From Stigmatella aurantiaca (GTDB lineage: Bacteria; Myxococcota; Myxococcia; Myxococcales; Myxococcaceae): DNA of 64,000 nt. Shown here piece by piece: positions 1 to 64,000 of the stretch. Positions within the stretch are counted from its first letter, which is position 1, and each line of letters opens with the position of its first letter. The translations under genes were made by a program, and so were the position numbers. The notes under the pieces are model-generated. The model did no database searches. It was not told the DNA's origin and worked only from the letters and a program-made list of their open reading frames with translations. The stretch is taken from NCBI RefSeq assembly GCF_900109545.1, contig NZ_FOAP01000013.1, positions 124,001 through 188,000 of the forward strand, in the 5' to 3' direction.

Positions 1-876
1 GACTCCGTGGTGCGCCTGTCGAGCCTGGGCGTGCTCGGCGAGAAGGCGGTGGACATCACCCTGGGCAACCCCGAGCAGCCCGTCATGGCCGCCAACAGCG
101 AGCTGCCCACGGTGCCCAGCGGGGACCTGAACACGCTGATGCGCGCCGCGGGGCAGATCATGGATGACTCCATGGCCATCAGCCGCTCGCTGCGCGTGGC
201 GGTGGAGGCGTACGCCGACCCGCAGCTCGCCAAGGACGTGGCGGGCACGGTGCACAGCCTGCGCAACCTCTTGCAGGAGGTGGAGCAGGGCGACGGCGTG
301 CTCCACGCGCTCATCTACGACAAGGAGGCCGGCAAGCAGGTGCGCGCCATGGTGGCCAACGCCTCGCAGACGGCGCAGCGGGTGGACAAGGCCGTGGGCC
401 ACGTGGAGGCCCTGCTGGGCGAGGTCCGCCACGGCCAGGGCATGGCGCACGCGCTCATCTACGACAAGCAGGGCGCGCAGGCGCTCAACGAGCTGGGCGC
501 GGCGGCGGGCCAGCTCGCGGGCCTCATCGAGGATGCGAAGAACAGCCCGAACGGCGCGGTGCACCAGCTGGTGTACGGCGATGCGCGCGGCATGTTCGCG
601 GACCTGGGCAGCGCCGCGGCGGACCTGAAGAAGATCACCTCCACGGTGGCCAACGGCGAGGGCACGGTGGGCGGGCTCATCGCCGACCCCACCATCTACG
701 AGGACCTGCGCACGGTGCTGGGCAACGTGAAGCGCAACCGGGTGCTGCGCGCGCTGGTGCGCTTCACGGTGAACAACCGCGAGGAGCTGGACCAGGTGGG
801 CCAGGTGAAGAAGGTCTCCCAGGAGCCGTCCCAGACGGGCATCGGCGGCTCGGGCCCCACGCCCCCCGCGAAATAA
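1..876 (+). CDS. MlaD/MCE-family lipid transport protein, C-terminal part
   Basis: The gene is cut by the left edge of the window; reading frame 1 is open from base 1 (DSVVRLSSLG) to the TAA at 874-876. What remains resembles the C-terminal half of MCE/MlaD proteins: after a short beta segment it becomes a long helical region with repeated units containing ALIYDK (twice), QLVYGD and GLIADPTIYEDL. In the family these proteins form periplasmic rings or tubes that move phospholipids between membranes, anchored by an N-terminal transmembrane helix that would lie outside the window. Permease and ATPase partners, if present, must be upstream. The tail is a short Gly/Pro-rich stretch. The family call rests on the repeat pattern alone because the MCE core is missing. 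Confidence 0.72.
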   Translation, partial: DSVVRLSSLGVLGEKAVDITLGNPEQPVMAANSELPTVPSGDLNTLMRAAGQIMDDSMAISRSLRVAVEAYADPQLAKDVAGTVHSLRNLLQEVEQGDGVLHALIYDKEAGKQVRAMVANASQTAQRVDKAVGHVEALLGEVRHGQGMAHALIYDKQGAQALNELGAAAGQLAGLIEDAKNSPNGAVHQLVYGDARGMFADLGSAAADLKKITSTVANGEGTVGGLIADPTIYEDLRTVLGNVKRNRVLRALVRFTVNNREELDQVGQVKKVSQEPSQTGIGGSGPTPPAK

Positions 877-903
877 CCCGGCCGTACCGGGCGCTGGGAG
901 GGC

Positions 904-2340
904 TCACGCGAGGCTGCGCGCGAGGCATCCCAGCGTGGCCACCGCGGCCTCGATGCGCGGGGACCACGGGTTGCCGCAGTTCAAGCGGATGAAGTGGGAG
1001 TAGCGCTGCGGCTGGGCGGAGAAGATGGGGCCTGGCGCGACGCTGATGCCCGCCTCCAGGGCCCGGGCGTGCAGGGTGAGCGCGTCCACCGTGCGCGGCA
1101 TCTCCACCCAGAGCAGCGAGCCGCCCGTGGGCCGGGTAACGCAGGTGCCCTCGGGGAAGTGCTCGGCGATGGCCTCGCGCATTTGCTCCATCTGCGCGGC
1201 GAGCCGCCGCCGCAGCCCGCGCAGGTGCCGGTCATAGCCGTCGTTCTGGAGGAAGCGTGCGATGGCGAGCTGGGGCAGCGAGGGCGTGGCCACCGTCTGG
1301 GCGAACTTGAGCAGCTCCACGCGCTCGTGGTACCGGCCCGGCGCCACCCAGCCCACGCGGTAGCCCGGCGCCAGCGTCTTCGAGAAGGAGCCGCACATCA
1401 GCACGCGCCCCTCGGTGTCGAAGGCCTTGCAGGGGCGGGGCCGGGCCGGGCCGAAGTAGAGGTCCCCGTAGAGGTCATCCTCGATGAGGGGCACGTCCCG
1501 CTCCGCGAGCATCGCGACGAGCCGCTGGCGGTGCTCCTCGGGCATGCAGCTGCCCAGCGGGTTGCTGAAGGTGGGCACGATCAACACCGCGGCCACCCGG
1601 CGCTTGTCGAGCGCGGCCTGCAGCGCCTCCAGCTCCAGCCCGTAGCGGGGGTGGCTGGGAATCTCCAGCGCCCGGAGCCCCAGCGATTCGATGGACTGGA
1701 GCGCGCCGTAGTAGGCCGGCGACTCGATGGCGATGGTGTCTCCGGTCTTCGCCACGGCCATCAGGCTCAGGTGAACGGCCTCGGAGGCCCCACAGGTGGT
1801 GATGAAGGCGTCGGGCCCCAGCGCGCCGCCCCACTCCAGGGCACGGCGGGCGAGCTGCCGGCGCAGCTCCGGGCAGCCCGGGGGCATGTCGTAGTTCACC
1901 GCGGCCTCGCCCTCCTCGCGTGAGAGCAGGGCCAGCTCGCGGTTGAGGCGCTGCACGGGCAGCAGCTCGGGCGCCAGGGAGGCTGCTCCCAACGGCACCA
2001 CGCGGGCGTCGTTCACGGCCCGGTACATGCGGCCCAGCAGCGCGCTCACGCTCACCGTGTACGCGGTGTTGGCGGGGCGGGACACCTGGGGCTCGGCGGG
2101 CAGCAAGCGCTCGCGGCGCCGCACGTAGTGGCCCGACTGGGGCCGCGTCTCGATGATGCCCAGGGACTCCAGCTGGAGGTAGGCCTGGAGCACGGTGGAG
2201 ACGCTCACCCGCTCCCGGGTGCTGAGCTCCCGCACGGAGGGCAGGCGCTCTCCGGGGCGGAGCGTGCCCGCGGTGATGGCGCCGTTGAGCCGCTCGGCCA
2301 CCTGTTCGTACAGCTTCGCCTTGGGTGTGGCTGCCTTCAT
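904..2340 (-). CDS. MocR-type regulator: GntR winged helix fused to PLP aminotransferase
   Basis: 478 residues. Residues 1-75 are a GntR-type winged helix-turn-helix (PSVRELSTRERVSVSTVLQAY); the rest is a class I aminotransferase fold with the PLP lysine at about K321 in SFSKTLAPG and a cofactor-binding motif IPTFSNPLG. This is the MocR/PdxR architecture, in which the aminotransferase domain usually acts as a PLP- or ligand-sensing module rather than an enzyme. The start is the ATG at 2340, preceded by AAGG; a 30-residue upstream extension would run across the operator-like repeat and is rejected. It is divergent from a DUF2917 gene and a perfect inverted repeat lies between them, so control of both promoters is likely but inferred. 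Confidence 0.9.
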   Translation of the reverse strand: MKAATPKAKLYEQVAERLNGAITAGTLRPGERLPSVRELSTRERVSVSTVLQAYLQLESLGIIETRPQSGHYVRRRERLLPAEPQVSRPANTAYTVSVSALLGRMYRAVNDARVVPLGAASLAPELLPVQRLNRELALLSREEGEAAVNYDMPPGCPELRRQLARRALEWGGALGPDAFITTCGASEAVHLSLMAVAKTGDTIAIESPAYYGALQSIESLGLRALEIPSHPRYGLELEALQAALDKRRVAAVLIVPTFSNPLGSCMPEEHRQRLVAMLAERDVPLIEDDLYGDLYFGPARPRPCKAFDTEGRVLMCGSFSKTLAPGYRVGWVAPGRYHERVELLKFAQTVATPSLPQLAIARFLQNDGYDRHLRGLRRRLAAQMEQMREAIAEHFPEGTCVTRPTGGSLLWVEMPRTVDALTLHARALEAGISVAPGPIFSAQPQRYSHFIRLNCGNPWSPRIEAAVATLGCLARSLA

Positions 2341-2387
2341 CGCGTCACCTTCCCCGGGGGGACCCGTACAGTGGGGCCTCTGGATGT

Positions 2388-2420
2388 CCAGTACAGTTCG
2401 AGAGGTTTCAACTGTACTGG
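2388..2420. promoter_or_regulatory. Inverted repeat, candidate MocR operator
   Basis: Two 11-base arms, CCAGTACAGTT (2388-2398) and AACTGTACTGG (2410-2420), form a perfect inverted repeat around an 11-base spacer, so corresponding arm positions are about two helical turns apart. A third half-like GTACAGT lies at 2366-2372. The site sits between the MocR regulator start (2340) and the DUF2917 start (2500). MocR proteins bind paired half-sites in their own divergent promoters, so this is the obvious operator; binding itself is inference. Confidence 0.6.
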
Positions 2421-2499
2421 TCACAATCAATACCGGCTGAATCTGTTATTCTCAAGCCAGGGCGTGCATCTTGATGACCGTGACAGGAGGTCAACGGCA

Positions 2500-2790
2500 A
2501 TGGATGTGCTCCCTGGATTCTCGAAGCTGTTCGCGGCGCTGACGAAGCGGATGTCCCAGCGGTGTCTCGACTCGCTCGCCACGGTGACGCTGTCCCTGGG
2601 CGAGCTGTGGAGCCACCGCATGCATGCCCCGGGCGCGTCGCTGCGCTGCCACGAGGGCTGCGTGTGGCTCACCCGCGAGGGCGACTTGAGCGATCACGTC
2701 CTCCGGGCCGGCGAGGCCCTGCGCATGGAGGGCCCCGGGCTGGTGGTGGTGCAGGCCCTGGGCACCGCGCGCTTCAGCGTGTCGCGTTAG
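2500..2790 (+). CDS. DUF2917 small protein
   Basis: 96 residues, starting at the ATG at 2500 behind a textbook AGGAGG at 2485-2490; the open frame further upstream overlaps the operator and the regulator gene and is ignored. The sequence has the DUF2917 pattern: a beta-rich core with LRCHEGCVWLTREGD, then LSDHVLRAGEALRMEGPGL, resembling a small cupin-like barrel of unknown function. No signal peptide is seen. DUF2917 genes are often beside MocR-type regulators, and the divergent arrangement here fits control by that regulator. It may bind or sense a small metabolite, but nothing in the sequence shows which. Confidence 0.72.
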   Translation: MDVLPGFSKLFAALTKRMSQRCLDSLATVTLSLGELWSHRMHAPGASLRCHEGCVWLTREGDLSDHVLRAGEALRMEGPGLVVVQALGTARFSVSR

Positions 2791-2797
2791 CCACGGC

Positions 2798-3622
2798 TCA
2801 GCGGGGCGGAAGCAGCGCGATGATGCGCAGGGGGCCGCCCGTGCCCTCGCCAATCTTCATGGGCAGCGCCACGACGAACGCCCCCCGGGGCGGGAGCTGC
2901 TCCAGGTGGGCCACGTTCTCGAAGCCGGGGATGTCCGCCTTCATGAGGATCTGGTGGGTGCGGAAGTCCTGAGAGGGGCCGGCATCGAGGCTCGCCGTGT
3001 CGATGCCCACGGCGGCCACCTGGCGCTCCACGAGCCACTGGGCCGCCTCCGCCGAGATGCCCGGGAAGTGCAGGCGCGAGGCATCTCCGGGCGTGTCGTC
3101 CCCGAAGTACTGCTTGCGGTCCGGCCAGTACCGGGACCAGCCGGTGCGCACGAGGACGATGGTGCCGGGGGCGATGCGGCCATGCGCCGCCTCGAACGCC
3201 TCCAGGTGGCGGGGCTGGAGCGTGGCGTCCCGGTCCTTCTCCGCGTCCACGGGCAGGTCCACGGCCACGGCCGGCGCGATGAGCCGCTCGAGCGGGACTT
3301 GCGCCGCGCTGGCGTGGCCCTTCGCGAAGTGGCGGGGCGCATCCAGGTGGGTGCCCGTGTGCTCGGCCATCTGGAAGGCGTTGGTGTGGAAGAAGAAGCC
3401 CGCGGCCTCCTCCTGGTAGAGCTCGGTCTTCAGCACGAAGCCCGAGGGCGAGGCGGGCCAGTACAGCGTCTTCTCATCGAACGGGTGGGTCAGGTCCACC
3501 CAGCGCGCGCCCGGCTTCAGGACGAGCCCCGTCTCCGAGGCCTCCGCGGCGGGGTGGGTGGCCCTCCCCATACAGCCTGCGGTGGAAAGCACGAGCAGAC
3601 TGCCCATCATCCATGTCTTCAT
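2798..3622 (-). CDS. Cyclase-family metal-dependent hydrolase, lipoprotein
   Basis: 274 residues. It begins at the ATG at 3622 (AGGAGAGG upstream) with a short lipoprotein signal ending STAGC, lipidated Cys17. The family signature HTGTHLDAPRHF (residues 88-99) supplies the metal-binding His/Asp set found in bacterial kynurenine formamidases and related cyclases, which hydrolyse amides or lactones with a divalent metal. The length is somewhat above the cytoplasmic formamidases because of the export signal. Export as a lipoprotein makes a tryptophan-catabolic role doubtful; no kyn genes are nearby. It converges with the DUF2917 gene, 7 bases between stops. Confidence 0.82.
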   Translation of the reverse strand: MKTWMMGSLLVLSTAGCMGRATHPAAEASETGLVLKPGARWVDLTHPFDEKTLYWPASPSGFVLKTELYQEEAAGFFFHTNAFQMAEHTGTHLDAPRHFAKGHASAAQVPLERLIAPAVAVDLPVDAEKDRDATLQPRHLEAFEAAHGRIAPGTIVLVRTGWSRYWPDRKQYFGDDTPGDASRLHFPGISAEAAQWLVERQVAAVGIDTASLDAGPSQDFRTHQILMKADIPGFENVAHLEQLPPRGAFVVALPMKIGEGTGGPLRIIALLPPR

Positions 3623-3703
3623 CGTCTGGCCTCTCCTGGGTGCCGTAGTCCAGGCCATGGTGCCACGGGTTCAGGAGGGCCAGGCAGGCGAAGAGGGCGC
3701 GGC

Positions 3704-4873
3704 TTATGCGGCCCGGGAGGAGGCCGTTCCGTCTCCGTCCTGGGACGGGAGGCCCAGCATCCGGCGGAACAGCGCGTCGTGGGCCGAGACCATCCGCTCC
3801 AGCGTCAGCTCGGCCTCCACGAAGGCGCGGCCCGCGTTCCCCATGCGCTTGGCCATCGCCGGGTCATCCAGCAGCCGGGTGATGGCGGCGGCGAGCGCCG
3901 GGGGGGACAGCGGCGGCACCACGAAGCCGCGCTGCCCATCCGCGACCAGCTCTCCGTTGCCCCCCGCGTCGGTGACGACCATGGGGAGGCCCGCCGCCAT
4001 GCCCTCCATGACGGCGTTCGACAGCCCCTCGTGGCGGGAGCAGAGGACGCCCAGCGTGGCCCGGCGCAGCACGGCCGGGACATCCGTGCGGTGCCCCAGG
4101 AAGTGGACCGCGTCGCCCAGCCCCAGCGCCCGGGCGCGCGCCTCCAGCTCGGGCCGCCGCATCCCGTCGCCCACGAGGAAGGCCGTGGCCTTCGGGTGCC
4201 GCTGGCGCACGAGGGCCAGCGCCTCGAAGAGGTCCTCCTGGCGTTTGACCTCGTGGGTCATGTTGGCCACGTGGGTGATGAGGGGGGCACCCTCGGGCAC
4301 CTCCGGCAGCGGGCGCTCCAGCCCCGCCGCGGCGCGGGCATCGAACTGATCCAGGCGCAGGCCGTTGAGGATGACGGTGATGCGCTCCTCGGGGAACCAT
4401 TCGCGCTCGCGCAGGAAGCGCCGCACGGCATCGGCGTTGGCGATGGCATGGGTGGCCGCGTGCGTGGCGGCGGCCAGCAGCGCGTGGCGGGCCTTGCCGT
4501 GCCAGTGCACGAGATCCAACCGGCCCACGGCGACGGGCACCCCGGCCATCCGGCACGCGGGCACCGCCAGCAGCGTCGTGTAGAAGTCATGCACGTGGAG
4601 CAGGTCCACGCGCTGCGCCTTCAGCCACCGGGCGAGCCGGATGATCTGCTGAAGCGTCTGCCGGTGGATGAGCGAGGGGCCCAGGGGGAACACCTCGGGC
4701 TCGAGCCCCAGCTTGCGCACCTCGGGCAGCAGCGGCCCGGTGGCCTCGAGCGCGAGCACCTGGATGTCATAGCGTGAACGGGGAAGCCCCCGGAGCAGCT
4801 CCAGGAACTGCACCTCGCCGCCGCCCAGATGAAAAGTGTTGGTGAACTCGACCAGCCGGATCCGCTTGTCCAT
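3704..4873 (-). CDS. GT4-family glycosyltransferase
   Basis: 389 residues with the GT-B layout: an N-terminal Rossmann domain beginning VEFTNTFHLGGGEVQFLE and a C-terminal nucleotide-sugar-binding domain with GHRTDVPAVL and SRHEGLSNAVMEGMAAGLP, which holds the EX7E motif typical of retaining GT4 enzymes. The start is ATG 4873; an in-frame ATG three codons upstream (4882) is possible. A much longer open extension crosses the divergent promoter region and is rejected. It is divergent from two further GT4 genes at 5059 and 6257, so all three probably build one surface or exopolysaccharide. The sugar donor and acceptor cannot be read from the sequence. Confidence 0.87.
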   Translation of the reverse strand: MDKRIRLVEFTNTFHLGGGEVQFLELLRGLPRSRYDIQVLALEATGPLLPEVRKLGLEPEVFPLGPSLIHRQTLQQIIRLARWLKAQRVDLLHVHDFYTTLLAVPACRMAGVPVAVGRLDLVHWHGKARHALLAAATHAATHAIANADAVRRFLREREWFPEERITVILNGLRLDQFDARAAAGLERPLPEVPEGAPLITHVANMTHEVKRQEDLFEALALVRQRHPKATAFLVGDGMRRPELEARARALGLGDAVHFLGHRTDVPAVLRRATLGVLCSRHEGLSNAVMEGMAAGLPMVVTDAGGNGELVADGQRGFVVPPLSPPALAAAITRLLDDPAMAKRMGNAGRAFVEAELTLERMVSAHDALFRRMLGLPSQDGDGTASSRAA

Positions 4874-5058
4874 ACAGACCATGGTGGCATGCACTTCGGA
4901 CGCCAGCGTTGGCCTCGGGCGAGGACCGTCCTTGCGCCACGTTGGAGTGTTGGATTGTGTGAGGCGCCCCTCCCTCCTGAAGGGATTGCAGCCCCGGCGG
5001 AAGGCCGTTGCCGATCCTGAACCGCGTGCCCAGCTTGCGCTGCCGGGGGAGGGATGGG

Positions 5059-6246
5059 ATGGGGCTGAGAATCGCGATGTTGACCGCTGTGTTTCCTCCC
5101 TCCGTGGGAGGAATCCAGACACACACCTTGAGGTTGTCCCAGCGGCTGGTGGCCCAGGGCGCGCAGGTGGTGGTGCTCACCCGTCATCACCAGGGGCTGC
5201 CCCGGCGGGAGTTCGTGGATGGCGTCGAGGTGCTGCGCCTGGGGCAGGGCGATGCCCGCCGCGAGGTGGCCACCGCGACCTACCTGGCCGAGAGCCTGCG
5301 GGAGCTGATGTCCCGGCGCCACGCGCTGGATGTGATGCATGCCCACCAGATGCTCTCGCCCACCACCACCGGGCTGCTGGCGCGCAAGGCGCTCGGGATT
5401 CCCCTGGTCATCAACCCGCATGCCTGCGGCCCCGAGGGGGACGTTCAATATCTGAGGCGCGCGCACTGGCTGGCCGGCGGCTGGCGCCTGGAGGCAGCGC
5501 GCCGGTGGGCGGATGCCTTCGTCAGCATCAGTGAGCCCATCCGCCAGGAGCTGAGGGACTCGGGCATCGAGGAGGACCGCATCTGGCGCATCGCCAATGG
5601 GGTGGACCTGGAGGCCTTCCGCCCCGCGAGCCCCGAGGAGCGCCACGCGCTGCGCGCCCGGCTGGGGCTGCCGCAGGGGCCGATCGTCACCTATTCCGGA
5701 CGCCTCGCCCCCGAGAAGGGCGTGGACGTGCTGCTGGAGGGATGGGCGCTGCTCGTGCGCTCGCGCCCCGAGGCCACGCTGGTGCTCTTGGGCAATGGAC
5801 CCGAGGAGGCGGCCCTCCGGCGGCGCGTGGCGGAGCGGGGGCTGGGGAGCTCCGTGCGCCTGATGGGCGCGGTCGCGGAGGTGCCTGCCTGGCTGCGTGC
5901 CAGCGATGTCTTCGCCCTGGCCTCCCGGACGGAGGGCTTGCCGGTGGCGCTCCTGGAGGGCATGGCGTGTGGCCTGCCCTCCGTGGCCACGCGGGTCGGG
6001 GGCACGCCGGAGGTGCTGGAGGATGGGGTGCATGGGCGGCTGGTGCCGTCCGAGGCGCCCCAGGCCCTGGCCCAGGGGCTGCTCGACGCGCTGGAGCCCG
6101 GCACGGGCGCCTCGTGGGGCGCCACCGCGCGGGAGCGGGTGGCGGCGCGGTTCTCGCTGGAAGCCATCGCCCACCGCCTCCTGCAGCTTTATGGCGGTTT
6201 GGTCCAAGAACGCACCTTCGCTCGTTCCAGTGCGGGAACTGTTTGA
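5059..6246 (+). CDS. GT4-family glycosyltransferase
   Basis: 395 residues, starting at ATG 5059 behind GGGGAGGG; an in-frame ATG 17 codons upstream lacks a ribosome site. It starts MGLRIAMLTAVFPPSVGGIQTH, the classic N-terminal glycine loop of GT4 enzymes, and carries TYSGRLAPEKGVDVLLEGW and SRTEGLPVALLEGMACGLP (EX7E motif) in the C-terminal domain. It is probably cytoplasmic or membrane-peripheral, adding a sugar from a nucleotide or lipid donor. The stop is 10 bases before the next glycosyltransferase start, so the two are co-transcribed. Confidence 0.88.
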   Translation: MGLRIAMLTAVFPPSVGGIQTHTLRLSQRLVAQGAQVVVLTRHHQGLPRREFVDGVEVLRLGQGDARREVATATYLAESLRELMSRRHALDVMHAHQMLSPTTTGLLARKALGIPLVINPHACGPEGDVQYLRRAHWLAGGWRLEAARRWADAFVSISEPIRQELRDSGIEEDRIWRIANGVDLEAFRPASPEERHALRARLGLPQGPIVTYSGRLAPEKGVDVLLEGWALLVRSRPEATLVLLGNGPEEAALRRRVAERGLGSSVRLMGAVAEVPAWLRASDVFALASRTEGLPVALLEGMACGLPSVATRVGGTPEVLEDGVHGRLVPSEAPQALAQGLLDALEPGTGASWGATARERVAARFSLEAIAHRLLQLYGGLVQERTFARSSAGTV

Positions 6247-6256
6247 GGAGTTTCGA

Positions 6257-7597
6257 ATGAGCCGATCCGCGTCTGGACGTTCTCGCCGCGTCGCCTACAT
6301 GATGTCGTGGTTCCCGGCGGTCACCGAGACGTTCATCCTTTATGAGATCCTCGAGCTGGAGCGGCTGGGGGTTCACGTGGAGGTGTTTCCGCTGTTCGGC
6401 CGCCACGGCACGGTGAAGCACCCGGGCGCCAACAAGCTGATCGCCCGGGCGCACTACCGGCGGATGTTCTCCTGGGCCCTGCTGTCCGCCCAGCTCTACT
6501 GGCTGTGGCACAGCCCCCTGCGCTACCTGGGCGCATGGTGGATGGCGCTCGTGGGCAACTGGCGCTCGTGGGGCTTCCTGGTGCGCTCGCTCGTGGTGAT
6601 TCCCAAGGCCATGCTCTTCGCGCGCGAGATGCAGCGGCTTCAGATCGAACACATCCACGCGCACTGGGCCACCCACCCGACGCTGGCGGCGCTCGTCATC
6701 CAGCGCATGACGGGGCTGAACTTCAGCTTCACCTGCCATGCGCATGACCTGTTCATCGACCGGACGATGCTCGACCAGAAGCTGGCGGCGGCCTCGTTCG
6801 CGGTGACCATCTCCGAGTTCAACCGGAAGCTGCTGAGCGACCTCTACGGCGAGGAGGCCGCCCGGAAGATCATCGTGGTGCGCTGCGGGGTGGACCAGGA
6901 CATCTTCCGTCCCCGTCCGCGTGCCCGGACCTCGCAGGTGCCCATCATCCTGTGCGTGGCGAGCCTCCGGGACTACAAGGGCCACTCCCACCTCATCGAG
7001 GCGTGCCGCCAGCTCAAGGAGGCGGGCACGCGCTTCCGGTGCCTGCTGGTGGGCGATGGCCCCCTGCGGCGGCAGCTCGAGGCAGAGGCCGTGGCCGCGG
7101 GCGTTCGGGCCGAGGTCGAGTTCCTGGGCAGCCGCCGCCGCAACGAGGTGGCCGCGCTGATGGCCCGGGCGGACGTGGTCGTCCAGCCCAGCGTGGTGGC
7201 CTCCTCGGGGCAGATGGAGGGCATTCCCGTGTCGCTCATGGAGGCGCTGGCGAGCGAGGCGCCCGTGGTGGCCACCCGCATCTCGGCCATTCCGGAACTC
7301 ATCCGCGATGAGGAGACGGGGCTGCTGGTGCCCGAGAAGGATCCGCGCGCGCTGTGTGTCGCCCTGCTGCGCGTGCTCAGCGACCGGAACCTGGCCCAGC
7401 GGCTGGGCCGCAACGGCCGCCGCTGGGTGCTGCAGCACTTCAACCTGCGCGGCAACGTCGTCCGGTTGGCCGAGAGCCTCGCGGCGCTGCCTCCGGCTTC
7501 CGCCCGGCCATTGGAGACGGCCGAGAAGCCCAAGGCCCGTCACACGCGGGGCTCCCGCCGGGCGAAGCCGCGCGTACGGTCCGAGAAAGGGGTCTGA
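6257..7597 (+). CDS. GT4-family glycosyltransferase, exopolysaccharide (WcaL-like) type
   Basis: 446 residues starting at ATG 6257 with GAGGAG at 6245-6250, overlapping the stop codon of the upstream gene. The N-terminus SWFPAVTETFILYEILELE and the motifs HIHAHWATHP and SFTCHAHDLF are those of the colanic-acid/WcaL-type subgroup of GT4 enzymes; the C-terminal domain has LVGDGPLRRQLEAEA and MEGIPVSLMEALASEAPVV with the EX7E pair. About residues 70-110 contain hydrophobic stretches (WALLSAQLYWLWHSPLRYLG) that may be membrane-associated. The C-terminal 30 residues are Arg/Lys-rich. Second gene of the glycosyltransferase operon; it converges closely with the lipoprotein gene at 7604. Confidence 0.87.
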   Translation: MSRSASGRSRRVAYMMSWFPAVTETFILYEILELERLGVHVEVFPLFGRHGTVKHPGANKLIARAHYRRMFSWALLSAQLYWLWHSPLRYLGAWWMALVGNWRSWGFLVRSLVVIPKAMLFAREMQRLQIEHIHAHWATHPTLAALVIQRMTGLNFSFTCHAHDLFIDRTMLDQKLAAASFAVTISEFNRKLLSDLYGEEAARKIIVVRCGVDQDIFRPRPRARTSQVPIILCVASLRDYKGHSHLIEACRQLKEAGTRFRCLLVGDGPLRRQLEAEAVAAGVRAEVEFLGSRRRNEVAALMARADVVVQPSVVASSGQMEGIPVSLMEALASEAPVVATRISAIPELIRDEETGLLVPEKDPRALCVALLRVLSDRNLAQRLGRNGRRWVLQHFNLRGNVVRLAESLAALPPASARPLETAEKPKARHTRGSRRAKPRVRSEKGV

Positions 7598-7621
7598 AGC
7601 CCGCTACTCGAACTCGGCTTC
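7596..7621. terminator. Hairpin at convergent gene ends
   Basis: GAAGCC (7596-7601) and GGCTTC (7616-7621) are perfect inverted arms around a 14-base loop that includes both stop codons of the convergent pair. There is no U-tract, so intrinsic termination is only a possibility. Confidence 0.3.
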
Positions 7622-8401
7622 CGGGGGCGGGGTGGGGCGCGCGGGCCGGCCCGCGCCGAACAGGAAGCCCAGCTTGAACTGGAGGAAGCCCGTGTCGAAG
7701 CCGGAGATGATCTCCGAGTCCGACTCGCTGGAGTTCACCGAGCCCACCACGGGCACCGAGAACGCCACCTCCGGCATCAGCCGGAAGCCATTGGCGACGC
7801 GCAGCGCGAAGCCCACCGAGCCGCCCACGCTCAGGACATTGACGCTGCCGCTGGTGTTGCCGATGCCGCCCGACACCCGCGCGCCGCTCACGCGGGGCCC
7901 CAGCACGAACTCGGAGCCCCCGTCCGTCTTGAAGCCGATGAGCAGCGGCAGGGCCAGGTTCGTGTAGCCCACGTCCTCGTCGCCCGTGCCGAAGTACACC
8001 CCGGACAGCGCCGGTGCCAGGGAGATGGCCAGGTCGGGATCTCCAGGCTGCGTCAGCAGAATCTTGGCCTGCAGCTCCGCCAGGGAGAAGCCGAACCGCA
8101 CCCCGAGGTCCACGCGCTCGGAGACGCCGTAGCGCAGCGCGAAGTCGATGTGCGGGTAGGCGACGCCGGCGAAGCCGCTGTCGCCGTCGTCGTCGTCGTC
8201 ATCGAAGTCGATGTCGCTGGCGGAGACCTCGGAGCTGCTCTCGGACACGATGCCCGTGCCCTGGATGCCGGGCTCGAAGGCGAACTGGAACTTGCCCTCG
8301 CCCAGCGTGTCCGCCGTCTGCACATGGCCCATGGATGCACAACCGCTTCCCAGCAGCCCCAGCACGAGGGCTGCTGCCGCCACACTCCACTGCGTTCTCA
8401 T
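7604..8401 (-). CDS. Outer-membrane beta-barrel-like lipoprotein
   Basis: 265 residues with a clear lipoprotein signal (LVLGLLGSGC, Cys21). The mature part alternates polar and hydrophobic residues with repeated glycine-rich turns (VDLGVRFGFSLAEL, VLSVGGSVGFALRVANGFRL), as in small transmembrane beta-barrels, and the last strand before a Pro-rich tail is FLQFKLGFLFG. An acidic loop DIDFDDDDDDGD near residue 65 could bind divalent cations. No family name is certain; myxobacteria carry many such barrel lipoproteins. A TATAAG-like -10 on the minus strand (8487-8492) lies about 90 bases upstream of the start and may be its promoter. Confidence 0.7.
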   Translation of the reverse strand: MRTQWSVAAAALVLGLLGSGCASMGHVQTADTLGEGKFQFAFEPGIQGTGIVSESSSEVSASDIDFDDDDDDGDSGFAGVAYPHIDFALRYGVSERVDLGVRFGFSLAELQAKILLTQPGDPDLAISLAPALSGVYFGTGDEDVGYTNLALPLLIGFKTDGGSEFVLGPRVSGARVSGGIGNTSGSVNVLSVGGSVGFALRVANGFRLMPEVAFSVPVVGSVNSSESDSEIISGFDTGFLQFKLGFLFGAGRPARPTPPPEAEFE

Positions 8402-8613
8402 GGTGATTCCCCGGTGGTGAAACCCTGCGGTGCGAGGACCGGCGGCCGGATGCCCAGCCGCACGGGGCGCCCTCGCGGGCCGCGTGCTTATACGCGAAGC
8501 AGCCTGCCTTATTCACCCCCGTTGGATTTTCGAGGCCCTCCGCGGGTGCCCGGCTTCGGTACAGTCCCCGCCCCGGGGGCCTTTCCGCCCCTGTCCCACC
8601 TGGAGGCCCCTGC

Positions 8614-9795
8614 GTGAGTGAGCGTGACCTGTTGATGATTCCCGGTCCGGTGGAGTTCGACCCGGAGGTGATGCGCGCCCTGGGGGCCCGGACGCTCAGC
8701 CACCTGGACCCCGTCTTCATCGCCACCTTTGGCCGGGCCCTCCAGCGGCTGCGCGAGGTGTGCCTGGCGCCCTCCGCGCAGCCCTTCATCGTCGCGGGCA
8801 CGGGCACCCTCGCCATGGAACTGGCGGTGGCCAACCTCGTGGAGCCCGGGGACCGGGCGCTCGTCGTCAACACGGGCTACTTCAGCGACCGGATGGCGCT
8901 CATCCTGTCCCGGCACGGCGCCGAGGTGACCCAGGTGCGGGCCCCCGTGGGCGAGACGCCCAGCCCGGAGGCGGTGGCGCAGGCCCTGGCCCAGGGTCCT
9001 TATAAGGTGATGACCGTCACCCACGTGGACACCTCCACCGGCGTGCGCGCCCCCGCGGAGCCGCTCGTCCGCGCCGCCCACCGCCAGGGCGTCCTGTCCG
9101 TGGTGGACGGGGTGTGCGCCACCGCCGGGGAGACGTTCCACCAGGACGCGTGGGGCGCGGACGTGTACCTCACCGGCAGCCAGAAGGCCCTGGGCGTGCC
9201 GCCGGGGCTGGCGCTGCTCACCGTGAGCCCCCGGGCGATGGCGGCCTGGCGCGCCCGGAAGCACCCGGTGCGCTCCTTCTACGCCGACTGGGCCGAGTGG
9301 CTGCCCATCATGGAGGCCTACGAGGCCGCCAAGCCCGCCTACTTCGCCACCCCCGCCGTCAACCTCATCACCGCGCTGGAGGTGAGCCTGGGGCAGATTC
9401 TGCGCGAGGGCATGGAGGCCCGCTTCGCCCGGCACCGGCACATGGCCCGCGCCTTCCGCGCCGCCTGGCGCGCCCTGGGGCTGAAGTCCCTGCCCACCTC
9501 CGAGGCCGCCACCGCCCACACCCTGAGCGCGCTGTATTACCCGGAGGGCGTCGATGCCTCCCTGGTGGGGCGCGTGCGGGGCCAGGGCGTGGTGCTGGCC
9601 GGAGGGCTGCACCCGGAGCTCAAGACGCGCTACTTCCGGGTGGGCCACATGAACCTCGTGGGCCCCGGGGAGGTGCTCGCCACGGTGGGCGCCGTGGAGC
9701 GGGCGCTGATCGCCGCGGGCCACCGGGTGCCGCCCGGCACGGCCCTCTCCGCCGCCCAGGCCACGTTGTTGGAGCCCATACCGGCGTCCGATTGA
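8614..9795 (+). CDS. Class V PLP aminotransferase (alanine-glyoxylate/serine-pyruvate type)
   Basis: 393 residues. The start is GTG 8614 with GGAGG at 8602-8606. The fold-type I class V signature is present: LMIPGPVEF at the N-terminus, FIVAGTGTLAMELA for the PLP phosphate, VDGVCATAGE with the PLP-nitrogen aspartate, and the Schiff-base lysine K191 in TGSQKALGVPPG. Relatives transfer the amino group of alanine, serine or aspartate to glyoxylate or pyruvate. It stands alone between divergent and unrelated neighbours, so the substrate cannot be inferred from context. Confidence 0.85.
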   Translation: MSERDLLMIPGPVEFDPEVMRALGARTLSHLDPVFIATFGRALQRLREVCLAPSAQPFIVAGTGTLAMELAVANLVEPGDRALVVNTGYFSDRMALILSRHGAEVTQVRAPVGETPSPEAVAQALAQGPYKVMTVTHVDTSTGVRAPAEPLVRAAHRQGVLSVVDGVCATAGETFHQDAWGADVYLTGSQKALGVPPGLALLTVSPRAMAAWRARKHPVRSFYADWAEWLPIMEAYEAAKPAYFATPAVNLITALEVSLGQILREGMEARFARHRHMARAFRAAWRALGLKSLPTSEAATAHTLSALYYPEGVDASLVGRVRGQGVVLAGGLHPELKTRYFRVGHMNLVGPGEVLATVGAVERALIAAGHRVPPGTALSAAQATLLEPIPASD

Positions 9796-10099
9796 CAGAA
9801 GGGCTGTTCGGTGGCCGACGCCACCGCCGCTCAGTCCGGGTTTTCGGCACTGGACGTCCGGAAACAGGTGCACGGGGGGCAGGCTCATTCTATGGGCGTC
9901 GCCCACCCTCGATGCTGTTTCGATCCCTCGACCCGCGCACGGCTCCGCCTGGCTTCCTGGGGCTCGCCTTCCGCGTCCTGAATGCTAGGGTGGCCCGGCC
10001 CTTCCCTTCTTTGGTTGGGGCGACCCGCCCCGCCTCGCCCCCGGCGGCCCCCCCGGCGAGTTCTTCCCTCATTTCGTTGGGGCATCGAGGCTTTTCGCG
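9796..10099. other. Intergenic region, no gene seen
   Basis: 304 bases without a credible gene. A short hairpin GGTGGC-CGAC-GCCACC lies at 9810-9825, soon after the class V aminotransferase stop, and may end that transcript. The rest should hold the promoter of the KaiC-like gene; I see no convincing -35/-10 pair. Confidence 0.5.
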
Positions 10100-11620
10100 A
10101 TGACGGCCGTGGTTGCCCCTTCCCTCCAGCGCATCCCCAGCGGCGTGCTTGGCCTGGATGCGATCCTCGATGGCGGGTTCTTGCAGGGGGGGACGTACAT
10201 CATCGCGGGCATGCCGGGCACCGGGAAGACCATTCTCGGCAACCAGGTCTGCTTCCACCACGTGGCCCACGGTGGCCGCGTCGTCTACGTCACCCTGCTG
10301 GCCGAGACGCACGGGCGCCTGCTCGCGCACCTGCGCGGCATGGCCTTCTTCTCCGAGGAGCCGCTGGCCTCCGCGCTCCACTACGTCAGCGCCTACCGGG
10401 TGCTCACCAGCGAGGGGCTCTCGGGGCTGCTGGAGCTGTTGCGCAAGCTCATCCGCGAGCACCGCGCCTCCATGCTGGTGCTGGATGGGCTGGTGAGCGC
10501 CAGCGCCTCGGCGCCCAACGAGCTGGCCTTCAAGGAGTTCGTGCACGAGCTCAACACGCTGGTGAGCGTCATCGGCTGCACCACGTTCCTGCTCACCAAC
10601 GGCCACAGCCCCGAGGACGTCCACCCCGAGCACACCATGGTGGATGGGCTCATCGAGCTGACGGACGAGCTCATCGGCGTGCGCGCCGTGCGCGAGCTCA
10701 TCGTGCGCAAGTTCCGGGGCAGCGCGCACCTGCGCGGTCGGCACGTGTTTCAAATCTCCCCGCAGGGCATCACCGTCTACCCGCGCTCGGAGGCGATGCT
10801 GGCCGACCCCATCGCCGTGCCGGGGGAGTACAAGGCCCGCGCGCCCGTGGGGCTGCCGGAGCTGGATGGGATGCTGCGCGGCGGGCTGCAGCGCGGCAGC
10901 GCCACGCTCATCATGGGCCCCTCCGGCAGCGGCAAGACGCTGCTCGGCTTGCAGTTCCTCTCCCACGGCGCGAACCAGGGGGAGCCCAGCCTCTACTTCG
11001 GCTTCTACGAGTCGCCGCCGCGGCTGGTGGGCAAGGGCGAGTCCATCGGGCTCGACATGGCGGGGGCGATGCGCGGCGGGATGCTGGAGATGCTCTGGCA
11101 GCCGCCGGTCGAGCTGGTGCTGGATGCGCTCGCGGTGAAGATTCTCGCGGCCATCCGCCGCCGGGGCGTGCAGCGGCTGCTCATCGACGGGCTGATCGGC
11201 TTCAAGGAGTCCACCGTCCACCCCGAGCGCATCAACCGCTTCTTCGCCGCCTTCACCAACGAGCTGCGGGCGCTGGATGTGACGACGGTCTTCACGGAGG
11301 AGACGCGCGTGCTGTTCGGCCCGGAGATCGAAACCCCGGTCAAGGGGCTGTCCGCGCTGGTGGAGAACCACCTGTTCCTGCGCCAGGTGGAGTGGAAGGG
11401 CGAGCTGCGGCGGGTGCTGGCCATTCTCAAGACGCGGGAGAGCGGGCATGATCCGTCCCTGCGCGAGGTCATCATCGATGACCAGGGCTGGCACATCGGC
11501 GCGCGCTTCAAGGGCAAGTCGGTGCTGACCGACTCGCGGCTGCCCCGTCCGCCCAAGCGCAGAAGCACGGACGTGGCCAAGCCGCAGGTGGCCCGCAAGA
11601 AGCCTCGGAGGCCCGAGTGA
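10100..11620 (+). CDS. Double KaiC/RecA-like ATPase
   Basis: 506 residues with two tandem KaiC-type RecA ATPase domains. Domain 1 has Walker A GMPGTGKT (37-44) and domain 2 GPSGSGKT (273-280); each is preceded by the KaiC substrate-loop signature (GLDAILDGGFLQGG; ELDGMLRGGLQRGS). The paired catalytic glutamates of cyanobacterial KaiC are altered: domain 1 reads TLLAETHG and domain 2 FYESPP, and the serine/threonine pair used for clock phosphorylation is not obvious (region EIETPVKGLS). The last 35 residues are Lys/Arg-rich, so DNA or RNA contact is possible. The stop overlaps the start of a response regulator, so it is more likely a signalling ATPase than a clock. Confidence 0.87.
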   Translation: MTAVVAPSLQRIPSGVLGLDAILDGGFLQGGTYIIAGMPGTGKTILGNQVCFHHVAHGGRVVYVTLLAETHGRLLAHLRGMAFFSEEPLASALHYVSAYRVLTSEGLSGLLELLRKLIREHRASMLVLDGLVSASASAPNELAFKEFVHELNTLVSVIGCTTFLLTNGHSPEDVHPEHTMVDGLIELTDELIGVRAVRELIVRKFRGSAHLRGRHVFQISPQGITVYPRSEAMLADPIAVPGEYKARAPVGLPELDGMLRGGLQRGSATLIMGPSGSGKTLLGLQFLSHGANQGEPSLYFGFYESPPRLVGKGESIGLDMAGAMRGGMLEMLWQPPVELVLDALAVKILAAIRRRGVQRLLIDGLIGFKESTVHPERINRFFAAFTNELRALDVTTVFTEETRVLFGPEIETPVKGLSALVENHLFLRQVEWKGELRRVLAILKTRESGHDPSLREVIIDDQGWHIGARFKGKSVLTDSRLPRPPKRRSTDVAKPQVARKKPRRPE

Positions 11621-11988
11621 AGACGGTCCTCCTCGTCGACGACGAGCACGCCATTCTCGACGCGCTCTCGGGCATCCTCGCGGACGAGGGGTTCCGGGTC
11701 GTCACGGCGGGCAATGGCCGTGAGGCGGTCCACCGGCTGCGCGAGGAGACGCCGGACGTGGCGCTCGTCGATGTGATGATGCCGGTGATGGATGGGCGGG
11801 AGCTGCTGCGGGAGATGGCCGCGGACGATCGCTGGAAGAACGTGCCCGTGGTGCTCATGAGCGCCGTGCCCCTGTCCATCCTGAACCGGGAAGCCCCTGT
11901 GGCCTGCGCGGACTTCTTCCAGAAGCCGTTCGACCTGTGGAAGCTCATCGCCCGGCTGCGGGAGCTGGCCGGGGAGAGCAGCCACTAG
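11617..11988 (+). CDS. Stand-alone receiver-domain response regulator
   Basis: 123 residues, a lone CheY-like receiver with no output domain: acidic pair D8/D9, phosphoacceptor D52 in VDVMMPVMDG and conserved lysine K103 in QKPFD. The GTG start at 11617 overlaps the TGA of the KaiC-like gene (GTGA), so translation is coupled and the two proteins are probably made in fixed ratio and act together. The closest relative in the window is the receiver at 24594-24965, which shares the same DEG..V..A.NG.EA pattern. The cognate kinase is not adjacent. Confidence 0.9.
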   Translation: MKTVLLVDDEHAILDALSGILADEGFRVVTAGNGREAVHRLREETPDVALVDVMMPVMDGRELLREMAADDRWKNVPVVLMSAVPLSILNREAPVACADFFQKPFDLWKLIARLRELAGESSH

Positions 11989-12057
11989 GCCCTTGGCTCC
12001 ACGGCGCGTGGAAGAGCAACCGCATGGGGGGTTTGCGGGTTTTAAAGGAGATTCTGC

Positions 12058-12063
12058 TAGATT
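12058..12063 (+). promoter_or_regulatory. Possible -10 element upstream of the HDO gene
   Basis: TAGATT at 12058-12063 sits in a short AT-richer stretch about 50 bases before the GTG start at 12115. A TTGCGG at 12033-12038 could be the -35 but its 19-base spacing is long. Weak support. Confidence 0.25.
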
Positions 12064-12114
12064 CCGCCTTGTGACGTCGGTCAGGAGCCGGCCCTCGGGG
12101 CGAAGGCGGATTCA

Positions 12115-12843
12115 GTGAGTCAACAATCGAACCCGGCCATGAAGGAAGAGTTCTGGCGGATGGCGGACAACGCGAGAACCCAGGCCGAGTATCTGGTGGA
12201 CCGGAAGCTCCAGTCGCTGCAGCACGCGCCGCTGGAGGTCCTGAAGCAGATCTTCGTGCAGTACCGCTACTTCACCATCTTCTACATCAGTGACCTGGCG
12301 CTCCTGGTCTACCGCCTTCCGTTCGGGAAGCTGCGGAGCCTGCTGGCCGACTTCCTCAACGATGAGCTGGGCAACGGCCAGCACGCGCAGGCGCACCAGC
12401 AGATCTACGACGACTTCCTGGTGAGCCTCGGCATTCCCCAAGAGGCGCTGGAGGCGAATGCGAACCCGGCCAACCTCCAGCTCCTGGGGGAGATCCGCGA
12501 CCTGGTGATGAAGGAGTCTCCCTGGTACGCCGTGGGGCTGCGCGGCATGGGGGGCGAGTGCCTGTGTCAGGTCTATCTCGCGTCCATGCACGCCCACTTC
12601 ATCCAGAACCCGGCCATCCAGGCCATGAAGGACCAGCTGGACTGGCGGTTCTGGGACATCCACACCGGGGAGATCGACATCGCGCACCGGGAGCTGCTGC
12701 GCGCGGCGCTCATGGAGGCGGTGGACGCGGATCCGGCGGCGCTGGAGGGGCTGGTCGAGGGCTACCGCAAGAGCAAGGGCGTCTTCGACCGGTTCTGGGA
12801 CAATATCTTCGAGAGCGCGGGCGTGACGCTCCGCGCGGCCTGA
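12115..12843 (+). CDS. Haem-oxygenase-like (HDO/TenA-PqqC fold) iron oxidase
   Basis: 242 residues, GTG start at 12115 behind AAGGCGG. The all-helical sequence carries an HDO-type ligand pattern: E84 in NDELGNG with H90/H94 following, E148 in GMGGEC, then H183 and H191 in DIHTGEIDIAH. The last motif is H-x4-D-x2-H, one residue longer than the usual HxxxDxxH. Members of this superfamily use two irons and oxygen for decarboxylation, N-oxygenation or C-C cleavage in natural-product and cofactor pathways (UndA, BesC, SznF, CADD). It is followed after 14 bases by a VOC-fold gene on the same strand, so they are one transcript. Substrate unknown. Confidence 0.7.
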   Translation: MSQQSNPAMKEEFWRMADNARTQAEYLVDRKLQSLQHAPLEVLKQIFVQYRYFTIFYISDLALLVYRLPFGKLRSLLADFLNDELGNGQHAQAHQQIYDDFLVSLGIPQEALEANANPANLQLLGEIRDLVMKESPWYAVGLRGMGGECLCQVYLASMHAHFIQNPAIQAMKDQLDWRFWDIHTGEIDIAHRELLRAALMEAVDADPAALEGLVEGYRKSKGVFDRFWDNIFESAGVTLRAA

Positions 12844-12857
12844 GAGGGGACTTCACC

Positions 12858-13307
12858 ATGGCGGCCATCCAGAACTTCCACCTTGCCTTCCCCGTGCCGG
12901 ATCTCGCCTCGGCGCGGGCCTTCTACACGGGCGTCATCGGCTGTCCCGAGGGGCGCAGCACGGACCACTACGTGGACTTCGACTTCTACGGGCATCAGAT
13001 CGTCGCGCACCTGGCCGAGCGGCCGGAGACGAGCGAGTCCGACTTCGACGGCAGCGATGTGACGATTCCCCACTTCGGGCTGAACCTCGACTGGGACGCG
13101 TTCCATGCGCTGCTCCAGCGGCTGAAGGCCGGGGGCGTGCGCTTCGTCAAGGAGCCCCATGTCCGGCTCGAGGGCAAGGTGGGCGAGCACATCTCCATGT
13201 TCGTCCACGACTTCTCGGGCAACGCCCTGGAGTTCAAGGCGTTCCGCCACCAGGACCAGGTCTTCTCGAAGGAGCTGAGCGAAGCGCCCGCCTCCTCCCG
13301 CCGCTGA
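12858..13307 (+). CDS. VOC-family (glyoxalase/dioxygenase fold) protein
   Basis: 149 residues, ATG 12858 with GAGAGGGG just before. One vicinal-oxygen-chelate module pair: the N-terminal strand FHLAFPVPDLASARAFY, then GHQIVAHL, and a C-terminal half ending DFSGNALEFKAF. Candidate metal ligands are H8, H72 and E125, the usual two-His-one-Glu set. This is the size of single-domain lactoylglutathione-lyase relatives and fosfomycin-resistance-like proteins. Co-transcribed with the upstream HDO oxidase, it may act on the same substrate or its oxidation product. Its stop forms part of a hairpin shared with the convergent aminotransferase. Confidence 0.83.
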   Translation: MAAIQNFHLAFPVPDLASARAFYTGVIGCPEGRSTDHYVDFDFYGHQIVAHLAERPETSESDFDGSDVTIPHFGLNLDWDAFHALLQRLKAGGVRFVKEPHVRLEGKVGEHISMFVHDFSGNALEFKAFRHQDQVFSKELSEAPASSRR

Positions 13308-13320
13308 CGCGGGCGTCAGC
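13303..13320. terminator. Bidirectional hairpin between convergent genes
   Basis: GCTGACGC (13303-13310) and GCGTCAGC (13313-13320) are perfect arms that contain the TGA of the VOC gene and the stop of the opposing aminotransferase. No U-tract is present. Probably ends both transcripts. Confidence 0.45.
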
Positions 13321-14704
13321 CGCTGACGTGGCGGTCGGCGAGCGACAGCACCTCATCGATGAGGGCGAGGCCTTCCCGTGCCTCGTCATCGGTCATCGTC
13401 AGCGGGGGCACGACGTGCATGCGGTTGAAGTGCGTGAACGGCCACACCCCCCGCTCCTTGCACGCGCTGACGAGTTCCGCCATGGGCGCGTTGGCGGGGC
13501 CCGAGGCGTTGTAGGGCACGAGCGGCTCGCGCGTCTTCCGGTTGCGCACCAGCTCGATGGCCCAGAATGCACCGAGGCCGCGCACCTCGCCCACCGACGG
13601 ATGGCGTTGCTGGAGCGCCTCCAGCGCCGGGCCGATGACGTTCTCGCCGAGGTGCCGGGCGTGCTCGAAGATGCGCTCTTCCCGGTAGATGTGGATGCAG
13701 GCCACGGCCGCCGCGCAGGCGAGCGGATGGCCGGAGTACGTCAAGCCCCCGGGGTAGGCGCGATGGGCGAAGGTCTCGGCGATCCGGTCGCTGAGGATGA
13801 CGCCGCCCAGCGGGACGTAGCCGCAGTTGACGCCCTTGGCGAAGGTGATGAGGTCGGGCGTCACGTCCCAGCGGTTCACCGCGAACCACTCGCCACACCG
13901 GCCGAAGCCGGTCATCACCTCGTCGGAGATCATCACGATGCCGTGCTGGTCGCACAGGCGGCGCACCCCCTGGAGGTAGCCGTCCGGCGGGACGAGGATG
14001 CCGTTGCCGCCCACCACGGTCTCCAGCACGATGGCGGCCACGGTGTGCGGGCCCTCCATCATGAGCACGTCGGCGAGGTGGGACAGGGCGCGCTCGCACT
14101 CCTCGGCCGGCGTGGTGGCATGGAACGCCGAGCGGTACAGGTAGGGGCCCCAGAAGTGGACGACGCCGGGCATGCCGGGCTCGGAGCCCCAGCGGCGGGG
14201 GTCTCCGGTCAGGGTGTTCGCGCCGCTGGTGGCGCCGTGGTAGCTGCGGTAGGCCGCCAGCACCTTGTGGCGCCCGGTGTGGTGGCGCGCCATGCGCAGG
14301 GCGTTCTCGATGGCCTCGGCGCCGCCGTTGGTGAAGAAGACCTTGTTGAGGTCGCCCGGCGCCACCTCGGCGATGAGCCGGGCCGCCTCGCTGGTGGCCT
14401 CGCTGGCATGGTAGGGCGCCACCGTGCAGAGCTTCGCGGCCTGCGCCTGGATGGCGGCGATCAGCTTGGGGTGCTGGTGGCCGACGTTGACGTTGACGAG
14501 CTGGCTGGAGAAGTCCAGCCACGTCCGGCCGCTCTCATCCCAGAAGCGGGCCCCCTTCGCGCCGGTCACCACGACGGGATCCAACGTGGCCTGGGCCGAC
14601 CAGGAGTGGAACACGTGGTTGCGGTCGTTGCGGTAGGCCGCCGACTTCGGGGCGGTGCCGGGAAGCTGTTCCGGGGCTGCCTTCGGAGTGCTCACAGGGG
14701 GCAT
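13316..14704 (-). CDS. Class III PLP aminotransferase
   Basis: 462 residues from ATG 14704, or 459 from the in-frame GTG at 14695, which has AAGGA at a better distance. Class III features are complete: FFTNGGAEAIENALRMAR, SYHGAT, PLP aspartate D261 in SDEVMTGFGR and Schiff-base lysine K290 in TFAKGVNCGY. The sequence is of the omega-amino-acid/taurine-pyruvate transaminase type, moving a terminal amino group to pyruvate or a ketoacid. It is 24 bases downstream of the phosphatase gene on the same strand, and converges on the HDO/VOC pair with 8 bases between stops. Whether it shares a pathway with them is open. Confidence 0.87.
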   Translation of the reverse strand: MPPVSTPKAAPEQLPGTAPKSAAYRNDRNHVFHSWSAQATLDPVVVTGAKGARFWDESGRTWLDFSSQLVNVNVGHQHPKLIAAIQAQAAKLCTVAPYHASEATSEAARLIAEVAPGDLNKVFFTNGGAEAIENALRMARHHTGRHKVLAAYRSYHGATSGANTLTGDPRRWGSEPGMPGVVHFWGPYLYRSAFHATTPAEECERALSHLADVLMMEGPHTVAAIVLETVVGGNGILVPPDGYLQGVRRLCDQHGIVMISDEVMTGFGRCGEWFAVNRWDVTPDLITFAKGVNCGYVPLGGVILSDRIAETFAHRAYPGGLTYSGHPLACAAAVACIHIYREERIFEHARHLGENVIGPALEALQQRHPSVGEVRGLGAFWAIELVRNRKTREPLVPYNASGPANAPMAELVSACKERGVWPFTHFNRMHVVPPLTMTDDEAREGLALIDEVLSLADRHVSG

Positions 14705-14728
14705 CCTTGTGCGAGAGATCGCCGTTGG

Positions 14729-15391
14729 TTAGAGGGTCGCGTCCATGTACGCGCGCCGGGCGGGCACCGAGTAGAAGCGCCCTTCGGGCAGCGCGTACGC
14801 GGTGAGCCTTCCACCATAGACACAGCCCGAGTCCAGCCCGAGCGCATGCGGGTGGCGCTGGATGCCGCGCATGGCGTCGTGCCCGAAGAGGATGAGCTCC
14901 GGCCCCTGCCAGTGGCTGGCCCAGGGCTCGCCCCCATCCACGCGCTTCGAGGGCGCCCCGTCCCGGGTGATGCTGCGCAGGTTGAGCAGGTGCTCCCGTG
15001 ACTGCTCCTCCACCGGCACGCCCGGCACCATGCCCGCGTGCACCACGATGGCGTTGAAGTCCGGCAGGCGCAGGTACAGCGGCAGCGAGGCCAGGTAGGC
15101 CCAGTCCTCGGGCTTCAGCGTGTCCAGCACCTGCTGGTGCTGGGGCTTGAGCTTCTTGCCCGGCTTCACGTAGCCCTGGTGCCAGCGCAGCACGTGCTCG
15201 TCGTGGTTGCCGCGCACCGCGAGCAGGCCCTGCTCCCGTGCCCGGGCCAGCACCCCGGCCGAGTCCGGGCCCTTGGCCACCAGGTCGCCCATGAGCACAA
15301 CGCGGTCCCCTGGCTGCCAGCCGCACACGGCCAGCAGCGCGTCGAGCTCCTCGGCACAGCCGTGGACATCCCCGATGAACAGCGTGCGCAT
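14729..15391 (-). CDS. PPP-family metallophosphatase (ApaH/PrpA-like)
   Basis: 220 residues, ATG 15391 preceded by TAGGAG. It carries the calcineurin-like motifs in order: GDVHG (7-11), GDLVAKGP, GNHDEH and a late FGHDAMRG followed by LDSGCVYGGRLTAY. These match bacterial protein serine/threonine phosphatases and diadenosine tetraphosphatases; 220 residues is shorter than ApaH (about 280), closer to the PrpA type. Two metals bound by Asp/His/Asn would activate water. It precedes the class III aminotransferase in a probable two-gene transcript. Confidence 0.86.
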   Translation of the reverse strand: MRTLFIGDVHGCAEELDALLAVCGWQPGDRVVLMGDLVAKGPDSAGVLARAREQGLLAVRGNHDEHVLRWHQGYVKPGKKLKPQHQQVLDTLKPEDWAYLASLPLYLRLPDFNAIVVHAGMVPGVPVEEQSREHLLNLRSITRDGAPSKRVDGGEPWASHWQGPELILFGHDAMRGIQRHPHALGLDSGCVYGGRLTAYALPEGRFYSVPARRAYMDATL

Positions 15392-15591
15392 CCTCCCCGT
15401 GCTCCTACCATGGAATGTCGAGCGCACCAGACAGGCGGACATGACCCACCCCCGGCAGGTGCCTGCCTGCCGCGCACCCAATCAAGTCCCGGAATTCAGG
15501 GCCCTGGGGCTTGGCCTCCACATTGCTGATAGGAGCCGGGAAGCGCCCGGGTGTGGGCGCGGGGCCACGCAACGGCCCCGGGAGGCAGCGT

Positions 15592-16803
15592 GTGAAGCTG
15601 GAGCACGGCGGTTCGAGCAAGGCGCCCGCGGCGCAGTCATCCTGGTTGGAGCTGAGCGCGGCCAGCCTGCGGCACAACGTGGAGGTGTTCCGCGCGCTGG
15701 AGGCCCGGGGCGGGCCCGCCCGGGCGCTGGGCGCGGTGCTCAAGGGCAACGCGTATGGGCATGGCCTGGATCAGGTGCTGCCCCTGGTCCACCCGTTGGT
15801 GGACATCCTTTACTTCATCACCCCGCAGGATGCGCTGGCCGCCCGGGCCTTCGAGCGCGAGCACGGCCTTGCCCCCCGGCAGGTGCTGGTGCTGGGCGCC
15901 ATCGCCCCGGAGGAGGCCGTCATGCTGGCGCGCGAGGGCGTGGACGCGGTGGTGGCCGACAGCGCCTGGGCCGAGGCCGGCCCGGTGTTGCGCGCGGCGC
16001 GGCTGCCACGCCCCCTGCGGGTGCACGTCCACATCGACACGGGGCTGGGGCGCGAGGGCTTCACCCTGGAGCAGCTCCCCCGGGACACCGGCTTCCTCTC
16101 CGAGTTCCGGGACGTGTTCGAGGTGACGGGCGTGCTCAGCCACTTCGCCAACACGGAGGATGTGACGGAGCAGGCGTACGCGCTCGCGCAGCTCGAGGCC
16201 TTCGAGGCGGGCTCGGCGCGGCTCGTGGCGGCGCTCGGCCTGAAGGGGCCGCTCCAGCGCCACATCGCCGCGAGCGCCGCGAGCCTGTCCCTGCCCCGCG
16301 CGCGCTACGACTCGCTCCGGGTGGGCATCTCCTTGTATGGCTTCTGGCCCTCGCCCGAGACGCGCCTGTCGGCCCGGCTGGTGCTGGGCGAGGTGCCCTC
16401 GCTCCGGCCGGTGCTCTCCTGGCGCTGCCGGAGCCAGGTGGTGAAGTGGCTGCCCGCGGGCAGCTACGTGGGCTACGGGTGCACGTACCGCTGCCCCGAG
16501 CCCACGCGCATCGCCGTGCTGCCCGTGGGGTACTTCGACGGGTACCCCCGGCTTGCCTCCGGCAAGGCGCACGTGCTGGTGAACGGCCGGCGCTGCGCGG
16601 TGCTGGGGCGCGTGATGATGAACCACCTCATCGTGGATGTGACGCGCGCCACCGCGGACGAGCGCCCCCTCACGGCGACGTTGCTGGGCCATGACGGTGA
16701 CGAGACGCTGCCCGCGGAGACGCTGGCCGGCTGGGCGCAGACCATCCACTACGAGGTGGTGACGCGCCTGGGCGCGCACCTGCGGCGCGTGGTGGTGGAC
16801 TGA
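15592..16803 (+). CDS. alr: Alanine racemase
   Basis: 403 residues, GTG start at 15592 with GGGAGG seven bases upstream. The PLP lysine is K51 in VLKGNAYGHG and the second catalytic base is the tyrosine in YVGYGCTYR; HIDTGLGREGF and GRVMMNHLIVDV are conserved family motifs. It converts L-alanine to D-alanine for peptidoglycan. Length is slightly above the usual 360-380 because of an N-terminal extension. It is monocistronic, divergent from the phosphatase and convergent with an LpxL-like gene. Confidence 0.92.
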   Translation: MKLEHGGSSKAPAAQSSWLELSAASLRHNVEVFRALEARGGPARALGAVLKGNAYGHGLDQVLPLVHPLVDILYFITPQDALAARAFEREHGLAPRQVLVLGAIAPEEAVMLAREGVDAVVADSAWAEAGPVLRAARLPRPLRVHVHIDTGLGREGFTLEQLPRDTGFLSEFRDVFEVTGVLSHFANTEDVTEQAYALAQLEAFEAGSARLVAALGLKGPLQRHIAASAASLSLPRARYDSLRVGISLYGFWPSPETRLSARLVLGEVPSLRPVLSWRCRSQVVKWLPAGSYVGYGCTYRCPEPTRIAVLPVGYFDGYPRLASGKAHVLVNGRRCAVLGRVMMNHLIVDVTRATADERPLTATLLGHDGDETLPAETLAGWAQTIHYEVVTRLGAHLRRVVVD

Positions 16804-16819
16804 CCGCCTGCCACGGGCC

Positions 16820-17782
16820 CTACGCGGGCGGCGGGGGGTACTTCCAGCGGCGGTGCAGCCACATCCACTGCTCGGGGTACTGGCGGATGACGCGCTCCAG
16901 CGCAGCGGTGGCCTGCGCGGTGTGCTCGGTGATGACGTCCCGGCCCTCGGCGGGCGCCGGCGGCGGCAGGGGCCCCTCGACGTGCAGCCGCAGGCGCTCC
17001 CCGTCGCGCACCCACAGCACCACCCACGCGGGCACCTGGGTGCGCTGGGCCGCGATGGCCATGGCGGGCGTGGTGGAGGCCAGCCGGCCGAAGAACGGCA
17101 CGAAGACGCCTTTGCTCGGGATGGCCTGGTCGAGCAGCATGTACACGCTCTCGCCGCGGTGAATCGCGTCCGTCGTCTCCTGCACCGCGCCCTTGGGGTA
17201 GATGAGCCCCGCGCCCGAGCGCAGCCGGTTCTCCGCGATGCGCAGGTTGAGGGCCCCCTTGAGCGGGCGCACCAGCGCGTTGAGCGGCACGCCCTTCAGG
17301 ACGAGCAGCTCCCCAAGGACTTCCCAGTTGCCGAAGTGGGCCGTCACCAGCAGGGCCCCCTTGCCCGTGGCCACGTGCGCCTGGAGCGCCTCCCACGCCG
17401 CCTGGCCCACCGTCTCCTCCGTTTCCCAGCCCGGGGGCAGCCGGTCCCGGTCCGCCAGGGACTCCAGCGCCGTGCGCGCCATGGTGAGGTAGACGCCCTT
17501 GGCGATGGCGCGCCGCTCCGCGTCCGAGCGCTCCGGCAGCGCGAGCGCCAGGTTCTCCAGCGCCACCCGGCGGCGGATGCCCAGCGTGTAGGCCAGCCAG
17601 GCCACGAAGCGCGCCAGCGTCTCGCGCGTGCCCCGGGACAGCCGCGCCACCAGGCCCAGCACGAGGTTGGCCAGGAAGCCCGTGAGCGGGCCCGGGGGCT
17701 CGCCGATGACGCGCCGCAGGTGCGGCGAAGTCAGCCGGATGGAAGGGGAGGCCGGGGCAGGGGGCGGGGCAGGGCGGGACAC
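16820..17782 (-). CDS. Lipid A acyltransferase, LpxL/HtrB family
   Basis: 320 residues if it begins at the GTG at 17782, which has GGAG nine bases upstream; longer starts overlap the divergent peptidase gene. The acyltransferase signature H-x4-E is HFGNWE at 149-154, followed by LIYPKGAVQETTDAI and LDQAIPSKGVFVPFFG, the conserved blocks of the LpxL/LpxM family. The last block WMWLHRRWKYPP is also typical. The enzyme adds a secondary acyl chain from acyl-ACP to the lipid A precursor at the inner membrane; a hydrophobic segment near residues 33-68 fits membrane association. Confidence 0.88.
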   Translation of the reverse strand: MSRPAPPPAPASPSIRLTSPHLRRVIGEPPGPLTGFLANLVLGLVARLSRGTRETLARFVAWLAYTLGIRRRVALENLALALPERSDAERRAIAKGVYLTMARTALESLADRDRLPPGWETEETVGQAAWEALQAHVATGKGALLVTAHFGNWEVLGELLVLKGVPLNALVRPLKGALNLRIAENRLRSGAGLIYPKGAVQETTDAIHRGESVYMLLDQAIPSKGVFVPFFGRLASTTPAMAIAAQRTQVPAWVVLWVRDGERLRLHVEGPLPPPAPAEGRDVITEHTAQATAALERVIRQYPEQWMWLHRRWKYPPPPA

Positions 17783-17867
17783 GGCGGCGCACTCCACACC
17801 GAAGCGGCCAGGGCGGCAAGGCCAGCGAAGATGAAGTCGTCCTGGCGCTGGGCTAGACCAGGCCCCC

Positions 17868-20576
17868 ATGAGCCCTTCACGCCCTCTCGCTGTCCTCCTG
17901 CTGGGATTGCTGGCGGCTTGTTCCCACCGCCCCACCGCCTCCCCCGAGGCCGCCGCCGCCGCCCCCGCGGCACCCGCCCCGCCCCCGCCGGGCCTGCGCC
18001 TGCCCGGCACGGTGCGCCCCACGGGCTACACCGCCCAGCTCACCGTGGACCCGGCCCAGCCCACGTTCCAGGGCGTGGTGGAGATTTCGCTGGAGCTCTC
18101 CGCGCCCACCTCCGTGCTCTGGCTGCACGGCAAGGACCTGACCGTGAAGGGGGCCGTCCTGACGCAGGCGGGGAAGGCCGTGGCGGGGACCGCGGCCGTG
18201 GCGCCTGGGAGCCTGCTGGGCATCACCCTGGCAAGCCCCGTGGCCCCCGGGCCCGCGAGCCTGCGCATCACCTACGAGGCCGCCGCCTCCACCCGCGAGG
18301 TGGAGGGCGCCTTCCGCACCCAGGAGGCGGGCGACTGGTACGTGTTCACCCAGTTCGAGCCGCTGGGCGCCCGGCGCGTCTTCCCCTGCTTCGATGAGCC
18401 GGGCTTCAAGGTGCCCTGGCAGCTGTCCTTCCACGTGCCCGCGGGCAGCGTGGCGGTGACGAACACGCCGCTCCTCCAGGAGGAGGCCCGGGCGGACGGC
18501 GGCCGCACCTTCCACTTCGCCCGCACGCAGCCGCTGCCCAGCTACCTGGTGGCCTTCGGCGTGGGGCCGTTCGAGTTCGTCCCGGCCGAGCCCTCGGGCA
18601 GCAAGAAGGTCCCCACGCGCATCATCACCCCCAAGGGGCGCGGCGCCGAGGCCGCCTACGCCGCCCGGGTGACGCCGGAAATCCTCGCCCGGCTGGAGGC
18701 GTACTTCGGCATGCCCTACCCGTACGAGAAGCTGGACACCCTGGCGGTGCCCCTGCTGAACGGCGCCATGGAGCACCCGGGCCTGGTGACCTTCAACTCC
18801 GAGCTGATGCTGGCCAGGCCGGCCGAGGACTCGGTGGAGCGCCAGCGCGACTTCGCCGAGGTGCAGGTGCACGAGCTGGCGCACCAGTGGTTCGGCAACC
18901 TCGTCACCCTGGCCTGGTGGGATGACCTGTGGCTCAACGAGTCCTTCGCCTCGTGGATGACGCCGCGCATCGTGGAGGGGTGGCAGCCCACGTGGGATGC
19001 GATGGCGGACCGGGTGCGCGGCCGCTCGGGGGCGCTGGAGGTGGACAGCCTGGTGTCCGCGCGCCGCATCCGCCAGCCCATCGAGAACGAGGGTGACATC
19101 CGCACCGCCTTCGATGGCATCACCTACGGCAAGGGCTCGGCGGTGCTGGCCATGACGGAGGCGTGGCTGGGCCGGGACGTGTTTCAGCGCGGCATCCAGC
19201 GCTACCTGCGCGCGCACGCGGGCGGCAACGCCACGGCGGAGGACTTCCTGGCGGCGCTCTCCTCGGAGGCGGGCCAGGACGTGGCCCGGGTGCTGAACAC
19301 CTTCCTGGACCAGGGCGGCGCCCCCCTGGTCACCGCCGCGCTGGACTGCTCCGGCCAGACGCCGAAGGTGGCGCTCTCCCAGCGCCGCTCCCTGCCCGTG
19401 GGCTCCTCGGGACAGGAGGCCCGCACCTGGCGGGTGCCGCTGTGCGTCCGCTATGGCGTGAAGGACCAGGCGGGGCGGGTGTGCGGCGTGCTGGAGGCGG
19501 AGCGCGCGGAGCTGGCCCTGCCCGAGGCGAAGGCCTGCCCGGACTGGTTCTTCCCCAACGCGGAAGGGGCCGGTTACTTCCGGACCCAGGTGTCCGGCGC
19601 GGACTGGCAGCGGCTGCTGACGGGGGCGGGCCCGCGGCTGTCGCGCATCGAGCGCGTGACGCTGCTCGGGGATGCGCGCGCGCTGGCGCGTGCCGGGACG
19701 CTGCCCGCCGCGGAGGCGCTGGCGCTGGCGGCCCGCTTCGCCGGAGAGCCAGACCGCCAGGTGTTCACCGCCTCCCTGGAGGTGCTGGGCGTGGTGGAGC
19801 CGCGCATGCTGTCCGAGCCGCGCCGGCAGGACTTCGACCGGTTCCTGCGGGAGACCTATGGGCCCCGGGCCCGGACGCTGGGCCTCGTGCCGCGCGCGGA
19901 CGAGAGCGAGGACACGCGGCTCTTGCGGCCGAAGCTGCTGTGGCTCGCGGGCGTCAGGGGCGGAGACCCCACGCTCGCCGCCGGGGCGCGGAAGCTGACC
20001 GAGGCGTGGCTGAAGGACCGGAGCGCCGTGGCGCCGGAGCTGGTGGACAGCGTGCTGGCCATCGCCGCCGCGCACCACGGCCGGGAGCTGGCCCCCCGGC
20101 TGCGCGAGGCCCTGAAGACGGAGCGGGAGCGCCGGAGCCGCAACGCGCTGCTGAGCGCCCTGGGCGGCCTGAGGGACCCCGAGGTGCTGCGCCAGCAGCT
20201 GCCGCTGGTGTTGGATCCGTCCGAGGATGCCCGCGAGACGGTCTGGATGATGTACGCCGCGGCCCAGGAGCCCCGGGTGAGCGAGGTGGTCTACGCCTTC
20301 GTGAAGGAGAACTACGAGGCGCTGGCCGCCCGGATGCCCGAGGAGTTCGCCAGCCACCTGGTCCTGCTGGGCAGCAACTTCTGTGACGCGGCGCATCGCC
20401 AGGACGTGGAGGCCTTCTTCGGCTCCCGGATGGCGCGCACGGCCAGTGGCGCGCGCCGGCTCGCCCAGTCCCTGGAGCGCATCGACCTGTGCATGGCCCT
20501 GAAGCAGGCCCAGGGGGCCAGCATCGACGCGTACCTCACGAAGGGGGCCCCGCCGAGGCCTCCGCCCCGCGGGTAA
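17868..20576 (+). CDS. M1-family aminopeptidase, lipoprotein
   Basis: 902 residues with a lipoprotein signal (LLGLLAAC, Cys18) and an Ala/Pro linker before the catalytic core. Zinc ligands and base are intact: H335-ELA-H339 followed after 18 residues by E358 in LNESFASW. The GAMEN exopeptidase motif is present as GAMEHPG (299-305), with His replacing Asn. The C-terminal half, after about residue 530, is the helical ERAP1-like domain. It would trim N-terminal residues from peptides at the outer membrane or periplasm, consistent with a scavenging or predatory lifestyle. Confidence 0.93.
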   Translation: MSPSRPLAVLLLGLLAACSHRPTASPEAAAAAPAAPAPPPPGLRLPGTVRPTGYTAQLTVDPAQPTFQGVVEISLELSAPTSVLWLHGKDLTVKGAVLTQAGKAVAGTAAVAPGSLLGITLASPVAPGPASLRITYEAAASTREVEGAFRTQEAGDWYVFTQFEPLGARRVFPCFDEPGFKVPWQLSFHVPAGSVAVTNTPLLQEEARADGGRTFHFARTQPLPSYLVAFGVGPFEFVPAEPSGSKKVPTRIITPKGRGAEAAYAARVTPEILARLEAYFGMPYPYEKLDTLAVPLLNGAMEHPGLVTFNSELMLARPAEDSVERQRDFAEVQVHELAHQWFGNLVTLAWWDDLWLNESFASWMTPRIVEGWQPTWDAMADRVRGRSGALEVDSLVSARRIRQPIENEGDIRTAFDGITYGKGSAVLAMTEAWLGRDVFQRGIQRYLRAHAGGNATAEDFLAALSSEAGQDVARVLNTFLDQGGAPLVTAALDCSGQTPKVALSQRRSLPVGSSGQEARTWRVPLCVRYGVKDQAGRVCGVLEAERAELALPEAKACPDWFFPNAEGAGYFRTQVSGADWQRLLTGAGPRLSRIERVTLLGDARALARAGTLPAAEALALAARFAGEPDRQVFTASLEVLGVVEPRMLSEPRRQDFDRFLRETYGPRARTLGLVPRADESEDTRLLRPKLLWLAGVRGGDPTLAAGARKLTEAWLKDRSAVAPELVDSVLAIAAAHHGRELAPRLREALKTERERRSRNALLSALGGLRDPEVLRQQLPLVLDPSEDARETVWMMYAAAQEPRVSEVVYAFVKENYEALAARMPEEFASHLVLLGSNFCDAAHRQDVEAFFGSRMARTASGARRLAQSLERIDLCMALKQAQGASIDAYLTKGAPPRPPPRG

Positions 20577-20583
20577 AAAGGCT

Positions 20584-20613
20584 CCGGCCAGGGAACCCTT
20601 CGGTCCCTGCCGG
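20584..20613 (+). terminator. Hairpin after the M1 peptidase gene
   Basis: CCGG-C-CAGGGA (20584-20594) pairs with TCCCTG-CCGG (20604-20613) around a 9-base loop ACCCTTCGG, with one bulged C. It lies directly after the stop and before the next ribosome site, so it may be a terminator or a leader hairpin for the next gene. Confidence 0.45.
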
Positions 20614-20638
20614 CTGTTGCTCCTTCAGGAGGCAACGC

Positions 20639-20986
20639 ATGGCCGCGCGGATGAAGAGGAGAGGCGGGTGGACGGTGGGCGCGGTGCTGGCCCTCGGGTG
20701 GCCGGTGCTGGGGCTTGCCGCGGCGCCTGGGGTGCGGCCGCCCTCCCTCACCCCGCTGGAGGAGTCGCTCCGGTTCACCCCGGAGGGCCGGTTCGTGGAG
20801 GAGCGGCAGCCCGTCCTGGGTTACCTGCGTGCCACCCCGGAGGGCTGGCAGCTGGCCTTCCCTCCGGGCGGGGTGCTCCCGGTGGGGCCTCAACCGGCCC
20901 CCACCCAGACGGTGGACGCGGCGCTGGAGAGCCTCCCCTCCAACGCCGTCTATCCCCATGCCACCCTGCTCCGGGTGGACTTCTAG
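20639..20986 (+). CDS. Small secreted protein of unknown function
   Basis: 115 residues; ATG 20639 with CAGGAGG upstream. An N-terminal signal peptide (MKRRGGWTVGAVLALGWPVLGLAAAPG) likely ends at AAA; the mature part is about 85 residues, proline-rich, containing LTPLEESLRFTPEGRFVEE and ending TLLRVDF. No cysteine, no known domain. The distance from the M1 peptidase is only 62 bases but a strong hairpin lies between them. Confidence 0.6.
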   Translation: MAARMKRRGGWTVGAVLALGWPVLGLAAAPGVRPPSLTPLEESLRFTPEGRFVEERQPVLGYLRATPEGWQLAFPPGGVLPVGPQPAPTQTVDAALESLPSNAVYPHATLLRVDF

Positions 20987-21009
20987 GGCCGCGGCCCGCC
21001 CGGGGGCGG

Positions 21010-21759
21010 CTACTTCTTGCGGTTCATGAAGGCCATGAGGGCCTCGCGCGCCTCATCGGAGTGCAGGCGCTTGACGAACTCGGCGCCCTCCCGGCGCAGC
21101 GTGCCGTTCACCTCGCTGCGCATGGAATCGCGCAGCAGGCTCTTGGTCACCTGGAGCGCGCCCAGGGGCTTGGCGGCGAGGGCCTGGGTGCGCTCGGCGG
21201 TCACTTCGGCGAGCTGGGCGGCGGGCACCACCCGGTTGATGATGCGGGCGCGCAGGGCCGTCTCCGCGTCGAAGGGCTCGCCGAACAGCAGCAGCTCCGA
21301 GGCGAGCGCCATGCCCGCCTGGCGCGGCAGGAGCACGCTGGAGGCGCCCTCCGGGCACAGGGCCAGGTTGATGAAGGGCATCGCGAAGCGCGCCCGGTCC
21401 GAGGCGAGCACGTAGTCACAGTGCAGCAGCATCGTCGTGCCGATGCCCACCGCGGGCCCGTCCACCACGGCCACCAGCGGCTTGGCCAGGTCCACCAGCG
21501 TGCGCAGGAAGCGGAACACCGCCGAGTCCTCGCCCGTCACCGGGTGCTCGACGAAGTCACCGATGTCGTTGCCCGAGGTGAAGACGCCGCCGGCGCCGGT
21601 GAGCACCACCACGTGAATGGCGGGGTCGGCGTCGGCCTGGCGCAGCGCCTCCGTCGCGGCCTCGTACATGGCGTGGGTGAAGGCGTTCTTCTTCTCGGGC
21701 CGGTTGAAGGTGAGGGTGCGGACCTTCCCGGTGTCTTGTGTCAGCAGGGTGTTGGACAT
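21010..21759 (-). CDS. Enoyl-CoA hydratase/isomerase (crotonase) family
   Basis: 249 residues from ATG 21759. Crotonase fold motifs: RPEKKNAFTHAMY at the N-terminus, GGVFTSGNDIGDF (oxyanion hole), GPAVGIGTTMLLHCD and CPEGASSVLLPRQAG with a conserved acidic residue. The late catalytic glutamate position of hydratases is not clear, so isomerase or another crotonase chemistry is equally possible. It begins 18 bases after the stop of the HDO-cupin gene on the same strand, so the two are probably one operon. Confidence 0.87.
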   Translation of the reverse strand: MSNTLLTQDTGKVRTLTFNRPEKKNAFTHAMYEAATEALRQADADPAIHVVVLTGAGGVFTSGNDIGDFVEHPVTGEDSAVFRFLRTLVDLAKPLVAVVDGPAVGIGTTMLLHCDYVLASDRARFAMPFINLALCPEGASSVLLPRQAGMALASELLLFGEPFDAETALRARIINRVVPAAQLAEVTAERTQALAAKPLGALQVTKSLLRDSMRSEVNGTLRREGAEFVKRLHSDEAREALMAFMNRKK

Positions 21760-21777
21760 GGCCCCGCACCCTACCAC

Positions 21778-23061
21778 TCAGAGGTTCACGCCGGTGGCCC
21801 TCTTGAGCCGTATCGCCCGGAGCACCTCCTCGCCGTGGACGAGGCGCGTGAGGCCGTGGTCCGTCACCCGGAGCAGCGTCAGCGCCTCCGGGCCCAGGCT
21901 GCGCGCCTGGTTCGGGGCCCAGCGGGGCACGAACACCGCATCCCCCGGCTTCACCTCCACCTCGGTGCCGCGCACGTGCACGCGGCCCTGGCCCTCCATC
22001 ACCACGAGCAGCGCCTCGTGCGCGTGCTCGCGCAGCTCCGTGGCGTGGCCGGGCGCCACCCGCACCAGGTGCGTCTCCAGCACCTCCGTGGCGAACGGCA
22101 CCCGGTCCACGGAGAAGCGGATGCCCTCCTCCTCGTGCGCGTACTGATAGAAGGACAGCACCTGGGAGAGGTCCTCCAGGTGCAGGGTGCTCGGGTCCGG
22201 GTGCTCGGGGGTGAGCGGCACCCGGTCCTGGATGCGCTCCAGCAGCGGCTGGAGCCGGCGGTGCTGCACCGCCTCGAAGAGCCCCTCCAGGAAGTTGCCG
22301 TGCAGGTGCAGCGCGCGCTCCATGGCGCCCAGGCACATGTCGGCCCAGCCCGGCTCGTGCGCATGCGAGAGCACCAGCGCCTCCAGGCTGTGGAGGCGTG
22401 CGGGGCTCGCCGCCATGTGCCAGTAGAAGAAGGGCAGGTGGCGGTCGGACACGTTGGCCTGCAGGAGCCCGTCCACGAAGATGCTGTAGAGCCGGGGCAC
22501 CAGCGCCTCCAGGCCCATCGCCACGAAGGCGCTCGCGCAGGCCTGGGGCGCGCCCAGGCACGTGTCCAGGCACTCCCGGACGAAGTAGCGCGTGGCGTCC
22601 TGGAACTGGATGCGGTCCGCGTTCACGCCCAGCCCGTCGCGCAGGAAGCGGTGGAACAGGGCCGAGGGCCGCTTCTCCGGCGCCATCCCCATCTCCTCCC
22701 ACAGCGTCTGGGTGAGCCGCGCGCGCTCCGTCTCCGTCTCGCACTGGGCCATCAGCGCGTGGAGAAAGCGCGGGGAGGTGCCGAGCAGCAGCGCGTACTG
22801 GGAGAAGACGAGCGCGTAGTCCTCGCGCGCCAGGTGCCCCCGGCGGCAGGCCTTCAGGAGCGGGCTGTCCCAGAAGGGGTGCGCGGCGAGCTTCACGTGC
22901 AACTGCTCCACCAGGGCCTCCGCCGTCAGCGCCGGCACGGCCGTCAGGCTGGGGGGCCGCGGTGGCGGTGAGGGGCGAAGTGTGCTCCCGGACTCGAGCA
23001 CCCCAGGCTGGGTCATCACCGAGGTGAGGGAGAGGACCGGACCGGCGGACGGCTGGCTCAT
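21778..23061 (-). CDS. HDO-type iron oxidase fused to a C-terminal cupin
   Basis: 427 residues. After a low-complexity Pro/Ser leader (1-45), residues about 47-290 are a haem-oxygenase-like helical domain with candidate iron ligands E123 (LWEEMG), H137 (LFHRFL), E185 (GLEALVPRLY), H215 (FFYWHM) and H224 (ARLHS). Residues about 325-410 are a cupin: REHAHEALLVVMEGQG is motif 1 (HxHx..E) and GDAVFVPRWAPNQ is motif 2, with Asn where the third His usually is. HDO domains oxidise small acids or amines with iron and oxygen; the cupin may bind metal or ligand. No family I know has exactly this fusion. Next gene is a crotonase, 18 bases on. Confidence 0.65.
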   Translation of the reverse strand: MSQPSAGPVLSLTSVMTQPGVLESGSTLRPSPPPRPPSLTAVPALTAEALVEQLHVKLAAHPFWDSPLLKACRRGHLAREDYALVFSQYALLLGTSPRFLHALMAQCETETERARLTQTLWEEMGMAPEKRPSALFHRFLRDGLGVNADRIQFQDATRYFVRECLDTCLGAPQACASAFVAMGLEALVPRLYSIFVDGLLQANVSDRHLPFFYWHMAASPARLHSLEALVLSHAHEPGWADMCLGAMERALHLHGNFLEGLFEAVQHRRLQPLLERIQDRVPLTPEHPDPSTLHLEDLSQVLSFYQYAHEEEGIRFSVDRVPFATEVLETHLVRVAPGHATELREHAHEALLVVMEGQGRVHVRGTEVEVKPGDAVFVPRWAPNQARSLGPEALTLLRVTDHGLTRLVHGEEVLRAIRLKRATGVNL

Positions 23062-23303
23062 GGCGGTACCCGGGGAAGCTGGAGATTTACAGTCTGTCCA
23101 TACTGCGCATGGTTACAGGACAGGCAAGCCCAGTGGGCCTTGTCCCAAAGCCGTATGGGACTGTCCGCCGGCGCGCCCTCAGGGATGAAGCATCCGGGCA
23201 GGGGGGCTGTTGCTTGTCCTTCTGGGCCCATGTGAGGCCCGGGCGCTGCGCGGGGCGAGCGCAAGGTGCAGGTTGGAGGTGGAGCAGCCACGGGGGAGTA
23301 CCC

Positions 23304-23993
23304 ATGCGGTTTCAAGACCGGGCGGAGGCGGGGCGGCGGCTGGCGATGTTGCTGAGGCCCTACCGCGATGAATCCATGCAGATCTTCGGCCTGGGCGGCG
23401 GCGGGGTCCGCGTGGGCTATGAGGTGGCGCGCGCGCTGCGGGTGCCGCTGGACATCTGGGTGGCCCGGCAGGTGGATGCGCCCGCGCAGCCCGGCCTGGG
23501 GGTGGGCGCCGTCTCCGAGGGGGAGGGCTTCTTCCTGGACGTGGACGGGGTGCGCTCGGCCTCGGCGCCCGCCGCGGAGCTGACGCGGTGGATGGATGCC
23601 CAGGCGGGCGAGGTGGCCCTGTGCGCGCAGCGGCTGCGCGGGCCGCACGCGCGCCAGGTGCCCACGGACGGCACGGTGGTGCTGGTGGCCGAGGGCATCG
23701 CGGCGGGGGACCTGCGCATTCACGCGGCCCTGCGCGGGCTGCGGCGGCAGCGGCCCCGGCGGCTGTTGCTGGCGGCGCCCGCGGGCATGGCGGGCGAGCT
23801 GGAGCGGCTCCGGGTGGAGGCCGACGAGGTGCTGTGCGTGCAGTTCACCTGGGATCTCGCCTGCGTGTCGCAGGCCTACGAGGCGTTCCCCCCGGTGCTG
23901 GCCTTCGAGGTGCGGCAGTTGCTCGGCCAGGCGCGGCTGTGGGCCCCCCAGGTCCGGGAGGGGGGGCTGGAGGAGGGCGGCAGGTGGATGTGA
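23304..23993 (+). CDS. Phosphoribosyltransferase-like protein, degenerate PRPP loop
   Basis: 229 residues, ATG 23304 with GGGGGAG upstream. The pattern IFGLGGGGVRVGYEVARAL...PLDIWVARQV followed by a beta strand matches the type I phosphoribosyltransferase family found next to hydrolase domains in actinobacteria and myxobacteria. The PRPP-binding loop, normally VLVDDGIATGAT, reads VVLVAEGIAAGDLR (125-138): the two acidic residues and threonine are changed. It is therefore probably a fold relative with altered or lost PRPP binding. Divergent from the HDO-cupin gene; upstream of orn by 30 bases. Confidence 0.68.
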   Translation: MRFQDRAEAGRRLAMLLRPYRDESMQIFGLGGGGVRVGYEVARALRVPLDIWVARQVDAPAQPGLGVGAVSEGEGFFLDVDGVRSASAPAAELTRWMDAQAGEVALCAQRLRGPHARQVPTDGTVVLVAEGIAAGDLRIHAALRGLRRQRPRRLLLAAPAGMAGELERLRVEADEVLCVQFTWDLACVSQAYEAFPPVLAFEVRQLLGQARLWAPQVREGGLEEGGRWM

Positions 23994-24023
23994 CGCACAA
24001 GCCCGTGTATAGCTCCGCGCCAC

Positions 24024-24584
24024 ATGACTTCGCCTGCTCCCTGTTTTGTCTGGCTGGACCTCGAGATGACGGGTCTGGATCCGGAGACCTGCGCCATCAT
24101 CGAGATTGGCGTCATCATCACCGGGGCTGATCTCGTCCCGATCGCGGAGTTCGAACGCGTCATCTGGCAGCCGGAAGAGGCCCTGGCGCGCATGGAGCCC
24201 GTGGTGAAGGAGATGCACACGCGCAACGGGCTGCTCACCCGGGTGAGGGCCTCCCCCACGTCCCTGCGGGTGGCCGAGCGGGAGGTGATGGAGCTGGTGT
24301 CCTCCCACTGCGCGGTGGGTGAGGGCATCCTGTGTGGTAACTCCATCCACACCGACCGGCGGTTCCTCATGCGGTACATGCCCATGCTGGAGCGCTTCCT
24401 GCACTACCGCATGGTGGATGTGACGAGCCTCAAGGTGCTCACGCGCGCCTGGTACCCGCAGGTGTTCGAGCCGCGCAAGCCCCCCGCGGGGCACACGGCC
24501 CTGGCGGACATCCGCTCGAGCCTCACCGAGCTGTCGTTCTACCGGGACACCTTCTTCCGGCCGAACCCCGGCGCCGTCGGCTGA
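24024..24584 (+). CDS. orn: Oligoribonuclease
   Basis: 186 residues, standard length. DEDDh exonuclease motifs are complete: WLDLEMTGLD (Asp/Glu), GNSIHTDRRFL (Asp) and HTALADIRSS (His/Asp). Orn degrades 2-5-nucleotide RNAs and pGpG, finishing mRNA turnover and cyclic-di-GMP breakdown in the cytoplasm. It follows the phosphoribosyltransferase-like gene closely and converges on a response regulator, sharing a hairpin with it. Confidence 0.95.
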   Translation: MTSPAPCFVWLDLEMTGLDPETCAIIEIGVIITGADLVPIAEFERVIWQPEEALARMEPVVKEMHTRNGLLTRVRASPTSLRVAEREVMELVSSHCAVGEGILCGNSIHTDRRFLMRYMPMLERFLHYRMVDVTSLKVLTRAWYPQVFEPRKPPAGHTALADIRSSLTELSFYRDTFFRPNPGAVG

Positions 24585-24597
24585 GCGCCCCGCTCAG
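24581..24597. terminator. Bidirectional hairpin between orn and receiver gene
   Basis: CTGAGCG (24581-24587) and CGCTCAG (24591-24597) are perfect arms with a CCC loop. The arms contain the orn TGA and the stop codon of the opposing gene. No U-tract. Confidence 0.45.
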
Positions 24598-24965
24598 GTG
24601 CTGGACTCCGGCTCCGGCAGGTGCTTCTGGAGGGTCTCCAGCAGCACCTCCAGCTCGAAGGGCTTGGCGAGCGTGGCGGAGGCGGCCTGGCGCTCCTCGT
24701 CGGTGATGCGGCCGGCGCTCATCACCACCACGGGCAAGTCGTGCAGCGAGGGATCCTGCCGCACCCGGCGCAGCAGCTCCCGGCCGTCCATCACCGGCAT
24801 CATCAGGTCCATGAGCATCAGGTCCGGCCGGGCGGCGTGCAGCCGCTGGAGGGCCTCCTCGCCGTTGAAGGCCGCCTCCACGGCGTACCCTTCGTCGGAG
24901 AGGATGTCCTGGAGTGCTTCGACGATGGCGGCCTCGTCGTCCACGAGCAGCAGGCGCTTCACCAT
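24594..24965 (-). CDS. Stand-alone receiver-domain response regulator
   Basis: 123 residues, receiver only: D9/D10, phosphoacceptor D53 in MDLMMPVMDG, and lysine K101 in LAKPFE. It is a close relative of the receiver at 11617-11988 (same length, same LSDEG..V..A.NGEEA and MSA blocks). It lies downstream of the DUF2378 gene and the large hybrid kinase on the same strand, so the kinase at 25774-28113 is the most obvious partner. Such single receivers often relay phosphate or switch a protein partner. Confidence 0.9.
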   Translation of the reverse strand: MVKRLLLVDDEAAIVEALQDILSDEGYAVEAAFNGEEALQRLHAARPDLMLMDLMMPVMDGRELLRRVRQDPSLHDLPVVVMSAGRITDEERQAASATLAKPFELEVLLETLQKHLPEPESST

Positions 24966-25084
24966 CGGATGGGTCCACCAGGGCTGTCCACTTCGCTGCC
25001 TCCGCCTTGCAGGCTAGGTCCGGTTCCGGCCCAGGGAAGTGGCTTGTCCACGGGGTGTCCGGAAGCAATCGTTCAGTCGCGGGC

Positions 25085-25729
25085 TCATGCGCGGGGTGGG
25101 GCGGGGGGCGCGGGCAGGGGTTGCGCCTGGGAGAGGCTCACCCGGTAGACGTAGCGGCTCTCCAGGGGCGCTGCGGACGTCACCAGGACGACGGGCGCCC
25201 GCGCGCCGCCCACCTCCACCAGCTGCGCGATGATGCCCCGGAGGAAATGCGGGTCCATCAGGCGCCGCTGGCCATGCAGCGCCAGGTAGTCGGGGAGAAT
25301 CTCCGCCGTCAGCTCCACATCCCCGTTGGGCAGGTCCACCGCGTGGGCCCGCGCGTAGTTGATGGCGGTCTGCAGGGCGCGCGTCATGTGGGCCAGCAGC
25401 TTGCGGGGCCCCCACACCCGGGCCATGCCGAAGAGCGCCTTGCCCATGGCCGTGGCGCCGAAGCCCTCCAGCGACCGGCGCCCCATGAGGTACCAGGCCT
25501 CGTCCCGGGGCCGGTCCGGGTAGAGCACGTCCGCGCAGATGCGGATGGCCTCCACCAGCACCGTGAGCGGGTAGGCGCTGCTCAGCGGCTGGTCCACGTC
25601 CACGCCGGCACCGAGCAGCCGCCGCCGGGCCTCCGCATCCAGCCGGCCCTTCATGGCGTGCAGGAGCAGCCCCTCCATGATTTGATCAAAGGCGACGGGC
25701 TCCTTGCGGGGCGGGGTCTCGGGGGGCAT
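25085..25729 (-). CDS. DUF2378 protein (Myxococcus paralogous family, TIGR02265)
   Basis: 214 residues from ATG 25729; a GTG nine codons upstream (25756) is an alternative. The sequence FDQIMEGLLLHAMKGRLDAEARRRLLGAGVD... PYP.. with LYPDRPRDEAWYLMGRRSLEGF and GKALFGMARVWGPRKLLAHM is the hallmark of this lineage-restricted family, which is expanded in Myxococcales. It is predicted cytoplasmic, with a heme-NO-binding-like or 4-vinyl-reductase-like flavour in the core, but no ligand is known. It starts 17-44 bases after the hybrid kinase stop and precedes the receiver gene, suggesting a signalling operon. Confidence 0.85.
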   Translation of the reverse strand: MPPETPPRKEPVAFDQIMEGLLLHAMKGRLDAEARRRLLGAGVDVDQPLSSAYPLTVLVEAIRICADVLYPDRPRDEAWYLMGRRSLEGFGATAMGKALFGMARVWGPRKLLAHMTRALQTAINYARAHAVDLPNGDVELTAEILPDYLALHGQRRLMDPHFLRGIIAQLVEVGGARAPVVLVTSAAPLESRYVYRVSLSQAQPLPAPPAPPRA

Positions 25730-25773
25730 GGCGCGCGCGCGTTTCTCCAAGGACACTTCGCGCCGGGAGCCTA

Positions 25774-28113
25774 TCAGGTGCTGGCGCGGCGGGGCAGGCG
25801 CACCGTGAAGGTTGTCCCGCCCTGCTCGCTGGAGGCCACCTCGATGCTGCCCCCGTGGCCCCCGAGGATGGCGCGGACGATGTACAGCCCCAGGCCGATG
25901 CTGCGGTTGGGCTGGGCCTCGCCGGGCAGCCCCCGGGTGAGCGGCTCGAAGAGCCGGGGCAGCAGCTCGGTGGGGATGGGCGCGCCCTGGTTGTGCACCT
26001 CGAGCCGGGCGCCGTCCGCCTCCCCGAAGGTGCTCACCCGCACGGGCGTGTGGGCGGGGCTGTAGGCCAGCGCGTTGCCCAGCAGGTTGGTCAGCACCTG
26101 GGCAATGCGGTCCGAGTCCCATTCACCCCACCCCTCGCCGCTCGACTCCACGTGGACGTGGCGCCCCGGGTGGGCCAGCAGCACCTCGTCCACCACATGG
26201 CGCGTCACCTCGTGCAGGTCCATGGGGTGGCGGTTCAGGGGGATGCCGGTGCCCAGGCGCGCCTGGGTGAAGTCCAGCAGGTCGCGGATGAGGCGCGTGG
26301 CGCGCTCGCCCGAGGAGGCGATGCGCTGGGCGGCGCGGCGCTGGCGCTCGTCCAGGCCGGGGTGCGCCAGGAGCATGCCGGCCGCCATGGAGATGGCGCC
26401 CAGGGGGTTGCGCAAGTCGTGGGACACGATGCCGATGAGCTGCTGCTCGAACTCGGTCCGGCGGCGCAGCTCCTCCTGGGAGCGCAGCTGCTGCTGGAAC
26501 AGGCGCGCGTTCTCGATGGACATGGCCGCCTTGCCGGCCAGCTCCTCCATGAGCCGCAGCTCCTCCGGGGTGAAGGCGAGGCCCGGCGCGGAGCGCGCGG
26601 TGGCCAGCGTGCCGATGATGCGCCCCTGCGCCCACAGGGGCACCACGAGGCACGTCTGCAGGGGGATGCGCTCCAGCGAGACGCGGTACTCCGGCTGGAG
26701 CCGGGCGCCCAGCTCCACGGGGGACACGGTGGGGATGAGCACGGAGCGGCCCGTCTGGGCCACCTCGCCCAGGAGCCCCTCGCCCAGCCGCGCGGGGTGC
26801 TCCTCCAGGAGCCGCAGGAGGAACGCCTGGTGCCCGGGCTCCACGTGGCGCACGGAGACGAGCTCCATGCGCTGCCCGTCCTCGGACAGCAGGTGCAGGA
26901 CGCTGGAGTCCCCCATGTGCCGCACCACCTGGTGCGAGACGGCGTCGAACAGCGCGGGCAGGTCCCGGTTGGCGGCGCTGAACGCGTCGGTGGCCTCGGC
27001 GAGCACCTTGAGGCGCGCGGCGGCGTTGCGCACCCGCTCGTGCGCGAGCCGCTCCTCGTCATACAGGCGCGCCCGGTCGATGGCCTGGGCACTGATGTGG
27101 GCCACGGCGTTGAGGAAGGCCCGGTCGTCCTCGCTGAAGGTGCGCTCCTGGGGGAACCCCAGCCCGAGCACGCCGATGGCCTGGCCCTTGACGATGAGGG
27201 GCAGGGCCGCCAGCGAGGGGAAGCGCAGCGAGCCGGCCAGCGAGGGGTAGCGCGCGAGGCCCTCCGCGCGGGAGGACAGCCACTGGGGCCGGCCTTCCCG
27301 CACCGCCTCGGTCAGGGGCTGGGAGGAGGACAGGGGGATGCGCTCCAGCGCCGTCCGGGCCTCCGGGGCGTAGCCCACCGTCTCGACGAGCTCCAGCTCC
27401 TGCCGCGACGGGTCCAACAGGCACAGCGAGGTGGCGTTGGACTCCATCGTCACCAGGCCGTGCTCGAAGAGCGCCTGCACCACCTGGGCGACGGAGGTGG
27501 CCTCCGCCAGCAGCGAGGTGAGCGTCTGCAGCCGGGCGATGTAGTCCGCCGAGCGCGTGGCGGCCTCGCGCGCCTGGGCCTCCTGGTGGCGCAAGAGCTC
27601 CGCCTGGCGCCGCACCTGGCTCTGGGCGCGGAACAGCTCGATGAAGACGCTGACCTTGGAGCGCAGCACCTCGGGCGACAGGGGCTTGCGCAGGTAGTCC
27701 ACCGCGCCCTGCGCGTAGCCGGCCAGCACCTCCGTCTCGTCCTGCCCGTGGGCCGTCAGGAAGATGATGGGGATGTTGCGCGTGCGCTCGCGCTGCTTGA
27801 TGAGCGCGGCCGTCTCGTACCCGTTGAGGCCCGCCATCTGGACATCCAGAAGGATGACGGCGAACTCCTGGGCGAGCAGCAGCCGCAGCGCCTGCTCACC
27901 GGAGGGGGCCTTGGTCAGCCGGACGCCCAGCGGCTCGAGGATGGCCTCCAGGGCCACCAGGTTCGCGGGGTGGTCGTCGACCAGCAGCACGCCTGGCTCT
28001 TCGCCCTGTTGACGTGCGCCTCCCGGCACCGGCGAGGCCGGAACCCGCGCGGAGGCCGGGCCTTGCGCAGGCCAGCCGCTCAGCCACGGCTGGGGACGCA
28101 CGGTGGACGACAT
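25774..28113 (-). CDS. Hybrid sensor kinase: receiver-GAF-GAF-HisKA-HATPase
   Basis: 779 residues, ATG 28113 with GGAAAG upstream. An N-terminal receiver (about 41-155) has phosphoacceptor D90 in VILLDVQMAGLNGYE and K143 in RKPLS. A coiled-coil linker leads to two GAF domains (about 180-350 and 360-540). The kinase core has the phospho-His H565 in GIVSHDLRNPLG, an N box NLLGNALAYSP and a G box SIGLGLYIVRAI. No transmembrane segment, so it is cytoplasmic and senses an internal ligand. The receiver-first layout suggests it sits inside a phosphorelay. The DUF2378 gene and a lone receiver follow. Confidence 0.93.
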   Translation of the reverse strand: MSSTVRPQPWLSGWPAQGPASARVPASPVPGGARQQGEEPGVLLVDDHPANLVALEAILEPLGVRLTKAPSGEQALRLLLAQEFAVILLDVQMAGLNGYETAALIKQRERTRNIPIIFLTAHGQDETEVLAGYAQGAVDYLRKPLSPEVLRSKVSVFIELFRAQSQVRRQAELLRHQEAQAREAATRSADYIARLQTLTSLLAEATSVAQVVQALFEHGLVTMESNATSLCLLDPSRQELELVETVGYAPEARTALERIPLSSSQPLTEAVREGRPQWLSSRAEGLARYPSLAGSLRFPSLAALPLIVKGQAIGVLGLGFPQERTFSEDDRAFLNAVAHISAQAIDRARLYDEERLAHERVRNAAARLKVLAEATDAFSAANRDLPALFDAVSHQVVRHMGDSSVLHLLSEDGQRMELVSVRHVEPGHQAFLLRLLEEHPARLGEGLLGEVAQTGRSVLIPTVSPVELGARLQPEYRVSLERIPLQTCLVVPLWAQGRIIGTLATARSAPGLAFTPEELRLMEELAGKAAMSIENARLFQQQLRSQEELRRRTEFEQQLIGIVSHDLRNPLGAISMAAGMLLAHPGLDERQRRAAQRIASSGERATRLIRDLLDFTQARLGTGIPLNRHPMDLHEVTRHVVDEVLLAHPGRHVHVESSGEGWGEWDSDRIAQVLTNLLGNALAYSPAHTPVRVSTFGEADGARLEVHNQGAPIPTELLPRLFEPLTRGLPGEAQPNRSIGLGLYIVRAILGGHGGSIEVASSEQGGTTFTVRLPRRAST

Positions 28114-28301
28114 CTTCTTTCCAGGCTGGAGCACCGACGGCCTTTCCTTCCTTCTCACCAGGAGCATACCCGCCACGCCTTGCGGGCGAAGGAAGCAACA
28201 TCCCAGGAAGGCTCGAACTGACGAAAGGGCCCTGCCGCCCGCTGCTCTTGCCTGGACGTGCGGCGGCCGGCCCAGCAGAAGCCCCGAGTCGGAAAGGACT
28301 C

Positions 28302-28760
28302 TCAGGGAATGGAGATGAGCTCCACGTCGAAGACGAGCACCGACTGGGGGGGAATGGCCCCGACGCTCCGGTTTCCATACCCCAGGGAGGAGGGCAGGAC
28401 GAGGCGGCGCACCCCGCCCACCTTCATGCCCGGGATGCCCTGCTCCCACCCGGCGATGACATCCCCCCGGCCCGGGGTGAAGGAGAACGGCGTCCGGTTG
28501 CGGCTGCTGTCGAACTGGGAGCCGTTGGGCAGCCAGCCCGTGTAGTGCACCGTCACGGGGCGGCCGGAGACGGCCACCGCCCCGGTGCCCTCCGTCTTGT
28601 CCTGGAGGTAGAGCCCGCTGTCGAGCCGCTGCATGGCGGCCAGGTCCACGCCGAGCGCGGGGGCATACGTCACCTGGGTGGGGTCTCCGGAGCCGGGCGA
28701 GTCCTCCTCCCCACATCCCAGCAACCACACCAACGGAAGGGCCAGCAACAGACGGGTCAT
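28302..28760 (-). CDS. FKBP-type peptidyl-prolyl isomerase, lipoprotein
   Basis: 152 residues from ATG 28760 (GAGG upstream). Lipoprotein signal LVWLLGC, Cys16. The mature part is a single FKBP domain with the usual active-site blocks VTVHYTGWLPNGSQFDSS, VIAGWEQGIPGMKVGG and SSLGYGNRSVGAIPPQSVLVFDVEL. It would catalyse proline isomerisation of exported proteins at the cell envelope. It lies upstream of the hybrid kinase with 188 bases between. Confidence 0.92.
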   Translation of the reverse strand: MTRLLLALPLVWLLGCGEEDSPGSGDPTQVTYAPALGVDLAAMQRLDSGLYLQDKTEGTGAVAVSGRPVTVHYTGWLPNGSQFDSSRNRTPFSFTPGRGDVIAGWEQGIPGMKVGGVRRLVLPSSLGYGNRSVGAIPPQSVLVFDVELISIP

Positions 28761-28917
28761 CGGAACCTCAGGGCAGCGGCAGCGCCGCGGAGAAGGGAAC
28801 GTACCAGGGGGCCCCCACGGGCCCCTTGGAGGGAACGCGAGGGGCTGGTTAGACTGCTTCATATTCGAGGAGGCGGCAGGTTACCCGCTCCCTCTTCCGA
28901 GGGTGGAGGAGCTGGGT

Positions 28918-30012
28918 GTGAACTCACCGAAGTTCTCGTTGCTCTCCCAGGGGCTGGAGCACGTGCTGGCGGGCCGTCTGGACGAGGCGGACCGGACACT
29001 CGCTTCGCTCCGGGCACGGCTGGATGTGGACGCGCACGCCGAGGACATGCAGTACCTCCTCTTCGCCGCGGCGCTCTCGAAGCGCCTGGGCGGCGAGTCC
29101 GCCGCGGAGTTCAACCTCTACCGGCGCCGCTTCGAGCAGTCGCAGATTGGCCTCTTCAGCCTGCTGTCCTCGAAGCTGCCGTTCGTCTCCATGTCGAGCG
29201 CCATCGCCAACGAGATGCTGACGGGCTTCATCCGCGGGCATGAGGCCGTCACCCTGCTGGATGTCGGCATTGGCCGGGGCCTGCAGGAGGTGGCGCTGCT
29301 GCACCGGCTGGCCGAGGCGGATGCGCTCCCCCAGCGCCTCCACGTCTTCGCGGTGGAGCCGGATCCGGACTCCCTGAGCACGGCGCGCGAGGCGCTGAGC
29401 GCGGCGGCGCAGCGGCTGGGGGTGTCCTTCCGCTTCCACGGCGTCACGTGCGTGGCGGAGGACATGACCGAGGAGCACTGGCGGCTCCTGGAGAGCCTGC
29501 CGGGGTGCCGGCTCGCCACCGCCTCCTTCGCGCTGCACCACATCGCCGAGCGCCCCGCGCCCGCGCCGGATGCGCGCGAGGGCTTCTTCCAGCGGCTCGC
29601 GCAGTGGGCCCCCGCGGGCGTGGTGCTGTGCGAGCCCAGCTCCAACCACCACCGGGTGGCCCTGGGCGAGCGCTTCCAGAACGCCTGGCGCCACTACGGC
29701 TTCATCTTCCAGCTCCTGGAGGAACTGGACATCTCCCGGCAGGAGAAGAACGCCATCAAGCTGTTCTTCAGCCGCGAGGTGGAGGACATCCTCGGCACCG
29801 AGGAGGAGACGCAGCGCTCGGAGCGGCATGAGCCCGCGGGCGCCTGGCTGGGGCGACTGGAGCGCACCGGCTTCCAGCCCACGTCCGGGCTGGAGAAGCC
29901 CTGGCCCGCCGCGCACCCGGCCATCGCCGTGCGCCCCCACACGGGGTACGTGGGGCTGGAGTACCGCGAGGAGACCATCGTGGCCATCCTCTGCGCCCGC
30001 GCCGCGGCATGA
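28918..30012 (+). CDS. Bacterial GRAS-family (methyltransferase-fold) protein
   Basis: 364 residues. The start is GTG 28918, with AGGAG seven bases upstream. The Rossmann core begins VTLLDVGIGRGLQEVALLH (111-129), equivalent to the plant GRAS VHIID block, and continues HVFAVEPDPDSL. Further on, VVLCEPSSNHHR with RFQNAWRHYGFIFQLLEELD corresponds to the PFYRE region, and RSERHEPAGAWLGRLERTGF (from R300) to the end of PFYRE and the SAW region. Bacterial GRAS proteins were described by Aravind and colleagues as methyltransferase relatives ancestral to plant gibberellin-response regulators. Its stop overlaps the start of pncC (ATGA), so the two are translationally coupled. Substrate unknown. Confidence 0.82.
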   Translation: MNSPKFSLLSQGLEHVLAGRLDEADRTLASLRARLDVDAHAEDMQYLLFAAALSKRLGGESAAEFNLYRRRFEQSQIGLFSLLSSKLPFVSMSSAIANEMLTGFIRGHEAVTLLDVGIGRGLQEVALLHRLAEADALPQRLHVFAVEPDPDSLSTAREALSAAAQRLGVSFRFHGVTCVAEDMTEEHWRLLESLPGCRLATASFALHHIAERPAPAPDAREGFFQRLAQWAPAGVVLCEPSSNHHRVALGERFQNAWRHYGFIFQLLEELDISRQEKNAIKLFFSREVEDILGTEEETQRSERHEPAGAWLGRLERTGFQPTSGLEKPWPAAHPAIAVRPHTGYVGLEYREETIVAILCARAAA

Positions 30013-30509
30013 GCGCTCCTGCCGGGCTGGAGGCGCAGGCCCGCGTGGTGCTGGCGCGCTGCCGCGAGGCCCGGGTGCGGCTGGCGCTCGCCGAGGCCTG
30101 CACCGGGGGGCTCATCGCCGCGAGCCTCACGGAGGTGCCGGGTGCCTCGGCCGTGCTGGAGCGCGCCCTCGTGCCCTACTCCAACGAGTCCAAGGAGGAG
30201 CTGCTGGGGGTGCCCGGGGCGCTGATGCGCGAGCACGGCGCCGTCAGCGCGGAGGTGGCCCGGGCGATGGCCGAGGGGCTGCTGGCCCGGGCCCCCGTGG
30301 CGCTGGCCCTGGCCGAGACGGGCATCGCCGGCCCCGGGGGCGGCTCCCCGCTCAAGCCGGTGGGGCTGGTCTTCCTCGCCCTGGCCCGCCGGGGGGGCGC
30401 GTCCGTGGTGGAGCGGCACGTTTTCCCGGGAGATCGGGCTGCCATCCGCCAGGCGGCGGCGGCGCGCGGGCTGGCCCTGTTCCTTGAGGGTTTCGCCGAA
30501 AAGTCGTAG
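30009..30509 (+). CDS. pncC: Nicotinamide-nucleotide amidohydrolase (CinA C-terminal family)
   Basis: 166 residues, the length of stand-alone PncC proteins. Signature blocks are LAEACTGGLIAASLTEVPGAS with the nucleophilic serine/threonine region, YSNESKEELLGVP and TGIAGPGGGSPLKPVG. The enzyme deamidates NMN to nicotinic acid mononucleotide, recycling NAD breakdown products such as those made by DNA ligase. The ATG at 30009 overlaps the stop of the GRAS gene. There is no N-terminal MoaB-like CinA domain. Confidence 0.92.
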   Translation: MSAPAGLEAQARVVLARCREARVRLALAEACTGGLIAASLTEVPGASAVLERALVPYSNESKEELLGVPGALMREHGAVSAEVARAMAEGLLARAPVALALAETGIAGPGGGSPLKPVGLVFLALARRGGASVVERHVFPGDRAAIRQAAAARGLALFLEGFAEKS

Positions 30510-30614
30510 AGAAAGCGCGCGGAGCCTACATTCCCGTCCGGATACCGTCTTGCCGGTTGTGGAAAGTAAAGTGAGCCCTTACCCCTTCGTCAGACGGTGA
30601 GCGGGAGGATCGAA

Positions 30615-31004
30615 GTGTACGAACTCCAAATCGACAGGGGACACGCCATCGTGGACTTCATCCTCGATGGCTACATCCGCGTGGAGGAGATGCAGCGCTT
30701 CGTGGCGGACCTGCGGGTGGCGACGCAGAGCCTCACGGGCCGGGAAATCAAGATCAAAGCGGACCTGCGCACCTTCAAGCCCGCCTCGCCCGAGGCGGCG
30801 CAGATGATTCGCGAGGTGCAGGAGTTTGGCCTGCGCTCGGGTGTGAAGCGGGTAGCGGAGCTGGTGGAGAGCCAGATTGTCGCGCTGCAGCTCAACCGCC
30901 TGGCCCGCGAGAGCGGCACGGACAAGATTCTGCGCCGCTTCTGGGAAGAGGCCTCCGCGCGCCAGTGGCTCATCCACGGCGACACGGACGACGACAAGCC
31001 CTGA
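30615..31004 (+). CDS. STAS/SpoIIAA-like protein
   Basis: 129 residues from GTG 30615, six bases behind GGGAGG; a GTG six codons upstream is weaker. The secondary-structure order (strand ELQIDRGHAIVDFILDGYI, helix VEEMQRFVADLR, strand EIKIKADLRTF, helix AAQMIREVQEFG, strand RVAELVESQ) is that of STAS-like alpha/beta folds seen in many small myxobacterial proteins. There is no serine at a clear phosphorylation site. Function unknown; the protein at 43598-44050 has the same topology. Confidence 0.62.
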   Translation: MYELQIDRGHAIVDFILDGYIRVEEMQRFVADLRVATQSLTGREIKIKADLRTFKPASPEAAQMIREVQEFGLRSGVKRVAELVESQIVALQLNRLARESGTDKILRRFWEEASARQWLIHGDTDDDKP

Positions 31005-31026
31005 GGCGCCCCCCGCATCGCCGCCC

Positions 31027-31045
31027 CCCGTGAGGCGCTCACGGG
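31027..31045. terminator. Bidirectional hairpin between convergent genes
   Basis: CCCGTGAG (31027-31034) and CTCACGGG (31038-31045) are perfect 8-base arms around GCG, overlapping the stop codon of the HelD-like gene. No U-tract. Confidence 0.45.
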
Positions 31046-33141
31046 CTGGGCAGCAGGCGGGAGCGGAGCCCCGAGGAGACGACCCAGAGCTGGTGTGAGG
31101 TGCGGGTGATGGCCACGTGGAGCTTGCGCCGCGTCTCGTCCGACTGGGGCCAGGCGCGCGCCGTGGCATCCGGGAGGATGACGTAGTCGAACTCCAGCCC
31201 CTTGATGCTCTCCACGTCCGTCACGTCCACGCCGGGCTCGAACGTGAAGCCGCCGTCCAGCACGAGCCGCACCGCGCCCATGTCATCCACCACCTTATAG
31301 AAGGAGCGCGCCGCCTCGGGCGTGCTGGCGATGACGGCCACGGAGGCCCGGGGCTCGCGGTCGAGCAGGTCCTTCAGCGCATCCCGCACGAACAGCCACG
31401 CCTGGGCCTCCTCCGGGAAGTGGTGGAAGCCCACCGGCACCCCCTCGCGCCCCATGCGCGGCGCGGCCTCGGGCGCGAGCGCGCCAAGCACGTGCCGCGC
31501 CAGCTCAATCACCGGCCGGGGGCAGCGGTAGGACACCGAGAGCCGCACGGTGGCCGCGTCCTGGATGCCCAGCTCCGCGAGCGCCGCGGGCCAGCCGGCG
31601 AAGTTGGAGGAGGTCTGCTGCATCTCGTCACCCGCGAGCGTGCAGCTGCGCGTCTTGCCGAGCTGGCGGCCCAGCACCGACAGCTCGAAGAGCGAGAAGT
31701 CCTCCGCCTCGTCGATGACGGCGTGGGCCAGCGGCTCCAGCCCCAGTTGCCCGTGGCGGGCCTTGAGGAAGAGCAGGAGCGGCAGGTCCTCCACGTCCAC
31801 GGTGTTCGCCAGGGAGTCCGGCGTGGAGTCCTCGATGGCCAGCCCGTCCACCGTCTGCATCGCCTCGGCGTCGTACCCCTTGTACTCCCGGGCGAGCGGC
31901 GTGGCGATCTGCAGCATCGTGTGGCGCACCGTGTCCTCGACGGCGGGCCAGGGCACGTCCTCCTTCGAGGACGTGACGACTTCCTCGAGCAGGGTGCGGT
32001 CCGTGAGCAGCTCCGCGAGCTTGCGGCGGAGCTGCTTGAAGCTGGGGTCCTTCAGCTTCTTCCGGCTCAGGCGCTTCTCCAGCGCGGGCCGCAGCGCCGG
32101 GTGGCGCTTGAGCTTGGAGGTGAGGGCGGGCTTGTCCGGCGACAGCGCGATGGACTTCACCCCGAACGCCGCGCAGGCCGAGGCGTAGGCCCACGCATCC
32201 AGCGTCTCCACGGACACGTTGCGCAGCTCCAGCGGCGCGAGCAGGCGCTTGGACAGCCGCGCCAGCCCCTCCTCGGGCACCACCACCTTCATGCGCGAGG
32301 GGGCCGAGGCGGCGCGCAGCTCGTACGTCACCTGCGCCAGCCGGTGCAGGGCCACCGTCGTCTTGCCGCTGCCGGCGCTGCCCAGCACGAGCAGGGGCTT
32401 GTCCGCGCCCGTCTGCAGCGCCTCGAACTGCTCGGTGTCGAGCTGCGCGGTGATGTCGAACCGGGCCGCGCGCCCCGCCTGGCCGCTGCCCGTGCCGAGG
32501 CTGCCGGCGCGCACCGCCGTGCCCGCCCCGCCCGAGAGCGAGGAGGTGGCCAGCGCGCCCACCTCGTGCCATTCGCCGGTGGCCGCGCGCTCCAGGTGCA
32601 GCGCGCCCGCGCGGATGCGGGTGAGCACCCCGCGCTCGATGACGACGAGCCTGCGGGCCTCCACCACGCCCTCGGACAGCCGCTCGCCGAACCACTCCTC
32701 GTAGTCGTCGCCCTCCGCGTAGCCGTAGAAGACGCGCGCCACGGGGGCGAAGCGCCAGTCGATGATGCGCACGCCGCTCTGCGCGTGGGTGAAGGTGGTG
32801 CGCCCCAGGAGGTACTCGTGCGTGGCCCCCTCGTGCTTGCGCAGCCGCAGGTGCGCGAAGTACGGCGTGTGGGGCGAGGGCAGCTGGGAAGACTCCTTGC
32901 GCTCCAGGATGGCCCGCTCGGTGTCCATCTGCTGGAACAGCGCGGGCAAGTCGCTCTCCACGGCGGAGCTGGCCTCGTCGCGCAGGCCGGTGAGCCGCGC
33001 CAGCGCCTCGCCGCGGCCCCGTTCCCGGCCTGCCTGCTGGCGCGCGGACTCGATGGCCGCGAGCACCCGTTGCAGCAGCGCCTCCTCCTCGGCGATGAGG
33101 GCCCGCGCCTGCTCGCTGAGGGCTCCGGTCGGCTCGTTCAT
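31039..33141 (-). CDS. HelD-like UvrD-family (SF1) helicase
   Basis: 700 residues, close to the usual HelD length (about 750). An N-terminal coiled coil (EEEALLQRVLAAIESARQQ) and the block LGRTTFTHAQSGVRIIDWRFAPVARVFY precede the split SF1 ATPase: Walker A GSAGSGKTTVALHRLA, the Walker B-like VIDEAEDFSLFEL, QQTSSNF (motif III), SVSYRCPRP and the C-terminal VESIKGLEFDYVILPD and LHVAITRTSHQLWV. HelD proteins bind RNA polymerase and use ATP to release it from stalled complexes or DNA. Relatives such as helicase IV act in repair, so either role is possible. Confidence 0.88.
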   Translation of the reverse strand: MNEPTGALSEQARALIAEEEALLQRVLAAIESARQQAGRERGRGEALARLTGLRDEASSAVESDLPALFQQMDTERAILERKESSQLPSPHTPYFAHLRLRKHEGATHEYLLGRTTFTHAQSGVRIIDWRFAPVARVFYGYAEGDDYEEWFGERLSEGVVEARRLVVIERGVLTRIRAGALHLERAATGEWHEVGALATSSLSGGAGTAVRAGSLGTGSGQAGRAARFDITAQLDTEQFEALQTGADKPLLVLGSAGSGKTTVALHRLAQVTYELRAASAPSRMKVVVPEEGLARLSKRLLAPLELRNVSVETLDAWAYASACAAFGVKSIALSPDKPALTSKLKRHPALRPALEKRLSRKKLKDPSFKQLRRKLAELLTDRTLLEEVVTSSKEDVPWPAVEDTVRHTMLQIATPLAREYKGYDAEAMQTVDGLAIEDSTPDSLANTVDVEDLPLLLFLKARHGQLGLEPLAHAVIDEAEDFSLFELSVLGRQLGKTRSCTLAGDEMQQTSSNFAGWPAALAELGIQDAATVRLSVSYRCPRPVIELARHVLGALAPEAAPRMGREGVPVGFHHFPEEAQAWLFVRDALKDLLDREPRASVAVIASTPEAARSFYKVVDDMGAVRLVLDGGFTFEPGVDVTDVESIKGLEFDYVILPDATARAWPQSDETRRKLHVAITRTSHQLWVVSSGLRSRLLPSP

Positions 33142-33182
33142 GGCGGAGCAAGGTGACGCCCGCGGCGAAAATGGTCAACCCC

Positions 33183-33210
33183 TTGGATTTCCTGGGGGAT
33201 TTGTTAGTTT
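33183..33210 (+). promoter_or_regulatory. Possible promoter of the EF-hand membrane protein gene
   Basis: TTGGAT (33183-33188) and TAGTTT (33205-33210) are separated by 16 bases in an AT-richer stretch about 60 bases upstream of the ATG at 33268. Reasonable sigma-70-like spacing; otherwise unsupported. Confidence 0.3.
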
Positions 33211-33267
33211 ACCGGTGCGCGGATCCAGCCTTGCTCCCGGGCGCGTCCCCAGGCACCGTCCGGCCCC

Positions 33268-35511
33268 ATGGCTGCTTCCCTCGTGTACCGCCGCCACGGC
33301 GGTTCCCTTCAGGTCGACATTCCCGATTTCGCCGCCCTCGTCGAGGCCATCCGCATTCCCGAGACGCAGTGGATGGCCACCGCGTGCCCCGTCGAGGGGC
33401 TGCACTGCGACGCGCACTTCCTGTCGCTGCTGGACACGGATGGCAACGCGCGCATCCGCGTGGGAGAGCTGCGCGCGGCGGTGGAGTACACGGCGCGGAT
33501 GCTCCAGTCGCGCCAGGGCGTGGATGCCAAGAGCGATGTGCTGGAGCTGAGCGCACTGTCCTCTGATGGCGCCCCACTGCGCGCCGCAGCGCTGCGCGTG
33601 CTGGCGGCGCTGCAGTCCACGGACCCGGGCCGCATCTCGCTGGAGCAGGTGCGCGCCAGCGCGCCGGTGATGCGCAAGGCGGGCCTCAACGGCGATGGCA
33701 TCGTCGAGCCCGGGTTCCTGCCGGAGCCGGTGCGCCCGCTGGCCACGCGCATCATGGCCTCGTTCCCGGAGGTGAAGAACCGCGCAGGTCAGCCAGGCAT
33801 TGACTTGCCCATGGTGCAGCGCTTCCGCGTGGAGCGGGCCGCGTTCCTGGCCCACCAGGCCACCAAGGACGCCGTGCACGTGTGGGGCGAGGCGAGCCTG
33901 GCGCGGGCCCAGCGCATCCGCGAGGTGAAGCCGCTGCTGGATGCGTACTTCCTGCAGTGCCGGTTGGTGGCGGCCCAGCCGGATGCGGCCGCGAGCCTCA
34001 AGCTGCCCGTGGGCCGGGTGGAGGGCGCGCTCGGAGACCCCGCCGCGCTGGAGAAGGCCGCGGCGCTGCTGCCCATCGCGGGGGCCAATCCCGCCGGGGT
34101 GCTGACCTGGTCCCGGCTCTACCGCGGCCCCGCCTTCGAGGTGCTGGAGGCGTTCCACCGCGAGGTGGTGGTGCCCACGCTGGGGGAGGCGGAGACGCTG
34201 AGCGACGCGGCGTGGCGGCAGCTCTCCGCGCAGGCCGATGCGGTGCTCGCGTGGCAGGCCGCGTTCGAGGCCAACCCCGTGCGGGGCATGCTGGTGGAGC
34301 TGTCCACCGTGGCCGAGGCGGACCTGGACACCATCGAGGCGGCGTGCCGGGCGGACCTGGCGCTCAAGGAGGAACTGGAGGCCATCACCGGGCTGGAGCG
34401 GCTCATCCTCTACCAGCGGTGGCTGCTCACGTTCGCCAACAACTTCATCAGCATGCCGGACCTCTACACGGCGAAGCGGCATGCGCTCTACGAGCAGGGG
34501 ACGCTCATCCTGGGCGGGCGCAAGTACACGCTGTCGGTGCGTGTGCGGGCCCATGACGAGCATGCGGCGCTGTGTACCCAGGGCACCACCTGCATCCTCT
34601 ATGTGAAGGTGACGCCCAAGGATGGGGCGGCGGGCTACGAGGTGGCGGTGCCCGTCACGCGCGGCCGGAGCACCGGCCTGGAGGTGGGCAAGCGCGGCAT
34701 CTTCCACGACGTGAACGGCCAGGAGCACGACGCCACCGTGGTGCAGGTGATTCGCCAGCCCGTCTCCCTGTGGGAGGCGATGACGATGCCCTTTCAGCGC
34801 ATCGGCAAGTTCATCACCTCGAAGGTGGAGGCCCTGGCGTCCTCGGGGGACAAGGCCTTCGATGAGCAACTGGAGAAGGGCTATACCCACTCCGTCCAGG
34901 CGGCCGCCGCGCCCGTGCCCCCCGCGGCGGGGGCTGCCGGGGCCGCGGCGCCGGGCGGTGGGCTGGGAGGGCTCGTCGTCGCCGGAGGCATCGCGTTCGC
35001 GGCCCTCGGCTCGGCGCTGGCCTTCATCGTGACCCAGATGCGCTCCCTGTCGCTGGGGGATGTGCTCTCGGCGGCCATCACCATCGCGGCCATCGTCATG
35101 ATTCCCTCGGGATTGCTCGGGTGGCTGAAGCTGCGCAAGCGCAACCTGGCGTTGCTCCTGGAGGGCTCGGGCTGGGCACTCAACGACCGGTTGATGCTCA
35201 CGCAGGAACTGGCCCGGCTCATCACCCGCAAGCCCCGGCTGCCCCAGGGGGCCACCATCGACCACCAGGACCGGCTGCGCTCCACGATGGAGGGCATCCG
35301 GGGCGATGAGGAAGAGGAGGACACGGAGGAGGAGATTCCGGGAGGCGTGAAGCTCCTGGTGGTGCTCTTCGTCCTCTTCGCGCTGCTCTGGCAGTTCCGC
35401 GAGCCCCTGGTCCGCCTGGCCTGTGGCCGGGAGTGGATGTCCAGCACCACCTGTGGCGCGCTGTTGCCCACGGCGGCCCCTCCGCCGGCGGCTGCGCCCC
35501 CCGCCCCCTGA
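33268..35511 (+). CDS. Large membrane protein with an EF-hand, function unknown
   Basis: 747 residues. A canonical EF-hand loop lies at D56-E67 (DTDGNARIRVGE), and a second, degenerate one near residue 141 (LNGDGIVEPGF) lacks the first and last ligands. The middle is helical, with LERLILYQRWLLTFANNF near residue 385, and contains a beta-rich part around 410-500. Three probable transmembrane helices lie at about 565-590, 595-620 and 692-710, separated by a charged cytoplasmic loop and an acidic EEEEDTEEE run. No signal peptide. No family recognised. The combination suggests calcium-sensitive membrane protein behaviour, but this is inference. It is followed by another very large unknown gene. 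Confidence 0.8.
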   Translation: MAASLVYRRHGGSLQVDIPDFAALVEAIRIPETQWMATACPVEGLHCDAHFLSLLDTDGNARIRVGELRAAVEYTARMLQSRQGVDAKSDVLELSALSSDGAPLRAAALRVLAALQSTDPGRISLEQVRASAPVMRKAGLNGDGIVEPGFLPEPVRPLATRIMASFPEVKNRAGQPGIDLPMVQRFRVERAAFLAHQATKDAVHVWGEASLARAQRIREVKPLLDAYFLQCRLVAAQPDAAASLKLPVGRVEGALGDPAALEKAAALLPIAGANPAGVLTWSRLYRGPAFEVLEAFHREVVVPTLGEAETLSDAAWRQLSAQADAVLAWQAAFEANPVRGMLVELSTVAEADLDTIEAACRADLALKEELEAITGLERLILYQRWLLTFANNFISMPDLYTAKRHALYEQGTLILGGRKYTLSVRVRAHDEHAALCTQGTTCILYVKVTPKDGAAGYEVAVPVTRGRSTGLEVGKRGIFHDVNGQEHDATVVQVIRQPVSLWEAMTMPFQRIGKFITSKVEALASSGDKAFDEQLEKGYTHSVQAAAAPVPPAAGAAGAAAPGGGLGGLVVAGGIAFAALGSALAFIVTQMRSLSLGDVLSAAITIAAIVMIPSGLLGWLKLRKRNLALLLEGSGWALNDRLMLTQELARLITRKPRLPQGATIDHQDRLRSTMEGIRGDEEEEDTEEEIPGGVKLLVVLFVLFALLWQFREPLVRLACGREWMSSTTCGALLPTAAPPPAAAPPAP

Positions 35512-35643
35512 TTCGGGGCGGGAGGGCCGTTTCGTTTCTCCGGAGCGCGCGGCGCGCGTTCCGAGCCGGCGCTGGACAGGCCCGCTGGGTTCAAGGAAGG
35601 TGGGCACCGGCCCTCGCTCGCGCGGGCGGGCGCGCACGGAGAC

Positions 35644-37893
35644 ATGCTTCCCGGGAACGACACGTGGCCTGCGTCCCTCCAGGCCCTCTATGAGCAGGTG
35701 GTGGCCGCCCCGCGCGAGGCCGTCCTGTCCGCGCGGCCCCAGTGGGCGGAGCAGCTCGGAGCGTGGGCGCAGCGGGCCTCCCTGGACGAGCGGGAGATGG
35801 CGCGCATGGCCACCTGGTCCCGGCTGGAGGCGGGCCCCCGCTCCGCCGGGGAGCTGGCGTTCCTGCTGAGCCACTGCGGCGAGCTGCTGTGGCCCTACTC
35901 GGAGCCGCCGGTGCAGCTCCTCCAGCGGCTGCTCGTCCGGCAAGGGCAGCTCGTCCAGGGCCTGAAGGCGGAAGGGACGGACGAGGTGCTCGCCCCGCTC
36001 ACGCGCCAGGTGTCCGCGGAGCTCTCCAAGGTGGTGCTGCGCTACCTCAAGCGCCACCCGGAGGCGCTGCTGTCCCTGGTGGGCGGCGTGGGCTGCACCT
36101 TCGATGGCCGGGTGCTGCGGTTCCAGGGGGACGTGGAGGTGGACCTGAAGGTCTTCCTCGGCCCGGAGAAGCGGCTCACGGGGAGGCTCGACCAGCTGCG
36201 GATGCTGCTGCCCCACCTGCGCGAGGGCCGGTACAAGCTCGTGGGCTTCATCCGGGAGCGGGCCTCGAAGCTGCCCTGGCGCGAGTGCCGCGACATCCTG
36301 GAGGAGAAGCTCTTCCAGGTGGTGACCGCGCCGGACAGCCAGGCCGAGCTGCGGGGCTTTCTGGGCTGCTATGCGAAGGGCAAGGGCGAGGCCCGCTGGT
36401 GCACGCGCGCCAGCTTGCTGCTCGCCCGGAACCTCGAAGAGGGAGGCCCGTTGGCCGCCGTGGAGAACCTCAGTGAGCTGCTGGTGTACTTCGAGTCGCC
36501 CGTGCAGGGGCTGCGCGGCGCGTTGCAGGCGCTGGTGGCGAGCCTCTCCGGGGCGCCGGACATCGGCCGGCACCGGCGCGTGGCGGACACGTGCTGGGAG
36601 CACCTGAAGCCCAAGGAGGAGCCTGGGCTGGCGCTCGTGCTGTTGTGGGTGGAGGAGTGCCTCTTCCGGTGGGCGCTGCGCCAGGGGCTGGAGGATGTCT
36701 TCGAGCGCCGAAACCGGGCCCGCGAGCGCGTGAGCGGCCTGCCCGTGGCGGAGGTGCTGTGCTGGCTGGCGGAGGAGTGCGCGGACCTGTGGCCCCGCTT
36801 CGAGACAGAGCGAAAGCCAGGGGCTGATGAGCTCGCCGCGTGGCGCAAGGAAGTCACGCGCCGGGCGGTGAAGAAGCCGGTGCTGCGCAAGGCGGCGATG
36901 GAGTTCTTCCTGTGGTGCGCGCCGGACGCGGCGGCCTCCGAGGCCGAGCTGGTGACGCTCTCGCTGGTAAAGACATCCACGGACCGCCGGTGGCTGCGCA
37001 GGCTCGGCGAGCATCCCTCCACGCGCGTGCGCTTCCGCGTGCGGGCCATCCACGCGTGGCTCGAGGCGGGGGCGGAGCAAGCCACCGGAGGTCATACGCC
37101 CGCGACGCTGACGGGGGCCTTGCGCCACCTGCGTGCCTCGGGGGCGATGACGTTGGGCGGAGGCCGGACGTGGCTCCGGGACCGGGACCTGGAGGAACTG
37201 CTCCTGGGGGCGTTCAGCCGGGTGGAGCGGGACTTCTCCGCGCGCTATCCGCAGCACTGCCGGGAAGAGGAGGCCCAACTGGTCACCCGGTTGCTGGAGG
37301 AGCTGCGGCACGAGTTCGAGAGCATCCGTTCGGACCTGGGGCTGCTGCTCACCCAGGGGCAGCCGGTTCCCCTGGAGCTGGACCTGCGCTTCCGCCGGGG
37401 CCCGGAGCCCACTGGGAACGCGCAGGCGCCCGGGCGCTCGGGCGTGGAGCTGATGTTCGTGCTGAACGTGGAGGTAGACGGCTTCCTCAAGACGAAGCGC
37501 GCGGTGCTCGTGCGGGCGCGGAAGCTGGAGCCCTGGGGGGAGGGGCAGTGGGCGCCGAACCTCCGGCTGGGACGGGAGCAGGTGGACGGGCTGCTGGCGC
37601 GGAGCGAGGCCGCGTACTGCCTGTTCCTGGTGCCGCCGGCGCTGCGGGCCGAGTGCTGGATGGTGCCCGCGCGGCTGGTGCGCGGCCTGATGGAGGCCCA
37701 GGGCTCGCTCTCCTCGGTGTCTCGCGAGGGCGCGCAGCGGGTGGCGCGCTCCCTGTCACAGTGGCTGACCTACGACTTGCTGGGGCTGTGGAGCGGGGAC
37801 GACCGGCCCGAGGTTCTCTCCCGGACCGAGCGGAGCGAGGAGGAGGCCCCGGACTTCGTCGTGGAGATCTCCGTCCGCAAGAGCGGGAAGTGA
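35644..37893 (+). CDS. Large protein of unknown function, possible nuclease-like C-terminus
   Basis: 749 residues, mostly helical and Arg/Glu/Leu-rich, no signal peptide or membrane segment. Residues 600-680 stand out: GVELMFVLNVEVDGF, then KTKRAVLVRARKLE (617-630), then RLGREQVDGLLARSEAAYCL and a predicted strand before WMVPARLVRGLM. An acidic residue near the start of a strand followed by a hydrophobic strand ending in R-x-R-K, then a Gln helix, resembles restriction-endonuclease-like folds in which QAKK occupies the active site, but here the pattern is only partial. It follows the EF-hand gene after 132 bases on the same strand. The start (ATG 35644) has only a weak GGAG close by. Confidence 0.75.
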   Translation: MLPGNDTWPASLQALYEQVVAAPREAVLSARPQWAEQLGAWAQRASLDEREMARMATWSRLEAGPRSAGELAFLLSHCGELLWPYSEPPVQLLQRLLVRQGQLVQGLKAEGTDEVLAPLTRQVSAELSKVVLRYLKRHPEALLSLVGGVGCTFDGRVLRFQGDVEVDLKVFLGPEKRLTGRLDQLRMLLPHLREGRYKLVGFIRERASKLPWRECRDILEEKLFQVVTAPDSQAELRGFLGCYAKGKGEARWCTRASLLLARNLEEGGPLAAVENLSELLVYFESPVQGLRGALQALVASLSGAPDIGRHRRVADTCWEHLKPKEEPGLALVLLWVEECLFRWALRQGLEDVFERRNRARERVSGLPVAEVLCWLAEECADLWPRFETERKPGADELAAWRKEVTRRAVKKPVLRKAAMEFFLWCAPDAAASEAELVTLSLVKTSTDRRWLRRLGEHPSTRVRFRVRAIHAWLEAGAEQATGGHTPATLTGALRHLRASGAMTLGGGRTWLRDRDLEELLLGAFSRVERDFSARYPQHCREEEAQLVTRLLEELRHEFESIRSDLGLLLTQGQPVPLELDLRFRRGPEPTGNAQAPGRSGVELMFVLNVEVDGFLKTKRAVLVRARKLEPWGEGQWAPNLRLGREQVDGLLARSEAAYCLFLVPPALRAECWMVPARLVRGLMEAQGSLSSVSREGAQRVARSLSQWLTYDLLGLWSGDDRPEVLSRTERSEEEAPDFVVEISVRKSGK

Positions 37894-38187
37894 TCAGCCC
37901 ATCCAGAGAGTGAAGCAATCCATTCAGCACCCCGGAGCTCTCATCCTCGGCCTTTGGCACATCGACGGTGTTGGCGTGCGATGTGGTTCAAGATCAAGGA
38001 CGGGCTGAGCCAGAGGCGTGATGCAACCAGGACCTGAAATGCCTCGGACATGGCACTCAGGACCGTGATGGCCGTTTTTTCTGGACTGGCACGGAGAGGG
38101 CCTTCAGAATCCATTTTTACTGCATTAGTGCAGCAATGCTGTCTGAAGGGCTTATTTGGGTCCACTCTGCCTGGGAGGAGAAACGCC
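37894..38187. other. Intergenic region with a hairpin
   Basis: 294 bases with no supported gene, AT-richer than the surroundings. An inverted repeat CCTTCAGA (38101-38108) / TCTGAAGG (38142-38149) encloses a smaller hairpin CTGCA-TTAG-TGCAG (38120-38133). This lies 39 bases before the CARDB gene start and may be a leader hairpin or the promoter region; a T-run at 38074-38079 is nearby. Confidence 0.4.
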
Positions 38188-40089
38188 ATGAGGGCTGCGC
38201 GTCGCCTGCGAAAGCTCGCCTCCGGGGTGGTGGCATGTGGGTGGCTCGTGGGCTGTGGCGGCCCAGGCGAGGTGGGGCCTGCGGAGCTCTTCGTGGACAC
38301 CGTGGTGGGGGCCGTCGTCTCGTCCAAGGCCCCGGACCTGTGGATCTCCTCGGTGAGCGGCCCCTCCAGCGTGCTGCCCGGCAGTGCCTTCGGGGCCACC
38401 ATCACCGCGTGCAACCAGGGCGTCCGCAGCGCCCGCGCCTCCGTGCACCTCGTGCTCTCGGGCGACACGGGCATCTCCGTCACGGACCTGCGCGTGGGCT
38501 CGGCGGAGACGGGGCTGCTGCACCCGAACCAGTGCGCCACCCTCCACGTGTCCGTTCCTGCGGGCACGGCCATCCCCGAGGGGCGCTGGTATCCCGGCGC
38601 CCTCGTGGATCCGGAGGACGAAGTCCCAGAGCTGTCCGAGTCGAACAACGCGCGCGTGGGGCTGCCCATGGCCTTCGGCGTGGGGCCGGACCTGACCGTC
38701 GCCCAGGTGGAGGCACCCGACAGCCTGCTGCCCTCCGGGGAGTTCCTCACCCGTGTCACCGTGTGCAACCTGGGCACGGTCCGCGCCCCGGCCCACGTCG
38801 AGGTGTCCCTCGTCCCGGACGCGGCCCCCTCGGGCATGGGCCTCGGCGTGGGCTCGGCCTCCCTGGAGCCGTTGGCCGAGGGGCAGTGCCAGGCGCTGCG
38901 CATCCCCTCCCGTGTGGACGCGCTGCCCGAGGGCACCTACGCCGTGGCCGCCCGGGTGGACGCCGCCCAGGCCGTGAGCGAGCTGGAGGAGGGCAACAAC
39001 CTCCGGGTGGGCAGCCCCGTGGCCGTGGGCACCCGGCCGGACTTCGTCCTCTCCGGCGTGAAGGGCCCGGCGAGCTTCGGCGGCACCGCCACCCTCACCG
39101 CCACCGTGTGCAACCAGGGCACCACGGCGGGCACCGCCCAGGTGGAGGCCTTCCTCTCCGAGGATGCCCAGCTCACCGAGGCGGACCCGCGGTTCGGCGT
39201 GGCCTCCGTCGACGCTCTACCTCCAGGCCAGTGCGTCCCGGTGAACCTCTCCGGCCCGGCCGGCGTCTCCCCGGGGGCGTACTTCCTGGCCGCCTGGGTG
39301 GATCGCTCCCAGGCCGTGGCCGAGCTGGGCGAGGACAACAACCTCCGGGTGGGCGCCCGCGCGGCCGTGGGCGAGGGGCCGGACCTCACCGTCACCACCG
39401 TGAGCGCGCAGCGCGGCGCACAGGCCGCCCACGCCCTGGAGGCCACCGCCACCGTGTGCAACCAGGGCACCGCGCCCAGTCCCGCCACGTCCCTGGAGTT
39501 CGCGCTGTCCGCCACCGCGTCCCTTCCCGCCTCGGCCCCGGTGCTGGCCCAGGCCCGGGTGCCCGCGCTGGAGGCTGGTGCCTGCGCGCAGGTGGCGGGC
39601 ACGGGAAGCGCCCCGGTGGCGGAGGGAAGCTGGTACCTGGGGGCGTGGGTGGACCGGCCGGGCGCGGTGCGCGAGCTTCTGGAGACCAACAACTCCCGGA
39701 CCGGCCACCGGCTCGGCATGGGCGAGGGGCCCGACCTGACCCTCTCCGCCCCGCCCGGGCAGACCGGCGCAGGGCTCGTGACGGTGTGCAACCAGGGCAC
39801 CCAGCCCACCCGGCGCCCCACCCGCGTGGCCTTCTCCCAGACGGCCGATGTGGCCCTCTCCGGCCCGGAGCGCCTCGCCGGTGAGGCGGCGGTGCCCGTC
39901 CTGCTGCCCGGGCAGTGCCTCGCGGTGGCCCCCGCCGGCGAGGGCCTGGCCGAGGGCCGCGGCGTCCTGAGCGCCTGGGTGGATCCGGCCCAGGAGGAGC
40001 AGGAGCTCATCGAGGACAACAACACCCTCACCGGGAGCCTGCTCCCCGGGGAAAGCGCCGAGCGTTGGGTGGTCTCCGCCCGGCGGTAA
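38188..40089 (+). CDS. CARDB-repeat surface lipoprotein
   Basis: 633 residues, ATG 38188 behind GGAGGAG. The lipoprotein signal WLVGC gives lipidated Cys23. The mature protein is five tandem CARDB (cell-adhesion-related, Ig-like) units of about 115 residues. Each opens with a PDL... strand, includes a cysteine-containing block such as TVCNQGT (ACNQGV in unit 1, TVCNLGT in unit 2) paired with a second Cys (QC), and closes with a turn such as LEEGNNLRVG or LLETNNSRTG. The last unit is shorter. The conserved Cys pairs probably form one disulfide per repeat. It is most likely a surface adhesion or protein-binding rod. Confidence 0.9.
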   Translation: MRAARRLRKLASGVVACGWLVGCGGPGEVGPAELFVDTVVGAVVSSKAPDLWISSVSGPSSVLPGSAFGATITACNQGVRSARASVHLVLSGDTGISVTDLRVGSAETGLLHPNQCATLHVSVPAGTAIPEGRWYPGALVDPEDEVPELSESNNARVGLPMAFGVGPDLTVAQVEAPDSLLPSGEFLTRVTVCNLGTVRAPAHVEVSLVPDAAPSGMGLGVGSASLEPLAEGQCQALRIPSRVDALPEGTYAVAARVDAAQAVSELEEGNNLRVGSPVAVGTRPDFVLSGVKGPASFGGTATLTATVCNQGTTAGTAQVEAFLSEDAQLTEADPRFGVASVDALPPGQCVPVNLSGPAGVSPGAYFLAAWVDRSQAVAELGEDNNLRVGARAAVGEGPDLTVTTVSAQRGAQAAHALEATATVCNQGTAPSPATSLEFALSATASLPASAPVLAQARVPALEAGACAQVAGTGSAPVAEGSWYLGAWVDRPGAVRELLETNNSRTGHRLGMGEGPDLTLSAPPGQTGAGLVTVCNQGTQPTRRPTRVAFSQTADVALSGPERLAGEAAVPVLLPGQCLAVAPAGEGLAEGRGVLSAWVDPAQEEQELIEDNNTLTGSLLPGESAERWVVSARR

Positions 40090-40185
40090 AGCCGGGGCGC
40101 GGCTTGCCCCAACATGCCCGGTCTGGGGCAGACTGCGCCGCGTCGACGCGGGGGGACGCTCCCCCCGCCCGTGCGAGGAGTCACC

Positions 40186-40446
40186 ATGGGGTTGTGCAGC
40201 TGGATCCTCTTCGGCTTCGTCGTGGGGCTGATTGCCCGCGCCGTCATGCCGGGCGAGCAGAAGATGGGCCTCATCCGCACCACGCTGCTGGGGGTGGGAG
40301 GCGCTTTCGTGGGAGGCTTCGTGGCCGCCCTCATCCGCGGGGGCAACTGGAAGTCGCCCTCGCCCGCGGGCTTCATCGGCGCCATCCTCGGCGCGGTGCT
40401 GCTCCTGTGGCTCTCCGAAATGATTGCCCCCAGCCGGAGGCGGTAG
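40186..40446 (+). CDS. GlsB/YeaQ/YmgE-family stress membrane protein
   Basis: 86 residues; ATG 40186 with GAGGAG. Small integral membrane protein with three hydrophobic helices: WILFGFVVGLIARAVMPG, TTLLGVGGAFVGGFVAALI and GFIGAILGAVLLLWLSEMI, the typical GlsB (transglycosylase-associated) pattern. These are abundant stress-induced inner-membrane proteins without known enzymatic activity. It is a separate transcription unit between the CARDB and FKBP lipoproteins. Confidence 0.92.
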   Translation: MGLCSWILFGFVVGLIARAVMPGEQKMGLIRTTLLGVGGAFVGGFVAALIRGGNWKSPSPAGFIGAILGAVLLLWLSEMIAPSRRR

Positions 40447-40579
40447 GCCGCCGCGGCCGGGGAGAGTGATTGGAGCGCAAAGAGATGCATGGAAAGCGCG
40501 AGTCCCACGCGGTTCTGTAGTAAGTGGGGCCCCAGGTGGCGGCGGAAACGCCGCTGATGAGGCAAGGAGAGTCGAAGAC

Positions 40580-41389
40580 ATGCGGAAAATGTGGGCAGTG
40601 GCGGCCCTGTCACTCATCGTGACGGGATGCCAGAAGCAGGAGGCCAAGGGCGCGGACGGCGCGGCCACGGCCGCGAGCGCGGGCACGGGCGCGGGGGCCA
40701 ACCCGCAGACCGACGACCAGAAGACGCTGTACGCGCTGGGCCTGTCCGTGGGCCGGAGCGTGGGCGTGTTCAACCTCACCCCGGAGGAGCTGACCTTCGT
40801 CCAGGCCGGCCTCGCCGCCCAGGTGAAGGGCGAGAAGCCCCTGGTGGAAATCGAGACCTTCGGGCCGAAGATTCAGCAGCTCGCCATGGCGCGCCAGACG
40901 GCCAAGTCGGCCGGTGAGAAGGAGAAGGGCAAGGCCTTCCTGGAGCAGGCCGCGAAGGAAGAGGGCGCGACGAAGACCGAGTCGGGCCTCATCTACAAGG
41001 AGACGGCGGCCGGCACGGGCGAGACCCCGCAGCCCACCGACATCGTCAAGGTGCACTACAAGGGCACGCTCACCGACGGCAAGGAGTTCGACAGCTCCTA
41101 CAAGCGCGGCGAGCCGGCCACCTTCCCGCTCAACGGCGTCATCCGCTGCTGGACCGAGGGCGTGCAGAAGATGAAGGTGGGCGGCAAGGCCCGCCTGGTG
41201 TGCCCGTCGGATCTCGCCTACGGCGATCGCGGCGCCCCGCCGGACATCCCGGGCGGTGCCACGCTGGTGTTCGAGGTGGAGCTGCTGGAGATCACCAAGG
41301 GCGCGGGCGCCCCCGGTGCCCCGACGCCTCCTCCCGCCCCGGCCCCGGCCGCCAAGCCCGGCGCCAAGCCCGCGGCCCCCACGAAGTAA
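40580..41389 (+). CDS. FKBP-type peptidyl-prolyl isomerase, FkpA/Mip-like lipoprotein
   Basis: 269 residues; ATG 40580 with AAGGAGA. Lipoprotein signal LSLIVTGC, Cys15. Residues about 48-125 are the helical FKBP N-terminal dimerisation domain (YALGLSVGRSVGVFNL). The C-terminal FKBP domain has VKVHYKGTLTDGKEFDSSY, GVIRCWTEGVQKMKVGG and DLAYGDRGAPPDIPGGATL. The tail is an Ala/Pro repeat. A periplasmic folding catalyst or chaperone for secreted proteins; a very strong terminator follows. Confidence 0.94.
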   Translation: MRKMWAVAALSLIVTGCQKQEAKGADGAATAASAGTGAGANPQTDDQKTLYALGLSVGRSVGVFNLTPEELTFVQAGLAAQVKGEKPLVEIETFGPKIQQLAMARQTAKSAGEKEKGKAFLEQAAKEEGATKTESGLIYKETAAGTGETPQPTDIVKVHYKGTLTDGKEFDSSYKRGEPATFPLNGVIRCWTEGVQKMKVGGKARLVCPSDLAYGDRGAPPDIPGGATLVFEVELLEITKGAGAPGAPTPPPAPAPAAKPGAKPAAPTK

Positions 41390-41418
41390 GTCCTCGCCCC
41401 GCGCGAGCAGCCGCACGA

Positions 41419-41460
41419 GGCCCCTGGCCGGCTCCCTCCCGGGAGGCCGGCGCGGGGGCC
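41419..41460 (+). terminator. Strong nested intrinsic terminator
   Basis: Three nested stems: GGCCCC/GGGGCC (41419-41424, 41455-41460), GCCGGC/GCCGGC (41427-41432, 41446-41451) and TCCC/GGGA, followed by TTGCTCTTG. This is the best intrinsic terminator in the window and ends the FKBP transcript. Confidence 0.65.
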
Positions 41461-41581
41461 TTGCTCTTGCGGGGACCCAGGGCCCGAAGCGGCGCGCGTC
41501 CCGTGTGTTTGCCAGTGGCGCGGGGGCCCCCGGGGCGTTAGGCGGTGGCCCCAGGACGCGCGCCACCTGGGAGGGCACACC

Positions 41582-42607
41582 ATGGAGTACCGGAAGTTGG
41601 GACACAGCGGGCTGAAGGTCTCGAGCCTGTGTCTGGGGACGATGACGTTCGGGGAGCCGTCGGAAGGCTCGATGATGCACGGCGTGGCCAGTGACGAGAA
41701 GACCGCCTTCTCCATCATGGACCGCGCGCTGGAGGCGGGCATCAACTTCTGGGACACGGCGAACGTGTACGGCAACGACGGGCTCACCGAGCGCGTGCTG
41801 GGCAACTGGTTCGAGCAGTCCAAGCGCCGGGACGAGGTGGTGCTGGCCACCAAGTTCCGCTTCCGCATGGGCAAGGGGCCCAACGACACGGGCGCCTCGC
41901 GCTACCAGATCCGCTCCGCGGTGGAGCAGAGCCTGCGCCGGCTGAAGACGGACCGCATCGACCTGTACCAAATCCACATGCAGGACAACGACACGCCCGA
42001 GGAGGAGACGCTCCGGGCGCTCGATGACTTGGTCCGCCAGGGCAAGGTGCTCTACCTGGGGGCCAGCAACTACGCCGCCTACCGGCTGGTGGACAGCCTG
42101 TGGACGAGCAAGACCCAGCTCCTCTCGCGCTTCGTGGCGCTGCAGGCCCAGTACAGCTTGGTGGTGCGCGAGCTGGAGCGCGAGCACGTGCCGGTGTGCG
42201 AGCAGTTCGGCCTGGGCATCCTGCCGTGGTCGCCGCTCGCGGGCGGGTTCCTCTCGGGCAAGTACCGCAAGGACCGGCCGCCGCCGGAGGCGAGCCGGCT
42301 GGAGAAGTTCAAGTCCCAGCTCAGCCAGTTCGACACCCCCCGCCACTGGCGCGTGCTGGAGGCCGTGGACGCGGTGGCCGCGGAGCTGAAGGCCACCCCC
42401 TCGCAGGTGTCCCTGGCGTGGCTGTTGCGCAAGCGCGCGGTGACGTCCGTCATCTTCGGGGCGCGCAACCTGGCGCAGCTCGAGGACAACCTGAAGGCCG
42501 CGGAGCTGAAGCTGGACGACGCGCAGCAGAAGCGCCTGGACGACGCGAGCGCGCTGGAGCTGGGCTACCCGTACGAGTTCATGAACCGCGTCATGGGGCG
42601 CTGGTAG
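41582..42607 (+). CDS. Aldo/keto reductase
   Basis: 341 residues, ATG 41582 with GGGAGGG. Full AKR catalytic tetrad: D58 and Y63 in WDTANVYG, K91 in LATKFRF and H132 in QIHMQDND. The C-terminal NADPH-binding part has WSPLAGGFLSGKYR and FGARNLAQLEDNL. The length and motifs place it with the YajO/Tas-like bacterial AKRs that reduce aldehydes or ketones with NADPH. It is 13 bases upstream of a dienelactone hydrolase-like gene and probably co-transcribed with it. Confidence 0.94.
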   Translation: MEYRKLGHSGLKVSSLCLGTMTFGEPSEGSMMHGVASDEKTAFSIMDRALEAGINFWDTANVYGNDGLTERVLGNWFEQSKRRDEVVLATKFRFRMGKGPNDTGASRYQIRSAVEQSLRRLKTDRIDLYQIHMQDNDTPEEETLRALDDLVRQGKVLYLGASNYAAYRLVDSLWTSKTQLLSRFVALQAQYSLVVRELEREHVPVCEQFGLGILPWSPLAGGFLSGKYRKDRPPPEASRLEKFKSQLSQFDTPRHWRVLEAVDAVAAELKATPSQVSLAWLLRKRAVTSVIFGARNLAQLEDNLKAAELKLDDAQQKRLDDASALELGYPYEFMNRVMGRW

Positions 42608-42620
42608 GGAGGGCAGGCCG

Positions 42621-43451
42621 GTGCTGAGACGCTGGGGACCGGGAGTGGCGGCGCTGGTGCTGAGCGCCTGCGCGGCGGGACAGCCCGTGGAGGTGTCCCG
42701 CGAGCCGTCCGAACGGGGGGCCATGTCCGAGCAGGAGTTCCGGGCGCTGCACCGGCCGAGGTCCGAGGCCGCGGGGCCGCGCCTGGGGGAGAACCTGACG
42801 GTGGGCGGGGCGCGCGCCTACCTGCGCCTGCCGGACGGTTCGCCCGGCCCCTGGCCCGCGGTGCTCGTCCTGCACGACGTGGGCGGGCTGAACGAGCACT
42901 TCCTGCACTGGACGGACCGGCTCGCCGCCGAGGGCTACGCGGCGCTCGCGGTGGACTACTACGACACGCAGCAGTCCACCGCGCCGGATGGCTCGGTGAC
43001 ATCGGTGCGCACGGTGAACCCGGAGCGCGCCCTGCGGGTGCTCCAGGCGGCGCACGCGTTCCTGGTGACGGATGCGCGGGTGCGGGCGCCGCGCACGGCG
43101 GTCATCGGCTGGGGCCTGGGGGGCAGCTGGGCCCTGCGCCTGGGGATGCGCGAGCCCGCGCTCGACGCGGTGGTGACGTACTCCGGCCTGGTGGAGGCGG
43201 ACCCGGAGGCGCTCTCGCGCCTGCGCGCGCCCCTGCTGGCCTTCTTCGGCACGAGGGACGCCACGCTCCCCGCCGAGGTGCAGGAGGCCTTCGTGCAGGC
43301 GCTGGACGAGGCGCAAGGCGTCCACCGGGTGCTGCGGTACGAGGCGGAGCATGCCTTCGAGAACCCCGCGGGCGAGCAATACGCGCCGCACGTGGCCGCC
43401 GCGGCCTGGCAGGCGGTGGAGTTGTTTCTGGAACGCCACCTGAAGCGGTGA
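42621..43451 (+). CDS. Dienelactone hydrolase-like lipoprotein lacking its nucleophile
   Basis: 276 residues, GTG start at 42621 behind GGGAGGG. Lipoprotein signal LVLSAC, Cys17. The alpha/beta-hydrolase core is intact: LVLHDVGGLN, D213 in GTRDATLP and H244 in EAEHAF. However, the nucleophile elbow, normally GxCxGG, reads GWGLGG (163-168): position 165 is Gly, so the cysteine of the Cys-Asp-His triad is missing. Either it is catalytically dead or another residue acts. The intact family member at 57194 has GFCFGG. The upstream aldo/keto reductase is 13 bases away. Confidence 0.86.
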   Translation: MLRRWGPGVAALVLSACAAGQPVEVSREPSERGAMSEQEFRALHRPRSEAAGPRLGENLTVGGARAYLRLPDGSPGPWPAVLVLHDVGGLNEHFLHWTDRLAAEGYAALAVDYYDTQQSTAPDGSVTSVRTVNPERALRVLQAAHAFLVTDARVRAPRTAVIGWGLGGSWALRLGMREPALDAVVTYSGLVEADPEALSRLRAPLLAFFGTRDATLPAEVQEAFVQALDEAQGVHRVLRYEAEHAFENPAGEQYAPHVAAAAWQAVELFLERHLKR

Positions 43452-43597
43452 GCGGTTCATCTGTTGCTGGCTGAGCACGGGGAGCTTCCGCCACCGCACA
43501 CCCCCGGTGTCCTCCGGTCATGGGCGTACAGGCCCCCTCTTGGAAGGCCCGGAAATCCCCCTAGGCTTGCCGTGCAGTACTCCAAGGGGGGAGTTCC

Positions 43598-44050
43598 ATG
43601 ACGGTGCTCAAAGAGTGGATGGTGGGGAACCATGTGTTCCGGCGCGAGGAGCCGGACCTGCTGTGGTGCACCTACAAGGGGCCAACGCGCGCCTCGGACA
43701 TCGAGCGGTTCGTCACCATCGCGCGGGACATGGCCGCCAATGACCGGGTGTTCGTCGTCTCGGACATCCGCCTGTCCACCATCGAGAAGGACGCCCGGGA
43801 GCTGCTCTCCCAGAGCCTGCGCCCCGAGTGGCTCGAGGGGCTGGTCTACGTGGGGGCGGACGCGCTCCAGAAGGCCATCGTCAAGGCGATGATGATCGCG
43901 CTCTACTTCACGGGGAAGTGCAAGGTGAACATCGAGTTCGCCCAGAGCGAGCAGGAGGCGCGCGACATCATCGCGCGCAGCCGCCAGGCGCAGCAGAGCG
44001 CGCTGGCCAGCGCCGCCAGCGCGGCCGCGAGCGCTTCCAAGCTTATGTGA
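43598..44050 (+). CDS. STAS-like protein of unknown function
   Basis: 150 residues, ATG 43598 with AAGGGGGGAG. Alternating strands and helices (LLWCTYKGPT, SDIERFVTIARDM, VFVVSDIRLS, KDARELLSQSL, GLVYVGADALQKAIVKAM) fit a STAS/SpoIIAA-like fold. The C-terminal 25 residues are an Ala/Ser-rich low-complexity run, perhaps a flexible tail. No catalytic residues visible. The fold resembles that of 30615-31004, although the sequences are very different. Confidence 0.6.
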   Translation: MTVLKEWMVGNHVFRREEPDLLWCTYKGPTRASDIERFVTIARDMAANDRVFVVSDIRLSTIEKDARELLSQSLRPEWLEGLVYVGADALQKAIVKAMMIALYFTGKCKVNIEFAQSEQEARDIIARSRQAQQSALASAASAAASASKLM

Positions 44051-44107
44051 CAGGGCGCCCAGGCCCGCGCGTGTACTGCGCGCGGGTCCGGGGTAGGGTG
44101 CGGTGCC

Positions 44108-44461
44108 ATGGCACGTCTGACCCTCTCGCAGGACAAGGTATCCCCGGCCGTTCAGGAACTCATGGGCCAGTTTCACCGGCACATCGTCGAGACCGTGGCG
44201 GGCACGGTGGCGCGTGAGCACATCGTGGTGGTGGGCATGGCGCAGAACCCGTTCGTGAAGCGGGCGCGCGCGCTGCTGGACGCGCAGCAGCTGAAGTTCA
44301 CCTACCTGGAGTACGGCGGCTACTTCTCCATGTGGAAGGAGCGCCTGGCGCTGAAGCTGTGGGCGGGCTTCCCCACCTTCCCCATGGTGTTCATCGACGG
44401 GACGCTGGTGGGCGGCTTCACCGAGCTGAAGGCGCTCCAGGACCAGGGCCAGCTGCGCTAG
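44108..44461 (+). CDS. Glutaredoxin-fold protein without cysteines
   Basis: 117 residues. The glutaredoxin pattern is clear: VVVGMAQNPFVKRARALLD, where a normal protein has CPFC (positions 47-50 here are N-P-F-V), then the cis-proline block FPTFPMVFIDG and GGFTELKAL. Not one cysteine occurs in the protein, so it cannot do thiol-disulfide chemistry. In families like this the fold often binds glutathione or Fe-S, but here neither thiol is present. A 30-residue helical N-terminal extension precedes the fold. The convergent CAP gene shares a hairpin with its end. Confidence 0.82.
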   Translation: MARLTLSQDKVSPAVQELMGQFHRHIVETVAGTVAREHIVVVGMAQNPFVKRARALLDAQQLKFTYLEYGGYFSMWKERLALKLWAGFPTFPMVFIDGTLVGGFTELKALQDQGQLR

Positions 44462-44486
44462 CGCGCCTCAATAGGGCCGCTGGCCC
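44446..44486. terminator. Hairpin shared by convergent gene ends
   Basis: GGGCCAGC (44446-44453) and GCTGGCCC (44479-44486) pair perfectly across the last codons of both convergent genes, enclosing the palindrome GCGCTAGCGC. No U-tract. Confidence 0.4.
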
Positions 44487-45019
44487 ACGAAGTTGCCCGG
44501 CGGGGCGTAGTTGCACACCCAGAAGTTCCAGCGCGAGAAGCCCGCGAAGGGCGAGTTCTGGCTGCACTCCTTCACCGCGCAGCCCACCTGGGTGGTGTTG
44601 CGCCAGACGAGCTGCGTGTAGTGGCCGCACACCTTGCCCGGGGCGCACGCGTTCCGGGCGTAGTCGAACTGGGAGGCCTCGGCGGCCCAGTTGCGCACCA
44701 CGCCCAACTCATTCAGGCCGCCGGGCGTGGCGGCGGCGATGTTCTCCCCGAGGTTGCCCCGGCTGGGGTTGTGCTCGAAGCGGCACTGGTCCACCCAGGC
44801 CTGGGCCTTGCGCGCCGCCTCCTCGGACCAGGTGAGCGGCGGCAGCGCGGGGCTGGGCGTGGGGCTGGCGGTGGCGCGGACGCGGTTGTGCTCGGAGAGC
44901 ATGTCGCGCTGGAATTCGCCCTGCCCGTCTTGAGGCGCCTCGGGCGTTTCGGTGTCCCCGGCGGAACCACAGCCCAGGGCTGACAGCAGCAACAGAGAAC
45001 CTGCAAGGGCAGAGCGCAT
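44468..45019 (-). CDS. CAP/SCP-family lipoprotein
   Basis: 183 residues from ATG 45019, with AAGG a few bases upstream. Lipoprotein signal LLLLSALGC, Cys17. The mature part is a CAP (SCP/PR-1) domain: SEHNRVRATA, LTWSEEAARKAQAWVDQC, NLGENIAAA and CGHYTQLVWRNTTQVGCAV, then WVCNYAPPGNFVG. His residues in SEHNR and CGHYTQ form the usual cavity. The family secretes ligand-binding or protease-like proteins of mostly unknown role. It is transcribed convergent to the glutaredoxin-like gene. Confidence 0.92.
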   Translation of the reverse strand: MRSALAGSLLLLSALGCGSAGDTETPEAPQDGQGEFQRDMLSEHNRVRATASPTPSPALPPLTWSEEAARKAQAWVDQCRFEHNPSRGNLGENIAAATPGGLNELGVVRNWAAEASQFDYARNACAPGKVCGHYTQLVWRNTTQVGCAVKECSQNSPFAGFSRWNFWVCNYAPPGNFVGQRPY

Positions 45020-45148
45020 GGGACCTTGGGACAAGAGGGGGAGGGCCATTATGGCCCGGCCCGTGCCTGCTTGCCTCCCCCGGAAACGGGCGTATGCAAG
45101 CCACCCCCGCCGGCTCCATCTTTCCAACCAGGCCAAGAGCCACGCCCT

Positions 45149-46729
45149 ATGACCCAGACGCGCGCCGAGCCCGATGATGACTTCCTGCTGTTGGTGGCTG
45201 TCCTGCCCGCCCCGCTGCAAGAGGCGGTGCGGGGGCTGTCTCCCGGAGAAGTGCTGGAGGTGGTGATGGACCTGGGCCGCCCGCCGGAGGCCCGGCTTGT
45301 CCAGGGCTCCGTGCGGCTGCGCGAGGAGCCCGTGGCCCAGGCGGACCTGGAGCACGTGCTGGCCCAGGTGGGCCCCCCGGGCGAGGACAACCGCGCCGGC
45401 ATCGAGCGCACGCTCCACCGGGTCTCGGCCATCCGCAACCGCAAGGGGCGCGTGGTGGGGCTCACGCTGCGGGTGGGCCGGGCGGTGTTCGGCACCATCG
45501 ACATGCTCAAGGACCTCATCGCCACCGGGCGCAACGTGCTGCTGCTGGGCCGGCCCGGCGTGGGCAAGACGACGAAGCTGCGCGAGGTGGCGCGCGTGCT
45601 CGCCGACGACTTGCGCAAGCGGGTGATGGTGGTGGACACCTCCAACGAGATTGGCGGGGACGGGGACATTCCCCACCCGGGCATCGGCCACGCGCGCCGC
45701 ATGCAGGTGTCCCGGCCCGACCGGCAGCATGACGTGATGATTGAGGCGGTGGAGAACCACATGCCCGAGGCCATCATCGTCGACGAGATTGGCACCTCGG
45801 CGGAGGCCACCGCGGCGCGCACCATCGCCGAGCGCGGGGTGCAGCTCGTGGCCACCGCGCACGGCAACACGCTGGAGAACCTGGTGCTCAACCCCACCCT
45901 GTCGGACCTCGTGGGCGGGGTGCACACGGTGACGCTGAGCGACGAGGAGGCGCGCCGGCGCAACACGCAGAAGACGGTCAGCGAGCGCAAGGCGCCGCCC
46001 ACCTTTGATTTGGTGGTGCAGATGGTGGGCCGGGACGAGGTGCTCGTGCACCTGGACACGGCGGAGGCGGTGGACCGGCTGCTCGCCGGGAGCGAGGTGG
46101 GCGGCGAGCGGCGGCTGCTCGCCGGGGGCGAGGTGCGCGTGGAGGCGGTGCCGCACGCCGGGGCCCCGCTGCCCCCGCCACGCTCGAAGGTGGGCCCCGC
46201 CGCGCCTGCCGCCCCGCAGGGGCCCATGCGCCTCTTCGCGCACGGGGTGAGCCGGGACTTGATGGACCGGGTGCTGCGCGAGCTGAAGGTGGAGACGCGC
46301 GTGGTGGGGCGGCTGGAGTCGGCGGACCTCATCCTGACGCTGCGCTCGCGGGCGAATGATCCGAAGATGCGGCGCGTGGTGGAGCGCACCGGGGCGCGCG
46401 TGGAGGTGGTGAAGCGCAACAGCTCCGCGGAGATCCGGCGGGTGCTGCGCGGGGTGTTCATGCTGGTGGAGGGCGTGGACGAGGAGCAGGTGCGCGAGGC
46501 CGTGGCGGAGGCGGAGCACGCCATCCAGCGCGTGCTGAACGAAGGCGTCTCCGTGCCCCTGGCCCCGCGGCCTCCCCGGCTGCGCAAGCTGCAGCACCGC
46601 CTGGTCAGCCGCTACCACCTGGAGACGGTGAGCCTGGGCAGCGAGCCGCTGCGGCACCTCGTCCTCTACCCGCTGGGCGCGGAGGTGGAGGCCGCGTTCC
46701 ACGAGAGCGAGGCCGAGGGGACGGCCTGA
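45149..46729 (+). CDS. SpoIIIAA/Ycf45-type AAA ATPase with C-terminal nucleic-acid domain
   Basis: 526 residues. AAA core: Walker A GRPGVGKTT (134-142), Walker B VDEIGTSAEATAARTIAERG and a sensor block LVATAHGNTLENLVLNP, the signature of the SpoIIIAA/Ycf45 secretion-ATPase-like family. A Pro-rich linker (about 330-355) joins a C-terminal domain resembling the R3H-type single-stranded nucleic-acid-binding part of Ycf45, with RVVERTGARVEVVKRNSSAEIRR. Cyanobacterial and plastid versions are of unknown role. Downstream, a strong inverted repeat at 46733-46784 probably ends the transcript. Confidence 0.9.
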   Translation: MTQTRAEPDDDFLLLVAVLPAPLQEAVRGLSPGEVLEVVMDLGRPPEARLVQGSVRLREEPVAQADLEHVLAQVGPPGEDNRAGIERTLHRVSAIRNRKGRVVGLTLRVGRAVFGTIDMLKDLIATGRNVLLLGRPGVGKTTKLREVARVLADDLRKRVMVVDTSNEIGGDGDIPHPGIGHARRMQVSRPDRQHDVMIEAVENHMPEAIIVDEIGTSAEATAARTIAERGVQLVATAHGNTLENLVLNPTLSDLVGGVHTVTLSDEEARRRNTQKTVSERKAPPTFDLVVQMVGRDEVLVHLDTAEAVDRLLAGSEVGGERRLLAGGEVRVEAVPHAGAPLPPPRSKVGPAAPAAPQGPMRLFAHGVSRDLMDRVLRELKVETRVVGRLESADLILTLRSRANDPKMRRVVERTGARVEVVKRNSSAEIRRVLRGVFMLVEGVDEEQVREAVAEAEHAIQRVLNEGVSVPLAPRPPRLRKLQHRLVSRYHLETVSLGSEPLRHLVLYPLGAEVEAAFHESEAEGTA

Positions 46730-46732
46730 GCC

Positions 46733-46784
46733 CCCGGCCCGGTCCGCCGCCCTGGGAGCACCCGGCCAGCCACCCCGGGCCGGG
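46733..46784 (+). terminator. Inverted repeat after the Ycf45-like gene
   Basis: CCCGGCCCGG (46733-46742) and CCGGGCCGGG (46775-46784) are perfect 10-base arms with a 32-base spacer, starting a few bases after the stop. No U-tract. Confidence 0.4.
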
Positions 46785-46835
46785 CGAAGTGCCCCGCTGC
46801 GCCGTTCGAGGGTAAGCTGCGGGGCACCTGCCTTC

Positions 46836-47387
46836 ATGAGACTCGCTCCGCACCTCTTCCTGCCGGTGGTTGGCGCCGTGCTGCTCGTCGCGGCGGTGGT
46901 GGCCACCGCCCTGTGGCCCGAGGCCCCCGTGCCCGAGGTGGGTGTCTCGTCCGCCCCTCGCCCCGTCCTGCCGCAGGCACCGCCCCCCGCGCCCTCGCCG
47001 AGGCCTGCGCCCAAGCCCGTCGCGGTCCGCCCCCCGCCCGTGGAAGCGCCGCCTCCGGCCGTCGCCGAGGTGCCCGCGCCGCCCCGGGCCGAGCCGCCTT
47101 TCCAGGCTCCGGTGGAGCCTCCGCGCCGGGAGGCCGCCTCGGATGCGCAGGAGCGTGTGGTGTCGAAGCCGTGGATGGGCCGGACCATGGAGCGCGTCGC
47201 CCAGCGGCTGGGAGAGGATCAGGTGCGTCTGGAGCGGGAGCGCCAGGAGGCGCAGACGCGGGGGGACACCGCCGAGGTGGAGCGCCTGGAGAAGCGCATC
47301 GAGCTCAACCGCAAGCGCATCGGCGTGATGCGCACCAAGTTCCCGGGCTCTTTCGAGCAAGGCTCCGCCCCCGCGCCCCTGCAGTGA
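46836..47387 (+). CDS. Membrane-anchored Pro-rich protein of unknown function
   Basis: 183 residues. One N-terminal transmembrane helix (LFLPVVGAVLLVAAVVATALW), then about 75 residues of Pro/Ala/Val repeats, as in TonB-like or linker regions that span the periplasm or cell wall, and a charged coiled-coil C-terminus (RLGEDQVRLERERQEAQTRGD) of about 50 residues. No domain recognised. A periplasm-spanning tether is the simplest guess. Confidence 0.68.
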   Translation: MRLAPHLFLPVVGAVLLVAAVVATALWPEAPVPEVGVSSAPRPVLPQAPPPAPSPRPAPKPVAVRPPPVEAPPPAVAEVPAPPRAEPPFQAPVEPPRREAASDAQERVVSKPWMGRTMERVAQRLGEDQVRLERERQEAQTRGDTAEVERLEKRIELNRKRIGVMRTKFPGSFEQGSAPAPLQ

Positions 47388-47408
47388 GCGGCGGCTTCGG
47401 GCGATGGA

Positions 47409-47786
47409 CTACCGCCCCAGCCGCGTGAGCTTCTTGCTCGCCCGGAGCGCGGGAGCATCCCCCCGGCCCCGGGTGTGCTTGGGCAAGCCCTCCTTGCGGT
47501 AGCCCCTGGCCGCCTCCACGGGCAGCGTCTTCCTCCGGGAGAGGCTGCTGCCCAGCCCCGGCAAGGGCAGCTTGAGGCTCCGGGCCGTCAGCCCCTGGCC
47601 AGGGGGATGGCAGGAGCTGACCGTGCGGTCCGCGAAGCCCATCTCCCCCGGATCCTGGCCTCCGCACTTCTTGGCGTGGTGGGCGCTCATGCCCCCGGCC
47701 GTGTGAATGTCGGTGGACTTGAGCTTCATCATCGTGCCGCGCCGCTTGGCACGCTTCGCACGGAAGGCCTGGGGTTTCTCGGGCAT
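47409..47786 (-). CDS. Small, highly basic protein of unknown function
   Basis: 125 residues, ATG 47786 with GGAGG. Rich in Lys and Arg (FRAKRAKRRGTMMKLKS, SRRKTLPVEAARGYRKEG), with two cysteines (KKCGG and SSCHPPG). No signal peptide. Probably a nucleic-acid-binding or nucleoid-associated protein; no family recognised. The downstream end converges on 46836. Confidence 0.55.
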   Translation of the reverse strand: MPEKPQAFRAKRAKRRGTMMKLKSTDIHTAGGMSAHHAKKCGGQDPGEMGFADRTVSSCHPPGQGLTARSLKLPLPGLGSSLSRRKTLPVEAARGYRKEGLPKHTRGRGDAPALRASKKLTRLGR

Positions 47787-47817
47787 GGGCCCCTCCGGGG
47801 CAGGGTTCAGGAAGGGC

Positions 47818-48114
47818 TTACCCGCCGTGGAGGAGACTGCGGTCCGCGGGGCCTCCCGCGCGCTTGATGCCCATCTGGCTGGGGGCCTTCTTGCGGCCCT
47901 GCACCAGCGTGGCCCGCCGGTGGCTCTTGGGCTCGTGGATCTCCGCCGCGGGGCCCAACGTCACCCGCGCGAGCGCCTTCTCCCGGCGCAGCAGCGCGGC
48001 CTCGTCCCTGGGCAGCGTCTTCTTGCCCTTGCTGGCATGCTGACTGGGTTGTGCCGCGCGTGCATCCACGGACTGCGGGTTCTTCATTCCGGCGACTTTC
48101 GTCCGTACCGCCAT
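47818..48114 (-). CDS. Small basic protein of unknown function
   Basis: 98 residues, ATG 48114 with AGGGAGG upstream. Basic throughout, no cysteine, with the blocks KGKKTLPRDEAALLRREKALARV and HRRATLVQGRKKAPS. The KKTLP block also occurs in the neighbour at 47409, where it reads RKTLP, so the two may be distant relatives. Possibly nucleic-acid-binding; this is inference. It is 31 bases upstream of the next basic gene. Confidence 0.55.
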   Translation of the reverse strand: MAVRTKVAGMKNPQSVDARAAQPSQHASKGKKTLPRDEAALLRREKALARVTLGPAAEIHEPKSHRRATLVQGRKKAPSQMGIKRAGGPADRSLLHGG

Positions 48115-48216
48115 GAGTGCCTCCCTTTAGATCTTGAGGTAGGGATGACACCCAGGCTTGTGGAGCCCGGCGAGGAACGCGTGGGATGGGCCCCCGGTGA
48201 CCGGGCGGGGAGGCGA

Positions 48217-48723
48217 TCAGCCCTGGCGCTTCTTGGATTTGCGCGGCTTGGCCCGCAGCGTCTCGGGCGGAAAGAGCCAGCCGTCCTCCAGGGTGCCCCC
48301 GGCGGCCGTATTCCCCTCGCCACCCGTGGACCACTTGAGCGGCGCCGGAGGTGAGGCGGTGAGCCCCTGGGAGCGGCAGCCCCGGCACCACGACTGGGGA
48401 CGGCGCTCGCCGCGGATGACGCGGTAGCCGAAGTCCTGGGCCGTGGGGCCCTCGTGGTTGCAGCGCGGGCAGCGGGTCATCGAGGTGATGCCCGTCTCCT
48501 TCGCCTTCTGCCGCCCGTGCTCCACCACCAGGGCCAGCGCCACCGCGAACCCCACCCGCCCCTCCGAGGCGATGTGGAACTGGCGCGCCTTCTTGCCCTT
48601 GCCCGCTTTCAGGATCGGAACGAGGTCGCTACCGCCCAGCAGGTTGCGCTGTTCGATGACGTGCTTCGTCTTCTGAGAGGTCGACTGGCTCACGGGACAA
48701 CAAATACTAGGGACGTCTGACAT
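48217..48723 (-). CDS. Zinc-ribbon protein of unknown function
   Basis: 168 residues from ATG 48723. A zinc ribbon lies around residues 83-116: CPRCNHEG, then GYRVIRGERRPQSWCRGCRS, a 4-Cys CxxC...CxxC site. The N-terminal 60 residues contain two cysteines (ICCP) and a strong basic patch KAGKGKKARQFH. The C-terminus ends in Lys/Arg residues (RAKPRKSKKRQG). This fits nucleic-acid binding or a transcription-related role. It precedes two small basic-protein genes on the same strand. Confidence 0.68.
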   Translation of the reverse strand: MSDVPSICCPVSQSTSQKTKHVIEQRNLLGGSDLVPILKAGKGKKARQFHIASEGRVGFAVALALVVEHGRQKAKETGITSMTRCPRCNHEGPTAQDFGYRVIRGERRPQSWCRGCRSQGLTASPPAPLKWSTGGEGNTAAGGTLEDGWLFPPETLRAKPRKSKKRQG

Positions 48724-48820
48724 GCCCCTGGGACAGGGGGGCCGCTCCTCCCTGGCTGGTTGCCTCCTCAGCGGCCAGGCTTCAGGAAAAGCCCAGTTCT
48801 TTCAGGAGTTTAAAAGGGTG

Positions 48821-50314
48821 TCACGGGGTGGTCCCGGTGGTCGCGTCCGTGGAGGGGAAGACGGGGGTGCCGCCGGGGATCATCGGATCATGCGGCAGGC
48901 TGCCCCGGGGGCTGCGCAGGTAGACGAAGGGGCTGGCGAACAGGAAGTTCGAGACGCGCGAGGTGTAGATGTCCGCGTAGCGCTCCACCTGGCGGGCCAG
49001 GTGGCTCTTGTCGTTGCCGGCGCGGGTGAGCAGCCCCCAGTGCGGGTTGGACAGCTCGCTGGCGGCGCGCGCCATGGGGCCCAGCTCCGCGTCCAGCGCC
49101 TCCAGCTGGGTGCGGAGGGCGCCCAGCCGGGAGAGCAGCTCGTCCTCGGGCATCTGCGAGCGCGGGCCGTAGTGGGCCCGGCGCCGCTGCAGCTCCAGCC
49201 GGAGCTGGCAGGACTCGGCCTCCAGCTGCTCCTTGAGCACCATGCGCTCGGCCAGCCGCGCCTCGGTGGCGCGGAAGGCAGCGATGGCCTGCACCTCGTC
49301 CTCCAACTCGCGCAGGATGAGCGCGGTGCGCCAGCGCAGCACGTTCTTCGTCACGTGCACGTCGCCGAACATGTGGTCGCCCACGTAGAGGATCTCGTCC
49401 CCGCTCAGCCCCAGGTGCCGCTCCAGCTCCACCGCGCTGCCGCCGAAGTAGGGCGTGCGCGGCTTGAGCGCGCCCGAGTTTGGCCGCAGCAGCGCCTCGC
49501 CGCCTCCGGTGTCCACCACCTCGAACAGCGGCGAGCGCGTGGTGAAGAACTCGGGCTTGCGCGCGCTGACGATGACGACGTCGAACAGCTCCCGCCACGT
49601 CATGCCCGAGGGGAGGTAGGGGTCGAACGCCGCGTGCATCATTGGCAGGGAGTAGGCCCACTCGCTGTTGGTGATGAGCAGCAGCTTCTTGCCCGAGTGG
49701 CGCTGGTCCAGCAGCGCCAGCGCCGTCTCGGGGTCCGGCAGCACGTAGCGCTCGGGGTCGGCGATGATCTCCGCCTTGAGCCGGCCCGCCATGTGGGCCG
49801 CGTCCAGGGTGCGGCGGACGATGTCATAGAGGTCGCCGTAGCCCATGGGGCCCGGCAGCTTGCCCGCGTCCAGCAGGTCCACGAGCTGGGCGTAGATGCA
49901 CGCCTCGGACAGCGAGAAGAGGGTGTTGAGGAACATCCACCGCCGCTCGGACAGGTCGATGATGGTGCGGGCATACTCGGTGCGCTGGGCCTCGAAGCCC
50001 ATGGGGCGCGTGCCGTGGAGCGCCTTCTTCACGAAGCCAAAGCGGTTGGCCTTGAGCAGGTTGCCCTTCTCCGTGTCGATGATGAGGCCGCGGATGACCA
50101 GCGCCGGATCGAACGCCAGGTGCCCCACGGGCCAGTTCTGCGCCAGCAGCCCCTCGCGGATGTACTCGTACGCACGGCGCTCCCACGCTTCCACGTGGTA
50201 GTGGACGAGCGTGTAATCCATGTCGTAGCCAATGGCCTTGATGGCCCTCATGTTGAGGGTGCGGTTGCAGAAGATGCCGCGTTCGGGAGGGGGGGCTGTG
50301 AAGTGGCCGCTCAT
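48821..50314 (-). CDS. HAD-IG family 5'-nucleotidase
   Basis: 497 residues; ATG 50314 with AGGAAAG. HAD motif I is GYDMDYTLVHYH (DxD) and LLITNSEW is motif II. The later LKPRTPYFGG and YVGDHMFGDVHVTKN supply motifs III and IV. These are the markers of the HAD-IG/cytosolic purine 5'-nucleotidase (NT5C2-like) family. It would dephosphorylate nucleoside monophosphates such as IMP and GMP. Coiled-coil helices in the C-terminal third (ELQRRRAHYGPR region) probably mediate oligomerisation. Confidence 0.94.
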   Translation of the reverse strand: MSGHFTAPPPERGIFCNRTLNMRAIKAIGYDMDYTLVHYHVEAWERRAYEYIREGLLAQNWPVGHLAFDPALVIRGLIIDTEKGNLLKANRFGFVKKALHGTRPMGFEAQRTEYARTIIDLSERRWMFLNTLFSLSEACIYAQLVDLLDAGKLPGPMGYGDLYDIVRRTLDAAHMAGRLKAEIIADPERYVLPDPETALALLDQRHSGKKLLLITNSEWAYSLPMMHAAFDPYLPSGMTWRELFDVVIVSARKPEFFTTRSPLFEVVDTGGGEALLRPNSGALKPRTPYFGGSAVELERHLGLSGDEILYVGDHMFGDVHVTKNVLRWRTALILRELEDEVQAIAAFRATEARLAERMVLKEQLEAESCQLRLELQRRRAHYGPRSQMPEDELLSRLGALRTQLEALDAELGPMARAASELSNPHWGLLTRAGNDKSHLARQVERYADIYTSRVSNFLFASPFVYLRSPRGSLPHDPMIPGGTPVFPSTDATTGTTP

Positions 50315-50420
50315 GCCTGCTTTCCTGCCCTGGCCCGGCGCGAATGTCGAGCCACGAGCCGGCCACGGACGGGGTCTTTCCCCCCAGAGAAGAACAGCTT
50401 CTTTGTTAAGGTGTCAGGCC

Positions 50421-50933
50421 ATGCACATTTCCTCGCGCGTGGGCCCCACGGCCCTGCTGTCCCTCCTCGTCATGGCCTGCGGGGGAGAGGATGAGGCGCA
50501 CACCCCCGTGGCCGCCGTGCCGCTGAGCGGCACCGTGCGGGGGCAGCCCTTCACGGCCGTGTCCGCGATCGCCTACAGCTTCGAGGACCCCGGCGTCCCG
50601 GACAACACGCTCATTCAAATCTCGGAGGCGCGGCTGGATTGCGGCGACCTGGGAGCGCTCACGGAAGGGCGGCGGGACTTCACGCTCGCCGGTCCGTGGA
50701 CCGTGCACACCGAGCCGTTGTCCCTCCAGAACATCCTGAGTGCCGTGGTCTACCGGAACGGGAAGCCGGACAGCTCCCTGGTCGTATCGGGCCTGGTGGA
50801 GTTCGTCGAGACGCCCCCGGAGGTGGGGGCGCTGGGCAAGGTGCGGCTGCGCGGCATCAGCTCCCAGGTCTCCGTGGAGGGGGAGGTGAGCGTCAAGTTC
50901 TGCGGGCAGGCCCCCGGCGAAGGGGGAGGGTAG
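50421..50933 (+). CDS. Lipoprotein of unknown function
   Basis: 170 residues, ATG 50421. Lipoprotein signal LLSLLVMAC, Cys20. The mature part is beta-rich (LSGTVRGQPFTAVSAIAYSF, DFTLAGPWTVH, VSVEGEVSVKFC) with two cysteines (LDC, KFC), perhaps a disulfide. No family recognised. It stands alone between the nucleotidase and map, divergent from the former. Confidence 0.72.
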   Translation: MHISSRVGPTALLSLLVMACGGEDEAHTPVAAVPLSGTVRGQPFTAVSAIAYSFEDPGVPDNTLIQISEARLDCGDLGALTEGRRDFTLAGPWTVHTEPLSLQNILSAVVYRNGKPDSSLVVSGLVEFVETPPEVGALGKVRLRGISSQVSVEGEVSVKFCGQAPGEGGG

Positions 50934-51011
50934 AAGGGGGCCTGGCCGGAGGGCTGCCCCCCCATCAAGGCCCGTGCGTCCCCCGGGGCTCACGGGTTAT
51001 AGACAGCAGCG

Positions 51012-52007
51012 ATGAATACTCAAGCCGCCGCCCGCCAGCCGCCCGCTGTTCTCCCAGCTCCCAATGAGGTTTGCTGGTGTGGCAGCGGTTCCAAGTACAA
51101 GAAGTGCCACCGGGGCGCGGACGCCGCCGAGGCGCGCAAGCTGGGCGGCAATGCCCAGCGCAAGGGCATCCGCCCGGGCCTCATCAGCCCCCGCCGCTCG
51201 GTGCCCGCGCACATCCCGCGCCCGGACTACGCGGAGACGGGCCGGCCGGGCCGGGGCGAGATGTCCGACGTGAAGAGCCCGGAGGTCATCGCCCGCATGC
51301 GCCGCGCGGGCAAGGCCGCCGCCCAGGTGCTGCAGACCACCGCCGCGGCCCTGCGCCCGGGCATCACCACCGACGAGCTCGACGCCATCGCCCACGAGGC
51401 CTACATCCAGCTGGGCGGCTACCCGAGCACGCTCAACTACCACGGCTTCCCCAAGTCGCTGTGCACCTCGATCAACGAGGTCATCTGCCACGGCATCCCG
51501 GACAGCCGGCCGCTGGAAGACGGCGACATCATCAACCTGGACATCACCATCTTCCTGGAGGGCGTCCACGGGGACTGCTCGGCCACCTACTGCGTGGGCA
51601 AGGTGGATCCGGACTCCGAGCGCCTGGTGCGCGTGGCGCGCGAGTGCCTGGACGTGGGCATCCAGGCGGTGAAGCCCGGGCGGCCCATCAACGACATCGG
51701 CCGCGCCATCGAGGCCCACGCCACGAAGAACGGCATGAGCGTGGTGCGGGCCTATTGCGGCCACGGCATCGGCGAGAAGTTCCACAGCGCGCTGCAGATT
51801 CCTCACTATTACGAGGAGGATGCCAACACGATCATGCAGCCGGGCATGACGTTCACCGTGGAGCCGATGATCAACCTCGGCCACTGGCAGCACCGCTCCT
51901 GGGACGATGGCTGGACGGCGGTCACCGCCGACGGCAGCCGCAGCGCCCAGTTCGAGCACATGCTCGTCGTCACCGAGCAGGGCTACGAGTTGCTCACGCT
52001 GCCCTGA
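51012..52007 (+). CDS. map: Methionine aminopeptidase with N-terminal SEC-C zinc motif
   Basis: 331 residues. An N-terminal SEC-C zinc motif, CWCGSGSKYKKCH (21-33), is followed by a linker and a full MetAP type I domain. Metal ligands are in NLDITIF and DCSATYCVG (Asp pair), GHGIGEKFHSALQIPH (His), FTVEPMIN and QFEHMLVV (Glu). It removes the initiator methionine from nascent proteins. The SEC-C module, as on SecA, may help ribosome or substrate targeting. Many GC-rich bacteria have such long MetAPs beside a short one. Confidence 0.96.
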   Translation: MNTQAAARQPPAVLPAPNEVCWCGSGSKYKKCHRGADAAEARKLGGNAQRKGIRPGLISPRRSVPAHIPRPDYAETGRPGRGEMSDVKSPEVIARMRRAGKAAAQVLQTTAAALRPGITTDELDAIAHEAYIQLGGYPSTLNYHGFPKSLCTSINEVICHGIPDSRPLEDGDIINLDITIFLEGVHGDCSATYCVGKVDPDSERLVRVARECLDVGIQAVKPGRPINDIGRAIEAHATKNGMSVVRAYCGHGIGEKFHSALQIPHYYEEDANTIMQPGMTFTVEPMINLGHWQHRSWDDGWTAVTADGSRSAQFEHMLVVTEQGYELLTLP

Positions 52008-52036
52008 GCGTACTGCCGTGACGGGGGGGCCATGCC

Positions 52037-52501
52037 TTACAACACTGGGAAGTCCTTCAGCGTGTAGGGCATGTTCACCCGCTTCAGCCGCTCTGGTCTC
52101 CAGAGTCCCGTACGCCCGTTCAAGTACAGCTGGCCGTCCCGCCGCAGGAGGTGCACGGTCTCGCCGATGAACAAGAGAACCGCGTCACCCGGTACGTGGT
52201 GAAGGACGGCCAGGACGCTTCGCAAGATCGCCGTCAGGGCCTCGTGCCGTTGCTCTCCTTTGTCCACCCAGAATTGGAGATCGACAGAGGGGGAGAGCTT
52301 CAGCTCTTCCTCCAGAATCGTCCGGGCCAGTGGGGACATGGGCCCTGCGCTGACGGTGAAGCCGGGACCTGCGGTCTCTTTGAATACGCCTTCCGCGAGG
52401 AGAACGGTTTCCGGCTTCAAGCCCAGTTCGTCCAGTGCAATCCTCAAGACTTGTTGGGGCCGCAGTCCGGTGGCGATGCTGAAGTTGTAGTCCAAAGACA
52501 T
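52037..52501 (-). CDS. SitI3-family immunity-type protein
   Basis: 154 residues from ATG 52501. The N-terminus MSLDYNFSIATGLRPQQ and the segment FWVDKGEQRHEALTAILRSV fit the SitI3 family of myxobacterial immunity proteins. Base composition is visibly lower in GC than the neighbouring housekeeping genes. In Myxococcus such immunity proteins protect a cell from the cognate SitA toxin exchanged between kin via TraA/TraB outer-membrane exchange. The SitA-type lipoprotein immediately upstream on the same strand is its presumed partner; 92 bases separate the two. Confidence 0.7.
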   Translation of the reverse strand: MSLDYNFSIATGLRPQQVLRIALDELGLKPETVLLAEGVFKETAGPGFTVSAGPMSPLARTILEEELKLSPSVDLQFWVDKGEQRHEALTAILRSVLAVLHHVPGDAVLLFIGETVHLLRRDGQLYLNGRTGLWRPERLKRVNMPYTLKDFPVL

Positions 52502-52593
52502 GGTTTCTTCTGGGGAGCATGGCCAGAAAGGCATGATCTGGCCTTCGGGTGAGATGACCAGAACCTCTTTCAGTCACATGGTGAATTGCCTCT

Positions 52594-53535
52594 TCAAGGA
52601 TTTGGCTTCTGTCCGCCTTGAGCGGTCTGCGCGACCGCATGGGGCGCAAGCCCGATGGTCAGGATGCCCTCGGCCACGGAGATGGAGCGAATGCCCCCTG
52701 CCAGGGCGGCGGAGATCTTGAACCCTGCGTTGGTTTTGGCGGCGAGGGCGGCGCGATCGAAGCCCGGGAGATGAGGCGCCTTGGCCGCCATGTTCGTGGC
52801 CCCTCCTCTGAGGGCCGCCGTCAGCGCCAGGACGATGACGCGGGCCCCATTTTTCCCCATCACCTTGCCGAAGCGGTGCCCCGCGTCTTTCAGTTCATCG
52901 AAGGAAATGGCTTTCTCCACGCTGGCGGTCAGGCGCCCCCAGCCGTCAACCATGCCGAAGAAGCCGTCGAGCCCCAGGTACGCGACGAGGTAGGCCGTGA
53001 GCGCCAACGCCACCTGTTGGGTCATGGGCGCGGGATTTGTGAGCAGGGGCATGTAAGCCCCCATCGCCGAGGTCACCATCGCCTTGAAGGCCAAGGGGTT
53101 GAGGGTCTCCCTCACCACGCCCTGCACGTCTCCCCACACGCTGTCCCACGCGAAGCTGAGGGCCAGATCTCGCCGGGCTCTTGAATCCATCAGGTTCAGG
53201 CCATCGCCGAGCAGGGTGAAGCAGTCCTCGGGGCTCCTCTGCCGGGCGCACCACCGCCGGTAGTCCCCCGGCCTTCCGTTCTCCGCATTCCACGAGGTGG
53301 GCCGGTAGTGAGAGGACTCGGCCGCTTGCGCGTGGAGAGGGAGGCGCATGTCCAGCACGAGCTGGGTGAGTGCTTTCTCGAATTCCTCCTCCTGAATCTC
53401 GATGGGCTTCGCGTTCTTCGGTGGGCTGTAGACGATGGGCTCGCCGTGTCCCGTGTCCAAGCGCACCACCCGCGACGCCGTACAGCCCGTCCAGAAGAAC
53501 CCCAGCAGGAACACTGCCACCCAGTTCCACTTCAT
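52594..53535 (-). CDS. SitA-type lipoprotein, apparently lacking its toxin domain
   Basis: 313 residues, ATG 53535 with GGGAGG. Lipoprotein signal FFWTGC, Cys18, as expected for SitA proteins, which are swapped between cells by TraA/TraB-dependent outer-membrane exchange. The first mature block, ASRVVRLDTGHGEPIVY, and the later GILTIGLAPHAVAQTAQG match the conserved SitA delivery part. In the SitA proteins I know, a variable C-terminal toxin domain follows this last block; here the protein ends eight residues on (GQKPNP). The gene may be a disarmed or deleted toxin, or a form with a built-in toxin I cannot see. The immunity-type gene follows at once. Confidence 0.72.
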   Translation of the reverse strand: MKWNWVAVFLLGFFWTGCTASRVVRLDTGHGEPIVYSPPKNAKPIEIQEEEFEKALTQLVLDMRLPLHAQAAESSHYRPTSWNAENGRPGDYRRWCARQRSPEDCFTLLGDGLNLMDSRARRDLALSFAWDSVWGDVQGVVRETLNPLAFKAMVTSAMGAYMPLLTNPAPMTQQVALALTAYLVAYLGLDGFFGMVDGWGRLTASVEKAISFDELKDAGHRFGKVMGKNGARVIVLALTAALRGGATNMAAKAPHLPGFDRAALAAKTNAGFKISAALAGGIRSISVAEGILTIGLAPHAVAQTAQGGQKPNP

Positions 53536-53631
53536 CGCGGCCTCCCATGCCTGTGCTGGCTCACATGGACGAAGCCTCACACGTGAGGCTGACGTCCGAG
53601 GCGACTGCACAGGCACCGGCCTTGGGAGACT

Positions 53632-54867
53632 TCAGGGCACGGTGTTGACCGAGCCCGCGGGCAGCGCCGTGCCGGAGGGCCACAGCACATAGGCGGCGCC
53701 TGCCGAGTGGCGCCACGCCTGCCAGAGCTCGTCCCGCTTGTACGTCACCCCGACCTTGTCATCGCTCGGGAAGGCCGGGTCGTTGCACACGACGTCTCCC
53801 TGGGGGGTGAAGCCTTTCACCACGATGAGGTGTCCGTCCGAGCTGTAGGCCGCCGAACCCGTGAGCGTTCCCGGCGTGTAGGCGATGCTGATGCTCACGG
53901 GGATACCCGCGGCGATGAACCGCTCCACCTGGGAGAACGCGTCGAGCCGCACCACCGCGCCGTGCAGGGCGCCCTCGCCCCGGGCGGCCGCGTAGGCGGT
54001 GTTGAAGCTCCAGTTGCCCGTGCCCCGGTACACCTCGTCATAGACGTTCGCGGCGGCGGTGGGCACCGGTTCGGCCAGGTCGTTGCGGCCCAGCTTCCGG
54101 TTCCAATAGCCCAGCAGCATCGTGGTGGAGGTGGGCGAGCACCACACCGGCCCTCCGTTCGGGTAGGGCATCTGCGAGAGGCCCGGCACGTCCAGCACCG
54201 TCCCCCACGCGGTTTGATCCGACGCGGCATCCACCGGCATGCGCGTCCCGTCGCTCAGCGCCACCGAGAGCGCCCGGACGCGCGGGCTCACCCCGGGCTG
54301 GGTGGAGTAGAGCCACACCGTGGCGCGCAGGGCCTCCGCCTTCCGCTTGAGCATGAGCGTGTCGGTGAGCACGCGTCCCTGGGAGTCCTCCTGTCCATCG
54401 ACGCTGCGCCGGGAGACGGTGCCCTTGTCGAGTGCCCAGGGGCCGAAGTCGTAGTCCTTCGTCCAGGTGCCCTCCACACGCGCGGCGAGCGTCACCCGCA
54501 CCCACGTTCCGGGCGGGGTGAGCGCGTCATAAGAGGGAATGGCGCTGTCGAAGCCGCCGGCGATGGCCTGCTCAGCCAGGACCGCCGAGCCCACGCGGTA
54601 GCGCTCGATGGGGGGCGTGCCAGGTGCGCCGCCCGCGGGAAAGGGCGTGGTGCCCAGCGGGGCCTCCGCGTCCAGCTCCAGGGCGCCATCGGGGGCCAGC
54701 ACCGTGCCCTGCCGGTGGAAGCGGTCGAAGTCCTTTGCCGCCGCGCTGCTTCTCCAGAAACGTGCCACGGGGGCCTCCTCGGGGGACTCATTCCCGGGCG
54801 AGCGGGAGGTCCTGGCACAGGCGGCCAGCAGGATGGTGGTGCACAGACAGAGGATTCGGATTCGCAC
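53632..54867 (-). CDS. C39-family (papain-like) peptidase, lipoprotein
   Basis: 411 residues if begun at GTG 54867, which gives a short lipoprotein signal TTILLAAC; an ATG 16 codons upstream is the alternative. Residues about 30-230 are a beta-rich N-terminal part. The peptidase C39-like domain follows: the nucleophile C243 in PVWCSPTSTTM, and the histidine in SSDGHLIVVKGF, with NDPAFPS beyond. Ordinary C39 enzymes cleave double-glycine leaders, but this secreted, lipid-anchored form is more likely a degradative peptidase. The gene lies beside SitA/SitI, without evident functional connection. Confidence 0.85.
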   Translation of the reverse strand: MRIRILCLCTTILLAACARTSRSPGNESPEEAPVARFWRSSAAAKDFDRFHRQGTVLAPDGALELDAEAPLGTTPFPAGGAPGTPPIERYRVGSAVLAEQAIAGGFDSAIPSYDALTPPGTWVRVTLAARVEGTWTKDYDFGPWALDKGTVSRRSVDGQEDSQGRVLTDTLMLKRKAEALRATVWLYSTQPGVSPRVRALSVALSDGTRMPVDAASDQTAWGTVLDVPGLSQMPYPNGGPVWCSPTSTTMLLGYWNRKLGRNDLAEPVPTAAANVYDEVYRGTGNWSFNTAYAAARGEGALHGAVVRLDAFSQVERFIAAGIPVSISIAYTPGTLTGSAAYSSDGHLIVVKGFTPQGDVVCNDPAFPSDDKVGVTYKRDELWQAWRHSAGAAYVLWPSGTALPAGSVNTVP

Positions 54868-55051
54868 GGGGTGACAAGGCCTCCGCCAGTCGTAGGAACG
54901 CACAGGGGGCCGCATCGTAATGCGATTCGCCGGGGAGGCGTAGGCGGTGCGGCCCGGTCTGTGGCTCGGGAGACGAAAGGCACGGGCAAGGGCGCCGCGA
55001 GGGACCGGCCGATTCCTTGCCCACTCCCGAGGGGTCCGTATCGTTCCGCCC

Positions 55052-55504
55052 ATGGACAAGCCCTATCTCGTCTCACAGTTGGGTGAGCGGCTCCGTTCAG
55101 CCCTTCAGACTGCCCACCGGGCCCACTCGGGAGCCCGCGCGGATGCGCGCTCCGGCGCGGCCCGCGCCATCAACCTCGCCCGGGGCACCGCTCAGCGGGA
55201 CACCCAGGCCCGCGCCGCGCTCGATGCGCTCGATGCGTTTCATCCCCGGCCCCTGCGCAAGGGCGAGCGCATCGGTCTGGGCGCCGTCGTCGAGGTGGAG
55301 AACGAGGAGATGGGGCAGACGTTCTTCATCGCCCCCGTGGGCGCCGGCGAGGAGCTGACGCTGCCCGGTGGAGACGGGCACATGCGGGTGATTACCCCCG
55401 TATCGCCCTTCGGCCGCGCCCTGATGGGCAAGCGGCCCGGCGATGTCGTCGAGGTCGTCATCCAAGGTGAGCCGGTGGACTGGACCATCACCTTCGCCGC
55501 CTGA
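55052..55504 (+). CDS. GreA/GreB-like (C-terminal domain) protein
   Basis: 150 residues from ATG 55052. The C-terminal half FFIAPVGAGEELTLPGG... VSPFGRALMGKRPGDVVEV matches the FKBP-like C-terminal domain of GreA/GreB. The N-terminal 60 residues are helical and Ala/Arg-rich (ARADARSGAARAINLARG), but lack the acidic tip residues that Gre factors put into the RNA polymerase channel. It may therefore compete with Gre factors for polymerase without stimulating cleavage (as Gfh1, Rnk do). A regulatory role is inferred. Confidence 0.82.
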   Translation: MDKPYLVSQLGERLRSALQTAHRAHSGARADARSGAARAINLARGTAQRDTQARAALDALDAFHPRPLRKGERIGLGAVVEVENEEMGQTFFIAPVGAGEELTLPGGDGHMRVITPVSPFGRALMGKRPGDVVEVVIQGEPVDWTITFAA

Positions 55505-55824
55505 GGCCTCTTTCCTTGCCGCTTGGCCTGGTCAAGCAACTGGTCGTGTCCCTCCAGTGCTTCGAGCCACTGCTGACCAGTCAGGAGTGCCGCATTCTTC
55601 CGGGCCCAAGCGCCGGTCCGCCCAAGTGGCTGTTTTTATAGGCTTCAGTCCAGGGCTCTCATTTCAAGCGCCCCTATTCGCTGCTCCTGAGTCAGTGACG
55701 GAAATGACCGTGAGTATCTCCGGACTCCGAGCTGCTACTTCGAGCGCGCGGGTCCCCGAGAACATGAGGCCCTCGCTGTGTAGTAGGCTGAGCACCTCTT
55801 CGAGGTTCCGATGGGGGGTACAGC
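55505..55824. other. Intergenic region, no gene seen
   Basis: 320 bases with no supported gene, visibly AT-richer than the neighbourhood. It may carry the promoter of the HsdR-like gene at 55825 and old, decayed coding sequence; I cannot name any. The T-run near 55634 is not part of a clear hairpin. Confidence 0.4.
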
Positions 55825-57108
55825 ATGGAAGCCAATCACCTGCTCGAACTGGTCAAGCGGTTCAATGAGAATCGCGAGTACATCACCAATGAGGAGACCG
55901 CCAAGATGGCACTGGTGGTCCCCTTCATCCGGTTGCTTGGGTACGACCCCAACACTCCCAAAGAGGTCCGGCTCGAATACGCGGCGGAGTTTACCCAGGG
56001 CGATGGGAAGCGCCTTCCGGACCGGATGGATTTCGCCATCTTCGACCAGAGTGGCGCCAAGCCCTTGATGGTGATCGAGACCAAGCCGTTGGGAACGGAC
56101 CTGATGGCCAAGTCTCAGCAACTGGCCCGGTACATCGCTCAAATGGCGGAACTCCACTTCGGGATCATCACCGATGGTTGCCACTATCTGTTCTTCGGGG
56201 ACCTCGAAAACCCCAACCAGATGGACAGCGAGCCGTTCTTCAGCTTCTCGCTCGAAGACACCAAGACCGATTGGTCGAAGGTCGCCAAGTTTCTCTCGAA
56301 GTTCAGCCGGGAGTCCTTCAACGCGGAAACCCTGGTGACCGATGCGGAGAACAGCCGCTACCGCCAGGCCATGATCGACAGGCTCGCGGCAGCCCTGAAG
56401 TCTCCCGCGGAAAATGAAGGCTTCATGCGGTGGCTGACCGAGGAGGTCTACAAGGGCAAGCGGACCGGCGCGGTGATGACGCGCCTGGGAGAGGTGGCGA
56501 AGGAGGCCATTGAGCCCGCCCTGCTCCGCGTCATGGGGGATGACTTCCTCGACAAGCTCAAGGAGCGCATTCAGCGTCTCCGCGAGACCGGCGATTCCCC
56601 GGCGGAATCCACTCAGAACGTCCTCAAGCCCGATTCGGCCAAGCCTTTCGATGAGGTGAAGGGGAGTTCCGGTGAGGAAAAGCAGCGCATGGCCGTGGAG
56701 ACGACGCAGGAAGAACTCGACTTCTTCGCGCTCATCCGGGACATCTGCGCCAAGGGGGGGACGAATCCCGAGGAGATCCTCTACCGGGATACCACCGCCT
56801 ACTTCAACATTTCCTATCGCAAGCCCACTAAGTGGTTCTTGCGCTTCTTCAGCAATGCGAAGCGCAAAAGCGTCGTCACCTGGGTGCCCGCTGCGGAAGC
56901 CAAGCAGCTGGTCTCTGGATTCGTGATTGAAGACGCCCCCGCTGCGCTGGGACTTTCCCGGGTCTACTTGGAGAACATCGCTCAAATCTGGGCGTTGAAG
57001 GCCCTCGTCCTGAGGAGCTTGGAACTCTCCAAGGTCAGCAAGGAGGATGCACCGGGTGAGGTTGCGGCACTGCCTGCTTCCCCTCTCAAGGAGGTGGCAC
57101 CCGTCTGA
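55825..57108 (+). CDS. Solitary type I restriction HsdR-N domain protein
   Basis: 427 residues. Residues about 20-160 are the HsdR N-terminal nuclease domain: NEETAKMALVVPFIRLLGYD, D69 in PDRMDFAIFD and E85-T-K87 in VIETKPLG, the PD-(D/E)xK catalytic pair. FGIITDGCHYLFFG completes the fold. No motor (DEAD helicase) or HsdM/HsdS is adjacent. The C-terminal 130 residues are unassigned. GC content is visibly lower than neighbours, suggesting transfer. Such short HsdR-N proteins occur in many genomes; some are suspected in phage defence, but a role is unproven. Confidence 0.82.
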   Translation: MEANHLLELVKRFNENREYITNEETAKMALVVPFIRLLGYDPNTPKEVRLEYAAEFTQGDGKRLPDRMDFAIFDQSGAKPLMVIETKPLGTDLMAKSQQLARYIAQMAELHFGIITDGCHYLFFGDLENPNQMDSEPFFSFSLEDTKTDWSKVAKFLSKFSRESFNAETLVTDAENSRYRQAMIDRLAAALKSPAENEGFMRWLTEEVYKGKRTGAVMTRLGEVAKEAIEPALLRVMGDDFLDKLKERIQRLRETGDSPAESTQNVLKPDSAKPFDEVKGSSGEEKQRMAVETTQEELDFFALIRDICAKGGTNPEEILYRDTTAYFNISYRKPTKWFLRFFSNAKRKSVVTWVPAAEAKQLVSGFVIEDAPAALGLSRVYLENIAQIWALKALVLRSLELSKVSKEDAPGEVAALPASPLKEVAPV

Positions 57109-57193
57109 TGCCTTCGAAGCATCGGGTGGCCCTCTGCGCAGAACACCCTGGGCGAAGCCTTGATGGAAGGCATCGTCCAGGAAAGGGGTCGGC

Positions 57194-57913
57194 CTACCTG
57201 AAGAGCTCCTCCAAGAAGTTCTGGAGGGACACCCAGGAGCGCCGGTCCGCCTCGGCGCGGTAGCTCATGCCTTTCTGCCGGTCATTCGCCTGCGGGTTGG
57301 TGAAGGCGTGGGTGGTCTGGCCGTAGGCGTGGATCTGCCAGTCGCAGCCCTTGGCGGTCAGTTCGTCCGCAAGCGCGCGGACGTCCTCCGGTTTGGCGAG
57401 CGGGTCTTCCCAGCCGTGGAGCGCCAGCACCTTGGCGGTGATCCGGTCGAGCGTTGGCACGGGGGATGGCGTGAACACCCCGTGGAACGGGGCGGCCCCC
57501 AGGATGTCGGTGCGCGTTCGCGCCAGATCGAGCGCGCACAGGCCTCCGAAGCAGAAGCCAATCGCGGCGAGCCGGGCCGAATCGACCTCCTTGCGCGCCT
57601 TGAGGGCATCGGCCGCGGCTCCCAGCCGCGCCTGGAGCAACGCTCGATTCTGGAGGAGCGCGTTCATCAATCCGAAGTTGTCGGGGTTGGGGGCGGCTCT
57701 TGCGGCAATGCCATAGGGATCCAGCACTATCGCCGCATAACCGAGCGCCGCCAGCCGCCCGGCGCGCTCTTCCTCGAAGGGCGTAGGGCCTCGCACGGTG
57801 GGCGACACCAACACGCCGGGCAACGGGCCCTTCACCGCATCGTCCCAGGTCAGGAAGGCGGCCGATTCGACGCCTCCCGCGTCATAGGAGAACCGCTGTG
57901 ACTGGATTGCCAT
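57194..57913 (-). CDS. Dienelactone hydrolase family protein
   Basis: 239 residues; ATG 57913 with AAGGA. Active-site residues are intact: the nucleophile Cys in IGFCFGGL, the Asp in GWEDPLAK and the His in TTHAFTNP. The cytoplasmic family hydrolyses enol lactones or related esters. In contrast to the lipoprotein at 42621, this copy is complete and has no signal. No catabolic neighbours are seen, so the substrate is open. Confidence 0.9.
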   Translation of the reverse strand: MAIQSQRFSYDAGGVESAAFLTWDDAVKGPLPGVLVSPTVRGPTPFEEERAGRLAALGYAAIVLDPYGIAARAAPNPDNFGLMNALLQNRALLQARLGAAADALKARKEVDSARLAAIGFCFGGLCALDLARTRTDILGAAPFHGVFTPSPVPTLDRITAKVLALHGWEDPLAKPEDVRALADELTAKGCDWQIHAYGQTTHAFTNPQANDRQKGMSYRAEADRRSWVSLQNFLEELFR

Positions 57914-57994
57914 GGTTCATCCTTCGCAGGTGATGCGGCGCAGGGCCGCTGAAGAACAGGTATCACGAGGGCTTTCGTGCCCAAACCGAGGCCG

Positions 57995-58720
57995 TTACCG
58001 CGCGACACAGTTCATCCGAACTTGTCCGGGGCGTGCCCGCTCATACTCGACTTGGCACCGAAGTCCTTCCGGGCACGGAGTGCTCTGGCAGTTGTCCCCT
58101 TGGACCTCGGCGCATGCGGAGGCGGATTCTTCATACCGGATGCAGTGCTGTCCGGCCGGGCAGCCTTGCCGCTCACACGAGGGGAGGCACACGGGCTCTA
58201 GGGCCGTTTCTGCACAGAAGAAGCCGACGGGGCAGGCGTCTGTGGCGCCGCTCTGGCATGGCCGTGCGCACCAACCCTCTTTCCCTCCACACAGCAGTCC
58301 AGCCGCGCACGCCGCCTCCAGATTTTTCGCGAGCGCGAGGCACCGCTCCCCTTCCTGCCGTCTGCCAATGGGAACGCAGAACCTCACCAGCGGTCCTTCT
58401 CCCTCGGTCGCAACAGGCCGGCAGACTTGCCCTTGCGGGCACTGCAGATCCGTCAGGCACTGACTGTCGGTGCAGTACTGCGTGAAGATCCGGGTGTCCC
58501 AGACACAACCCAGCGGCGCCTCACAAGGACGGCCAGGTCCGCATGAACGGCGATAGGTGCTCAACTTCGTCCGCATCTCCGTATCGAGAACGGGGCTGAT
58601 TCTTCTGCCTCCCGGTGCGGTTTCGGGAGAGGTGGGCCGAAGCGCACCGGCCATCAAGAGAATGAGCGGTATTGGCAGGAGTCCTCCCGCCAAACCTACC
58701 AGCACCGTCTTCCTGCTCAT
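57995..58720 (-). CDS. Cys-rich single-pass membrane protein of unknown function
   Basis: 241 residues. The start is the ATG at 58720, which overlaps the stop of the upstream gene (ATGA), so it is translationally coupled. One N-terminal membrane helix (VLVGLAGGLLPIPLILLMAGA) is followed by about 190 exported residues with some 20 cysteines in repeated short modules (CVWDTR.., CPQGQVCRP, CPVGFFC, CPAGQHCIR, CPEGLRCQV). These resemble EB/Dickkopf-like or small cysteine-knot modules. Many disulfides suggest a surface or envelope function. Confidence 0.8.
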   Translation of the reverse strand: MSRKTVLVGLAGGLLPIPLILLMAGALRPTSPETAPGGRRISPVLDTEMRTKLSTYRRSCGPGRPCEAPLGCVWDTRIFTQYCTDSQCLTDLQCPQGQVCRPVATEGEGPLVRFCVPIGRRQEGERCLALAKNLEAACAAGLLCGGKEGWCARPCQSGATDACPVGFFCAETALEPVCLPSCERQGCPAGQHCIRYEESASACAEVQGDNCQSTPCPEGLRCQVEYERARPGQVRMNCVAR

Positions 58721-58944
58721 CCGCCGCACTGCTCTCGACACTCCTGAGAGTGTTCCTTTCCGTCCGCGCAGAATCGCTCCTCTTCTTCCTCGGAGCAGCG
58801 GCTGTGAACACGCTCAAGCATGTCCTTGTGGACGGCCCTGTCGACATGTCCTCCCTTGCCGAACTCTGATGGGCAGCCGGTGAGCGCCAAGAGCCCAAGC
58901 GCTCCCAGCGCAGCCCAATTCCCTCTCTCCCGTCGAGACGGCAT
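58717..58944 (-). CDS. Small lipoprotein, translationally coupled to Cys-rich gene
   Basis: 75 residues from ATG 58944. Lipoprotein signal ALGLLALTGC, Cys22. The mature part is charged (HVDRAVHKDMLERVHSRCSEEEEERFCADGKEHSQECREQC) with four cysteines and a Glu run. The stop TGA overlaps the ATG of the Cys-rich membrane protein. No family recognised; the two proteins probably form a complex. Confidence 0.72.
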   Translation of the reverse strand: MPSRRERGNWAALGALGLLALTGCPSEFGKGGHVDRAVHKDMLERVHSRCSEEEEERFCADGKEHSQECREQCGG

Positions 58945-59045
58945 CCCCAGGGAGCGCCACGTTCGAACCGAAGTGAAGAACATGAATCCGAAGTTTACCT
59001 CAAGGACTGGCCTCGCTGCGGAACCATGGGCGCTGGCAATGGCTG

Positions 59046-60452
59046 TTATTTCGTCATCTCTCGCAGCAGTTGGTAGACGAACTCGGCTCCAGGTTGCAGG
59101 GAGGCCACCGGGACGCGCTCATTGGGCGCATGGGCCGTGCGCGCGTCCTCGGGCGTCAGCGCGAAGAGGTCGATGCCGTACGCGTGGATTCCCGCCCGGC
59201 GCAGCATCGCGGATTCGGTGGTGCCCGTGGACTGGCGGGGGATGACCGGCACACCCGGCCACACGCGCGCCGCCGCAGCCTTGGCGGCCCGGAACATCGC
59301 GTTGTCTCCCACGGGTGACATGGGCGAGTCGGGCGCTCGCGTGTTCATCTCTACGTCGATGGAGGGGTCTGCCACCGCGGCCACGAGCCGAGCATGGAGC
59401 GCCTGCACATCCTCGTCCGGGAGCAGCCGGCAGTTGAGGGTGGCCTCCGCCGTCGCCGGAATCACGTTGGAGCGGGTGCCCGCGTGGAACACCGTCGGCA
59501 CGCACGTGGTGCGCATCACCGCCGCCAGCGCCGGATCCAGCCGCGCCACCGTGTCCACGGCCTCCTGGGGCGGGGCTTCCGGCGAGGCGGCAATGCGCTT
59601 CAAGGCCTCGCCCAGCTCGCCCTCCGTCATGGGCGCGCGGGCTTGAATGTGCAACCGCGCGGCGGGCGTCAGCCGGGCGGGGAAGGGGAGGGCGCCCACG
59701 CGCGCCACGGCCGCCGCCAGGCGCACCAGCGGATTGGGCGCCACCGGGGGCGCGGAGGAGTGGCCTCCCGGGCCCGTCGCCTTCAGCACCACGTTCCGGG
59801 AGACCCGCTCCGCGGCCTGAAGCGCCACGAATCGCACCCGGCCGCGGTCCTCGCTCAGCTCGGTCAGTCCTCCTTCATTGAGGGCGAACTCTGCCTCTCT
59901 CAGCTCCGGACGGTTCGCCAGCATCCACTCCAGGCCATGGCCTGCCCCCACCTCTTCGTCCGCCCCCAGGTACAAGAGGATGTCGCGTGAGCGCGGCCCC
60001 CCCTCCCGCTGGAGCCGCCGCAGCGCCAGCACACTCGCGGCCGCCATGCCCTTGTTGTCCTGCACGCCCCGCCCGTACAGGAAGCCGTCCCGCTCGGTGA
60101 GCGCCCACGGATCCGTGGCCCACTCCTCCCTCCGGGCAGGCACCGTGTCCAGGTGGGCCAGGACAAGCAGGGGCCGCCCGTTGCCCGTTCCCTTCAGCCG
60201 GGCCAGCAGGTTGCCGCGTCCGGGCGCGGGCTCGAACAGCGCCACCTCGATGTTTGCCTCGCGCAGCCACTGCCCGGCAATGCGTGCCGCTGCCGTCTCG
60301 TTCCCGGGCGGGTTGGAGGTGTCCACCGCGATCAGCTCGGAGAGCAGCGTGCGCATCTCCGCCTGCGCTCGCGGGGCTTCGGACGGCGTCCTCCCGGAGG
60401 CATGACCGCACCCGAGGGCAATGAGACCAAGGCACAGGGACAGGGCTCGCAT
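59046..60452 (-). CDS. M20-family metallopeptidase, lipoprotein
   Basis: 468 residues. Lipoprotein signal LCLGLIALGC, Cys15. Zinc ligands of the M20 family are visible: HLDTVPA (His/Asp), GVQDNKG (Asp), ADEEVGAG (Glu catalytic/ligand) and a C-terminal His within TAHAPNERV. It would cleave dipeptides or acylated amino acids outside the cytoplasm. Divergent from the 60575 gene; 122 bases between hold both promoters. Confidence 0.93.
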   Translation of the reverse strand: MRALSLCLGLIALGCGHASGRTPSEAPRAQAEMRTLLSELIAVDTSNPPGNETAAARIAGQWLREANIEVALFEPAPGRGNLLARLKGTGNGRPLLVLAHLDTVPARREEWATDPWALTERDGFLYGRGVQDNKGMAAASVLALRRLQREGGPRSRDILLYLGADEEVGAGHGLEWMLANRPELREAEFALNEGGLTELSEDRGRVRFVALQAAERVSRNVVLKATGPGGHSSAPPVAPNPLVRLAAAVARVGALPFPARLTPAARLHIQARAPMTEGELGEALKRIAASPEAPPQEAVDTVARLDPALAAVMRTTCVPTVFHAGTRSNVIPATAEATLNCRLLPDEDVQALHARLVAAVADPSIDVEMNTRAPDSPMSPVGDNAMFRAAKAAAARVWPGVPVIPRQSTGTTESAMLRRAGIHAYGIDLFALTPEDARTAHAPNERVPVASLQPGAEFVYQLLREMTK

Positions 60453-60574
60453 CCATTCACCCTAAGCCATCTGGACTCCGTTCAGGAGCAATCTCCCCGC
60501 CGAGCCCAGAGAGAACTGGCTCCGGTTGGCTTAGCATCGCGGATGGTGCCGCCAGCTCCATGAAGGGAACCGTC

Positions 60575-61399
60575 ATGCGTCCAGTCTTCATCGCTTTGTG
60601 TCTGCTGACCTTCGCCGGGGCCTCGCGGGCCGAGGCCGCCCGCAGCGCCGTCGCACTCATTTGGAAAGGTTCCAAGGACAAGGCCGAGGCCGAGGCCCAA
60701 AAAGCCACCTGGGGCCCCCTCGAGGGGTTGCTGGAAAAGACGGGCCTCCTCCTCCCGGAAGGCCATCCCAGGCTCGTCCAGAGCAGGACCGTGCCGGGCC
60801 TCAAGCCAGGCTTCTGGGTCTGGCTCCTCGGCACCTGCTCACCCGGCGATGCACCGCCCCTCCTCGAACGGTTCCAGCGGCTCGCTCCTGGCACGTATGG
60901 CCGGGAGGTGAAGGTGCCCGGGAAGACGCTCGCCTGCCCCAAGCAAGAAGGCCCTCCCGTGGAAGCCCGCGACGAGCTCCTCAAGCTGCCCTCGGGCGCG
61001 ACGCTGCGTGTGTTCACCCGCGAGGAGCCCGCCTCCGAGGACGTGGAGGACGAGGACTCGGAAGGCGCCTGGGATCGCAGCTCGCAGACCCGGTACCACT
61101 TCGTTCTCTTCGGCAAGAGCGGCGATGTGGTGGACAGGGTGGACGTGGTGGGGGACGAGACCGTCGACAAGGGAGACCCTGCCCGCGGGCCCACGTCCTA
61201 CCGTTGCGATGTCACGGGCATCGAGGCCTCGGGGGACACGGCGCTGGTCCTCACCCGCCACTGCAGCGCCGGGGGCAGCGGCGAGTGCGGCGCCCTCGTG
61301 TCCGCGGACGAGGTCATCACCGTGAAGGTGCAGCCGGACCGCAGCGTGTCCGCCAGCGAGGCGAAGCGCCAGAACGCCGAATACGGTGAGTGCGGCTGA
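60575..61399 (+). CDS. Secreted protein of unknown function
   Basis: 274 residues from ATG 60575, preceded by AAGGGA; an ATG five codons upstream is less likely. Signal peptide FIALCLLTFAGASRAEAA. The mature part has an acidic loop EDVEDEDSEG and C-terminal Cys-containing stretch HCSAGGSGECG. The pattern RYHFVLFGKSGDVVDRVDVVGDETVDKGD is beta-rich. No known domain; it may be a periplasmic or secreted factor. A lone transcript. Confidence 0.68.
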   Translation: MRPVFIALCLLTFAGASRAEAARSAVALIWKGSKDKAEAEAQKATWGPLEGLLEKTGLLLPEGHPRLVQSRTVPGLKPGFWVWLLGTCSPGDAPPLLERFQRLAPGTYGREVKVPGKTLACPKQEGPPVEARDELLKLPSGATLRVFTREEPASEDVEDEDSEGAWDRSSQTRYHFVLFGKSGDVVDRVDVVGDETVDKGDPARGPTSYRCDVTGIEASGDTALVLTRHCSAGGSGECGALVSADEVITVKVQPDRSVSASEAKRQNAEYGECG

Positions 61400-61461
61400 C
61401 CGCGCTCACGGAAGCGGGTAGACGGTGATGCGCGGGTGACGGAGAGGGCGAGGGGAGGCCC

Positions 61462-62523
61462 TCAGAGCGGCTGAACGCGCTCCACCCAACGTCCCGTGGC
61501 GAGCAGCTCCTGGAACTCCTCTCCCAGTTGCTCACTGGCCTGCCGCACCGTGTTCCAGTGGCGGATCCGCTCCGCATCGCCGAACCGGACGAAGTCCTCC
61601 CGGTCGGGAATCTTTCCGTGCGGCAGGCGCGAGACGAACGCCTCGGACGGCGACAGCAGGAGCGCGCGCTGGAAGTGCCGCGACAGGCTCCACCGCCAGC
61701 GCAGCGACTTGTCGAACCAGCCCGGAATCACATGGGGATAGAAGTGTGGATAGAGCACCAATCCCTCTCCCGGCCCGAAGTGCAGGTTCGGGTGGTAGTC
61801 CACGATGCCCCCATCCCGGTACGTCCCCGCGAGCGCGCCCGGAATGTGCACCCCGCTCATCAGCCCGGGGATGGAGCCGGAGGCCAGAAGCGCCGCCCGC
61901 AGGTTCTCCCGCGTCAGCGGCTGGTGCACCGTGGGCAAGTCCTTCAGGCCCGCGAACGGGCTGCTGTCCCCGGCGGTGTGGAAGATGGCGCGCTTCATCT
62001 GGAGCGAGAGCGTGCGCCGGCTCACCCCGTTGGCCAGCGCCGCCAGGGCCAGGCCCGAGAAGAGCACGCCCGGGGCGTCGCTGGCCGTGGGCCCCCGGCA
62101 CAGCGTCGTCATCACATGCAGCCGCGCCCAGGGGTGGCCCACAATCTCCTCCGCCCCCTGCGGCCCCAGCAGGGCCTCCAGGATGCGGGCGCTCGTTTCG
62201 GAGACGAGCGAGGGCGGCGGCCGGGGCGGATAGCGCTGCTCCAGGTACGCCGCCGCGAAGCGGTCGAGCGCCGCCACGGGCTCCTTCTGCGCCAGGCACG
62301 CCAGGCGCCAGCTCCCAATGGACGCGCCGATGAGGTGCAGCGGGCGGCTCCGGGGGGCGCGCAGGAACTCGCCGAAGAGCACCCGGTCCAGCCCAGACAG
62401 CACCAGCCACTTGGGCCCGCCCGAGGCCCCGGGCAGCACCTCCACGTCCTCGGCGCGCAGGCCGCGCTCACGCAAACGCCGCAGGGCTTCGGGACCGGCT
62501 CGCAGGGTAAGAGAAGGTGGCAT
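61462..62523 (-). CDS. Patatin-like phospholipase
   Basis: 353 residues. The patatin dyad is present: oxyanion loop GASGGPKW (32-39), nucleophile S68 in GASIGSW and D237 in YRDGGIVDY. There is no signal peptide. Enzymes of this kind hydrolyse ester bonds of phospholipids or lysophospholipids. Adjacent genes give no pathway. Confidence 0.9.
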   Translation of the reverse strand: MPPSLTLRAGPEALRRLRERGLRAEDVEVLPGASGGPKWLVLSGLDRVLFGEFLRAPRSRPLHLIGASIGSWRLACLAQKEPVAALDRFAAAYLEQRYPPRPPPSLVSETSARILEALLGPQGAEEIVGHPWARLHVMTTLCRGPTASDAPGVLFSGLALAALANGVSRRTLSLQMKRAIFHTAGDSSPFAGLKDLPTVHQPLTRENLRAALLASGSIPGLMSGVHIPGALAGTYRDGGIVDYHPNLHFGPGEGLVLYPHFYPHVIPGWFDKSLRWRWSLSRHFQRALLLSPSEAFVSRLPHGKIPDREDFVRFGDAERIRHWNTVRQASEQLGEEFQELLATGRWVERVQPL

Positions 62524-62723
62524 ACCCCGCCGACCCTATCCCGGCCGCCCGGGAAAGGGTGTTCCACCTGCACCGTCCATTCCCCGGATACTTTGAAAGA
62601 GAATGGAAAATTTAATTCTGGGGAGATCCAGAAATACCGTCTCCTTTCAATAAATCCATGAAGGCGCGGCGAAGCGCAGGGGATGACCCCCTGGCTCTCG
62701 ACGGGCCTTTCCTGGAGAGCAAC

Positions 62724-63362
62724 ATGACCCCCCGTTTCCTGAAGCGGTTCCTGATGGGCGTGGCCTCGATCGCGGGCCTGGCTGTTCCGAGCATCGCCGC
62801 GGCGCACCCCACGTGCGTGTACGTGTTCACCCACCTGGACGGCTTCACGGTCTCCACCCCCGCGGTGCCCGTCTACGTCCCCGCCCTGAGCGCGCTGGCG
62901 GATCCGATTCGCGTGCACGTGGATGAGACGGCGCAGAACATCCTCGGCTACTCCCTGAACCTGCCCGGCCTGGACCTGGGCACCGAGGGCACCCCGCTGT
63001 TCGCCCTGCCGGAGCTCGGCACCGTGCTTCCCCCCCTCTCCTTCACCCTGCCGGAGATCAACTACAACCCCTACCGCTGCATCGACATCGACGGCGTCGA
63101 GGTCCCCGCGATTCCCGTGAAGCTGCCGGCCTCGTCGCTCGTGCTGCCGGGCTTCTTCGCGGACATCGGCGAGGTGATCTTCAACATCGGCGGCGAGGAG
63201 ATCAAGGTGCTGGGCAAGCTGTTCCGCTTCAACGGCAAGCAGATCATCTTCCCCGAGCTGAACCTGGGCACCCCCGCCATCCCGGTGGGCACGCCGCAGA
63301 AGAGCATCGAGCTGCACCTCGACGGCTCGTGGAAGGTGATTCGCTACCTGGCGCCCAACTAA
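62724..63362 (+). CDS. Secreted protein of unknown function
   Basis: 212 residues from ATG 62724, behind CTGGAGAG. Signal peptide LMGVASIAGLAVPSIAAA, mature start HPTCVYV. The mature protein is a beta-rich run with Pro-Ala-Val repeats (TPAVPVYVPALSAL), two or so Cys, and a tail SIELHLDGSWKVIRYLAPN. An AT-rich stretch (62580-62660) upstream, including TTGAAA at 62594-62599, probably carries the promoter. No family recognised. Confidence 0.72.
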   Translation: MTPRFLKRFLMGVASIAGLAVPSIAAAHPTCVYVFTHLDGFTVSTPAVPVYVPALSALADPIRVHVDETAQNILGYSLNLPGLDLGTEGTPLFALPELGTVLPPLSFTLPEINYNPYRCIDIDGVEVPAIPVKLPASSLVLPGFFADIGEVIFNIGGEEIKVLGKLFRFNGKQIIFPELNLGTPAIPVGTPQKSIELHLDGSWKVIRYLAPN

Positions 63363-63448
63363 GCGGAACGTAGGAACGAAGTCGCAGAGCACTCCGCTTC
63401 CCAGGGCATCGTGCTAGAGGGCTCTCATCCTCACGGGAGCCCTCGCCC

Positions 63449-64000
63449 ATGTCTCTGGTCCTGACCGCCCACGTTCTCGAGCTGCCGCTTCGCCATGCCT
63501 GGACGATTGCCCGGGGGACCAGTACCTCCAAGCGCAACGTCCTCGTGGAGCTTCGCTCGGGGACGCTCACCGGGCGGGGAGAGGCGGCGCCCAACGTCCG
63601 GTATGGGGAGTCCGCGGAGACGGTGCTGGAGGCCCTCCAGATTCTTGCGCCGGTGGTGGAGGGGGCCGACCCCCGCCACTTCCGGGAGGTATCGGAGGCG
63701 CTCCAGGCCGCCGTGCCGGGCCACGGCGCGGCGAAGGCGGCGGTGGACATCGCCCTGCACGACCTGGCCGCGCAGTTGCTGGACGTTCCGCTGTACCGGC
63801 TGTGGGGGGTGAACCCGGCGCGCATGCCCCTCACCTCGTTCTCCATCGGCATCGATGAGCCGGAGACGCTCGCGCGCAAGGTGCAGGAGGCCGCGCCGTA
63901 CCCGGTGCTCAAGGTGAAGCTGGGCGCAGGCCGCGTGCGCGAGGTGTTCGGCGCGGTGCGCCAGGCCACATCCAAGGTGATTCGCGTGGATGCCAACGAG
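63449..64000 (+). CDS. Enolase-superfamily epimerase (MR/MLE type), 5' part
   Basis: 184 codons to the window edge; the gene continues right. Start ATG 63449 with GGGAG upstream. Features of mandelate racemase/muconate-lactonising enzymes and L-Ala-D/L-Glu epimerases: PLRHAWTIARGTSTSKRNVLVEL N-terminal capping part, AAVDIALHDLAAQLL, KxK base K155/K157 in VLKVKLG, and the first metal aspartate D181 in RVDANE. The remaining metal ligands are outside. A dipeptide epimerase of peptidoglycan recycling is likely. Confidence 0.86.
   Translation, partial: MSLVLTAHVLELPLRHAWTIARGTSTSKRNVLVELRSGTLTGRGEAAPNVRYGESAETVLEALQILAPVVEGADPRHFREVSEALQAAVPGHGAAKAAVDIALHDLAAQLLDVPLYRLWGVNPARMPLTSFSIGIDEPETLARKVQEAAPYPVLKVKLGAGRVREVFGAVRQATSKVIRVDANE

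Follow-up and report, generated by a model that had tools for sequence, protein, structure and literature searches.

A GRAS gene in a conserved Myxococcaceae three-gene unit with a PncC homologue that lacks the catalytic serine

Plant GRAS proteins are transcription regulators, and most are held to be non-catalytic. Two reports hold that they derive from bacterial GRAS proteins (PMC5332381, PMC6232258). A 2012 study of bacterial GRAS by Zhang, Iyer and Aravind is credited, in papers that cite it, with methyltransferase hits and a bacterial methylase origin for the family (PMC4279901, PMC6232258), and another plant paper, citing the same study, mentions methylase activity of GRAS in bacteria (PMC7290968). 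Among the matches listed, no paper names a ligand or substrate of bacterial GRAS, and a search for literature on a GRAS domain in myxobacteria found none.

The second relevant system is the C-terminal NMN deamidase domain of the PncC/CinA family. Ser31 and Lys63 of AtCinA form a proposed dyad and the S31A mutant is inactive (PMC5384747), and EcPncC S29A, an engineered protein tried as an NMN probe, is inactive yet binds NMN with a Kd of 37-64 uM and NaMN similarly, with binding abolished by Y56A and R142A (PMC8231969). For Thermus CinA, a mechanism using Lys and Thr instead of Ser is proposed (PMC4246079). Literature linking CinA, NMN and pseudoenzymes was searched for and none was found. A third group comprises the SpoIIAA-like/DUF3478 STAS-fold proteins represented by 2q3l.

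We analysed a locus within a window of 64,000 nucleotides, the whole stretch of Stigmatella aurantiaca DNA under study, where genes related to these three groups lie in a row. The GRAS protein shares sequence, fold, SAM motif and the RxERHE..W motif with the bacterial branch of PF03514, and differs in its coupling to two further genes, pncC and one for a SpoIIAA-like protein. Its PncC neighbour has the domain family, Lys base, Thr and Gly loop in common with AtCinA (2A9S) and EcPncC, and its clade also has their Tyr/Arg/Ser phosphate site, but 52 of the 55 members of that clade have Ala in place of the catalytic Ser. The third product, p135, has the 2q3l fold. Titles and abstract openings of the matches listed contain no description of such a GRAS-pncC-p135 unit.

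The GRAS protein and its conserved neighbours

Features of the locus are as follows.

28302 to 28862, minus strand: FKBP-type peptidyl-prolyl isomerase, a divergent neighbour outside the conserved unit (PF00254)
28918 to 30012, plus strand: GRAS-family protein with SAM-methyltransferase fold, 364 aa, GTG start (PF03514, AlphaFold2 model, fold matches)
30009 to 30012, plus strand: ATGA, overlap of the GRAS stop and pncC start (sequence)
30009 to 30509, plus strand: stand-alone PncC/CinA-C domain protein, 166 aa, a probable pseudo-deamidase (PF02464, residue counts, tree)
30096 to 30098, plus strand: GCC codon of Ala30, matching AtCinA Ser31/EcPncC Ser29 (sequence, alignment to 2a9s)
30597 to 31004, plus strand: SpoIIAA-like (STAS-fold) protein p135, 135 aa (position after pncC, model, 2q3l match)

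The first gene of the unit is an open frame preceded by a GGAGGAG stretch, with a GTG start consistent with aligned homologues. Its product is a true GRAS protein. The initial annotation had made this identification and called for a profile search, which returned PF03514 over residues 8-323 (129.1 bits, Pfam cut-off 27), no other Pfam family above its cut-off, ordinary methyltransferase families included, and no NCBIfam model above cut-off. With E of 1 or below, matches were obtained to 12 distinct PDB sequences, each a GRAS protein by name (DELLA/RGA, SCL3, SCARECROW, NSP2 and rice GRAS). An AlphaFold2 model, for which 29 aligned sequences served as input, had a mean pLDDT of 90.2, and plant SCL3, SCL7, RGA and SHR/SCR ranked top against it with Z of 35.4-39.3 over 339-354 residues (Foldseek, VIA-align). 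The match to 6kpb (Z 39.3, 352 residues) shows nearly the whole chain to be a plant GRAS fold; the best non-GRAS methyltransferase reached Z 19.4 over 208 residues. Assignment of the product to an ordinary methyltransferase family is ruled out by the Pfam GRAS match and the structure matches to plant GRAS.

The string RSERHE...W..R...TGF, singled out earlier, does occur in the product and can be aligned to plant DELLA proteins. Within it RSERHEPAGAW corresponds to the RxERHE..W motif, and E302, E305, W310 and R313 are kept in all 44 GRAS proteins linked to pncC. The same is true of D115, G117 and G119 of the Gly-rich SAM-binding motif and of an acidic residue (E/D) at position 147, after the second strand, while each of the 75 GRAS sequences in the comparison has H207 and E239. 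Plant members with this fold regulate transcription, and most of them are held to be non-catalytic; by analogy, the bacterial protein might lack catalysis and be a scaffold or regulator. Invariance of the SAM residues across the 44 linked proteins argues against this, as do two gene contexts described below, and we regard such a role as very unlikely.

GRAS occurred in 45 of 145 genomes of the order, all from five genera of Myxococcaceae, in none of 14 control genomes and in two further genomes of 195 drawn more widely from the phylum. A contig search for GRAS relatives yielded 43 loci with an alignment as query and none with a single sequence. Of these 45 genomes, all but G044 have a stand-alone pncC just downstream of GRAS, giving 44 linked loci. 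The adjacency first seen in the window thus recurs, in one family only, and so tells little about bacterial GRAS generally. The previously reported ATGA overlap also stands; with starts chosen by script, GRAS and pncC overlap by 4 bp at 32 of 44 loci and are 3 bp apart at two and 17-375 bp apart at ten. A gene of 129-152 aa follows pncC at all 39 linked loci whose contig reaches that far. FKBP adjoins GRAS at five of six linked loci in the genus of the window genome and UvrD comes next at four of the six, with neither at any of 38 linked loci elsewhere, some of which are on short contigs. Because these outer neighbours are kept only in that genus, the conserved entity is GRAS-pncC-p135, a three-gene unit of Myxococcaceae. 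Beside the unit, window 25774-28377 (minus strand) encodes a hybrid histidine kinase that has two GAF domains and a receiver. A promoter scan found no site, and Pfam identified no NAD-related gene besides pncC among eight window proteins scanned.

The linked GRAS proteins fall on one side of a weakly supported branch of the GRAS tree (SH-aLRT 62). In the stretches examined, no pncC accompanies another seven myxobacterial GRAS copies, the one in G044 and six that are second copies, and none was found at 27 GRAS-type loci that belong to other named taxa or to unplaced MAGs, of which L164 and L165 are doubtful and several are short.

Such an arrangement might serve expression only, with GRAS, the Ala-bearing PncC and the SpoIIAA-like protein sharing a promoter and having separate roles. 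The loci where GRAS and pncC are spaced by 3 or 17-375 bp would suit this reading, as would the many genomes with a Ser-less PncC and no GRAS. It sits less well with an order kept across five genera as outer neighbours differ, with the prevalent 4-bp overlap and with the recurrence of an overlap when another methyltransferase replaces GRAS (below); we judge it fairly unlikely.

In the p135 model (pLDDT 80), strands and helices succeed one another much as in STAS domains. Its best structure match is 2q3l (DUF3478, SpoIIAA-like fold; E 2.7e-6, TM 0.68/0.72), followed by SpoIIAA proteins. PF11964 did not match window p135 at E 1 and scored 26.7 bits against a cut-off of 25 with the orthologue from G081. 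A relay role for p135 is a guess, and no anti-sigma factor was present by Pfam name among the eight window proteins scanned.

A PncC clade without the catalytic serine

The window PncC matched PF02464 with 168.6 bits (cut-off 23.5), and AtCinA 2A9S is its most similar solved structure. Its motif reads E-A-C-T-G-G: Ala30 replaces the catalytic Ser, and the Ser of the Ser/Lys dyad is absent. Counts and tree are based on 55 clade members of at least 150 aa, leaving out seven partial linked PncCs below 150 aa (L031, L037, L042, L052, L063, L076 and L080), all of which have Ala at this position (EACTGG or EASTGG), and omitting fragments in G060 and G064 and a third G075 match that are without the N-terminal part. 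Among the 55, the three that do not have Ala at this position have Ser in two cases, both from linked genomes (G109, G114), and Asp in the protein of G115. It is Ser in all 20 comparison PncC/CinA sequences, comprising 11 long CinA, seven sequences from outside the family and two from G092. The surrounding site is well kept: E29, G34, G45, S47, Y57, K62, T104, G105, G108, P109, G119 and R143 show no variation within the clade, T32 is retained in 51 members, and the residue after the Ser position is Cys or Ser in 54 and Gly in G079. The retained residues include the Tyr and Arg matching EcPncC Y56 and R142.

These observations bear on the suggestion that the GRAS partner is an NMN-recycling enzyme. 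That role is doubtful given the Ala substitution and a separate 425-aa CinA, with an intact ESCTGG motif, encoded in the same genome. The accompanying idea of a nicotinamide or nucleotide link fares better, since the binding residues are kept and the partner looks like a binder. Because EcPncC S29A is dead yet binding, and because Tyr and Arg are kept, the Ala-bearing PncC is probably a binder of NMN, NaMN or a close analogue and not a hydrolase. As judged from the alignment, it is probably the conserved natural counterpart of the EcPncC S29A NMN-binding mutant (PMC8231969). The substitution is the same at the matching site; in the window clade, unlike the engineered protein, Ala is natural and clade-conserved and adjoins a methyltransferase gene.

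Lys and Thr are both retained, so activity of this PncC could remain. It might still be an amidase, perhaps for another substrate, through a Lys/Thr water mechanism or by use of the adjacent Cys/Ser, with GRAS methylating its substrate or product. In favour are the invariant K62 and T104, the near-universal Cys or Ser beside Ala, two returns to Ser on the tree and the Lys/Thr mechanism proposed for Thermus CinA (PMC4246079). Conversely, the S31A and S29A mutants are described as inactive despite the presence of Lys and Thr/Ser, and the clade includes Gly at the next position (G079) and Asp at the Ser position (G115). We consider retained amidase activity unlikely, and binding remains the favoured property of the Ala-bearing PncC.

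Tree support for the 55-member clade was 100/95, from an alignment that includes the motif columns. The non-Ser state requires three changes on this tree; most simply, the catalytic Ser would have been lost once and regained twice. With dN/dS of 0.08-0.59, below 0.6 in all 16 pairs, pncC is under purifying selection and seems not to be in decay; the corresponding values were 0.12-0.44 for GRAS and 0.03-0.30 for p135.

Sixty-three genomes carry such a pncC or GRAS. GRAS and a p135 orthologue are both present in 41, p135 alone in three and neither in 16; the three with GRAS and no p135 are those where the pncC contig ends. Here p135 was scored present at 55% identity or more, and homologues of 42-46% in genus g7 were scored absent. 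Co-occurrence of GRAS and p135 gave a Fisher p of 2e-9 across the 63 genomes; with phylogeny considered, four independent pairs on well-supported branches (on average 2.8 same, 0 opposite) gave no significance (median p 0.25). Among the 16 genomes with PncC and neither GRAS nor a p135 orthologue, 15 have a non-Ser PncC and G092 has Ser. PncC would there have its own use or a partner elsewhere, and GRAS is not needed everywhere. In genus g7, the Ala-bearing PncC (L114, L115, L116) lies inside the g19 clade with no GRAS or p135 nearby, which looks like transfer of pncC alone.

Replacement and loss of GRAS, and GRAS in other gene contexts

G081, from the genus of the window genome, has a 294-aa class-I methyltransferase between FKBP and pncC (L111:6731-7615, minus strand), which scores 52.3 bits with Methyltransf_11 and is not matched by GRAS at E 1. 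Two ATG codons stand side by side at the start of pncC, so that the methyltransferase stop overlaps this gene by either 4 or 1 bp. At E 1e-20 the methyltransferase has relatives in three other genomes of 96, in different places. In this single case GRAS is replaced by an unrelated methyltransferase, a non-orthologous swap. A class-I methyltransferase in the GRAS slot speaks against a scaffold role for GRAS, and its overlap with pncC against an order kept for expression only. In G044, a short frame just before pncC (L113, about 7053-7121, minus strand) ends in residues that match by eye the C-terminus of GRAS from G043; a GRAS gene seems to have been deleted here, leaving its C-terminal part. 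The other GRAS copy of G044 is located elsewhere and adjoins a P450 gene. In G083, FKBP and pncC are direct neighbours, separated by about 60 bp.

SAM-dependent methylation leaves homocysteine after SAH hydrolysis. Two distant GRAS genes adjoin genes of homocysteine-using families. In L163, from a Myxococcales MAG (L163:3653-7358), GRAS follows a homocysteine S-methyltransferase/MTHFR-domain gene, and a p135 homologue lies beyond GRAS on the opposite strand, the sole such case among the 27 GRAS-type loci from outside the family. In G166 (L122:5972-10367, minus strand), GRAS overlaps the gene of a PLP enzyme of Cys/Met metabolism, and PALP-CBS and PALP genes lie in the same row, which we read as transsulfuration and cysteine synthesis. 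Because homocysteine follows SAH hydrolysis, both contexts would fit a working methylase, more readily than a scaffold; two cases are no proof. Neighbours of GRAS in other phyla displayed no common theme among ten proteins scanned, four of which had no match; they included a 2-hydroxyacid dehydrogenase, a phosphotriesterase, a kinase and SpoIIE, an aminotransferase and a response regulator. Of six genomes with a second GRAS copy, two were examined, G109 and G104, and in both a DUF885 gene follows that copy (L048:4287-7190; L050:4498-7323, minus strand).

A proposed function for the unit

Our tentative preference, held at slightly less than even confidence, is that GRAS is a SAM-dependent small-molecule methyltransferase co-translated with a pseudo-deamidase as its ligand-binding partner, the SpoIIAA-like protein completing the unit. 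The PncC homologue, devoid of the Ser nucleophile, would bind NMN, NaMN or a close analogue with no hydrolysis, and would either present a pyridine-nucleotide-like substrate to GRAS or make methylation ligand-dependent. The STAS-fold protein might relay the ligand or methylation state. We infer that GRAS transfers methyl groups, that PncC binds the ligand, that the proteins form a complex and that the unit signals, and likewise infer substrate and regulation. A more specific form of this proposal, in which a silenced NMN deamidase is the NMN/NaMN-sensing or substrate-presenting subunit of the GRAS methyltransferase with output through the STAS fold, is an attractive if rather improbable possibility.

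A partner with an intact nucleotide pocket and no nucleophile narrows the search for a GRAS ligand to NMN, NaMN and close analogues. Furthermore, the annotation "nicotinamide-nucleotide amidase" may be wrong for members of the PncC family. If the proposal is true, it would give bacterial GRAS its first ligand and couple SAM-dependent methylation to NAD turnover.
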